DNA of 40,816 bases from Myxococcales bacterium (GTDB lineage Bacteria > Myxococcota > Myxococcia > Myxococcales > UBA5297). The notes beneath the pieces are model-generated. The model searched no databases. It saw nothing but the letters and a program-made list of their open reading frames with translations, and was not told where the DNA came from. This document shows positions 1 to 40,816 of this stretch, piece by piece (within the stretch, counting starts at the first letter, position 1; each line of letters begins with the position of its first letter). The position numbers and the translations under genes are program-made. The DNA lies in assembly GCA_031262165.1 (NCBI GenBank), contig JAISIF010000065.1, forward strand, positions 1 to 40,816, in the 5' to 3' direction.

Positions 1-129
1 CGCCTTACCCAATGCCAAATTGAACCCGCATTCATTATCGCCTGGTCCAATTGGCGACGCGCTCACCAAGCCGCCGCGAGAGAGGCTCACTTGAAGTCTA
101 GATTACAACTGTAGTGCTAAGTAATCATC

Positions 130-2835
130 TCATTGCTTGACGAAGCCACGCCCAAATATCTCGTAATACCCATTCCCATCCATGTCGTCCTGCCAGAGAA
201 TCACGCGCTCGCCACTCGAGGTGCACCCAATTGCCGAACGCGACTGAAGGCCACCCTCGATATAATTGGCGCGCGTAGCGTCGCTGGGCGTCCCATTGGC
301 GTTGTAATATCGATAATAGACGTCGGTGGCCTCCCCCGTCGCGGCGGCGTCATTCGTCCAGGTCGCTGTCCAGGAGCCATCGCCATTCACGCAAATCGCT
401 GGCTGGGTGTGGTTCCCCGACGTGCTCGACACCGCGAAATCGGCGCCGCGCGAGGCCCCATTGGCGGAAAAGGCTCGGCCCCTGATGCTGTATTTGCCGT
501 CTTTGTCTTTATCGTCTTCCCAGAGGATGACGAAATCACCATTGAGCGCGCCCTGGATGACTGGGTGGAATTGTTGGCCATCAGCGACGCTGTTGACCGT
601 CTTGCGCGTAAATCGATCGCTGCCATTGGTCGTCAAGCCTTTGGCGTGGATCTGATACGACCCGTTGGCATCCGTGTCGTCCTCCCAGGTGACGACGATG
701 TTGGCATTGTCATCGAGAAAAATGTCTGGCTTGCGGCGTGATCCCTCCGCCGTATCCATCACGTTTCGATCGGCGAAGCGCTGCGAGCCATCGGAATGAA
801 ATCCGCGGACGAATATCTGAGGCATGGTCGAGTCATTGGAATAATCCTCCCAGGCGACAGAGAATCGACCGTCCGGCGCCATCGCGATCTTGGGATTGTA
901 TTGCTGCCCACTGGAGACGGAGTTCACCCTCTTGCGCCCGAAGCGCTGAGAGCCATCCGCATGGAAGCCGCGCATGTAGATTTCGTAAATGCCGTTGCCG
1001 TCCTTGTCGTCCTCCCAGACGACGACGAAATTTCCCGCGGCATCCATGGCAATGTCGGGGTGCCGCTGATCTCCGGCCGTCTCCACATTGACCGTGAATT
1101 CTTTGATCCCGCTGGCGCAGCCGCCCGCGTGAAAACCACGCGCGAAAATATCATATTTTCCCGCGCCATCGGCCGACGAGGAGTCATCCTCCCAGACGGC
1201 GATGAAATGGCCATCTGGCGCGACAGCCACGGCTGGGCCGTATTGCTGTCCAGAGCCCGTCGCGTTGATTCCGCGCGCATTGAATCCAAGGTGTCCCTTG
1301 CTGTCGTATTTATAGGTGGGCTTCGAATTCATATCGAACGTGAAGGAATATTGGTGCGCCGCGTTGCTCGGATCGCTCGGATACCAGTTGCGATCTTCGG
1401 TATTCTGTTCGGAACAATAAAATGCCGGTTTACCGCCCGGAAAAACCGAGGTGTTGCCGTCCTGGACGGTGAAGGTCTTGGCCGTGACTGTGTTCGTGCG
1501 CGGGTTGAAGATGAGTTGGCGCATCCAGCCATTGCCCGAGCCTGGGTTGCCGCGGCAGTATTGTTTGCAGGCGCTGGCCGAGGAGGCCGCGCAGCGTTTC
1601 TCGAATTGATAATCGACGAGCATTTCGTGGACGCTGTTGCCCAGATTTCCCGTGCGCTTTCGATATTCTGAATCACCAACGTGGCCGCAGACGACCATGA
1701 AGACGTTCGAATGGCGCGCGACGAGCTCGTTCCAGAGGTCGGTGCCGCGAGACCCATTCGTCGCGTAGGGGAGGCTGGGGCAAGAGCCGCCGTATTTGGC
1801 GTCGTGGGTCAAATAGCAATGGGTCGCGATGATGACGTGCCGATCGGGGTGTTTCCGAATCAGCTCATCCGCCCAACACACCGATTCCTTGCGCGGCGCG
1901 TATTCGAGGCTCAGCACCATGAACTTCATGTGGCCGACTTCGAAGAATGTATAGTTGTTCACCGTGGAATTCGATCCGCCATACCAGGATTTTCCAGCGA
2001 ATCGCTCTTTTCCAAAGTAAGTGCCGAAATGCGTATTGGAGCGGCTCGGCGTCGTCCCAATGTAATCGTGATTGCCCGTCACCATGCTGTAGGGGACATT
2101 GGCGTTGTCCAGGAGCTTATGGGCTTTGTTCGCCACCTCCCACTGCTCGATGGTGTTGTTGTTGGTGATGTCACCCAGGTGAATGGTGAATCTGATATTC
2201 TCTTTCGTTTTATTATTCACAATCCATTGGAGTTGTTTGTTGTAGTTATTCGAATCATTGCTTGTCTCCTGGGTATAGTATTGCGTGTCGGGTAAAAGCA
2301 TGACGGAGAAGGTCTCGCAATTGTCCCCACACGCCTCCACGCAGGCTTGCTTGGCCGAATCGCAGATCTTGGCATTCCCGCAGGCCTGAGGCGCGCCCAG
2401 GACGAGGCAGCCCTTGGCCGTGTCCATCGCGCACGTGGCCAGGCCGTCTCCAACGCAGCGCTGCTCACCCACGAAGCCACACTCGTCCGAACAGAGTGGG
2501 ACCGGGGGCTCGGTCGCATCGGGCTGCCCAGCGTCGATCGGCGTGTCAGGGAGGTTTGGCTCGTCGGGATCGTCTGGTTCGTCCTCGGTCGACCCAAACC
2601 CAGGGTCTTCTCCAGGGTCTGGGAGCGATGGATCGGCTTCGGGAGGGGCGTCATCCACGTCCACGTCGGGCGTGCTCGGCGTTCCAATGTCTGGGAGGGA
2701 CGTCGATGGGCCTCCAGGGTAGTCGATCGAGAGCACCGCCTCACCGCAGCCTGCCAGCGCCATCACCACCATCAGAAGAAGCGCGCGCATCGGGGCCGGG
2801 GATCTTCCAGAGAAAACGAAATGGGGCGCGGTCAT
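130..2835 (-). CDS. Lipoprotein with calcineurin-like metallophosphoesterase domain and C-terminal WEDD repeats
   Basis: The 901-residue product begins with a long basic n-region and a lipobox LAGC whose cysteine is residue 30, so it should be a lipoprotein. An AAGGAG Shine-Dalgarno seven bases before the ATG supports this start over the internal Met16. After a Pro/Asp-rich linker (about 31-110) comes a Cys-rich segment (113-173) of the kind common in myxobacterial surface proteins. A phosphoesterase domain follows (about 178-480) with the metal-binding series LPDTQ, HLGD, TGNHD, ATHC and CGHVGD. Residues about 515-901 hold roughly seven repeats of about 55 residues with a WEDD...DGNG...RGF signature, probably a beta-propeller or beta-sandwich array. 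The catalytic motifs look complete, so phosphodiester or phosphomonoester hydrolysis at the cell surface is expected. The substrate is unknown. Confidence 0.85.
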   Translation of the reverse strand: MTAPHFVFSGRSPAPMRALLLMVVMALAGCGEAVLSIDYPGGPSTSLPDIGTPSTPDVDVDDAPPEADPSLPDPGEDPGFGSTEDEPDDPDEPNLPDTPIDAGQPDATEPPVPLCSDECGFVGEQRCVGDGLATCAMDTAKGCLVLGAPQACGNAKICDSAKQACVEACGDNCETFSVMLLPDTQYYTQETSNDSNNYNKQLQWIVNNKTKENIRFTIHLGDITNNNTIEQWEVANKAHKLLDNANVPYSMVTGNHDYIGTTPSRSNTHFGTYFGKERFAGKSWYGGSNSTVNNYTFFEVGHMKFMVLSLEYAPRKESVCWADELIRKHPDRHVIIATHCYLTHDAKYGGSCPSLPYATNGSRGTDLWNELVARHSNVFMVVCGHVGDSEYRKRTGNLGNSVHEMLVDYQFEKRCAASSASACKQYCRGNPGSGNGWMRQLIFNPRTNTVTAKTFTVQDGNTSVFPGGKPAFYCSEQNTEDRNWYPSDPSNAAHQYSFTFDMNSKPTYKYDSKGHLGFNARGINATGSGQQYGPAVAVAPDGHFIAVWEDDSSSADGAGKYDIFARGFHAGGCASGIKEFTVNVETAGDQRHPDIAMDAAGNFVVVWEDDKDGNGIYEIYMRGFHADGSQRFGRKRVNSVSSGQQYNPKIAMAPDGRFSVAWEDYSNDSTMPQIFVRGFHSDGSQRFADRNVMDTAEGSRRKPDIFLDDNANIVVTWEDDTDANGSYQIHAKGLTTNGSDRFTRKTVNSVADGQQFHPVIQGALNGDFVILWEDDKDKDGKYSIRGRAFSANGASRGADFAVSSTSGNHTQPAICVNGDGSWTATWTNDAAATGEATDVYYRYYNANGTPSDATRANYIEGGLQSRSAIGCTSSGERVILWQDDMDGNGYYEIFGRGFVKQ

Positions 2836-2953
2836 CTGAACACTCCTTCTGTGTTCGTTGGCTCATAGGCGTGTGGGCCGACAAATGGCGGGAACGCGAC
2901 GGGCGACCGACCAGTCGCCTCCACGATTCGATTCGGAACCATCAATGACGACA

Positions 2954-4651
2954 TCACGGCATTTCACCATTCACCTGACACCCATTCTTCAAAGTGAATC
3001 GGTAATACCCAATCTCATCGATCCAGAACTCTCCCTGGAACGGCCAATAGACCTGCTGTTCGCTGCCAAGTTTTGGGCGGTGCAGGGTCTGGCTCTGGAG
3101 CTGCTTCGATCGATCGAAGCGCGCCTCCATGGCCTCGGTCTCCACGCGGGCTATCTCCAGTTCGAGGATCTCCTTCTGGGCGTCGAAACCGATGAGGCGG
3201 GCGAGGGCGTCGCGCAGACGCTTCTCCACGAAGTCGGCCGCCACACGGCGCGCGACCTCTTGGCTCTGTGCCAGGGCAACGAGCTGCGCCTTCTGAAGCT
3301 TGCTCCCCTTCCAGGATTCGAGCGAGCGGATCTGCCGCGCCTCGGCCTCGATGCGCACGAGTGAGCCGACGAGCTGCTCCAGGCGCTGATTGGCCTTCAG
3401 CTCATTCAGGACAGGCGAGGGGATCGCGTCTTCTTTGCCGAGCGCCTCCAGCCAGAACTCGGGCGAGCGCGGCTCAGCGACGAGCGCCTTCAAGGCCTCC
3501 TTGTGCGGCCCATAGATCGACTCGAACGACGCGAGCGCGGCACGCGCCTCTGGGTGCAGGCAGTGCGTGAAATAGACGATGGCCTTGAGGATCCACGACT
3601 CGGGCTGGAAGCTCCCGCTGAACTGCGGGGCGTGCAGCGCCTGGAGTGTGCCGAGCGCGCCGCCGTCGTCCTCGTTCTGGAGCCGCGCCCACCCGTTCTC
3701 GAAGAGCGACGCCTCCCAGAAGCGCGAGAGGCGCGGGATGCGCTCGAAGGTCAGGACCGACTCTGAAAAACGGCCGAGCGCGTAGAGCGTGCGCGCCTTG
3801 GCCAGCAGCGCCAGCTCGCCGAGCTCGCGCTCCGAGATGCGGATGGCCCTGCCAGCGTGTCGCGTGTGGGCAGCCTCGCGCGCGAGCAGCGCGATCTGCG
3901 AGGCAAACGTCGTGGTCGCGGGCGGTGTCGATTGTTGAACGCTCCCGACCGGCTTCAGCGCGCGCTCGAACAGCTCGAGCGCTGTCTCATTCGAGCCAGA
4001 GCGTGCCGCCACGAGCCCTGCCAAGTAATCGACGCGCCTGGCCTGGCGCGCCGTTGGCGCCACTGCGTCGAAGAACGCGCGCGCCTCGTCGAGTCGGCCC
4101 GCCCGCAGGCTCATGGTCCCGACGATGGCGTTCACCTCGTCGAGCAGGGCTGGTGGCAGGCGCGCGAAGCCCTCGCCATAGTCGCGATCGAGCAGGGCGC
4201 CGACGATCACGTCTTCTCCGGTCAGCGCGTTGATCTCGATGAGGCCCTCGACCGCCTCGGCATAGGCCGGGTGATTCGAGCCAGCGCGCAGGACGAAGTC
4301 GTATTGGCGCGTCGCGGCGTCGAACAGCCCGAGCGCGAGCAGGCTGTGGCCCAGCTCGATCTCGGCGCGCAGCTTCTCGGCCTCGTCCGTCACCTCAGAG
4401 AAGAGGCGCGCGGCCAATTCGAAGTTCCCGGCGAGGGCCGCCGACTGAGCTCTGGAGAAGACCGACGCCTCGGTGGCGATTCGGCTGCGCGCGGTCGATG
4501 GATCCGTCGAGTTTGCCGACGCTGACCCCAGGGCCGAGCGCGGCGTCGAGGCGGCTTGGACTTGGGCAACCGCGGGCAGCGAGGCGGTCAGAAGGAGGAG
4601 GAGGGCGACGGTCAGCAGAGACGAGCGATTCATGGAGCGGGGTTTAGCCAT
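2954..4651 (-). CDS. Secreted TPR/coiled-coil protein of unknown function
   Basis: The product is about 565 residues. The first 33 form a signal peptide (MNRSS start of a Leu-rich h-region ending AVAQVQA). The ATG at 4651 follows a TTG codon, and AGGAG lies 18 bases upstream, a long spacing; Met8 at 4633 is the alternative start. Residues about 50-390 are alpha-helical with TPR-like features such as ALAGNFELAARLF and LFDAATRQYDFVL. Residues about 415-520 are charged and likely coiled coil. The C-terminus carries the aromatic motif VYWPFQGEFWIDEIGYYRF, which I recall from myxobacterial TPR proteins. It probably acts as a periplasmic scaffold. It lies 118 bases upstream of the phosphoesterase lipoprotein on the same strand, so the two may be co-transcribed. 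No enzymatic motif is visible. Confidence 0.8.
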   Translation of the reverse strand: MAKPRSMNRSSLLTVALLLLLTASLPAVAQVQAASTPRSALGSASANSTDPSTARSRIATEASVFSRAQSAALAGNFELAARLFSEVTDEAEKLRAEIELGHSLLALGLFDAATRQYDFVLRAGSNHPAYAEAVEGLIEINALTGEDVIVGALLDRDYGEGFARLPPALLDEVNAIVGTMSLRAGRLDEARAFFDAVAPTARQARRVDYLAGLVAARSGSNETALELFERALKPVGSVQQSTPPATTTFASQIALLAREAAHTRHAGRAIRISERELGELALLAKARTLYALGRFSESVLTFERIPRLSRFWEASLFENGWARLQNEDDGGALGTLQALHAPQFSGSFQPESWILKAIVYFTHCLHPEARAALASFESIYGPHKEALKALVAEPRSPEFWLEALGKEDAIPSPVLNELKANQRLEQLVGSLVRIEAEARQIRSLESWKGSKLQKAQLVALAQSQEVARRVAADFVEKRLRDALARLIGFDAQKEILELEIARVETEAMEARFDRSKQLQSQTLHRPKLGSEQQVYWPFQGEFWIDEIGYYRFTLKNGCQVNGEMP

Positions 4652-4680
4652 CAAATCGATTCGATGTCTCTCCTGCTGTA

Positions 4681-4830
4681 GGGCGTGTCCTCGAATTCAG
4701 ACCGAGCCAGACGTAGGACGAGGAATGACAGGCCAGGCGCGAGGGGGGCCTGAAGGAAGTGACCGACGAAGCACCGACGACTGGCTTTGGCCGGACCAGC
4801 GCGGCGCGGTCCGAATTCGAGGACACGCCC
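4681..4830. mobile_element. MITE-like element with 28-bp terminal inverted repeats
   Basis: A perfect 18-bp inverted repeat, GGGCGTGTCCTCGAATTC, opens at 4681 and closes at 4830. Extended inwards, the arms match at 26 of 28 positions (4681-4708 against 4803-4830). TA lies directly left of the left arm, and a TA occurs three bases beyond the right arm, reminiscent of TA-targeting IS630/Tc1-type insertions. The 150-bp body has no convincing ORF, so a non-autonomous miniature element is likely. It occupies most of the 4652-5042 gap between the minus-strand TPR gene and ndk, starting only seven bases upstream of the AGGAG of the TPR gene. Any promoter of that gene must be inside or beyond the element. 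The rest of the gap shows nothing else I recognise. Confidence 0.7.
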
Positions 4831-5042
4831 CCTATGGCAAACACGCACCACCGACCGTTCGGAATCGCCTGACAGCATCTGGAATCCCTCAGGCATCTCG
4901 ACTAAGCTGGCGCGTTTTCTGGCCTCATCGAGATTCACGACTTCACCCGTGGGATGGCTGCCTGCCATCCCGTTTTCATTGAATCGACGCGATCGGATGA
5001 GCCTCGATCGCCCGTCGATTGAGATTGAAAGGACACCCCGAC

Positions 5043-5468
5043 ATGGCCGTCGAAAGAACCCTCTCCATCATCAAGCCCGACGCGGTCCGCAAGCACCTCA
5101 TCGGTCAGATCGTCGCCCGCTTCGACAGCGAGCGCCTCTCGCCCATCGCCTTGAAGATGAAGCACCTCTCCCGCCAGGAGGCCGAGGGCTTCTATGCCGA
5201 GCACCGCGAGCGCCCCTTCTTCGCCAGCCTCGTCGATTTCATGACGAGCGGCCCGGTGGTGCTGATGGTCCTCGAAGGTGAGGACGCCATCGCCAGGAAC
5301 CGCGCCGTGATGGGCGCTACCAACCCGGCCAACGCTGCCGAGGGCACGCTGCGCAAGCTGTTCGCCGAGAGCGTCCAGTGCAACGCGGTCCACGGCTCGG
5401 ACAGCCCGACGAGCGCCGCGCGCGAGGTCGCCTACTTCTTCGCGCAGATCGAGCAGTTCCCCGCCTGA
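5043..5468 (+). CDS. ndk: Nucleoside diphosphate kinase
   Basis: The 141-residue protein matches bacterial NDK throughout. It transfers the gamma-phosphate of ATP to NDPs by a ping-pong mechanism through a phosphohistidine, keeping NTP and dNTP pools balanced in the cytoplasm. It starts [15 protein letters not shown]. The active-site motif NAVHGSD places the catalytic histidine at residue 117, and the nucleotide-binding [12 protein letters not shown] segment is intact. Length is normal for the family. The ATG at 5043 has GAAAGGA upstream; an in-frame ATG 24 bases earlier adds eight residues absent from the family and was not used. It stands alone: the next gene begins about 200 bases downstream. 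Confidence 0.97.
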
Positions 5469-5671
5469 AGCCGAACCGATCGCTGGCCAGTGAACCGCGC
5501 GCGTCGCGGAATTCCCGAGCCCGCGAATGACGTTGAAGAGGAGGATCCCTCCTCGACGGTTGGACGGTTTTCAGGAGGAATCTTCAATCGACCCGCAGGG
5601 CGCCACCCTGCTCCCGAGTCTGACTCGACAGCGCTGGCGCCCTGGGTGGACACAGGAGCATCGAGAATATC

Positions 5672-7123
5672 GTGGACGACATTCCTTTATGGGAGCTGCT
5701 CGCCGTCTGTGTGGGACTCATCGTTTCGTTCTTCTTCTCAGCGACCGAGACGGCGCTGACCTCGCTGACCGAGGCGCGCACGCAGCAGCTGCTGGAGGAG
5801 AGCAAGAACCCGAAAAACCCACTGCGCCACTGGCTCGAAGCGCCCGAGCGCATCCTCACGACTCTCCTGTTCGGCAACAACCTCGCGAACATCGGCATCA
5901 GCGCGCTGACCACGTCCATCGCGCTCAGGCTTGCGCCCAACACCTCTGGCGCGGTGGCCGTCGCGACGGGCATCACCACCTTCGTCATCCTGACGTTCTG
6001 CGAGATCACCCCGAAGACTTTGGCGCGCCGTCATGCCGTGGCCTTTGCCGAGGCGGCCATCCCTGTCATCGTCGTCCTGTCGTGGATCTTCTACCCGATC
6101 AACCACTGCCTCGTGGCCCTGAGCAATGGCCTGACCTGGCTGCTCAACGGCGGCAAGCAGCAGGAGGAGCAGCCCAAGGTGACGGGCGACGAGATCGAAT
6201 ATCTCATCGAGCTGGGCGGCCGCGAAGGCGTGCTCGACGATGTGAAGCAGCAGCTCCTGACCTCGGTCCTCGAATTCTCGGATATCGTGGTGAAGGAGAT
6301 CATGGTGCCGCGCACGCAGATGATCGGCCTCGAAAAGGGCGCGAGCTTCGACGAGGTGATGACGCTCTTCGAGGAGAGCGAGCACAGCCGCATCCCCGTC
6401 TACGACGAGTCCATCGATAACATCGTGGGCGTCTTCTACATCAAGGACGTCGCCTGCGACCTGCACCAGGGCCTCGATCCCGAGACGTTCCAGCTCTCGA
6501 AATACGTCCGCCCCGCGTTCTTCGTCCCAGAGCTCATGAAGATCAGCCGCCTGCTGCGGGAGTTCCAGAAGCGCAAGATGCACCTGGCCGTCGTGGTGGA
6601 CGAGTTCGGCGGCACGAGCGGCCTGGCCACGCTCGAAGACGTGGTCGAGGAGATCGTCGGCGAAATCCAGGACGAGCTCGACGCAGAGGAGACGCTCATC
6701 CAGCCCCTGCCCGATGGCCGCTTTGCCGTAGATGGCTCGGCCCCGCTGCGTCAGGTGGAGGAGGCGCTCGACGTCGAGTTCCCCGAGGAGGGGGACTACG
6801 AGACGCTCGGCGGCTTCGTGACGGCGCTCTCTGGCAGGGTGCCGCCCATCGGCACGCGCCTGAGCTGGGAGAAGCTGTGCTTCATCGTCCGCGCGGCAGA
6901 CGAGCGGCACGTGAGCAAGGTCGAGATCAGCCGCGCCGATGGCAGTGAAAAGCCCTCTCCGTCCGCGGCGTCCGAACCATCCGCCGAGTCGGATTTGGCT
7001 TCGGCTTCGGCTTCGAGCTCTGACGTGGCCCTGGATTCGGCTCCAGCGTCAGTGTCGGTCGATGCCACCTCCCCCGTCCCTCTGCTGAGCGGGACGTCGG
7101 CCTCTGAGCCGCCCAGCGCCTGA
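5672..7123 (+). CDS. CNNM/CorC (HlyC) family transporter with DUF21 and CBS domains
   Basis: The 483-residue membrane protein has the full architecture of the CorC/CNNM family, associated with Mg2+ (or Co2+) export. An N-terminal DUF21 domain (about 1-185) has TM helices including FFFSATETALTSL, GNNLANIG and the CEITPKTLARRH segment. A CBS pair follows (about 205-335, with IMVPRTQM and HSRIPVYDE), then a CorC_HlyC domain (about 345-425, with EFGGTSGLATLEDVVEEIVGE and LGGFV). The last 60 residues are a Ser/Ala/Pro-rich tail, longer than usual and probably disordered. The start is GTG with CAGGAG about 14 bases upstream. A hairpin terminator follows. The next gene is another putative divalent-cation exporter, which suggests a metal-homeostasis neighbourhood. 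Confidence 0.92.
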   Translation: MDDIPLWELLAVCVGLIVSFFFSATETALTSLTEARTQQLLEESKNPKNPLRHWLEAPERILTTLLFGNNLANIGISALTTSIALRLAPNTSGAVAVATGITTFVILTFCEITPKTLARRHAVAFAEAAIPVIVVLSWIFYPINHCLVALSNGLTWLLNGGKQQEEQPKVTGDEIEYLIELGGREGVLDDVKQQLLTSVLEFSDIVVKEIMVPRTQMIGLEKGASFDEVMTLFEESEHSRIPVYDESIDNIVGVFYIKDVACDLHQGLDPETFQLSKYVRPAFFVPELMKISRLLREFQKRKMHLAVVVDEFGGTSGLATLEDVVEEIVGEIQDELDAEETLIQPLPDGRFAVDGSAPLRQVEEALDVEFPEEGDYETLGGFVTALSGRVPPIGTRLSWEKLCFIVRAADERHVSKVEISRADGSEKPSPSAASEPSAESDLASASASSSDVALDSAPASVSVDATSPVPLLSGTSASEPPSA

Positions 7124-7144
7124 GCCACGACGCCATGCCACCTC

Positions 7145-7292
7145 CCCTCTCCCTTCTCCCGTCGAGAGCCCCACTCTCACGAGTGGGAGAGGAGTTTTTT
7201 TGATCCGTTGAACGCCTCAAACCATCCGCACCCTCTTCCCTCTGCCGGTCGACGGGAGAGGGCGGACGCGAAGCGCCGGGAGAGGGGAGGGC
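7145..7292. repeat. GGGAGAGGG-type intergenic palindromic repeats
   Basis: This 190-base gap holds several CCTCTCCC and GGGAGAGG arms and the segment GAGGGCGGACGCGAAGCG (about 7257-7274). A closely similar arrangement (GAGGGTCGACGCGAAGCG) recurs at 15602-15619, and in inverse orientation at 15488-15508. The CCCTCTCCC arms occur again downstream of the 31.7-kb lipoprotein gene. It looks like a REP-type dispersed repeat, some copies of which serve as terminators. Confidence 0.5.
7170..7201 (+). terminator. Rho-independent terminator after the CorC-like gene
   Basis: A perfect 7-bp stem, CCCACTC/GAGTGGG (7170-7176 and 7181-7187), with a TCAC loop is followed by seven T at 7195-7201. An alternative larger stem pairs CCTCTCCC near 7145 with GGGAGAGG at 7185-7192. 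Confidence 0.65.
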
Positions 7293-7314
7293 GGGCCACC
7301 CTCACTTACCGACG

Positions 7315-7965
7315 TTGGAGCCTACCTTGAGCCTCGCCATCCTTCTCAAGACCTTTGGCCTCATCTTCCTGGCCGAGATGGGTGACAAGACCCAGATCGT
7401 CTCGATGCTCCTGGCCACGCGCTTCGACTGGAAAAAGGCCTTTGCCGGGATCGCGCTTGCCTTCGCGCTCATCAACCTGCTCGCGGTCGCCGTCGGACAG
7501 GTCCTCTTCAACTGGATCGACGTGAGCTGGGTCAGGTTGGGCGCGGGCGCGCTGTTCGTCTTCTTCGGCGTGACGACGCTGCGCCATCGAAACGATGCGC
7601 CAGAAGAGGAGGCCGAGGGAAAGGGGCGGCACGCCGCGCACGGCCCGATCCTCACCGCGTTCCTCATGATCCTGCTCGCGGAGATGGGCGACAAGACGCA
7701 GCTCATGAGCGCCACGCTGGCCGCGCAATACTCGGGCTATGTTGCGGTCTTCATCGGATCGACGCTCGCGTTGTGGCTCGTCGCGCTCCTCGGGATGGGC
7801 GCCGGCGTCCTGCTCCTGAAGAAGGTGCCGCTCTCCCTCGTCAAGACCATGGCGGGCGGCATCTTCCTCGCGTTCGGCGTCGTCTCGCTCGTGCAGGGCG
7901 CCACGCTGCGCGGGTGGCTCCCGTGCGCCTTCGAATCTTCCGCGTTCAGGTCGATCCTGTGCTGA
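7315..7965 (+). CDS. GDT1/TMEM165 (UPF0016) family cation transporter
   Basis: The 216-residue integral membrane protein has two copies of the family signature ExGDKT: EMGDKTQIV at residues 21-29 and EMGDKTQLM at 123-131. They sit in two homologous halves of three predicted TM helices each, joined by a charged loop (about 90-110). Bacterial members export Mn2+, and eukaryotic ones exchange Mn2+/Ca2+ for protons. The start is uncertain: TTG at 7315 or TTG at 7327 both precede the first helix, and no strong Shine-Dalgarno is visible. The last 20 residues after the final helix (WLPCAFESSAFRSILC) are not typical and may be a diverged tail. It follows the CorC-like gene but is separated from it by a terminator. 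Confidence 0.9.
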   Translation: MEPTLSLAILLKTFGLIFLAEMGDKTQIVSMLLATRFDWKKAFAGIALAFALINLLAVAVGQVLFNWIDVSWVRLGAGALFVFFGVTTLRHRNDAPEEEAEGKGRHAAHGPILTAFLMILLAEMGDKTQLMSATLAAQYSGYVAVFIGSTLALWLVALLGMGAGVLLLKKVPLSLVKTMAGGIFLAFGVVSLVQGATLRGWLPCAFESSAFRSILC

Positions 7966-8043
7966 GGCGCCGAGGCGCCTTTGACGAGCGCGATGAGCTG
8001 AAATGAATCGAGGCGGCGGCGTTTGACAGCCCTCTGAGGCTTC

Positions 8044-8210
8044 CCTAAGGACCTATCCCTTCATTCTCCCGTCGCCCCAGTTGTCCGTGAAACGCCAGTC
8101 TTCGTTGCTTCGCTCTTCACTTCCGACTGGAAGCTCAAAGCCTCGCACCTCGTCTGGCATTCCCCGTCCGGCGCGGTGCAAAGGTCCTCATGAAGGGATA
8201 AGTCCTAAGA
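8044..8210 (-). mobile_element. TIR element copy A (full length)
   Basis: This is a full-length member of the dispersed family, inverted relative to copies B and C. The left end CTAAGGACCTATCCCTTCAT pairs with the right end, whose complement reads CTTAGGACTTATCCCTTCAT. Inside, the complement carries the ACGGGGAATGCCAGA core, a CTTCCAGTCGGAAG hairpin and GGCGTTTCACGGAC, as in B and C. It lies between the GDT1-type gene and the MXAN_5187-like gene and fills half of that 343-base gap. The remainder (8211-8308) is an AT-rich leader with no other feature I can name. Confidence 0.75.
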
Positions 8211-8308
8211 ATTTTCGTTTTTTTTCGAGACCGAACAACCTCTGGGTAGGGCGTGCATCTAACGCCGCTTCCGTTTCGCCAGCAGCCATGAATAGAGGGG
8301 ATTCATCT

Positions 8309-10396
8309 ATGACGCGCCTGAAGTTTTTGATTTTTCTTCTTATTTCGCTGGCCACCCTTTGTTTTGTTTTTTTTAGAATTTCAGAAATCACCATTCAGCG
8401 AGAATTGGACGCATCCCAAAACCGCCTGATGCGAGCCGAGGCGGCGCTCCAGAGTACGGTGGCGCTCCAAGCCCAACTGAATGGCGCTGCCCTGCTCGTC
8501 GCTACGCGCGCCAGCGACGTGCTCCAGAGCCTCGACGAGCTCCTCCCCCTCCAGTCGAGTGAATCGAGTGGCCCGGCTGCCAATCTCGCGATGGCGGCGC
8601 TGCGGGCGGGAGTGGCCGCTGCGCTCACGGCCACGGGCACCAAGGCGGCGCTCACGCCCGACGACCTCGTCCTGGCCCAAACCGCCGAGGGCATCTTCGT
8701 TCTGGATGGCAAGGCCCACCAGGCGCACTTCCGGGGCAAGGCCGAGGCATTCCCGGATCTGGCCGAAGCGCTCGCGCCCAGCGCGCGCGGCCTCGTCTTC
8801 GAGTTTGGCGAGCAGCTCTATTCGTCGAGCGCGCTCGAGCTCAGGCGCACCCTGCCAGCGCCGCCAGCAACAGAGACAATGGCAGAGATAGCTCCAACGG
8901 AGACAGCGACAGAGACTGAGACTGAGACGCCGAAGGTGCCTGAGCCGAAGATCGAAGCCGACGTGATCGTGGCCATCGCGCGGCGCATCGACAGCGCCAC
9001 GGCCGCGGCCTTGTCCCGCCTCGTGGGAGTCGACGTGACGTTCGCCATGAACGGCGACATCGTAGCCTCCTCGATCGCAGTGGATGACGAGGCGCACCGC
9101 GCTGCGATCGCCGCCACGCGCGCCTCTGGCCCGCTCTCGCTCATCCCCTTCGAGAAATTCGCCGCGCTGCCCATCCCGCTGCCGCTCTTTGCCAAGGCGC
9201 CGATCGGCAGCCACGAGGCGCGGGTCAGCGCGCTGACATCCGTCGATGGCGCTGATGCGGCGAGCGGCGCCCGCCTCATCCTCGACACGCGCAGGGACGG
9301 CCTGCTCCAGATCGCCACCATTCAAAAGTATGTGATCCTGGGCCTGCTCGGTTTTTTCTCCCTCGGCGCACTGTTCCTCCTCCTCATCGGCCGACAGAAC
9401 ACGGGGAGGCCGTCGCGCCTCATGCCTCTGATGAGGAATCCATCGCCGACGCCGATCCCAGCGCCGGAAGAGGGCAAGACGCTCCAGCTCACCAGCGACA
9501 AGAAGACCGAGGCCGCCGAGGCAAGCGCGACGCCTCCTGCCGCCGAAGCGCAAGGGCAGCAGATCGCCGACCAGCCCCCGCCCATGCTCACCCCCACGAT
9601 GCTCCAGGCCGAAGACTTCGACTTCGCGAGCATTCCGCCAGTACAGATCCCCGCCTCTGTCCTGATGAACGCGCTCTCGCCCCAGAAGGACCAGGCCGCG
9701 CTCGCGGATGAGGTAGATGCCTACGCGCTGGTCGCCGCCGCGGCGGTCGAAGAGCCCCGAGTGGCGCTCGCTGACGACGCGCCTGGAGACATCGACGACG
9801 GCCACCAGGCCGCGCGGTCGAGCAACCTCGCCGACCTTCAGTCGCTCGAACCAACTGGCTCTGTGGAGGACACCGGCGAGAGGCAGCAGGGGCACCAGGT
9901 CACGCCGCCCCTCGATTCCGCCATGCTCCATGACCTCCAGGCTGCCCACGATTCGCATCCCGCCCGACCGATGGAGCCTGCCTCCCTCCAGCAGCTCGAC
10001 ACGGCGGCAGCGCACGACGAGAGCGCCGAGGTTGGCTCATCGGCGGCAGACGACGCCAACGCCCGAGATGAAAGCGCCGCGCCGAGCGGGCTTCCCCAGC
10101 TCTGGCCCCAAGACCTCGTCCACCAGCAGGTCGGCGCCGAGCTCAGCCCGAACGCGGCTCCAGTGGACGAGGCGGATCCAGACGAGCTCCAGTTCCATAT
10201 CCTCTACGAGCAGTTCATCGATCTGCGCGAGCAGTGCGGTGAGCCGATCGACTCACCCACCTACGAGACCTTTGCCTTCAAGTTGCGCCTGAACCGCGAT
10301 CAGCTCATGCAGAAATACGGCTGCGCCTCGGTGCGCTTCCAAGTCTATCTGAAGGCGGGCAAGGCTGCCCTCAGGGCCACGCCGGTCCGCGCGTGA
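8309..10396 (+). CDS. Two-TM sensor-like protein with MXAN_5187-type C-terminal domain
   Basis: The 695-residue protein has TM helix 1 at about 4-27 and TM helix 2 at 341-361 (YVILGLLGFFSLGALFLLL). Between them is a roughly 310-residue domain, probably periplasmic, topologically like a sensor but without recognised signature residues. A long acidic, Pro/Ala-rich linker (about 365-620) leads to a compact C-terminal domain (about 625-695) with EQFIDLREQCGEP, LRLNRDQLMQKYG and VRFQVYLKAGKAALRATPV. From memory this matches the C-terminal domain of the myxobacterial MXAN_5187 family; its function is unknown to me. The ATG at 8309 is chosen because AGAGGGG lies eight bases upstream. The frame stays open back into repeat copy A, but those residues are repeat-derived. 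Confidence 0.8.
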   Translation: MTRLKFLIFLLISLATLCFVFFRISEITIQRELDASQNRLMRAEAALQSTVALQAQLNGAALLVATRASDVLQSLDELLPLQSSESSGPAANLAMAALRAGVAAALTATGTKAALTPDDLVLAQTAEGIFVLDGKAHQAHFRGKAEAFPDLAEALAPSARGLVFEFGEQLYSSSALELRRTLPAPPATETMAEIAPTETATETETETPKVPEPKIEADVIVAIARRIDSATAAALSRLVGVDVTFAMNGDIVASSIAVDDEAHRAAIAATRASGPLSLIPFEKFAALPIPLPLFAKAPIGSHEARVSALTSVDGADAASGARLILDTRRDGLLQIATIQKYVILGLLGFFSLGALFLLLIGRQNTGRPSRLMPLMRNPSPTPIPAPEEGKTLQLTSDKKTEAAEASATPPAAEAQGQQIADQPPPMLTPTMLQAEDFDFASIPPVQIPASVLMNALSPQKDQAALADEVDAYALVAAAAVEEPRVALADDAPGDIDDGHQAARSSNLADLQSLEPTGSVEDTGERQQGHQVTPPLDSAMLHDLQAAHDSHPARPMEPASLQQLDTAAAHDESAEVGSSAADDANARDESAAPSGLPQLWPQDLVHQQVGAELSPNAAPVDEADPDELQFHILYEQFIDLREQCGEPIDSPTYETFAFKLRLNRDQLMQKYGCASVRFQVYLKAGKAALRATPVRA

Positions 10397-10497
10397 GACG
10401 CCGCGCTGCCCGACGACCAGCCATTTGGCCCTCAACGCTTCCTCTCCACTCGTTCCCCGCCTCTTCTGTGAACATCTGACCCCTCCCGGAGACCGCC

Positions 10498-11142
10498 ATG
10501 TCCAACGTCATCCAGTTCGTCAAAAACTACCAAGACCTCTCGACCGACCGCGGCTACCAGTTCCGCTTTCACTGCGACCAGTGCGGCAATGGCTACATGA
10601 GCAGCTACAAGACCTCGAAGGTGGCGATGGCCTCTGGGCTCCTGAGCGCCGCCTCGTCGCTCTTTGGCGGCGTCTTTGGGCGTGCTTCCCACGGCAGCTA
10701 TGAGCTCCAGCGCGCCATCGGCGGCAAGGCCCACGACGACGCGCTGCGCGAGGCGGTCGAGGAGATCAAGCACAAGTTCAAGCAGTGCTCGCGCTGCGGC
10801 AAATGGGTCTGCCCCGAGATCTGCTGGAACGCGCCGCGCGGCCTGTGCCTCTCGTGCGCGCCCGACCTGGCCCGCGAGACGGCGGCAGCCCAGGCCCAGG
10901 CAGCCACCGAGCAGATCAAGGAGAAGGTCCGCAAGACGGACTACGTCGCGGACATCGATGTCTCGGTCGAGGCGACGGCGGCCTGCGGTTCGTGCGGCGC
11001 GGCGGTCGGCGCGTCCAAGTTCTGCCCCGAGTGTGGCGCGCCCAACGCGGCCAAGGTGGCCTGCCAGAAGTGCGGCACCAAGATGTCCGCTGCCACGCGC
11101 TTTTGCCCCGAGTGCGGGGAGAAGCAGCGACCAGCGCTGTGA
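10498..11142 (+). CDS. Multi zinc-ribbon protein, function unknown
   Basis: The 214-residue protein contains at least four zinc-ribbon-like Cys sets: CDQCG (26-30), CSRCG paired with CLSCA around residues 98-120, and two C-terminal ribbons, CGSCG...CPECG and CQKCG...CPECG. The middle includes a small Gly/Ala/Ser stretch (MASGLLSAASSLFGGVFG) that may be a membrane-touching hairpin, and an Ala/Gln helix. Such proteins usually act as adaptors or structural Zn-binding proteins, so no reaction is proposed. A CGGAGA Shine-Dalgarno precedes the ATG. It follows the MXAN_5187-like gene by about 100 bases with no terminator between them, so the two may share a transcript. Confidence 0.8.
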   Translation: MSNVIQFVKNYQDLSTDRGYQFRFHCDQCGNGYMSSYKTSKVAMASGLLSAASSLFGGVFGRASHGSYELQRAIGGKAHDDALREAVEEIKHKFKQCSRCGKWVCPEICWNAPRGLCLSCAPDLARETAAAQAQAATEQIKEKVRKTDYVADIDVSVEATAACGSCGAAVGASKFCPECGAPNAAKVACQKCGTKMSAATRFCPECGEKQRPAL

Positions 11143-11203
11143 TGGTGTGATTCATCATTCAACCAGCGCTGTTATATTTTCTCGAATCCCTTCAAGCGCG
11201 TCC

Positions 11204-11364
11204 TGAGGACTTATCCATCGATTAAAACCGAGCACCGCGAAGGACGGGGAATGCCAGATGAGAAGCGAGGCTTTGAGCTTCCAGACGGAAGTGACCATCG
11301 AAGCAAAGAATTCGGGCGTTTCACGGACGAGCGGAGCGACGGGATAATCGATGGATAAGTCCTT
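11204..11364 (+). mobile_element. TIR element copy B (full length)
   Basis: This copy defines the forward orientation used here. Its ends are GAGGACTTATCCATCGATTA and, inverted, TAATCGATGGATAAGTCCTTC. The body holds CACCGCGAAGGACGGGGAAT, the hairpin CTTCCAGACGGAAG, GGCGTTTCACGGAC and GCGACGGGATAATCGA. The element lies in the 568-base gap between the zinc-ribbon gene and pyrH. Confidence 0.75.
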
Positions 11365-11674
11365 CTTCTATTGCCATTGCCAAATAGAAACGCCGCTGCG
11401 AGGCACCCTGCGTTCTCGACGTTCCAATGGACAGCGCGCCTAGGCTGCAAAAAAAAGATTTCCTCGACATGAGCCATTCAGAATTCGCTTCGATTCAGCC
11501 TCGCGCCGACAAAAGAGGGATTCGTTCCAGGCATTAGATTCAATTCTTGGATTTATCACGTCAATAGAATGACGATTGAAATTCGTAAGAGCGTTGCGTG
11601 CAATGCCCTGCGAGCGATGGTCGACGGACGACGAAAAGGCCCTCGACCGACCTGCAAGCGACTCCCCTCTCACC

Positions 11675-11702
11675 TTGACTCTCCAAAGGGAGCGAGTATC
11701 AC
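11675..11702 (+). promoter_or_regulatory. Possible promoter just upstream of pyrH
   Basis: TTGACT (11675-11680) and TATCAC (11697-11702) are 16 bases apart. If used, transcription would begin almost at the pyrH ATG, giving a near-leaderless message. The rest of the 11365-11710 gap is moderately AT-rich and shows no gene or repeat that I recognise. Confidence 0.2.
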
Positions 11703-11710
11703 GCGCCGCC

Positions 11711-12475
11711 ATGCCTGCCCCCTCTGAAGCCGCTCCAGCTGCCCCTCGGTATTCCCGCATCCTCCTCAAGCTCTCCGGCGAAGCCCTCATGGGTGAGAGC
11801 GCGTCCACGATCGACCGCGCCACCATCGATGGCATCGCCACCCAGATCGCCGACATCGTCGCGCTCGGCGTGCAGGTGGGGGTCGTCATCGGCGGCGGCA
11901 ACATCTTCCGAGGCGTATCGGGCGCGGCACAGGGCATCGATCGCGCGGCGGGCGACGCCATCGGGATGCTCGCCACCTGCATCAACGCCCTGTCCCTCCA
12001 GGACGCCTTGGCGCGTCAGGGCGTCGAGGCGCGCGTGCAGAGCGCCATCCCGCTCCAGAACGTGGCCGAGACCTTCGACCGCCAGCGCGCCCTGCGCCAC
12101 CTGGCCAAGGGGCGCGTCGTCGTGTTTGGCGGCGGCACGGGCAACCCCTACTTCACGACCGACACGGCCGCTTGCCTGCGCGCCCTGGAGATCCGTGCCG
12201 ACGTGGTCATGAAGGCCACCAAGGTCGATGGCGTCTATACCGCCGACCCGGCCAAGGATCCCACGGCCCAGCGCTTCGAGGCCATCGACGTGGCCGAGGT
12301 CCTCGCCCGCGAGCTCAAGGTGATGGACGCGGCGGCCATCTCGCTATGCCGAGACAATGACCTGCCCCTGCTCGTCTTCAGCATGAACACGCCAGGCAAC
12401 ATCCGGCGGGCAGTGATGGGCGATCCAATCGGAACCCTCGTCCGTCGGGTCGAGACGCGCCTGAGCCAACCGTGA
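11711..12475 (+). CDS. pyrH: UMP kinase
   Basis: The 254-residue product is a hexameric bacterial UMP kinase of the amino-acid-kinase fold. It phosphorylates UMP to UDP in pyrimidine nucleotide synthesis and is normally feedback-inhibited by UTP. Visible signatures are [15 protein letters not shown] (phosphate-binding loop), [33 protein letters not shown] and [13 protein letters not shown]. The chosen ATG gives a short Ala/Pro-rich extension (about 12 residues) before the conserved [11 protein letters not shown]. An upstream open frame of 45 codons has no family similarity, so it was excluded. A GGGAG lies 18 bases upstream, so initiation signals are weak. frr follows after 78 bases. The usual rpsB-tsf upstream partners are absent here. 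Confidence 0.96.
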
Positions 12476-12553
12476 CCCGCGCCAGATGAACCCGACGACC
12501 CGCCCTGTCAGCCCACACAACCCAACCGCCCAACAAGAACGAGAGAGTGAACC

Positions 12554-13117
12554 ATGGCCATCGTTGACGACGTCGTGTCCGACCTGAAGAACCGAATCGA
12601 ATCCACGCTCGACGCTCTGCGCAAGGAATACACGCGCATCCGAACCGGGCGCGCCAGCCTCTCCATCCTCGATGGCGTGCGCGTCGATTACTACGGCACG
12701 CCGACGCCCCTGACCGGCGTGGCGAATATGACCGTCGCCGACCCTCGCCTCATCATCGTGCGGCCTTGGGAGAAAAAGATGGTCCAGATCATCGACCGCG
12801 CCCTGCGCGAGGCCAACCTGGGCATCAACCCAGTCACCGAGGGTGAGGTCATCCGCCTCCCCATCCCGCCGCTGACCGAGGAGCGCCGCAAGGAGATCGT
12901 CAAGGCGGTCAAGTCCAAGTCCGAGGAGAGCAAGGTCGCGGTGCGCAACGAGCGGCGCGACGCGAACGAGATACTCAAGGCCCATCAGAAGGATGGCGAC
13001 ATCACCGAGGACGATCTGAAGAAGGGCATGGAGCGCGTCCAGAAGGAGACCGACGTGGGCATTGCCAAGATCGATGAGCTGGCCGCCAAAAAAGAAAAAG
13101 AAGTGATGGAGCTGTGA
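12554..13117 (+). CDS. frr: Ribosome recycling factor
   Basis: The 187-residue protein matches RRF end to end. With EF-G it splits post-termination ribosomes so that subunits can be reused. The tRNA-mimic three-helix bundle is clear (RTGRASLSILDGVRVDYYGTP, MVQIIDRALREANLGINP, PLTEERRKEIVK and the Lys/Glu-rich last helix ending KKEKEVMEL). The invariant Arg in RTGRAS is present. The ATG has GAGAGAG upstream. It is the second gene of a pyrH-frr unit and ends just before a strong hairpin terminator. Confidence 0.97.
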   Translation: MAIVDDVVSDLKNRIESTLDALRKEYTRIRTGRASLSILDGVRVDYYGTPTPLTGVANMTVADPRLIIVRPWEKKMVQIIDRALREANLGINPVTEGEVIRLPIPPLTEERRKEIVKAVKSKSEESKVAVRNERRDANEILKAHQKDGDITEDDLKKGMERVQKETDVGIAKIDELAAKKEKEVMEL

Positions 13118-13154
13118 AATACGGACGAATGGAATGAATAGATAAAACTCAAGA

Positions 13155-13184
13155 GGCGCGATTATCCATCGCGCCCTTTTTATT
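13155..13184 (+). terminator. Rho-independent terminator after frr
   Basis: A perfect 7-bp stem GGCGCGA/TCGCGCC (13155-13161 and 13169-13175) with a 7-base loop is followed by CTTTTTATTT. Confidence 0.85.
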
Positions 13185-13346
13185 TAGGACTCATTCCTTC
13201 ATTAGGACTTTTGCACCGCGAAGGACGGGGAATGTCTGACTTTGGCGCGAGGCGGGAGTTTCCAGACGGAAGTAAAGCGCGAAACAACGAAGTCTGGCGT
13301 CTCACGGACAGGTGGGGCGACGGGATAATCAAGGAATAAGCCCTTA
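13184..13346 (+). mobile_element. TIR element copy C (full length)
   Basis: Same orientation and internal order as copy B: CACCGCGAAGGACGGGGAAT, TTTCCAGACGGAAG, CGTCTCACGGAC, GCGACGGGATAATC. The ends (TTAGGACTCATTCC and, inverted, GGAATAAGCCCTTA) have diverged in parallel, both changing TATCC to ATTCC. It begins exactly at the T-tract of the frr terminator. Confidence 0.7.
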
Positions 13347-13886
13347 TACCGAACCGTCGATCTACCAATTCGTCGGCATGGCGAGGCGCACGGCGACGAA
13401 ACAATCCATTCCTTCGTCGAACATCTGACCTGTTCCAAAACCGCATCCGCACAGGGTTTTTCATTGCGTAGCTCTTGGCTCCGGCAACCGTTCGGGCTTC
13501 AGAGAAAAAAATGGACGAAGCCTCATTCTACGAAGCGCTCTCGGAGAGCTTTGGGGAAAACGGTCTCTCGTCCAAGGCCGTGCAGGCGGGGGGAGGCAAT
13601 ATCCAAGAGGCGCTATTTGTCGCGCCCTCTATTCTGAATGGTTGAACCGAACAGGGCGCCATGAATGACGTCCCTCCCAAAAGACATTGCATCAGCGAGG
13701 GTTTGGGACAGGTCCATTGACTCGGCAAACGAGCTGGATGGCTTCCTTCCTCAACATCACGGATCGTTTGCCGAAGCGGGTGAAGAGTACTTCGAATTCG
13801 TAAAGGCGTGTTCGAATCGTTCGAGTGTCAGCTCTTGGCCACTGCCATTCTTGTCAATCGCCCTTCGAGTGCTATGAGGCCGCGCC
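13347..13886. other. 540-base region without a convincing gene
   Basis: Two short plus-strand frames are open: 13511-13645 (44 codons, starting MDEASFYEALSESFGE, no good Shine-Dalgarno) and 13665-13877 (70 codons, containing LPQHHGSFAEAGEEYFEF). Neither resembles a family I know, and they may be decayed remnants. A stem GAGGCGC...GCGCCCTC at about 13609-13631 could fold. No promoter or terminator was identified with confidence. Confidence 0.4.
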
Positions 13887-14861
13887 ATGAACAGCCAATC
13901 CCTTCCCCATCGGATGCTCGGAAAACTGTGCGCACTGTGCCTGGCCTGTTGTCTCTCCGGTGCCTTTGGAATGGGCGCGGCGCTGGCGGCGGATAGCTCC
14001 CAGGGAAGAGGCGACTCCGGCAGAGAGCTCGCCCAAATCGAGGCGCTCGTCTCTGAGGCCGAGTTCGAGGCCGCGCTGCGCCTGGTGAAGGGCGAGCTCG
14101 CGCGGCCCGACAATGCCCCAGAGCGTCTGGCCCGCCTCTGCGAGCTCGAAGGGATGCTCCACCTCTATCTGGGGGACAGCGACGCGGCGCTGCAGGCCTT
14201 CAAGCGCCTGCTCGAGGCTTCGCCCGACTACCAGATGCAGGAGGATGTCAGCCCCAAGATGCTGGCGCTCTTCGAGGAGGCGCGCGGGCAGGTCCTGGCG
14301 CACGCGCCCCGGCCCAACCTCAAGCTCGCGCACCCGCGGCCACGGCCAGCCCAGCCCGATCAGCCCATCCAGATGGAGATCCGGCTCGACATGGCGCCCA
14401 AGGGCGTGCAGGCCAAGCTCTTCTACAGACGGACGGCGCACTCGGGCTTCAGCTCCACGCTATTCGTCGAGCATGACGAGGACACCCAGCGCCGGATCGC
14501 CATCGTGCCATTCATCGATCTCGCTCTGGGCGGTGCCGACGCGCAGCAAGCCCTGCCCAACGGTGCCGCGCTCGAATACTTCATCGAGGTGCAGGACGCG
14601 GCGGGCGCGCTGCTCGCGATCGCGGGCAAGCGAGAGGCGCCGCTCGTGGTCCCCTTGGCGACCGAGGCGGAGCGGGTCGCCGCAGCGACCACGGCCGAGG
14701 GCGACGCCGCCATGGTCTCGGGTGGGAGCAGCGCCTGGTATCAGAAGTGGTGGGTGTGGACGATCGTGGGCGTCGTCGTGGCCGGTGCCGTGACGGGCGG
14801 CGTGATCTACGCCCTCTCGAATCAGACCGGGACGGTCCCCATCACGGTCACCGTCGAATAG
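13887..14861 (+). CDS. Secreted TPR-like protein with C-terminal transmembrane anchor
   Basis: The 324-residue product starts with a signal peptide (h-region LCALCLACCLSGAFGMGAA, cleavage likely near ALA-AD, residue 35). Residues about 45-130 form TPR-like helices (FEAALRLVKGELARPDNAPE, GDSDAALQAFKRLLEASPD). A central domain (about 145-255) looks beta-rich, with PIQMEIRLDMAPKGVQAKLF and GAALEYFIEVQDAAGALL, in a style seen in myxobacterial envelope proteins. A hydrophobic helix near 285-310 (VWTIVGVVVAGAVTGGVIYA) anchors the C-terminus, leaving about 13 residues on the far side. A lipoprotein gene follows after 47 bases, so the two probably act together in the envelope. No enzymatic motif is seen. 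Confidence 0.75.
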   Translation: MNSQSLPHRMLGKLCALCLACCLSGAFGMGAALAADSSQGRGDSGRELAQIEALVSEAEFEAALRLVKGELARPDNAPERLARLCELEGMLHLYLGDSDAALQAFKRLLEASPDYQMQEDVSPKMLALFEEARGQVLAHAPRPNLKLAHPRPRPAQPDQPIQMEIRLDMAPKGVQAKLFYRRTAHSGFSSTLFVEHDEDTQRRIAIVPFIDLALGGADAQQALPNGAALEYFIEVQDAAGALLAIAGKREAPLVVPLATEAERVAAATTAEGDAAMVSGGSSAWYQKWWVWTIVGVVVAGAVTGGVIYALSNQTGTVPITVTVE

Positions 14862-14908
14862 CCCACGCTCGCGCCGGTGAGCGCGTTCGAGCGGGTGCTG
14901 GAGGTCTC

Positions 14909-15454
14909 ATGAAACGTGTCTTGCCGTTGATGTTCCTCTTGATTGGATTTGGGCTGGTCTCTCTCGGCTGCGGCGACGAGTTCGACGACGAGGGGAGTGG
15001 CTCGATCGGCGGAACGCTGACGCTGCCCCGCGCTCTGCTCGACATGAACGTGAGCAAGATCCAGGTGATCGTTTTGGAGAGCGGGTCGGGCCGCAACGCG
15101 CAGACGTTGCGCCGCGCCTGCCAGAAGTCGAACCTGGGGCAGATGTTCCAGAAGGACGACCTGGTCCGAGTCGTCGACGGCGGCGACAAGCGCCTCTCCT
15201 TCGTGAAGGAAATCTCCAAGGAGGCCCTGGAGGCGGGCACGAAGCTCAAGATCGAGCTCGAGACGGGCACCAACTACCTGTTCATCTTCGAGATCTTTGG
15301 GACGGGTGCGGGCAATGCGCTCCAGCTGCTGGCCAATGGCAGCGCTGCCTATGAGCAGGTCTCCAAGGGATCGGACAACAAGTCCATCGCCGTCACGCTC
15401 AACGACGACCTCATCGAGACCTCAGAGTGTGCTGACCCACTCTTCAATGGTTGA
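14909..15454 (+). CDS. Small lipoprotein of unknown function
   Basis: The 181-residue product has a textbook lipoprotein signal: MKRVLPLMFLLIGFGL with a lipobox VSLGC and mature N-terminus CGDEFDDEG. The ATG is preceded by GGAGG five bases upstream, a strong reason to reject longer in-frame starts. The mature part looks like a beta-sandwich of about 150 residues (GSIGGTLTLPRALLDMNVSK, TKLKIELETGTNYLFIFEI). It has three further cysteines (RRACQKS, ETSECAD region), perhaps a disulfide. It probably works with the preceding TPR/TM protein. A strong hairpin terminator follows, so this is the last gene of its unit. Confidence 0.78.
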   Translation: MKRVLPLMFLLIGFGLVSLGCGDEFDDEGSGSIGGTLTLPRALLDMNVSKIQVIVLESGSGRNAQTLRRACQKSNLGQMFQKDDLVRVVDGGDKRLSFVKEISKEALEAGTKLKIELETGTNYLFIFEIFGTGAGNALQLLANGSAAYEQVSKGSDNKSIAVTLNDDLIETSECADPLFNG

Positions 15455-15480
15455 GCGTCAGGGCCATCGACGCACCCCTT

Positions 15481-15632
15481 CTCCTCGTCGCTTCGCGTCG
15501 CCCCTCTCCCGCCAAACGGGAGAGGGATTTTTTGTGTTGCGTCGTTCGGGAAAGGGCCCTCCAGAGCATTCGCAATCTCCTCCATCCCCCGCTTGCAGGA
15601 GAGGGTCGACGCGAAGCGATGGAGTGAGGGCC
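15481..15632. repeat. GGGAGAGGG-type repeats, two inverted copies
   Basis: CGTCGCTTCGCGTCGCCCCT (15487-15506) and, inverted, GGGTCGACGCGAAGCGATGG (about 15603-15622) are two diverged copies of the REP-like unit also found at 7237-7292. The first copy supplies the terminator stem. Confidence 0.5.
15502..15534 (+). terminator. Strong rho-independent terminator after the lipoprotein gene
   Basis: A perfect 10-bp stem CCCTCTCCCG/CGGGAGAGGG (15502-15511 and 15517-15526) with loop CCAAA is followed by ATTTTTTG. The stem is a member of the dispersed GGGAGAGGG repeat family. Confidence 0.88.
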
Positions 15633-15636
15633 GACA

Positions 15637-15660
15637 GAGGGATAAGTCCTAAAGTCCTAA
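15637..15660 (+). repeat. Remnant end of the TIR element (copy D)
   Basis: GAGGGATAAGTCCTAAAGTC reproduces only the right terminal repeat of the TIR element; the body and the other end are missing. It lies 34 bases upstream of ruvB. Confidence 0.5.
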
Positions 15661-15693
15661 AAACAGAACCCGTTCACCAGAGGTCCCCGCTTC

Positions 15694-16764
<1,071 letters not shown>

Positions 16765-16801
16765 GGAGAATCAGCCATTCATTAATTCATGATTCCATTG
16801 C

Positions 16802-16825
16802 AGTTTTCATCATAGAATGAAAACT
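16802..16825. other. Hairpin downstream of ruvB
   Basis: AGTTTTCAT and ATGAAAACT form a perfect 9-bp stem with a 6-base loop (16802-16810 and 16817-16825). No T-run follows, so terminator function is uncertain. It sits at the left edge of the AT-rich 16765-17900 segment. The rest of 16765-16930 is AT-rich with no gene that I recognise. Confidence 0.4.
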
Positions 16826-16930
16826 CTATCAGCGCCATTGATTCGGGTGGTCGATACATATTTAAAGACACATTCTAGGAAGGGCGCCAAGGAATAAAAC
16901 TCGACCGCTCAAATGCTCGAATCGTGAGCA

Positions 16931-17169
16931 TTGTCGTTCCGTGAAATCGAGAAAAAGATACGGTCTTTGTTTGCGCAAAAGCGAACGGCTGTGAATGCCG
17001 ATCTTTTTCTGAGCCGCGGCGTCAGCAGGCATTGCTTGGGTGCGATCGATGGAATGCCGACGAATTGCGCGATTATGTGGTCGAGCATTTGTCGGAAAGA
17101 GACGATGGTTCTATAGAAATTACACCTCTATTGTTCCTCGCCAATATCAAAAAACTCTGCTCTTCTTAA
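16931..17169 (+). pseudogene. Frameshifted small gene remnant, family unknown
   Basis: One frame reads FREIEKKIRSLFAQKRTAV...CLGAID up to about 17050. The frame one base back then continues plausibly as WNADELRDYVVEHLSERDDG...LLFLANIKKLCSS and stops at 17169. Joining them with one restored base (GAT TGG) gives a coherent helical protein of about 80 residues, so a single-base deletion is the simplest reading. There is a TGA just upstream, no Shine-Dalgarno, and no recognised family, so the 5' part may also be lost. Its 3' end overlaps the 3' end of the convergent minus-strand gene by 42 bases. This is inference from reading-frame quality only. Confidence 0.4.
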
Positions 17170-17664
17170 AATGTTTTCAACAACCAGGTATCTAGCATTA
17201 GTCTTGCGGATAATATAAACGGTTATATCATCATCAACAAAATACGGACTTCCAAAGTTCAAAGAGCGATATTCCTTATCCTCTTGGGGAGCGCGACACA
17301 TAAACAAATAGTCGATTTGTCCAGGCAGTTCCTCTCCAAAGTCCTCTTCCCCTGCGGTTTTATCAGTTTGGGAGTGTGGCGGAATTTCGGAGAGGTTATC
17401 TATCACCAGCGTTTTTGTTTCAAACAATTCTTTGTGCCATAGCGGTTGATAATGAGCGCGTCCCTCGGAACGAGCGCGGTGACTGTAATCTGTTCCGCAT
17501 AATTCTCCGTAGATCATTTCCATTGCATCGACGTATGTAAACGGACGGTCAAAAAGCACACGCCAATCCTGATCTGGCGTACAATTTATAACGGTGCAAC
17601 CCACAATGAGTCTCTTCTCAATATTAGCAATAAGCTCTTGAGCTTGATTTATAGCAAGCCTCAT
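17128..17664 (-). CDS. AT-rich, probably horizontally acquired protein, family unknown
   Basis: The 178-residue product has a clear AGGAGG Shine-Dalgarno ten bases before its ATG, so I consider it a genuine gene. Base composition is far more AT-rich than the flanks, and codons such as AAA, ATA, TTA and AAT are common, unlike neighbouring genes. It has no signal peptide or TM helix. The sequence mixes helices at the N-terminus (INQAQELIANIEKRL) with likely beta strands (KRLIVGCTVINCTP, DDDITVYIIRK, ARYLVVENIL) and an acidic, Pro-rich middle. It could be an immunity, antitoxin or stress protein of a mobile module, but I see no signature to support any of these. The neighbouring frameshifted remnant may come from the same acquired segment. 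Confidence 0.7.
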   Translation of the reverse strand: MRLAINQAQELIANIEKRLIVGCTVINCTPDQDWRVLFDRPFTYVDAMEMIYGELCGTDYSHRARSEGRAHYQPLWHKELFETKTLVIDNLSEIPPHSQTDKTAGEEDFGEELPGQIDYLFMCRAPQEDKEYRSLNFGSPYFVDDDITVYIIRKTNARYLVVENILRRAEFFDIGEEQ

Positions 17665-18115
17665 TTCCTTATCCTCCTGTTGTTATAAAGCGATTAGAAT
17701 CGATCCGTTTCAGCGAACAGCTTTATCAATCAATTCAAACAGCCAAACATGTCCCGACCTATTCGAGCAATGTGTTTTTGACATTTTCAATGGTGATGAA
17801 GGCTGCCCTTCCTCCAAAACTAGGCGCACCTCTGCCTTGATTGGATAAGTCCTTCGTTTCCGAAGAGGTCTATTCCATCAGAAAAGTTTTCGGACAGGGC
17901 TAATGATGAAATGATGGATTACTTGGTAGATTTGCCCTTCGCGATGGCGATGTGCAATCGAATGTAATCCATCGGTCAGCGCTCCCGTCGATGGAGAGAA
18001 ATTCCATCCAGCCGCCATCTGTTCTGTCTGTGTCGGGTGACACTGCCCGGATCGTGGTTATGAAATGCCGCCATCGAGGACACATCCGAGGCGACATCTT
18101 TCTCAGGAGACACAC
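17665..18115. other. 450-base AT-rich intergenic region with a repeat-end remnant (copy E)
   Basis: Divergent leaders of the minus-strand AT-rich gene and the BI-1 gene lie here. GGATAAGTCCTTCG (17842-17855) matches one terminal repeat of the TIR element. The following TTTCCGAAGAG and, some 30 bases on, GCTAATGATGAA also occur next to copy G (27947-27971), which suggests both fragments derive from a longer common unit. No further gene was found. Confidence 0.45.
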
Positions 18116-18949
18116 ATGAGCAATGACCATCACGACGATTCCTTTCGGTATTTCCAGCGGCAGCGGGAGCACACCCAGGCACAGCGCGGCGCGCTCAGAT
18201 TTGGCGACGCCGATCCCTCGTCCTCGATGGGCTGGGGCACGGGCGCGCGTGTCAGCCAGACGAGCGAGGCCGACCTCGTTCAGTCTGAGCGCCGGTTCAT
18301 GGGCGGCGTCTACAACTGGATGATCCTCGGCCTGGCGCTCACGGGCGGCACGGCCTGGATCGTGGCCACCACACCGGCGATCCTCCAAGCGATCATGCCC
18401 TTCTTCCTGCCGCTGATTTTCGCGCAGCTGGGCCTGGTCCTCCTGCTCGGATTTCTCATCACGAAGATGTCCCCGATGGTCGCGGGCCTGACCTTCCTCG
18501 GCTACTCGCTCCTCACGGGTGTCACCTTTTCGAGCATCTTCCTCGCCTATCAGATCGGCTCGATTGCCAATGTGTTCCTGCTGTGCGCCGTCATGTTCGG
18601 CGGGCTGAGCCTCTATGGGACCGTCACGAAACGGAATCTGTCGGCATGGGGAGGTTTCCTCTTCATGGGTCTGTTCGGCCTCATCGGCGCCATGCTCCTC
18701 AACTTCTTCCTCAAAAGTCCTGGGCTCGACTTCGTGATCTCCGCGGTGGCTGTCGTCGTCTTCGCGGGCCTGACCGCCTACGACACGCAGAAGTTGCGTC
18801 TGATCCACAGGCAGGCGGTCACGGAAGGCGGCATCGGTGTGGACAGCCCAGTCATGCGCAAGGTGGCGATCTTCGGCGCGCTGACCCTCTACCTGGACTT
18901 CATCAACCTCTTCCTCCACCTGCTCCACTTCTTGGGGAAGAAGCGCTGA
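18116..18949 (+). CDS. Bax inhibitor-1/YccA family membrane protein
   Basis: The 277-residue protein has a polar N-terminus of about 65 residues (MSNDHHDDSF, Gln/Arg-rich), longer than in E. coli YbhL/YccA. Seven predicted TM helices follow. Family marks are FMGGVYNWMILGLALTGGTAW, GYSLLTGVTFSSIF, GLTAYDTQKLR and the final LYLDFINLFLHLLHFLG with its acidic residues. Bacterial relatives such as BsYetJ are pH-sensitive Ca2+ leak channels, and YccA modulates FtsH. Which applies here is unknown. An AGGAG seven bases before the ATG at 18116 fixes the start. The gene stands alone, with possible hairpins downstream. Confidence 0.92.
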   Translation: MSNDHHDDSFRYFQRQREHTQAQRGALRFGDADPSSSMGWGTGARVSQTSEADLVQSERRFMGGVYNWMILGLALTGGTAWIVATTPAILQAIMPFFLPLIFAQLGLVLLLGFLITKMSPMVAGLTFLGYSLLTGVTFSSIFLAYQIGSIANVFLLCAVMFGGLSLYGTVTKRNLSAWGGFLFMGLFGLIGAMLLNFFLKSPGLDFVISAVAVVVFAGLTAYDTQKLRLIHRQAVTEGGIGVDSPVMRKVAIFGALTLYLDFINLFLHLLHFLGKKR

Positions 18950-18976
18950 GCGCGCGATCGGCTCGTTCGGATCGAG

Positions 18977-19060
18977 GCTGAGCGTCGAGCGGAAATTCAG
19001 CGCTCAGCCATCTGTCGGTTGTGGAGGTGAAGGCGTGTGGGGCGCGACGCGTTGCGCCCC
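18977..19060 (+). terminator. Two hairpins after the BI-1 gene, possible terminator
   Basis: GCTGAGCG/CGCTCAGC (18977-18984 and 19001-19008) and GGGGCGC/GCGCCCC (19039-19045 and 19054-19060) form stems, but neither has a T-run. Their role as terminators is therefore doubtful. Confidence 0.3.
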
Positions 19061-19150
19061 GCTGTCCATTTCTCATCCGAATGATAGGGTCCCTCGGTTC
19101 CACCCACGTCCAGAGATCCGCCAGTGTCTTCGCAGAAACAATGTCTCCGC

Positions 19151-20455
19151 ATGAACGAACCCCCGCCTGCCAGACGCCCCTGGGCGCGGCGCGCGGGGTG
19201 TCTCGCGATCGGCTTGGCGACGATCATCCTGTCGCTGTCGGGCAGCGTCGCGCTGGCCGCGTCCGAAGACGTGCCGGAGGTGGCCTCGGAGCCCTTGGAA
19301 ACCGCCTCGGACGATCACGAGCTGAGCCTGACCACCCAGGTGCCGAGCGCCTTGCAGGCGGGCGACGAGATGTTCGATCACCTCCTGCCGCTGCGACGCC
19401 CCTGCCTCGCGGAGCGACCTTGCGCGCTGGCCCTGTCCGAGCCGACCTCGCCTCTGCCTGGCCTGCTCCCGGCTGCCCAATTTTTGGGCGCACTCCTCGC
19501 GCGCCAGCTCTCGGAGCGTGAGGCGCTGTGCATCCACGATCCAGAGGGCCGCTGGGCGCAGCGCGCAGGGGAGCCGCTCGGCGCCTGCCCGCCCTTGGAC
19601 GAGCCGCATCAGGTCCACGTGCGGATCGATCCGGCTGGCGATGGCTTCCTCGCGAGCGTCACCTTCGTCGAGACGGTGCCGACCCTGGACGGCGGGCGTG
19701 CTCTGCTCCCTGCGGGTCGACCAGCGTTCTCGGCGCCTGCGCCGAGCCGCCTGCGCCTGCGCACCACGTTCGACGAGGCGCGAGATCTCTCCTTTGCGGC
19801 AGATCAGCTCGCGACCGCGCTCGGCGATGCCCTCGGCACCGAGGAGCCCAGCGCCTTCGACGTCTTCTTGAAGCCGCCCGAGAGCCCGCTCTTCCACTTC
19901 AACCTGAAGCTGGGCAACACGCTCTCGACTCTCGACGGCTTCGACTTCTCCGCCTTCACGCTGCGGTTCGACCTCGAGCTCGACTATTACATCCGCCCCT
20001 ACCTCACGGCCTTCATCGAGGTGGGCCTCGCCATCGGCAACGCGGAGAACACCTCCAAGAGTGACAGCGAGCCAGCGTCCGCTTCCGCGACCGAGGAGGA
20101 GCAAGAGGAGGAGGAGGCGCTCAGCGCCGATGAAAAGGGCAGCGCGGGCGGCAAGGGTTCGTTTTCGCTCGTGCCGGTCAAGGTCGGCCTCAAATACGAC
20201 CCGCTGCACCAATACAGCGTCCGGCCCTACGTCGGCGTCGGCGTCGGGCTGGGCATCCTCTCCGACCTCGTGGAGGCCGACTCCCGCGAGATCACCCTGA
20301 GCTTCAGCGGGATTTTGGGCGTGGCCTGGGTCCCCTTCCACAACGTGGGGTTCAACCTGGAGACGAGCCTCGACTTCGACGAGCTGCGGGTGTCGGGCGG
20401 CAGCAATCTGCTGTTTGGTTTTTCCTTCAACTTCGGCGTCCTCGTCCTCATCTGA
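19151..20455 (+). CDS. Secreted protein with predicted outer-membrane beta-barrel C-terminus
   Basis: About 434 residues. The N-terminus (PPPARRPWARRAGCLAIGL, then a hydrophobic stretch ending SVALAAS) is a signal peptide. GTG at 19124 would add nine residues. Neither start has a good Shine-Dalgarno, so the ATG is an estimate. Residues about 35-240 are a soluble Cys-containing region with Pro/Glu-rich segments. From about 245 the pattern alternates like beta strands (FHFNLKLGNTLSTLDGF, FTLRFDLELDYYIRPYL, VPVKVGLKYDPLHQYSVRPY, VGFNLETSLDFDELRVS), ending NLLFGFSFNFGVLVLI, consistent with an 8-10-strand barrel. A Glu-rich loop (SATEEEQEEEEALSADEKG) interrupts it. Function unknown. A TPR lipoprotein gene follows after 149 bases, and the two could form an envelope pair. 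Confidence 0.75.
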   Translation: MNEPPPARRPWARRAGCLAIGLATIILSLSGSVALAASEDVPEVASEPLETASDDHELSLTTQVPSALQAGDEMFDHLLPLRRPCLAERPCALALSEPTSPLPGLLPAAQFLGALLARQLSEREALCIHDPEGRWAQRAGEPLGACPPLDEPHQVHVRIDPAGDGFLASVTFVETVPTLDGGRALLPAGRPAFSAPAPSRLRLRTTFDEARDLSFAADQLATALGDALGTEEPSAFDVFLKPPESPLFHFNLKLGNTLSTLDGFDFSAFTLRFDLELDYYIRPYLTAFIEVGLAIGNAENTSKSDSEPASASATEEEQEEEEALSADEKGSAGGKGSFSLVPVKVGLKYDPLHQYSVRPYVGVGVGLGILSDLVEADSREITLSFSGILGVAWVPFHNVGFNLETSLDFDELRVSGGSNLLFGFSFNFGVLVLI

Positions 20456-20531
20456 TTCAATCGAAGGGCCTCTCTGACGATGCGGCACCTCGCCAGAGAG
20501 GAGGTAGAGGCCAACGGCCACTCCGCCCCCG

Positions 20532-20541
20532 CCCCCCCCCC
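20532..20541. repeat. C10 homopolymer in the leader of the TPR lipoprotein gene
   Basis: Ten consecutive C lie 63 bases upstream of the ATG at 20605, preceded by a shorter C5 run. Such tracts are prone to slippage and also to sequencing error. Confidence 0.6.
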
Positions 20542-20604
20542 AACTCCACCCCGATTCGAGCCGGACGCATCCATAGAAATAGAACTGAAAAGGGACACGA
20601 CGAG

Positions 20605-22245
20605 ATGACCCCACGGAATTCACGAAACTTCGGAAAACGCCTCTGTCGCCGCCTCCTGTTGCCCGGACTCTTCCCGGGGCTTTTGCTGTGTGCCTGCCCG
20701 GGTGACAGGCCGACCTCCTCGGAGTCGGGGCTCCTCTCGCCCACGCCGCTGATGACGCCGACGGTCGTCGATGCTGGCGAAGCGGAGAACGCCCCGATCC
20801 TGGTGGACCCGAACAACCTCGACTCGCTCTATCTGGCCGCGCAGCAGGAGTTCCTGCAGGGGAACTTTCCCAGGGCAGCAGAGCTCTACAGCACCATCCT
20901 CCTCACCGAGCAGGGCGAGAAGCGCGCGCGGGCCTGGCACGCGCTGGGCGACGTGAACATGGCGACCCTGCGGTTCGACGCGGCGGCCGATGCCTTTCGT
21001 GAAGCGCTCAAACTCGAACCGGGCAAGCGCATGAGCCTGACCCGGCTCGGCCGCGCGCTCCAACGCGGCGGGCGCTTTGCCGAGGCCATCCAGGTCTATC
21101 GGCAGCTCCAAGAGCTGGCGCCCGAGGACGCGAGCGCCTACCGATTCGAGGCCGAGGTGCTCGTCCCATTGCAGCGCATCGATGAGGCCATCGAGCGCCT
21201 CGAGCGAGCGGTGGCGGTCGAGAAGGTCGCCGCACAAAAGGCGCAGGACTACGCGCTGATGGGCGAGTTCGAGGTGAAGCGCCAGGGCTTCGAACGGGCG
21301 GCACGCTTTTTCGAGCAGGCCATCGCCGCAGAGCCGACGACCGATCGGCACGTGGCGCTGGCTGAGGCCGAGCTCAGGGCTGGTCGGCTCGACAAGGCGC
21401 GCGACGCCTTTCGCGCGGCCGCGCTGCTCGAAGCGCTCGATCCCTTCTACTGGGAGGCCGTGGCCGAGCTCGAGCTGCGACTCGGTGACCGGGCCTCGGC
21501 GCGTCAGGCGTTCCTCAAGTCGCTCGAGGTCGCGCCGCGCGCGCTGATCCACGTGGCCCTCGGTCGCCTGGAGCTGAGTGAAGGCGGGAAGGAGGCAGAG
21601 GCGGCGGCCAAGGCGCGGCTGTCAGAGGCGCTCGCCGTCACCGAGGGCGAGGCGCAGGACATCCGGGAGGCGGCGCACCTCGCCGCGCGCCTGAAGGATT
21701 GGGAGGTGGCAGAGAAGCTCCTCCTGACTCTGACGGATGGCGAGGACACCGAGGACAAGGACCAGCTCTGGCGCGAGATCGCGGCCATCCGCGAGGTGCG
21801 CGCGCAGGAGGGTGGCGTGGCCGAGGCCTGTGCCCGCGCAAAGCAGGCCTTTGACGCGGCGCTCCCTCTGCCCGACCCCAAATCGGTGCCGCCCGCCTGT
21901 TCGGTGGTGCCGACCGAGGTGGAGCCGCCGATGCCTGACATGCGCTTGGCCAGCGAGGAGATGCTCAAGTGCAGTGAGGCCATGGCCAGCGCGCAGCAGG
22001 GGAAGCTCACGCCACCAGAGGTGGCGCAGGCCTGCCAGAAAGCTCAGGAGTATCAGCAGCAGATCGCCCAGATGACAGCCCTGGCTCAGCTGCGACAAGA
22101 GCAGGCGCAGGCTGACGCCGCGACGCCTGAAAGGACAGCGCCCCCGCCGAGGCCGCTCCCCGCTTGCCCGCCAGCCTCAAAGGTGACGCGACCCACGCCA
22201 CCGGCCTGCCCACCGTCGGCCGATGACATGCCCTGGCAGAGATGA
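20605..22245 (+). CDS. TPR-repeat lipoprotein
   Basis: The 546-residue product has a signal ending in a lipobox-like LCAC (cysteine 31; the -1 position is Ala, -3 Leu). The mature protein has a short Ser/Pro linker, then from about residue 65 an array of about eight TPRs (LYLAAQQEFLQGNFPRAAEL, AWHALGDVNMATLRFDAAAD, LGRALQRGGRFAEAIQVYRQ, and onwards to about 400). The last 130 residues are Pro/Gln-rich with several cysteines (CPPASKVTRPTPPACPPS). It is probably an outer-membrane-linked protein-protein scaffold, as is common in myxobacteria. AAAGGGA precedes the ATG at good distance. The gene lies between an outer-membrane-type protein and a CDF exporter. Confidence 0.82.
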   Translation: MTPRNSRNFGKRLCRRLLLPGLFPGLLLCACPGDRPTSSESGLLSPTPLMTPTVVDAGEAENAPILVDPNNLDSLYLAAQQEFLQGNFPRAAELYSTILLTEQGEKRARAWHALGDVNMATLRFDAAADAFREALKLEPGKRMSLTRLGRALQRGGRFAEAIQVYRQLQELAPEDASAYRFEAEVLVPLQRIDEAIERLERAVAVEKVAAQKAQDYALMGEFEVKRQGFERAARFFEQAIAAEPTTDRHVALAEAELRAGRLDKARDAFRAAALLEALDPFYWEAVAELELRLGDRASARQAFLKSLEVAPRALIHVALGRLELSEGGKEAEAAAKARLSEALAVTEGEAQDIREAAHLAARLKDWEVAEKLLLTLTDGEDTEDKDQLWREIAAIREVRAQEGGVAEACARAKQAFDAALPLPDPKSVPPACSVVPTEVEPPMPDMRLASEEMLKCSEAMASAQQGKLTPPEVAQACQKAQEYQQQIAQMTALAQLRQEQAQADAATPERTAPPPRPLPACPPASKVTRPTPPACPPSADDMPWQR

Positions 22246-22342
22246 ACCTCGTCCGCGTGTTTCGTCCAGAGCGCCTCGCGCGCGCCCTCTTCGGAGACAG
22301 CTTCGGCTTCAAATCGGAAATCAGTTCAGCCCCAGAGGATTC

Positions 22343-23557
22343 ATGAAGAAAAAGAGCACAGCGCCTAGCGGCACTCCCTTCGATTTCGAGAGACACGGCT
22401 GTTGCCACTGCCCGGTGGAGCAAGGCGCTGTTGGCAGTGAGGGCACAGCGGACACGTCAGAGGCGCTACACCTCCATGACGTGGGCGGCGATCACGGTCA
22501 CGGGCCTACCAACCACCACGATCACGACGCGCCCGACCACGCTCATGATCACGCTTCCGACCACGACCACGACGTTCATGGCCACCATGGCCACGACCAC
22601 GGCGACCACCACGACCACGGCTCGGCGCTGGGCCACACGCACGTGGATGTGACGGATCGCAAGCGCCTGCTCGCTGCTCTGGTGCTCACCCTCTCGATGA
22701 TGATCGCCGAGATCGTCGGCGGCCTCGTCTCTGGATCGCTCTCCCTGCTCTCGGACGCGGGCCACATGCTGACGGACGCGGCCGCGCTCCTCCTCTCCTT
22801 CCTGGCCCTCAAGTTCGCGGCCAAGCCCTCGGACGAGCGGCGGACCTACGGCTTCTTCCGCTTCGAGATCCTTTCGGCCTTCACCAACGCCCTGACGCTC
22901 ATCCTCATGGCGGTCGTGATCTCCTGGGAGGCGATCCAGCGCCTGCACTCACCAGAGCCCATCCGCGCTGGCATCATGATGGCGGTGGCCGCGGTCGGCC
23001 TCGTCGTGAACCTTGGCGGCATGGCGCTGCTCTCCAAATCGAAGAGCATGAACGTGCGTGGCGCCTTTCTCCACGTCCTGGGCGATGCGCTCTCGTCCGT
23101 GGGTGTGCTCGTGGCCGCGGCCATCACGTGGTGGACCGGCTGGACGCTGCTCGACCCCATCCTCTCCATCGTCATCGCCGCCGTGATTGCCTTTGGCGCC
23201 ATCCGCCTCCTCCGCCAGGCGATTCACATCCTGATCGAAGGCGCGCCCGACCACGCGCCCTTTGGCGAGGTCGTCCAGGCGCTGCTCTCCATCGGCGGCG
23301 TGACGGGCGTGCATGACCTCCACATCTGGACCATCGGGCAGAACAAGCACTCGCTCACCGCGCACGTCGTGGTCGATGCGGCCTGCGCGCTCGACGACTA
23401 CGCCCGCATCCTTGCCGAGGCGCGCGAGGTGTTGGCCGCCCGCTTTCGCCTCGATCACTCGACGCTCCAGCTCGAATCAGCGGCGTCCCAGGCTGTCGCA
23501 TCGGCTGCCTCGGTCGCCTCCGAAGGCGTGGTGCCAAAGCCTGCCGCCGGAGTGTGA
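22343..23557 (+). CDS. Cation diffusion facilitator (ZitB/CzcD-type Zn2+ exporter) with His-rich N-terminus
   Basis: The 404-residue protein has a CDF core of six TM helices, beginning at about residue 110 (RKRLLAALVLTLSMMIAEIVGG). The metal site motifs are intact: SDAGHMLTDAAAL in TM2 (D, H, D) and HVLGDALSSVG in TM5 (H, D). A cytoplasmic C-terminal domain includes GVHDLHIWTIGQNKHSLTAHVVV. These proteins exchange Zn2+ (sometimes Cd2+ or Co2+) for protons across the inner membrane. The N-terminus is unusual: residues about 50-105 contain more than 25 histidines in HDHD/HGHH runs, a likely zinc buffer or sensor, plus a CCHC motif at 19-22. The start ATG at 22343 has AGAGGA upstream. The open frame extends 40 codons further back without family similarity. 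Confidence 0.93.
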   Translation: MKKKSTAPSGTPFDFERHGCCHCPVEQGAVGSEGTADTSEALHLHDVGGDHGHGPTNHHDHDAPDHAHDHASDHDHDVHGHHGHDHGDHHDHGSALGHTHVDVTDRKRLLAALVLTLSMMIAEIVGGLVSGSLSLLSDAGHMLTDAAALLLSFLALKFAAKPSDERRTYGFFRFEILSAFTNALTLILMAVVISWEAIQRLHSPEPIRAGIMMAVAAVGLVVNLGGMALLSKSKSMNVRGAFLHVLGDALSSVGVLVAAAITWWTGWTLLDPILSIVIAAVIAFGAIRLLRQAIHILIEGAPDHAPFGEVVQALLSIGGVTGVHDLHIWTIGQNKHSLTAHVVVDAACALDDYARILAEAREVLAARFRLDHSTLQLESAASQAVASAASVASEGVVPKPAAGV

Positions 23558-23867
23558 CCTCTGTGCCAGGGTTCTCTCCCTATCGGCTTCGCCGACATCA
23601 CCCTCGCTGTGTGGGGACTTCTTTGAAGAATCGCCTGCGGGAGGGAAGTTCGAACGAGGGTGCTTTTTCAAATGGATTTATATTGTTGGATTCGTTGATT
23701 CATTTGTTTTTGAATTCATTGAATCGAGATCACCTCATCCATTCAAGGCGTTAAAAATCATTCAAGAACTAAACTTTACGCTTGATCTCGAAGCGCTTTT
23801 CGACTCGAAGGCGCGGCCCGTTCAGGTCGCTGATCCACCGCCCCTCTCACGCGGAGTCACGGTCACC
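23558..23867. other. 310-base gap with an AT-rich block
   Basis: The segment at about 23665-23785 is markedly AT-rich (repeated ATTCATT, TTGATTCATTTG) between GC-rich genes and may carry a promoter. I find no consensus pair that is convincing and no short gene. Confidence 0.35.
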
Positions 23868-24941
23868 ATGTACGTCCAACCCATCAGACCAGAGCAGAAC
23901 CTCGGGCAACGCCCCGTCGTCGAACGCGCCGTTCCCGGCCGCTTGGCCCTCCTCCTCAACGCCAACGCCAAGCGGGTGAACGACAAGCTCAGGCACCGGC
24001 TTTCCCACGTCGTGCCCGACGGTGATCTCTACTTCACGCGCACATTCGAAGAGGCGCGTGCCGTGGCCCAGCGCGTCGTGGACGAGGGCTACACCACGGT
24101 CTTCACCGGTGGTGGCGACGGGACCTTCGTCGGCTTCTTCAACGAGATCATGAACGTCATCCAGCGCCGCCGTCGTGAGGGTGCCAACCCGCCCGTCCCG
24201 CAGATGGGCATCCTGAAGCTCGGGACTGGAAACGCTCTGGCCAACCTCTGCAACGCCTCTGGCGGCGACGGTGTGTTCGACGACATCCTGCGCACGCGCG
24301 CCGGAGAGTGCGGCGCAACGCGACGCCTCTACCTCGTCAACGCGGAGGGCAAGCGCTCGCCCTTTGCTGGCGTCGGCCTCGACGCGGGCGTCCTCAACCA
24401 CTACGTCGAGACGAAGGCCGCCCTGGCCAAGGGGCCGTTCACGAACTTCTTCGCGGGTGGCGCGGGCTATTTCACGGCCATCACCTGCCGATCGGTCCCG
24501 ACCTACCTCTTCGGAAGCAACCCCGTGATCGAGATCAAGAACCGCGGCATGGCCTACCGTCTCGACGATCGCGGCAACGTCGTCGATCCGCCCATGGCCC
24601 CAGGCGCGATCCTCTATCGAGGGTTGGCCATCATGGCCACGGCAGGGACCATCCCCTTCTTCGGCTACAAGTTCCGAATGTTCCCCTACGTCGACAAGCG
24701 CGCTGGCCTCATGCAGCTGCGCGTGGCGGCTCTCTCCGTTCCCGAGATCCTCGGAAATCTCCCTCGGCTCTGGAAGGGGTCCTATCGCTCGAAGGGCATC
24801 CTCGACTTCCTGTGTGACGACATCGAAATCCGAGCCGACCGAAAGCTCCCATTCCAGATCGGCGGCGACGCGGAGGGCTATCGCGATTACGTCCGCCTCA
24901 GCGTGGCCCAGGAGACCGTCGAGCTCGTCGAATTCGCCTGA
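23868..24941 (+). CDS. Diacylglycerol kinase-family lipid kinase
   Basis: The 357-residue protein has the DAGK catalytic (LCB5/YegS) fold: VFTGGGDGTFVGFFNEIMN is the GGDG nucleotide-binding motif, and GILKLGTGNALAN is the second signature. The second beta-sandwich domain (about 170-350) contains FAGVGLDAGVLNHY, FGYKFRMFPY and LPFQIGGDAEG, as in bacterial lipid kinases such as YegS or DgkB. It should phosphorylate diacylglycerol or a related lipid at the inner membrane using ATP. The ATG at 23868 is preceded by CGGAG thirteen bases away, and the long upstream open frame belongs to the end of the CDF gene in another frame. A hairpin terminator follows, so this gene ends its transcription unit. 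Confidence 0.9.
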   Translation: MYVQPIRPEQNLGQRPVVERAVPGRLALLLNANAKRVNDKLRHRLSHVVPDGDLYFTRTFEEARAVAQRVVDEGYTTVFTGGGDGTFVGFFNEIMNVIQRRRREGANPPVPQMGILKLGTGNALANLCNASGGDGVFDDILRTRAGECGATRRLYLVNAEGKRSPFAGVGLDAGVLNHYVETKAALAKGPFTNFFAGGAGYFTAITCRSVPTYLFGSNPVIEIKNRGMAYRLDDRGNVVDPPMAPGAILYRGLAIMATAGTIPFFGYKFRMFPYVDKRAGLMQLRVAALSVPEILGNLPRLWKGSYRSKGILDFLCDDIEIRADRKLPFQIGGDAEGYRDYVRLSVAQETVELVEFA

Positions 24942-24978
24942 TCACATTCACCCAGGCGCTGATTTCATCGATTTCCAA

Positions 24979-25015
24979 AAGCCCCGATCCAGCGAATGGA
25001 CCGGGGCATTTTGTT
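24979..25015 (+). terminator. Rho-independent terminator after the lipid kinase gene
   Basis: GCCCCGATCC (24981-24990) pairs with GGACCGGGGC (24998-25007) with one A/C mismatch and a 7-base loop. AT-rich TTTTGTTTGTTTTG follows and AAAA precedes, so it could work in both directions. Confidence 0.8.
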
Positions 25016-25030
25016 TGTTTTGAATTCGTT

Positions 25031-25060
25031 TTCATTCTTTCTCTGTATGATAAATATAAT
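25031..25060 (+). promoter_or_regulatory. Candidate dnaB promoter
   Basis: A consensus -10 TATAAT lies at 25055-25060 in an AT-rich stretch 64 bases upstream of dnaB. The best -35 candidate, TTCATT (25031-25036, 18-base spacer), is weak. Confidence 0.4.
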
Positions 25061-25123
25061 GAATTAGAATGATGCGCTTTTTATAAAAAATGGACAGATC
25101 AATCAGAGAGGTATCGACCTGAC

Positions 25124-26509
25124 ATGACCGCCGCCCTCCTCATCTCCGAAGAGCGCATTCCCCGCGACTTGCCCGCCGAACGGGCCGTGCTGGGCGGTGT
25201 CCTCTCGGACAACCGCGTGCTCGTCGACATCGCGACGCTGCTCACGCCAGAGGATTTCCACTCGGATGCGCACACCGCGATCTTCGAAGCGATCCTGGCC
25301 CTCGATCACACGCACCAGGCCATCGACACGCTCACCGTGGCCTCGCGCCTCAAGAGCAGCGGCAAGCTCAGCCTCGCGGGCGGTCCCGCCTATCTGGCCG
25401 ACCTCGAGACGTCGGTGCCGACCACAGCGAACATCCAGAGCTATGCGCGCCTCGTCAAAGAGAAGTCCATCAAGCGCCGGATGCTGGCCGCCTGCACCGA
25501 TCTCTCGAACCTCGCCGTCGAGGCCTCGACAGAGGTCGAGGCCCTGCTCGACGAGGCGCAGCGCCGCATGTTCGCGATCGCCGAGCAGCGCCAGGAGGGG
25601 GACCTGCGCTCGATCGACAAGATCATGGCCGAGACGATCGACATCATCCAGACGATGCAGCAGTCGGGTGGTGGCATCACGGGCCTGGCCACGGGTTTCA
25701 TCGACCTCGACAAGATGCTGACCGGTCTGCACGGCGGCGAGCTCATCATTCTCGCGGCGCGCCCTGGCTGCGGCAAGACGTCGCTCGCGCTCAACATCTG
25801 CGCGAACGCCGCGCTGCGCGAACGTCAGGCCGTCGCGATCTTCAGCCTCGAAATGCCGGCCGATCAGCTCGGGATGCGCCTTTTGTCCGCCGAGGCGCGC
25901 GTCAGCCTCAAGGCGCTGCGTTCTGGCTTCCTCAACCGAGAGAACCAGCACAAGATCGAGCAGGCGTGCTTCCAGGTGGGCGACGCGCCGATCCACATCG
26001 ACGACTCGGGCTCGCTGAGCGCCTTCGATCTGCGCACCAAGGTGCGGCGCCTCCAGGCCAAGCTCTCCAAGATGGATCCGCCTCAGTCGCTCGGCCTCGT
26101 GATGATCGACTACCTCCAGCTCATGCACCAGCGTGGGCGCGTCGAGAGTCGGCAGCAGGAAGTCCAGGAGATCAGCCGCACCCTCAAGGCGCTCGCCAAA
26201 GAGCTGAGCGTGCCGATCCTCGCCCTCTCGCAGCTCAACCGAAAGGTCGAGGAGCGCCGTGGCACCAAGAGTCGGCCCATGCTCTCCGATCTGCGCGAGT
26301 CTGGATCGATCGAGCAGGACGCGGACGTGGTGCTCTTCATCCATCGCGACTTCGATGCTGCCGATGCCGAGGGAGGCCACGCGCCGCCAGGCGCGGGCGC
26401 CGAGGTCGAGCTCGTCATCGCCAAGCAGCGAAACGGCCCGACCGGCGAAATCCCCTTGCTCCTCTTCAGCGAGTTCACCCGGTTCGAAAACCCCGCGCGG
26501 GGGGAATGA
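25124..26509 (+). CDS. dnaB: Replicative DNA helicase DnaB
   Basis: The 461-residue product is the hexameric 5'-3' helicase at the replication fork. The N-terminal primase-binding domain runs about 10-115 (RDLPAERAVLGGVLSDN, EDFHSDAHTAIFEAIL, AYLADLETSVPTTANI). The RecA-like domain begins about 190 (GLATGFIDLDKMLTGLHGGE) with Walker A ARPGCGKTS (K218, T219; a Gly-Cys in place of the more usual Ser-Met), FSLEMPADQLGMRLLS, Walker B LVMIDYLQLM, SQLNRKVEERRGTKSRPMLS with its arginine finger region, and SGSIEQDADVVLFIHRD. Length is typical and no intein is present. AGAGAGG lies about 11 bases before the ATG. An AT-rich promoter region precedes it. Confidence 0.97.
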   Translation: MTAALLISEERIPRDLPAERAVLGGVLSDNRVLVDIATLLTPEDFHSDAHTAIFEAILALDHTHQAIDTLTVASRLKSSGKLSLAGGPAYLADLETSVPTTANIQSYARLVKEKSIKRRMLAACTDLSNLAVEASTEVEALLDEAQRRMFAIAEQRQEGDLRSIDKIMAETIDIIQTMQQSGGGITGLATGFIDLDKMLTGLHGGELIILAARPGCGKTSLALNICANAALRERQAVAIFSLEMPADQLGMRLLSAEARVSLKALRSGFLNRENQHKIEQACFQVGDAPIHIDDSGSLSAFDLRTKVRRLQAKLSKMDPPQSLGLVMIDYLQLMHQRGRVESRQQEVQEISRTLKALAKELSVPILALSQLNRKVEERRGTKSRPMLSDLRESGSIEQDADVVLFIHRDFDAADAEGGHAPPGAGAEVELVIAKQRNGPTGEIPLLLFSEFTRFENPARGE

Positions 26510-26550
26510 AAAGCCTCCCTCGATGAAGGCGGTGGCGCAAAGCGTCGGAG
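26508..26550 (-). repeat. Left arm of an inverted repeat pair around the DUF559 remnant
   Basis: Its complement reads CCTCCGACGCTTTGCGCCAC and ends GGAGGCTTTT. It corresponds to CCTCCGGCGCTTCGCGCCAT...GGAGGCTTTTTT at 27062-27110. It starts at the dnaB stop codon. Confidence 0.5.
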
Positions 26551-26665
26551 GGCATGGTCGGAGTTGTATGTCCTTGAAATACAACGAATGCCTCATCCCA
26601 CGAGCCAAAGAATTTCGCCCCAATATGACACGGCAAGAAAATAATCTTTGATATGATTCTTTTCT

Positions 26666-26766
26666 CTAAGGGCTTATCCCTTCATTAATTAGGACCGAGC
26701 ACTGCGAACTCTGGCGTTTCACGGACGAGCTTTGGCGACGGGATAATCGAGGGATAAACCCTAAGT
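26666..26766 (+). mobile_element. TIR element copy F (internally deleted, about 100 bp)
   Basis: Ends CTAAGGGCTTATCCCTTCAT and, inverted, GAGGGATAAACCCTAAG are well preserved. The body retains GCACTGCGAA and GGCGTTTCACGGACGAGC...GGCGACGGGATAATCGA but lacks about 60 bases that include the ACGGGGAATG core and hairpin. It abuts the truncated 5' edge of the DUF559 remnant. Confidence 0.75.
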
Positions 26767-26771
26767 ATCCA

Positions 26772-26975
26772 TTTCGTTTCCAACGCCCAAAAAACGGGAA
26801 GTTCATTATAGGTTTTTACTTTCTTGAGGCGAAACCGATCATCGACTTGGAAGGGAATCAACATGACACAGAGGATGGCGTGACCCAAGACCCTGAGCGC
26901 ACGTCCATTCTCAAATCCTATGGCCTTCACATCATTCGGTTTTCAAATCTCGACGTCGAACAAAACCTTTCTCGG
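26772..26975 (+). pseudogene. DUF559 (vsr-like endonuclease fold) gene remnant, N-terminus missing
   Basis: In one frame this reads FRFQRPKNGKFIIGFYFLEA, then KPIIDLEGNQHDTEDG and ERTSILKSYGLHIIRFSNLD, then VEQNLSR. From memory this follows the DUF559 pattern closely (RRQ.PIG..IVDF....KLVIE.DG.QH, D..R...L...G..V.RF.N.DV..NL), including the catalytic-type D/E and QH residues. The normal N-terminal 30 or so residues are absent: the frame runs straight into repeat copy F. No start codon or Shine-Dalgarno fits and the C-terminal end is not clean, so the gene is dead or a fragment. The protein family has the very-short-patch-repair endonuclease fold, usually of unknown role. Confidence 0.65.
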
Positions 26976-27061
26976 CGTCAGTCAGACAATTATCGGAGCC
27001 ATCAAACGATCCAATGCTTCAAAGAACAATCAATCGTTCCTCTTGTCTTTGACCGCCACTT

Positions 27062-27110
27062 CCTCCGGCGCTTCGCGCCATCTCCCTCGATGGATGAAGG
27101 AGGCTTTTTT
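27062..27110 (+). terminator. Repeat arm with terminator-like hairpin overlapping the maf ribosome-binding site
   Basis: CTCCCTC (27082-27088) and GAAGGAG (27096-27102) can pair with one mismatch, followed by GC and TTTTTT (27105-27110). The 3' arm contains AAGGAGG (27097-27103), nine bases before the maf ATG, so the Shine-Dalgarno lies within the hairpin. It is the right partner of the inverted repeat at 26508-26550. Confidence 0.5.
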
Positions 27111-27112
27111 CC

Positions 27113-27688
27113 ATGCTCCTCCTCGCCTCCACATCGCCCTTTCGCGCCGCCCTTCTCCGGAGTGCGGGAGTCGCCTTCGAAATCTGCGCGTCGGACATCG
27201 AAGAGACGGACGATCCCGCGATCGCTCCCAGGGCGCAGGCGCTCTCGTTTGCCCGTCAAAAAGCCGCCGCGCTCTCCAGCCGATTCCCGAGCGCGCTTGT
27301 CCTGGGCGCGGATCAGACGCTCGAACTGGATGGACGGCTCTTGCGCAAACCAAACACGCGCGCGGAGGCGCGTGCCCAGCTCAGCGCGCTCGCAGGGAAG
27401 ACGCACACGCTCCACTCGGCGATCGCGCTGTTCCGACAGCTGCCCCGCGTTCGACGATCGGCCATCACATCGATCCATCTGCGGATGCGGTCGCTCTCGC
27501 CGCGCGCGATCGAGGCCTACCTCGACACGGGTGAGTGGCAGGGCTGCGCGGGAAGCTACCGTGTGGAATCGCAGGGCCTGAACCTATTCGAATCGATTCG
27601 CGGAGATTACCACGCGATCATTGGCCTGCCCATGCTCAAGCTGCTTCGCCTCCTGCGCAACCTCGGGGAGGGGCCGTTTGGGACGTGA
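27113..27688 (+). CDS. Maf-family nucleotide pyrophosphatase (YceF-like)
   Basis: The 191-residue protein opens with LLLASTSPFRAALLRSAGV, the Maf signature loop (usually LASxSPRR; the second Arg is conserved as FR here). Further marks are FARQKAAAL, LVLGADQTLELDGRLLRKP, GKTHTLHSAIAL and the C-terminal GCAGSYRVESQGLNLFESIRGD (split here from YHAIIGLP). ADQ in place of ADT points to the YceF branch, which hydrolyses 7-methyl-GTP, rather than the dTTP/UTP-type Maf. It probably cleans modified nucleotides in the cytoplasm. AAGGAGG lies nine bases before the ATG, inside a terminator-like repeat hairpin. It is not linked to mreB or rng as Maf genes often are. Confidence 0.88.
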   Translation: MLLLASTSPFRAALLRSAGVAFEICASDIEETDDPAIAPRAQALSFARQKAAALSSRFPSALVLGADQTLELDGRLLRKPNTRAEARAQLSALAGKTHTLHSAIALFRQLPRVRRSAITSIHLRMRSLSPRAIEAYLDTGEWQGCAGSYRVESQGLNLFESIRGDYHAIIGLPMLKLLRLLRNLGEGPFGT

Positions 27689-28219
27689 ATCGATTTATTT
27701 TAATAGGCGCCCCTGCTTTGCCGAGGGATCATTACTTCAAATCCATAAAATGGAATGAGTAGCACTCTGGCGATGTGGACATAAGGGCGAGTATCATAGC
27801 ATTTTGAGTTTATATCGATGGCTCTTGTTCCCTTATAATTGTGGATGATCCCTAAGGACATATCCCTCAATTATCCCGTCACCCCGCTTATCCGTAAAAA
27901 AACTATCCTTCGCATTGCTGGATCCTAATTGAGAGATAAGTCCTAAGTTTCCGAGGAGAGCTAATGATGAATGACGCTTGAAATCTGTAGGGGATCGACG
28001 AATCGAAAGATCGCCTCGGAAATTTTCCGACCTCGTTCAGCGATTCCTCATCATCTCGATTTCGGCTGTCGTTGGTTCTTTGTCCCCTCAATTTCCCTGG
28101 ATTGGCTGACACCCGTCATCCCTTGACCCCTGCGCGCGGGCCTGTCAGAGGCGCCGCCCCTTGCTTGGTCAGCCCAGCCGTTCGCCCATGACTCATCCCT
28201 GTTCTAAGAGGTGATTTTC
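27689..28219. other. 530-base AT-rich gap holding TIR element copy G
   Basis: Apart from copy G, the region is AT-rich (27690-27850) and holds an inverted pair TTTCCGAGG (27947-27955) / CCTCGGAAA (28013-28021). The segment TTTCCGAGGAG...GCTAATGATGAA matches the 17857-17910 region beside copy E. No gene, tRNA or clear promoter was identified. Confidence 0.4.
27849..27956 (-). mobile_element. TIR element copy G (internally deleted)
   Basis: Read on the complement, it begins CTTAGGACTTATCTCTCAAT and ends GACGGGATAATTGAGGGATA followed by TGTCCTTAGG. The body keeps CAATGCGAAGGAT but has lost the central hairpin section. It is inverted relative to copies B, C and F and lies between maf and the protease gene. 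Confidence 0.7.
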
Positions 28220-28876
28220 TTGTTGCCTTCCTCTCTCAGCGACCTGCCCGCGCGCCTCCTGATGCTCGTGCCCGTCTGGCTCTCGCTCACCGTCCACGAA
28301 TTCGCGCACGCTTGGAGCGCCTTCAAACTGGGCGACGGCACGGCGCAGGAGCAAGGACGGCTGACGCTCAACCCGCTCGCCCACATCGATTTCATCGGGA
28401 CGTTGATCCTGCCACTGTTGGGCATCCCGTTCGGTTGGGCAAAGCCGGTCCCAGTCAACCCGCTGCGATTCGATCGACGCTGGAACATACGCCACGGGAT
28501 GCTCCTCACCGCGGCCGCTGGCCCCATCTCCAACCTGCTGCTCGCGCTCCTATCGACCATCGTGCTCGGCGTGATGGCCCGCGTCGGTGTCATCCAGACT
28601 GGCGCCGAGAGCTACTACGTGTTGCTGCGGATGCTGATCGTCATCAACATCTCGCTCGCGGTCTTCAACATGCTGCCCCTGTATCCGTTGGATGGCAGCC
28701 GCGTGGCCGACGGTGTGATGCCCGACTCGATGCGGCCCGCCTGGGAGAAGTTCTGCCGCGTTGCGCCCTTTCTCTTCCTGGGCGTCATCATCTTCGGTCG
28801 CGAAATCATCGCGATTCCGAGCGAGTTCCTGCTCACGGGGCTCAACGGCCTGCTACGGCTCATCATCAACGGCTGA
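28220..28876 (+). CDS. Site-2 protease (M50) family intramembrane metalloprotease
   Basis: The roughly 218-residue membrane protein has the zinc motif HEFAH in SLTVHEFAHAWSAFKLGD and the second site MLPLYPLDGSR (N-P-x-x-x-LDG pattern: FNMLPLYPLDGSR). Helices before, between (LTAAAGPISNLLLALLSTIV) and after fit the compact M50 group without PDZ or CBS domains, related to SpoIVFB-like and YwhC-type proteases. Such enzymes cleave membrane-bound substrates, often anti-sigma factors; no partner is visible here. The frame opens at GTG 28211, but AGAGGTGA (28207-28214) looks like the Shine-Dalgarno, so TTG at 28220 (or 28223) is the likelier start. Confidence 0.9.
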   Translation: MLPSSLSDLPARLLMLVPVWLSLTVHEFAHAWSAFKLGDGTAQEQGRLTLNPLAHIDFIGTLILPLLGIPFGWAKPVPVNPLRFDRRWNIRHGMLLTAAAGPISNLLLALLSTIVLGVMARVGVIQTGAESYYVLLRMLIVINISLAVFNMLPLYPLDGSRVADGVMPDSMRPAWEKFCRVAPFLFLGVIIFGREIIAIPSEFLLTGLNGLLRLIING

Positions 28877-29055
28877 CCTACGCTCTGCCGATCGTCCATT
28901 TAGAGGTTCGTCGTTCGACGTCGGGGCCGCCCCCTGTGCCTGCCCTTCGTCGTCGAGAACGACAGGCGGCCTCACAAGGGGCCCCTCCTCCCTAGAGACG
29001 ATCGTTCTTTTCCCCTTCCCCGCCCGCGCCGCTTCGGCTCGGACAGTGCCGCGCC

Positions 29056-30486
29056 ATGTATTTCCACAGTTTGCAGTTCCTCGGCTTTCTCATCCTCGCC
29101 CTCGCCCTCTACTGGGTGGATGTGGGATCGAAGCGTTGGCGCATCGGCATCCTGCTCCTGACGAGTCTCACCTTTTATGCGGTCTGGAGCCCCTTCCCGA
29201 TCCTCATCTTCGTCTGGTGCGCGCTCGTCGATTTTTTGACCACGCGTGGCATGGCGCGTTTCCCCAATCGCCCAGGCCTGAGGAAGGCTCTGCTCAGCAT
29301 CTCCATCGTCTCGAACCTCGGCATCCTCGGCACCTTCAAATACGCCGACATGTTCTACGAGACGGCCACTGAGCTCCTCGGATTCATCGGCATTTCGGTC
29401 CGCTATGAGCCGCTCGGCCTCATCCTGCCGATCGGCCTGTCGTTCGTGGCGTTCCAGGCAGTCAGCCTCGTCATGGATGTCTATCGAGGCAAACTCGAGC
29501 CAAAGCACTCCTTCTTCGAGCACTTGACCTACCTGCTCTTCTTCCCGGCGGTCGTGGCAGGCCCCATCGTGCGCGCCAAAGACCTGCTCTTGCACTTCGA
29601 CGAAACACCCACGCTCGATGCGCGCGCTGGTGCCGAGGGGCTGTTTCGAATCGCGACGGGCCTCGTGAAGAAGCTCATCATCGCGGACCTCCTCGCCACT
29701 GGCCTCGTCGATCGCGTCTTTGCTTCGCCGCACCTCTACACGTCGGCCGAAGTGTTCGTGGCCACGCTCGGCTATTCGCTGGAGCTCTACTTCGACTTCT
29801 CGGCCTACTCGGACATTGCCATCGGCAGCGCCGCGCTCTTCGGGTTCAAAATCCCAGAGAACTTCGACAAGCCCTACCGCGCGACGAACATCGGCGCGTT
29901 CTGGAACCGCTGGCACATCAGCCTGTCGAACTGGCTGCGCGACTACCTCTACTTTCCGATGGGTGGCAGTCGTGTGAAGTTTCCGCGCATGCTCCTCAAC
30001 CTGATGGTCGTCATGACGGTCGGCGGCCTGTGGCATGGCGCTGGGTGGCGCTTCGTCGTGTGGGGCGCCTGTCATGGCCTGTTTCTGTGTGTCATGCGCG
30101 TGTGGTGGAAACTCACGACGCCCGATGGTCGGCCTCCCAAAGACATCGGTCGCTTGCGCGCATTCGCTGGGTGGGCACTCACCTTCTTCCTCGTCGTGAT
30201 GGCCCGCGTGATCTTCCGCGCCGACGATTTGCCAGCAGCTGGCGCCCTGTTCGCACAGATGTTCGAGTTCAGCGGTGGACTGGCCAATGTGGGCACGCCA
30301 GTATGGATCGCGCTTAGCCTCGCGCTCGTTGGCTGCTTCGTTCCACACAAACCCTGGCAGGTGTGCTGCGATACTTTCATCCGACTGCCTGTGCCTGCCC
30401 GGGCTGCTGCGCTCGTGGCCTTGGGGCTCTTCATCCGCGCCGTGGGCTCGGTCGAGGTGCGGCCCTACATCTACTTCCAGTTCTGA
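29056..30486 (+). CDS. MBOAT family O-acyltransferase (AlgI/DltB-like)
   Basis: The 476-residue protein has about ten or more TM helices and the MBOAT hallmarks: LFFPAVVAGPIVRAKDLL, FDFSAYSDIAIGSAALFGFKI, NFDKPYRATNIGAFWNRWHI, SLSNWLRDYLYFPMGGSR and the catalytic histidine in VGGLWHGAGWRF (H327). Such proteins move acyl groups across the inner membrane to acetylate alginate, peptidoglycan, LTA or other glycans. The usual AlgJ/AlgX/PatB (SGNH) partner is absent from this window, so the acceptor is unknown. The gene following after 41 bases encodes a lipoprotein and may be co-transcribed. No strong Shine-Dalgarno is seen, and the start is set by homology with family N-termini (MYFHSLQFLGF). Confidence 0.92.
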   Translation: MYFHSLQFLGFLILALALYWVDVGSKRWRIGILLLTSLTFYAVWSPFPILIFVWCALVDFLTTRGMARFPNRPGLRKALLSISIVSNLGILGTFKYADMFYETATELLGFIGISVRYEPLGLILPIGLSFVAFQAVSLVMDVYRGKLEPKHSFFEHLTYLLFFPAVVAGPIVRAKDLLLHFDETPTLDARAGAEGLFRIATGLVKKLIIADLLATGLVDRVFASPHLYTSAEVFVATLGYSLELYFDFSAYSDIAIGSAALFGFKIPENFDKPYRATNIGAFWNRWHISLSNWLRDYLYFPMGGSRVKFPRMLLNLMVVMTVGGLWHGAGWRFVVWGACHGLFLCVMRVWWKLTTPDGRPPKDIGRLRAFAGWALTFFLVVMARVIFRADDLPAAGALFAQMFEFSGGLANVGTPVWIALSLALVGCFVPHKPWQVCCDTFIRLPVPARAAALVALGLFIRAVGSVEVRPYIYFQF

Positions 30487-30527
30487 CGCTGGTTGATTCC
30501 ACCTCTCTCATCCGATGGAGTTTCCCC

Positions 30528-31700
30528 ATGCGCGCTGCCCGCTTTTCCAGCTTCATCATTGCCCTCGTCGCAGCCTGCCTATCACTTGCTGCCTGTGGGT
30601 CGAACGACTCGAACCAGAGCCCCAATCTCGATCCCGACGCTGGCTCTCTCGAGACGTCTGATGACGCCAACCAGAACGACCCAGACTCAGGACATGGCCA
30701 GAGCGGCGATGAGACAGACAGCGGCAATCCTCCCGATCCCCTAGATCCCAATGATCTCGCGCAGCTCTCCGACTGCTTCGTCCCGGCAAACTGGACCCAA
30801 AGCGCCTTCGATGAAGGCTCGACCTACGCGGTGGACCTCACCGAGGAGAGCATCAGCTACGAGTTCGCAGCCTCGGATAGCTTCGATGGTGGCTTTGCGC
30901 AGCAGCTGTGGATCGAGCTCTACCCGCTTCAGACCAGCGCCACGACCACCGGTTCGTTCGACCTTTCCGACGAGGACTTCACCTACGCGACGTGCGAGCG
31001 CTGCGTCCTGATCGCTGCGGGCAGATCCGAGACAGAGATCAAATACTACTTGGCCGAGAGTGGGACTTTGACGCTCACAGAGGTGTCGAGCCAGCGCATC
31101 AGCGGGACTCTGACGGACGTCACGCTCGTCGAGGTGACGATTGACGAGAACACCTTTGCCACGGCGCGCGTCGCGGACGGCTGCTCGACCCACATCGCAA
31201 GGCTCGACTTTGGCTATGCGCCGCCCACACTCCCGCCGCACATCGAGGCCTGCTTCATCGAGGAGAGTCTCGCGCCCAATACCTTCGACGATTTCATCCT
31301 CGGCCTGAGCACCTCTGATGGAAACCACTTCTATCAGGCGATGAACCTGCCTGACCCCAGCTCTGGCCTGCCGTATCTCCAGCTGTTCATCGAGGTCTAT
31401 GACGATGGGCTTGGCAGCTTCGATCTGAGCGGCGCCGAGACGAATTGTCCGACCTGTATGCACCTGGTGATCGTCGAGGCCACGATGCCGAGCGGCGAAA
31501 TGAAGACCTATGTGAGTGATTCGGGGCGCCTCGTCCTGACCGCGCTGAGCGACGAGCTGATGGAGGGCAGGCTGGAGGACGTCCACCTCGTCGAGACGAT
31601 CATCGATGAGAGCACGAGCGTCTTCACGCCAGTCTCGGGCGGCTGCCAGAGCCAGATCCCATCGCTCTCTTTTTCGAGCGACGACGCGGACCCGCTGTGA
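30528..31700 (+). CDS. Lipoprotein with two tandem homologous domains
   Basis: The 390-residue product has a signal peptide with lipobox SLAAC (cysteine 23) and a long Asp/Asn/Ser/Pro-rich linker (24-88). The mature part is two copies of a domain of about 145 residues. Each starts at a Cys (LSDCFVP; IEACFIEE) and contains a C-x2-C pair (ATCERCVLIAAG; TNCPTCMHLVIVEA). Each then has a paired strand segment (SGTLTLTEVSSQRISGTLTD, VTLVEVTIDEN against SGRLVLTALSDELMEGRLED, VHLVETIIDES) and a final Gly-Cys (ADGCSTHIARLDF; SGGCQSQIPSLSF). Disulfide-stabilised beta domains at the cell surface are likely. ATG 30528 follows TGGAG. The style is typical of myxobacterial secretomes, and no function is known to me. 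Confidence 0.82.
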   Translation: MRAARFSSFIIALVAACLSLAACGSNDSNQSPNLDPDAGSLETSDDANQNDPDSGHGQSGDETDSGNPPDPLDPNDLAQLSDCFVPANWTQSAFDEGSTYAVDLTEESISYEFAASDSFDGGFAQQLWIELYPLQTSATTTGSFDLSDEDFTYATCERCVLIAAGRSETEIKYYLAESGTLTLTEVSSQRISGTLTDVTLVEVTIDENTFATARVADGCSTHIARLDFGYAPPTLPPHIEACFIEESLAPNTFDDFILGLSTSDGNHFYQAMNLPDPSSGLPYLQLFIEVYDDGLGSFDLSGAETNCPTCMHLVIVEATMPSGEMKTYVSDSGRLVLTALSDELMEGRLEDVHLVETIIDESTSVFTPVSGGCQSQIPSLSFSSDDADPL

Positions 31701-31862
31701 GCCCTCTCCCGGCTCTTCTTCGAGCCCCCTCTCCCACGAGTGGAAGAGGGAAGATCTCGTGCTGGATTCGTCACATCTGAATCCAATTCGACCTCCAAAC
31801 GCTCCCTCTCCCAGCTCTGCGAGAGAGGGGACCGATGGAAGGCCTCGTGTTTCCCCCCCCCC
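31701..31862. repeat. CCCTCTCCC-type palindromes and a C10 tract
   Basis: Stems CCCTCTCCCAC/TGGAAGAGGG (31728-31750, one internal mismatch), GGCTC/GAGCC (31711-31726) and CCTCTC/GAGAGG (about 31804-31828) belong to the dispersed GGGAGAGGG family. None has a T-run. Ten consecutive C follow at 31853-31862, 56 bases upstream of the HelD-like gene. Confidence 0.5.
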
Positions 31863-31918
31863 TCGCTTGACCGATGGGCGATGGAGTAACCGCCCTTTTT
31901 TCCAAGGCCTGACTGGCC

Positions 31919-34027
31919 TTGGCCAACCGGAGTCATCCCAAATTGAAGTTCGAAGACGAAGTGACGTTGCCTGCCGAAGCCCAGGAAGTCCTGGAAGAAG
32001 AAGAGGCCCTGTTCGAGCGCGTGCTGTCCGCGCTCGCCAAGAAGAAGGTGCGCCAGGGGCGCGATCCTGCCGAGCTCACGGCGCGACTCGTCGAGCTGCG
32101 TGACCTAGCCGCGGGTGCTGCCTCGTTCGATCTGCCGACCATCTTCCAGGAGATGAACATGATCAGGGCGCTGTTGGAGCGCTCGGAAGAGGCGCCGCTG
32201 CCCGATCGCAACACGCCTTACTTCGCGCACCTCAGGCTCGAAGAGGACGGCAAGCGCACCGACTACTGCCTGGGCCGCGCGAGCTTCTTCGACACGGCCT
32301 CGGGCGTGCGCGTCGTCGATTGGCGCTACGCGCCCATTGCCCGGATCTTCTACCGCTACCGCGAGGACGATCCGTTCGAGGCGCAGCTGCCCGGTCGCTT
32401 TGCCGAGGGAACGGTGGACGCGCGCCGCATCGTGGTCATCCACAAGGGCGAGCTGACGCGCGTCGTCACGCCCGAGTTCGCGCTCGTCAAACAGCACGAT
32501 GGGCAGTGGATGTGTCAGCGCGGCGCGATCGCCGCTGGGCTGGGCGGTGGCGCTGGCACGGCCACGCGCGCCGGGAGCCTGGGGGTGGGCGACCTCGCCA
32601 CCGATCGTTCGCGCCAGGCCGACGTGTCCGCGCTCCTCGATCGCGATCAGTTCGAGGCGCTCTCTGCCAGCCCCGACTCGCCGTTGCTCGTGCTCGGTAG
32701 CGCAGGCAGCGGCAAGACCACGGTCGCGCTGCACCGCCTGGCCTCGCTCAACTTCGAGGACCCCGAGCGCTTCCCACCGCACCGGATGCAGGTCATCGTG
32801 CCCGAGCCAGGCCTCGCCAAGCTCTCGCACCGCCTCCTGGAGCCACTGAACCTGGGCAGTGTTCCGGTCCAGACGCTCGATGGCTGGGCCAGGCTGCTGT
32901 TCCAGAAGGTCTTTGCCGTCCCGCCGCCCAAGCTGTGCGAGGAGGCGCCGCCGCTCGTCACGAGCCTCAAGCGACACCCTGCCTTCTACGTCGAGCTGCG
33001 CGCGCGCCTGGCCGAGACGGGGCCGAACCAGTTCGTGGGTCTCAGGCGCGAACTCGTCGAGTTCCTCACGGACAGGGAGTTCCTGAAGGCGGTGGTCACA
33101 CGGGCGGCAGGTGGCCTGCCCACGACGGCCATTGCCGCGACCGCGCAGCACACGCTGCGGCAAGTGGCCACGCTCACCGAGGTCGGCCTCATGAGCGCGG
33201 ACGAGGGCGAGATCCAGACGCTCGACGGCCGGAGTCTGGCCGACGATACGCCCGCGGCCCTGGCTGGCTCGGTCGATATCGAAGACCTGCCCATCCTTCT
33301 GATGATGCGAGCGCTGCGCGCTGGCCTGCCGAGCGAGAAGCTCTCGCACCTCGTCATCGACGAGGCCGAGGACATCTCACTCGCCGAGCTGCTCGTCATG
33401 GGCAAGACCCTGCGCGAGCGCAGCGTGACGCTCGCTGGCGATGACGCGCAGCAGACCTTCTCCAGCTTCGCGGGCTGGGACGATGCGCTGGCCGCGCTCG
33501 GCGCCAAGGGCGCGGCGCGCTGCCGCCTCCAGGTCTCCTACCGCTGCCCCAGGCCCATCGCCGAGCTCGCGCGCGCCGTCCTCGGGCCCCTCGCGCCCGA
33601 GGAGCCTGCTCAGGCTGGCCGCGACGGCCTGCCCGTGGGCCGCTTCGACTTCCCGGATGAGGCCCAGGCCAACCTCTTCATCGTAGAGGCCCTGCGCGAG
33701 CTGGCCGAGCGCGAGCCGCATGCCTCCATCGGCGTGATCCTGCGCACGCCAGAGGCGGCCCGGGCCTTCCACGCGCTGTGCGACGAGGTGCCGCACGTCC
33801 GGCTCGTCAAGGACGGCGACTTCAGCTTCACCGCGGGCGTGGACATCACAGACGTGAGCGCGGTCAAGGGCCTGGAGTTCGACTACGTCGTGGTCCCGGA
33901 CGCCTCGGCGCCCTGTTACCCCAAAACGGACGAGGCGCGGCGCCTGCTGCACGTCGCCGTGTCGCGCGCCTCGCACCAGCTGTGGATCGCGTCCGCCGGC
34001 ACACCATCGCCGCTCCTGCCAGAGTGA
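31919..34027 (+). CDS. HelD-like UvrD/superfamily 1 ATPase
   Basis: The 702-residue protein has an N-terminal helical/coiled-coil arm (about 12-95). A HelD-type linker domain follows (DRNTPYFAHLRLEEDGK, YCLGRASFF, VRVVDWRYAPIARIFYRY). The SF1 motor then shows Walker A LGSAGSGKTTVALHRL (260-268), DEAEDISLAELLVMGK (Walker B, DE changed in spacing to IDEAED), GDDAQQTFSS, VSYRCPRPIAELA, VSAVKGLEFDYVVVPDA and LLHVAVSRASHQLWI. HelD proteins use ATP to prise stalled RNA polymerase off nucleic acid, and the N-terminal arm enters the secondary channel. I infer that role here. Start: TTG 31919 with AAGG eleven bases upstream. This is uncertain, but no better codon precedes the conserved arm. Confidence 0.87.
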   Translation: MANRSHPKLKFEDEVTLPAEAQEVLEEEEALFERVLSALAKKKVRQGRDPAELTARLVELRDLAAGAASFDLPTIFQEMNMIRALLERSEEAPLPDRNTPYFAHLRLEEDGKRTDYCLGRASFFDTASGVRVVDWRYAPIARIFYRYREDDPFEAQLPGRFAEGTVDARRIVVIHKGELTRVVTPEFALVKQHDGQWMCQRGAIAAGLGGGAGTATRAGSLGVGDLATDRSRQADVSALLDRDQFEALSASPDSPLLVLGSAGSGKTTVALHRLASLNFEDPERFPPHRMQVIVPEPGLAKLSHRLLEPLNLGSVPVQTLDGWARLLFQKVFAVPPPKLCEEAPPLVTSLKRHPAFYVELRARLAETGPNQFVGLRRELVEFLTDREFLKAVVTRAAGGLPTTAIAATAQHTLRQVATLTEVGLMSADEGEIQTLDGRSLADDTPAALAGSVDIEDLPILLMMRALRAGLPSEKLSHLVIDEAEDISLAELLVMGKTLRERSVTLAGDDAQQTFSSFAGWDDALAALGAKGAARCRLQVSYRCPRPIAELARAVLGPLAPEEPAQAGRDGLPVGRFDFPDEAQANLFIVEALRELAEREPHASIGVILRTPEAARAFHALCDEVPHVRLVKDGDFSFTAGVDITDVSAVKGLEFDYVVVPDASAPCYPKTDEARRLLHVAVSRASHQLWIASAGTPSPLLPE

Positions 34028-34049
34028 GGCGAACGCGGACGACGAGCGT

Positions 34050-34077
34050 GTAGGGACGTTGCACGCAACGTCCCTAC
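34050..34077. repeat. 28-bp perfect palindrome
   Basis: GTAGGGACGTTG (34050-34061) pairs perfectly with CAACGTCCCTAC (34066-34077) around CACG. No T-run follows, so it is not a classical terminator. I recall near-identical palindromes as dispersed intergenic repeats in unrelated bacteria. Confidence 0.8.
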
Positions 34078-34667
34078 GACAGGCATTTCGTTTCTCAGGG
34101 CGCGACGAGCTGATTGAAGCCTCGCGCGCTTTGGAAAATCGATTCACCTCGATTTCATGAGTATCGGGATCAGGTATGGTGGATTTTTCTTCTGAAACCC
34201 CCGCCAAAGCCTTCTTTTCGTTTTCCGAGCGATTCAGGCCTGTTTCCTCGATGATTCTCTCACCCGTGGGCATGACAAAACGGGGATGACACGGGCAATC
34301 AATCGGCTTTGGTCTCGGATTGAGTCCAGGCGGGCACCAGTTATCGCGACGAAGCCATTGCCAGTCCCTTTCGAGAAAGCCAGCTTTAGGCGTTCCAACC
34401 CTTTCAGCGCCCGCGCCCATTCCCGAAAACCTCTGAAAAATCAGTGGGTTAGATTTTGTCGAGAGAGAGCGAGACCCCTTTGGGCGACGGATACCGCAAG
34501 AAAGGACCCAGACATCGCGTTTTTCAAAAAAAGTGAAAACCTCTCCTCTTTTCGATTGCAGCCATCTTTTTTGATGCTTAAAACGCGCGGCGAATCAGTG
34601 AATGTACAAATCCATTGATTCGGATTTCTACGAAATCGTAACCTTTACTTCAAGAGAGGAATTCAAA
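34078..34667. other. 590-base gap without a convincing gene
   Basis: The region becomes AT-rich towards 34500-34660 (runs of A/T, possible leader of the AT-hook gene). Short open frames exist on both strands (for example 34286-34618 plus), but they lack Shine-Dalgarno sites and family similarity. A short frame at 34178 resembles read-through of a dispersed intergenic repeat. Confidence 0.35.
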
Positions 34668-35069
34668 ATGGCCAAGATGGATATGAGCGCCGTGATTCGC
34701 GCTATTGTCGCCGAAGAAGTCAAAACACAGCTGGCCCCTTATGCCGACGTGTTGGTCGATCTGCAGAAGCTCGTCGGAACCGATATGACAGTCCGCCGTG
34801 GCCCGGGCCGTCCCACGGCGCCCCGCGCCGACAAGCCGCGCCGCGCCGCGGCCCGTGGCGACAAGCCCGCGCTGGTCAGTGAGGCGGCCAAGACCGAGGT
34901 CTTGAAGTATCAGGAAGGCCAGCAAGTCCGCTACAAGCAGGGCCGTGGCGAGTTCGAGGCCATCATCGTCGGCATCGACGCCGAGATGGGGATGCTCAAG
35001 CTGGAACGCACCTCTGACAAGAAGCAGGTCGCCCGCCCCGCCGACAAGGTCTATCCCGTCGCGGGCTGA
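34668..35069 (+). CDS. Small AT-hook protein with C-terminal SH3/KOW-like domain
   Basis: The 133-residue protein has an N-terminal helix pair (MSAVIRAIVAEEVKTQLAPY, DVLVDLQKLVG) that may dimerise. Next is an AT-hook-type core RRGPGRP at 43-49 and a basic Ala/Arg/Lys/Pro stretch to about 75. The C-terminal domain (about 88-133; KYQEGQQVRYKQGRGEFEAI, IVGIDAEMGMLKLERTSDKK) resembles a small SH3/Tudor-like barrel. It probably binds AT-rich DNA as a chromatin-like or regulatory protein. I recall similar proteins in myxobacteria, unnamed. AGAGGA seven bases before ATG 34668 sets the start. Codon use fits the host. A strong terminator follows, so it is a single-gene unit. Confidence 0.82.
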   Translation: MAKMDMSAVIRAIVAEEVKTQLAPYADVLVDLQKLVGTDMTVRRGPGRPTAPRADKPRRAAARGDKPALVSEAAKTEVLKYQEGQQVRYKQGRGEFEAIIVGIDAEMGMLKLERTSDKKQVARPADKVYPVAG

Positions 35070-35119
35070 GCCTTTGGGGTGACACCCACCAGCGCCCTAT
35101 GAAGGGCCGTCGGTCCCTG

Positions 35120-35158
35120 AAAAGAGCCGAGAGCGCATCGAGCGTTCTCGGCTCTTTT
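35120..35158. terminator. Bidirectional rho-independent terminator
   Basis: AAAAGAGCCGAGA (35120-35132) pairs with TCTCGGCTCTTTT (35146-35158) with an inner GCGC...AGCG extension. T and A runs flank both sides. Confidence 0.85.
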
Positions 35159-35286
35159 CGTGTCCTGGATCCCTCCTCCAGAAAGCGCGCAAAAGCGCGG
35201 CGGAATTTGACAGCGGGAAGTCCTGACCCAGTATGCGCGCCCTTTTTTGCGACCCACTCGTCATTCATGACCTAAGGATGGAAGCG

Positions 35287-38200
35287 ATGCGTCAGAACTC
35301 GATGCGCCTGATCCCGGTGATTCTCCTCCTGCTCTCCCTGTCCGTACCCATGAGCACGGACGCGGCGCGAGCGGCACGCTCAACACAGCAAGCCAGGAAG
35401 TCCGCCGCTTCGGGCAAGGCGGCGGTGGCTGGAGAACTCAGCGGCAAGAGCGCCTCGCAGACGCCGGACAAGGGCCTGGCCGGAGACATCACGCGGCGCA
35501 AGGAAGAGAAGGCCAAGGACATCCCAGCCCTGCGCTACGACGACTACACGCTGGGCGTGGAGCTACAGGTCGCCTCCAAGCGCCACGAACAGATCGAGTC
35601 CTTGAAGAAGATCATCGATCTGGGGCCGAGCCCGGCAGAGGCGCCTGAGCTCACCTTCCGACTCGCCGAGCTCTACTGGGAGGAGTCGAAGTATCACTTC
35701 TTCGAGGCCAACCGGAAAGACGACGAGATCTTCAGGGCGAGGGCAGAGCAGAACCGCGCCGCGCTCGCGAAGGCCGAGGAAGAGAAGAAGCAGAGCCTGG
35801 GGCGCGTCACTCACTTCCAGAAGCTCGCCATCGACCAATACAGCTCGATCATCCGCAAATATGCCAAATACGAGCGCATGGACGAGGTGCTCTTCTATCT
35901 GGCCAAGACCATGTGGGACGCTGGCCAGGAGAAGAACTCGATCACCGTCTATCGGAAGCTGATCAAGGATCACTCGACGTCCAAGTTCCTGCCCGATGCC
36001 TACGTCGCGATCGGCCAATTCTACTTCAATGGCGCGCAGGGCAGACCCGACTACCTGTCCAGAGCCCTGCTCTCGTTCGAAGAGGCAGCGCGCTTCACCG
36101 ACAGCCAGGTCTATGGCTACGCGCTCTATATGCAGGCCTGGTGTCACTTCAACATGTCCGACCACGCAGCCGCCGCCGAGATGTTCAAGGCGGTCATCTA
36201 CCTGGGGGATATCCAGGGCGCCAAAGCCGACGCGAGGACCTCGTCGCTGGCGCGCGAGGCACGCAACGACTTCGTCCGGGCCTACAGCAACTTCGGCGAC
36301 GCCTTCACGGCCAAGACCGAGTTCCAGAAGGTCGGCGGTGCCGAGCAGTGGTGGAACATGCTCAAGGCCCTGGCCGGCCTCTATTACGTAGACGGTAAGG
36401 ATAAAGAGGCGACCATCGTCTACAAGATTATGCTCAACGAGCGGCCGCTCTCGCCCGAGGCGCCCTTCTTCCAGGGCCGCATCGTCGATTGCATCATGCG
36501 CGTCGGCGACAAGCGCAAGACGAGCGAGCAGGTCCGTGAGCTGGTCCGCATCACCCAAGAGGTCGAGCGCGCCGGGGTCATCGTCACGGAGAACGACAAG
36601 AAGGAATTCGAGGCGGCCAAAGAGCTGTCCGAGCGCACCCTGTCGAACCTGGCGGTCAACTGGCACAACGAGGCCAAGAAGACGCGCGACGAGAACACCT
36701 TCCTGCTCGCCGCCGACGTCTATCAGGACTACCTCGACATCTTCCCGAGGGCCGCGAAGAGCTACGACATGCGATTCTATTACGCGGAGCTCCTCAACGA
36801 CCATCTCAACAAATTCGACCGGGCCGCCGAGGAATACACGCAGGTCGTCCTGATGGATATCGCGCGCATGGAGCCACAGCCCGACGAGAATGGCGAGGCA
36901 CCCGAGCCGCAGAAGCCTGGCAAGTGGTTGGAGAACGCCAGCTACAACGCCATCCTCGCCTTCAACGTGGTCGCCACACAGTTCGAGCGGACCGAGAAGC
37001 TGCCCGAGAGCGATGGCAAGAACAGCCTCCCGATTCCGGCCATCAAGCAGCAACTCCTCGAGGCCTGCCTGCGCTACATCAAATACGTGCCCACAGGGAA
37101 TCAGCGGACCAACGTCATGTACATGGCCGCCCAGATCTTCTACCGCTACAATCACTTCGAGCGCTCGACCCCGATCTTCGCGGCCATCGCGCTGGAGTAT
37201 CCCGAGTCGGAGGTAGCAGTTCCCTCGGCGAACCTGGTGCTCGACGCCTTCAACCTCCAGGAGGACTGGGCGCAGATGAACGAGTGGGCGCGCAAGTTCT
37301 ATGCGGAGCCACGCCTGGCCAAGCGGGACTTCAAGGCCGAACTGGGCAAGCTGATCGAAATGAGCTCGTTCAAGCTCATCTCCGAGCTGGAGGCGAAGCA
37401 GGACTTCGTCGGCGCGGCCAACACCTACCTGACCTTCGTGGGTGAGTTCCCGAAGAGCGAGCTTGCCGATCAGGCGCTGTTCAACGCCTCGATCGACTTT
37501 TTCAAGGGCAAGCAGATCAACCGCTCGCTGGAGGTCTGCGCCCGCCTCATCGCGGAGTATCCCAAGTCGCGCTTCCTGCCGCAGTGCCTCTACGCCAACG
37601 GCGAGACCTACGAGATGGTCGGCGACTTCGAGCTCGCCGCGCAGAGCTACGAGGCCTACGCCAACGCCTACGCCAAGCAGGATGCCAAGTCGTCCGCGTC
37701 CGCCGCCAGTGGGGCCAAGTTCGAGCAGGACAAGGCTCAGACGGGCCTGTTCAACGCCGGCGTGTTCCGCGAAGGCCTGGGCCAGCCGCGCGAGGCCCTC
37801 AAGAACAGGTCGCTCTACCTGGACCTGTGGCCGAACAGCAAAGACGCCGAGGCGCTCTCGCTGTCGATGAACGAGCTCCTCGAGAAGACGGGCCAGACGG
37901 GCAAGGCGCTTCAGCGGCTCGACGACTACGTCAAGGAGCACAGCCGGAACCCGGACAAGGTCCTCCAGGGACTGCTCAAGATCCTCAAGATCTACGAGAA
38001 GGCGCAGCGCCCCAAGGACCTCGAGCGCACGCTCCGGCTCATCCACGACTTTGCCTCGAAACTCACGCACGCGCAGCGCGACAAGCTCGGCGTGCAGGCC
38101 ATGGAGGCCGTGGCGCGGGCGGCTTACTGGTCCATCGAGCCCGAATTCGACGCCTACGCACGCATCTCGTTCCCCGAGGACGAGAAGAAGCTCAAGGGCG

Positions 38201-38961
38201 TGATGGAGGCCAAGCAGAAGGCCCTGGTGGGCGCCGAAAAGCGCTACTCCGAAGTCATCCTGATGAAGATCGCCGAGCCGGCCATCTGTTCGCTCTACAA
38301 GATCGGCCTGCTCTACAAGAATTTCGCGGATCAGCTGGGCAACGCGCCGATTCCCAAGATGCCGTTCCCTCAGCAGCTCAACCCCATCAGGCACCTGATG
38401 GATCGGCCGTGGGACAAGTGGCCGGCCGACTACAAGGAGGCCATCCCCGAGGCCGACTTCGAGAACATCAAGGCACAGCTCGCGGAGGCGGAAGAGCAGT
38501 TCAAGCAGGCCTACCGCGATCAGCTGTTCGAGTTCGCCATGCCCCTGGAGGAGAAGGCCGCCGACGGCTTCCTGCTGGCCGTCCAGGAGTCGCGCAACCT
38601 GGCGATCTACAACGACTGCGCGCGTGAGGCGCTGGCCCTGCTCGCGGAGAAATACAGGCCGAGCCAATTCCCGCGCGTCACCGAGCACCTGGCCGAGATC
38701 AAGCTCGAGGCCAGCGGCACGCAAGCTGGCAATGGCCTGATCGCCCACATCGTCGCGCCGCTCACCGACGGTGCCCCCTCGACGGAGGCGATCCAGCGGG
38801 CGGCCTCGACGACCGCGCCAGGCGCGGCGCCGAAGAGGCCCCAGGCAGCGCCTCAGGCTCAAGGCCGGACGCCGGCACCAGCCACGCCTTCACGTTCGTC
38901 GAGCCCGTCCACCACCGATGGCGACGAGCTCTTTGAACCGGACGAAGAGGGGCTCTTCTGA
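35287..38961 (+). CDS. Large secreted TPR protein, possibly GltD/AgnA-like
   Basis: About 1224 residues. ATG 35287 is preferred because AAGGA lies eight bases upstream; ATG 35278 abuts that site. A signal peptide (MRLIPVILLLLSLSVPMSTDA) is followed by a Lys/Ala/Ser-rich linker, then almost continuous TPR-type helices (FRLAELYWEESKYHFFEANR, YSSIIRKYAKYERMDEVLFY, AYVAIGQFYFNGAQ, LYYVDGKDKEATIVYKIML, to about 1130). The C-terminal 90 residues are Pro/Ala/Ser-rich, ending DELFEPDEEGLF. In M. xanthus a large periplasmic TPR protein (GltD/AgnA) works with the lipoprotein GltE/AglT in the Agl-Glt gliding machine. The next gene here is such a lipoprotein, which suggests, but does not prove, the same pair. 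Confidence 0.85.
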   Translation: MRQNSMRLIPVILLLLSLSVPMSTDAARAARSTQQARKSAASGKAAVAGELSGKSASQTPDKGLAGDITRRKEEKAKDIPALRYDDYTLGVELQVASKRHEQIESLKKIIDLGPSPAEAPELTFRLAELYWEESKYHFFEANRKDDEIFRARAEQNRAALAKAEEEKKQSLGRVTHFQKLAIDQYSSIIRKYAKYERMDEVLFYLAKTMWDAGQEKNSITVYRKLIKDHSTSKFLPDAYVAIGQFYFNGAQGRPDYLSRALLSFEEAARFTDSQVYGYALYMQAWCHFNMSDHAAAAEMFKAVIYLGDIQGAKADARTSSLAREARNDFVRAYSNFGDAFTAKTEFQKVGGAEQWWNMLKALAGLYYVDGKDKEATIVYKIMLNERPLSPEAPFFQGRIVDCIMRVGDKRKTSEQVRELVRITQEVERAGVIVTENDKKEFEAAKELSERTLSNLAVNWHNEAKKTRDENTFLLAADVYQDYLDIFPRAAKSYDMRFYYAELLNDHLNKFDRAAEEYTQVVLMDIARMEPQPDENGEAPEPQKPGKWLENASYNAILAFNVVATQFERTEKLPESDGKNSLPIPAIKQQLLEACLRYIKYVPTGNQRTNVMYMAAQIFYRYNHFERSTPIFAAIALEYPESEVAVPSANLVLDAFNLQEDWAQMNEWARKFYAEPRLAKRDFKAELGKLIEMSSFKLISELEAKQDFVGAANTYLTFVGEFPKSELADQALFNASIDFFKGKQINRSLEVCARLIAEYPKSRFLPQCLYANGETYEMVGDFELAAQSYEAYANAYAKQDAKSSASAASGAKFEQDKAQTGLFNAGVFREGLGQPREALKNRSLYLDLWPNSKDAEALSLSMNELLEKTGQTGKALQRLDDYVKEHSRNPDKVLQGLLKILKIYEKAQRPKDLERTLRLIHDFASKLTHAQRDKLGVQAMEAVARAAYWSIEPEFDAYARISFPEDEKKLKGVMEAKQKALVGAEKRYSEVILMKIAEPAICSLYKIGLLYKNFADQLGNAPIPKMPFPQQLNPIRHLMDRPWDKWPADYKEAIPEADFENIKAQLAEAEEQFKQAYRDQLFEFAMPLEEKAADGFLLAVQESRNLAIYNDCAREALALLAEKYRPSQFPRVTEHLAEIKLEASGTQAGNGLIAHIVAPLTDGAPSTEAIQRAASTTAPGAAPKRPQAAPQAQGRTPAPATPSRSSSPSTTDGDELFEPDEEGLF

Positions 38962-39073
38962 GCCGCACTCGACAGAGAACGAGATCACGGGCAGGCGTCT
39001 GACCTGCCCCATCCACGCCGATGGATGGACCGGCGGCGGGCATCCACGAGCTGCGCAAGACAGGATTTCTCCC

Positions 39074-40576
39074 ATGAACCAAACATCACGTCCGAACCTC
39101 CCGTCGCTCCTGGGCCTCCTGGGCCTCGCCGCGCTCTTGGTAGCGCCAGGCTGCGCGAGCCAGCCCAAGGCGCCCGTCCAGAGCCAGGCCGCCCCCGAAG
39201 AAGCCCGCCCGAACGATGGCCAGCCGCTCAGCCGCGCCCTGCGCCTGTTCGAGGACGCGCTGGCCTCCTTCGAGGAGCAGAAATCGCTCAAGGTCCACGA
39301 CTGGGAGTTGCTCGAGAAGAAATTTCAGGCCGCCATCGCCGCCGACAGCCAGTTCGCCGAGGCCTACTACAACCTGGGCGCCGTCTATGAGCGGATGCGC
39401 CGCCCCGAGGATGCCCGGCAGGCCTACCAGCGCGCGCTCCAGCTCAAGCCCCACTTCAAGGAGGCTGCCGAAAACCTGGCGCTGCTCCTCCAGAGCGAGG
39501 GCCGCCTGGGCGACGCGCTGGCCATGATCCAGGAGCTCCTGCGCCTGTATCCCGAAGACGGCGCGGCGCGTGCCCGCCTGGCCGCGCTCTACCTGGCCGC
39601 CGCAGATCACAAGCAGGCCATGCACCACGCCCGCGAAGCCTTGATGCGCGATCCCAAGAACCTGACCGCCTACAAGGTCATGATGAGCAGCTACCTCGAT
39701 CGCAACAACCTCGACATGGCTCGCCTGGTGGCGCTGCGGGCGACGAAGCTCGATGAGAACGACCCCGAGCTCTACTACATGATGGGCATCATCCAGGAGC
39801 GCCAGGGCGACCAGGTGGGCGCCATCTATCAATACAATCGCGCCATCGGACTGCGAGACGACTTCCTGCGCGCCCGGATCCGCATCGCCCAGATCGCGAC
39901 GAAGCACGCCGACTGGAGCACTGCGGCGGCGCAGTATCAGAAGATCGTCCAATACACCCCGACCAACCTCGAGGCGCGCTTGAACCTGGGCATCGCCTAC
40001 AAGGGCCTCGACGAGATCGACAAGGCGATGGCCGAATACGACGCCATCCTCCAGTCGCAGTCGCCCCTGGCGCTGGCCCACTTCGCGATGGGCATCCTGT
40101 TCCAATCCCACAAGGACCTGCCCGAACAGGCGCTCGAGCACTACAAGCAGTTCGTGGCCAAATCGACGACCACCGTGCCCGCCAACCATGCCGTCTTCGA
40201 GAAGATCCGCGAGTGCGAGCAGACTCTGCGCGAGATCGCCGAGGCCAAGGCCGCCGAGGAGCGCGCTGCCCGCGAGGCCGAGGTTCAGCGTCAGCGCGAA
40301 GAGGAGCAGCGCCGGATCGAGGAGGCCAACAAGCTCGCCGCAGAGAAGGCCCAGGAAGAGGCTGAGCAGGCCGCGCGCCAGAAGGCTGCGCAGGAGCTGC
40401 TCGACGGCAAACCGACCGAAGAGGGCGCCACGCCTGCCGCAGCAGAACCCGCGGCCGAGGGAGCAGCGGTAGAACCCGCGCCAGAGCCCACAGCCGAGGG
40501 AGCTGCGCCAGGGGAGGCTGACGCCACGCCGACGACCTCTGACGACGCCCCACTCGATGAGCCAGAAGGCGCCTGA
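39074..40576 (+). CDS. TPR lipoprotein, possibly GltE/AglT-like
   Basis: The 500-residue product has a lipoprotein signal (LLGLLGLAALLVAPGCAS; cysteine 27). About nine TPRs run from residue 55 to 350 (AEAYYNLGAVYERMRRPEDA, AAENLALLLQSEGRLGDAL, LEARLNLGIAYKGLDEIDKA). A Glu/Ala/Arg-rich helix (about 380-445; AEERAAREAEVQRQREEEQR) is probably coiled coil, and a Pro/Ala/Glu/Thr-rich tail follows. This arrangement fits outer-membrane TPR lipoproteins such as AglT of myxobacteria. AGGA lies about eight bases before the ATG. The open frame runs back into the preceding gene without family similarity. It follows the large TPR gene by 112 bases. Confidence 0.85.
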   Translation: MNQTSRPNLPSLLGLLGLAALLVAPGCASQPKAPVQSQAAPEEARPNDGQPLSRALRLFEDALASFEEQKSLKVHDWELLEKKFQAAIAADSQFAEAYYNLGAVYERMRRPEDARQAYQRALQLKPHFKEAAENLALLLQSEGRLGDALAMIQELLRLYPEDGAARARLAALYLAAADHKQAMHHAREALMRDPKNLTAYKVMMSSYLDRNNLDMARLVALRATKLDENDPELYYMMGIIQERQGDQVGAIYQYNRAIGLRDDFLRARIRIAQIATKHADWSTAAAQYQKIVQYTPTNLEARLNLGIAYKGLDEIDKAMAEYDAILQSQSPLALAHFAMGILFQSHKDLPEQALEHYKQFVAKSTTTVPANHAVFEKIRECEQTLREIAEAKAAEERAAREAEVQRQREEEQRRIEEANKLAAEKAQEEAEQAARQKAAQELLDGKPTEEGATPAAAEPAAEGAAVEPAPEPTAEGAAPGEADATPTTSDDAPLDEPEGA

Positions 40577-40701
40577 GCTTCTCGTTCGACCCCAGGGCCA
40601 CCGAACGTCGGCTCACGCCTGGCGCGGTGCCTCGTGGGAGAATCGGTGTTCAGGTCCCCGACAGGCACGAAATCACCACTGTTGAACCTCGAAAAGCGCG
40701 C

Positions 40702-40728
40702 GGCCCCGTGTTAAGGGCGCCTTTTTTT
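40702..40728 (+). terminator. Possible terminator between the TPR lipoprotein gene and the next gene
   Basis: GGCCCC (40702-40707) can pair with GGGCGCC (40715-40721, one bulge), followed by TTTTTTT (40722-40728). It lies 18 bases before the next start codon. Confidence 0.4.
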
Positions 40729-40745
40729 CGAGACTGGAGGGTTCC

Positions 40746-40816
40746 ATGAAACGTGTCTTGATGTGCCTCGTTGCGCTGAGCTTGCTGGCCCCGGTCGTTG
40801 CCCTGGCCGCCGAGAA
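40746..40816 (+). CDS. N-terminus of a secreted protein, cut by the window end
   Basis: Only 23 full codons are present: MKRVLMCLVALSLLAPVVAL and AAE, a Sec signal peptide with cleavage likely after ALA. GGAGG six bases before the ATG gives strong support. It is the third envelope-protein gene in a row, and its identity cannot be judged from this fragment. Confidence 0.75.
   Translation, partial: MKRVLMCLVALSLLAPVVALAAE

Follow-up and report, generated by a model that had tools for sequence, protein, structure and literature searches.

Between two genes that we take to be dnaB and maf, the DNA analysed here carries a DUF559 gene that is split by a miniature element, with both halves still present. 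The window, meaning the whole stretch of 40,816 nucleotides from a Myxococcales bacterium, holds two inverted palindromic repeats that bracket this gene. These repeats were missed in the initial annotation and are more informative than the gene fragment itself. The same layout is found around solitary DUF559 genes in other genomes, and the window feature is probably a dead copy of a REPtron-like mobile unit that is very small and carries a nuclease gene of the Vsr/I-Bth0305I fold.

A split gene between dnaB and maf

The features of the locus are as follows.

25124-26509, plus strand: upstream neighbour, presumably dnaB; an open reading frame with DnaB-type sequence
26509-27112, plus strand: the complete 604-bp unit, made up of the left arm, the DUF559 gene interrupted by copy F, and the right arm; delimited by the bracket and the GC contrast
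26509-26561, no strand assigned: left inverted-repeat arm, AAAAGCCTCCCTCGATG...GTCGGAGGGCATGG, its first base being also the final base of the dnaB stop codon; recognised by aligning it with the reverse-complemented right arm
26568-26666, plus strand: N-terminal half of the DUF559 gene
26649-26651, plus strand: in-frame stop codon within the N-terminal half
26667-26764, no strand assigned: copy F, a terminal inverted repeat (TIR) element inside the DUF559 gene, with a 92-bp core at 26670-26761
26763-26975, plus strand: C-terminal part of the DUF559 gene, with clear homology to about 26966
27053-27108, no strand assigned: right inverted-repeat arm, ...CCTCCGGCGCTTCGCGCCATCTCCCTCGATGGATGAAGGAGGCTTTT, directly before the maf start, recognised by the arm alignment and by related sequences elsewhere in the same genome
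27113-27688, plus strand: downstream neighbour, presumably maf; an open reading frame with homologues in 39 of the 40 genomes searched, its own included

Downstream of copy F, the translation of 26772-27053 matches PF04480 (8.4e-12, 45.4 bits against a cut-off of 20.6, profile positions 33-99). This agrees with the initial annotation, which had read a DUF559 fragment from 26772 adjoining a TIR element, and a genome-level profile search independently recovers the match at 26727-26975 with 47.1 bits. The annotation had also supposed that copy F replaced the N-terminal part of the protein, and this does not hold. Upstream of copy F and in the same phase, positions 26568-26648 encode a 27-residue N-terminus (MSLKYNECLIPRAKEFRPNMTRQENNL) that aligns with intact relatives. 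Compared with the intact relative L079, the N-terminal half is identical at 18/30 residues and reaches a best BLOSUM62 score of 98, against a mean of 31 and a maximum of 44 in 300 shuffles. As the sole query, this half (33 residues) finds no match in Pfam; joined to the C-terminal half as one query, it contributes to a match of 53.1 bits over profile positions 6-99. With the N-terminal half on one side of copy F and the C-terminal part on the other, both in one phase, copy F sits inside the gene.

Further changes mark the gene as decayed. The in-frame stop codon falls at a column that is invariant in 33 intact relatives. Gly stands in place of the Asp that precedes Phe-Tyr, and Asp-x-Glu in place of Glu-x-Asp; that Asp and both acidic positions of the second motif are likewise invariant in the 33 relatives. 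With these three positions changed, the conserved acidic residues of the DUF559 active-site region are not intact in the window copy. A C-terminal frameshift is at most suggestive, its score of 37 lying below the shuffle maximum of 42. A DUF559 match is absent from both same-genus genomes searched, which fits a gain in the lineage of the window. The earlier picture of a DUF559 gene gained and then decayed through an element keeps the gain, the decay and the involvement of the element, but not the loss of the N-terminal part.

Copy F is shorter than the common form of its family, which measures about 155-165 bp and has TIRs around GGACTTATCC. The family is represented by at least 40 DNA matches, and its end motif occurs 169 times in forward and 163 times in reverse orientation in its own genome, giving 332 recognisable ends against 0 for the reversed control. 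Among the 30 genomes searched, its own is the sole one with a match; the other 29, including two of the same genus, have none. A 3-bp match, TAA, flanks copy F on both sides. Identical 3-mers flank 13/41 copies of the family, compared with 24% for mismatched ends; such a match is not clearly commoner than mismatched ends give, and we therefore claim no target duplication for copy F. A search for an autonomous partner of the family did not find one. Elsewhere in the window, the family is represented by full copies or single ends at 8046-8208, 11204-11365, 13184-13346, 15638-15652, and 17841-17855. Another member lies just downstream of maf, at 27853-27946, within a low-GC stretch (27689-28210, GC 48.5%).

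Inverted-repeat arms

The two arms measure about 55 bp each and form imperfect inverted repeats. Their alignment score of 51 compares with a shuffled mean of 19 and a maximum of 35, and was reached in 0/2000 shuffles. Under the geometry applied to all loci, the window bracket scores 40, a value attained at 0/380 control positions in the window (maximum 35). The interior differs in composition from its neighbours: dnaB and maf have a GC content of 66%, whereas the parts of the DUF559 gene have 45-47% and copy F has 51%. The arms of the window copy fold weakly (-7.1 and -10.6 kcal/mol), and the ends of the unit are similar to those of units in Clostridia. No RNA family is found in the window at the Rfam gathering threshold.

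Sequences related to the arms are matched at nine other places in the same genome (E up to 0.1). By eye, five of these (L173, L174, L175, L176, and L178) are inverted palindrome pairs in the order opposite to that of the window unit, and the rest look like chance matches. Because the related arms stand in back-to-back pairs of opposite order, they are not simple deletion products of the window unit. Comparison of the locus across relatives gave no empty dnaB-maf site: dnaB was not found by tblastn near maf in 15 relatives (L046-L060; flanks of 1.5 kb, less at contig ends), and the window locus (L045) is the only one that has it.

Recurrence of the bracket around solitary DUF559 genes

Brackets were scored by comparing the 350 bp upstream of a gene with the reverse complement of the 350 bp downstream, using a threshold of 34 that was set post hoc. 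For the nearest DUF559 relatives, 80 loci were kept of 357, and 70 were tested, the remaining 10 being too short. Most of these genes are from Clostridia; a few come from Pseudomonadota, and one lies on a contig labelled Anaerolineaceae. The threshold is reached at 51/70 of these loci, which are mostly clostridial, versus 8/1172 shifted control positions in the same loci. Stand-alone DUF559 genes of the phylum of the window behave in the same way, with 21/24 bracketed versus 3/235 controls. This second set comprises the loci with enough flank among 30, taken best matches first (omitted were two partial matches and four loci near the end of a contig).

After dereplication by protein similarity, the bracket is present in 20/34 cases from the genome collection and in 19/22 from the phylum. 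Among maf genes, which served as a comparison, it is present in 1/14. Scores below the threshold were obtained at 19/70 and 3/24 DUF559 loci, and E. coli ycjD, with a score of 20, is also unbracketed. The only other DUF559 match in the genome of the window (L001, contig C140) lies in frame within a 563-aa ORF that resembles a restriction/methylase gene; it is bracketed by a palindromic repeat different from that of the window, with a score of 123.

Discrete units and their gene-less derivatives

In many Clostridia loci, the common sequence is limited to a stretch of about 460 bp, from AAAAGCCTCCC to GGGAGCCTTTTT; the sequence outside differs and the loci are unrelated. A subset of these loci has about 120 bp more in common on the right. 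Full units show a narrow spacing, with arm starts 415-433 nt apart in 34/36 of those at the fetched loci. Gene-less arm pairs are shorter: 13/20 are spaced at 89-132 nt and the other seven at 180-279 nt, six of the latter being one cluster in L132. These numbers do not describe a random sample, because either DUF559 or the arms had been the criterion for retrieving the loci. Full units and gene-less pairs use the identical two distinct arms in a fixed arrangement. The arm motif is present in 17/20 host genomes, with 0 occurrences of the reversed control.

In two G243 loci, the pairs retain ATGCAGAGAAAA, with which the DUF559 gene begins, and continue directly with the terminal part of the unit; they thus have the appearance of gene-bearing units that lost their interior. 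At least the miniature units that keep the gene start thus derive from units with the gene. The gene-bearing unit occurs in 4/35 genomes of one genus. Neither a target duplication nor a clean empty site was found for it in Flavonifractor, Butyricicoccus, or the fetched loci. Among plasmids no close relatives were found, among viral contigs none were confirmed, and among phages two records appeared, both below 60% identity.

Selection and predicted fold of the protein

The DUF559 protein is under purifying selection, with a median dN/dS of 0.06 across the 94 pairs, of 406, with dS of 0.05-1. For the intact Flavonifractor protein (L138), a structure was predicted with a pLDDT of 88.6. In Foldseek searches, this model matches 3hrl, an endonuclease-like protein of Neisseria, and the homing endonuclease I-Bth0305I (3r3p; E 1.6e-4, TM 0.81 on target), with a weaker match to Vsr (1vsr; prob 0.99, E 0.083). 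The family profile points to the same structures by sequence, with 3hrl_A at 4.7e-24 and 3r3p_A at 0.011. Searches of the NCBIfam, PADLOC, and PHROGs libraries returned weak or sub-cut-off matches only.

Proposed origin and alternatives

The bracketed architecture is observed, and mobilisation by the DUF559 nuclease is the mechanism that we infer from it. A unit consisting of a single DUF559 gene between two inverted palindromic arms would have landed between dnaB and maf in the lineage of the window. Later insertion of the miniature element F, together with point changes, would have broken the gene. The intact nuclease may recognise the palindromic arms and cut or nick there. Through repair or strand transfer, new sites could then receive copies of the unit and of its derivatives without the gene, by analogy with what is proposed for RAYTs and REPINs.

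The arms might instead be ordinary REP or terminator repeats that owe their movement to another agent, such as a RAYT, with DUF559 genes caught between two of them or homing into them; the nuclease may then be a homing enzyme that targets the repeats and not their mover. Support for such a history comes from REPs being known insertion targets of IS elements and from GTAG REPs being thought to be mobilised by RAYTs, as described in the two sources (PMC1525189; PMC3733652), and, 3hrl aside, the nearest solved fold belongs to a homing endonuclease, I-Bth0305I. We regard it as unlikely, given that miniature units retain the start of the DUF559 gene and that two distinct arms keep their arrangement in full and miniature units alike. 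A further alternative treats DUF559 as a host repair or mismatch nuclease, comparable to Caulobacter VsrA, around which repeats merely accumulate in intergenic space. The strong purifying selection and the unbracketed ycjD are compatible with a resident gene of this kind, as is the requirement for VsrA, which has a DUF559 domain, in the SOS response of a methyltransferase mutant, according to the accessible text of that study (PMC12907096). Yet brackets of this kind are lacking at the control positions of the loci, and the unit appears with sharp ends at unrelated loci and in few genomes of the one genus surveyed, which makes a resident gene quite improbable.

The window feature could also be an ordinary pseudogene with an insertion, bracketed by two terminators that happen to resemble each other. 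With GGAGGCTTTTTT at the end of the right arm and AAAAGCCTCC at the start of the left, the two together could once have been one terminator, and the weak folding of the arms would suit this origin. A chance bracket is disfavoured by the 380 window positions and the 2000 shuffles, none of which reached the observed scores; the layout is that of the relatives, and GC is low between the arms. We judge this origin highly improbable.

A dead copy of a mobile unit, the reading preferred here, can be extended from the window to the family. Solitary DUF559 genes would then encode the enzymes of a separate class of mobile elements that crosses phyla, its members about 460 bp long, each with one Vsr-fold nuclease, palindromic inverted ends, and gene-less miniature offspring. 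This class would have produced some of the REP-like repeats for which no transposase is known, and the window copy would be a fossil in a myxobacterium-like genome. We put this extension forward tentatively, as a possibility somewhat short of probable. The DUF559 family is common, and no role has been agreed for it; a systematic link to palindromic repeats would give it a testable role and would provide a candidate enzyme for some orphan repeats. To our knowledge, the DUF559 unit would rank among the smallest mobile units that carry a gene.

Relation to known systems

The closest parallel is the REPtron, or RAYT-REPIN system, in which an IS200/IS605-like Y1 transposase gene lies between REP palindromes. 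Both systems have a single gene bordered by inverted palindromic repeats. Dispersed gene-less inverted doublets are likewise present in the Clostridia genomes, whereas the genome of the window has only degenerate pairs in reversed order. The enzymes differ, being an HUH Y1 transposase in one case and DUF559 with a Vsr/I-Bth0305I-type fold in the other, and a further difference is that the DUF559 unit recurs, gene included, in similar form at several unrelated loci. RAYTs have been proposed to spread REPINs, as stated in the accessible parts of two reports (PMC3116915; PMC8266576). For palindromic repeats of the CGTC type, Di Nocera et al. 2013 named no dedicated transposase (PMC3733652).

Relatedness by fold leads to two nucleases. 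The EDxHD homing endonuclease I-Bth0305I has the same catalytic fold as is predicted for the intact DUF559 relative. The DUF559 gene differs by bringing its own palindromic borders, and no intron or intein context was seen for its unit, which lies between two genes in a window without any Rfam family. The Vsr repair endonuclease has a fold related to the predicted DUF559 model. In Caulobacter VsrA, which carries a DUF559 domain, the proposed repair role is the best functional lead for the family, and the accessible text of that article mentions no palindrome bracket (PMC12907096). An independent hint comes from Legionella, where segments with a transposase and DUF559 are recombination hotspots in the part of the study available (PMC12308824).

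Measured against MITEs, copy F and the Clostridia miniature units are alike in being short, multi-copy, inverted-ended, and gene-less. Terminal inverted repeats and high copy number are both found for copy F, and its family has ends unlike the DUF559 arms. The surroundings of the gene suggest that DUF559 has a role in a mobile unit, of which no description was found within the open-licence literature. Among the papers found there by full-text search, no title or abstract start connects DUF559 or Vsr-like genes with palindromic repeats; such a link could be published elsewhere. The words endonuclease, nuclease, RAYT, and Clostridia are all absent from RepRanger (PMC12306157).

Variation at individual loci

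In Flavonifractor, 5 related loci with both flanks, of 14 examined, lack a larger segment of 1.37 kb. This segment (L138, 1041-2408) carries the DUF559 unit together with another ORF and sits in the loop of an apparent transcription-terminator hairpin. The locus was rejected as a clean empty site, as the missing piece is the segment with the second ORF and not the unit alone. Butyricicoccus provided no clean empty site. E. coli ycjD was likewise set aside as an empty-site system: its locus is variable (at least 80% of the locus is present in 3330/5426 genomes), and the three non-matching genomes examined carry other genes at the position of this unbracketed gene.

At an orthologous site in L241 and L230, one genome has a miniature unit and the other a single short hairpin, possibly a footprint. 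Two other matches in the same search proved to be tandem repeats within L124 and were discarded. One locus is shared by six genomes of one genus (L149, L151, L152, L159, L160, and L161), with flanks about 92-97% identical. Between these flanks, the DUF559 genes are divergent in some pairs, as if a cassette had been replaced. In the window itself, a REP-like inverted repeat of the CCCTCTCCC type at 15477-15630 resembles the brackets of DUF559 genes in other genomes of the phylum.
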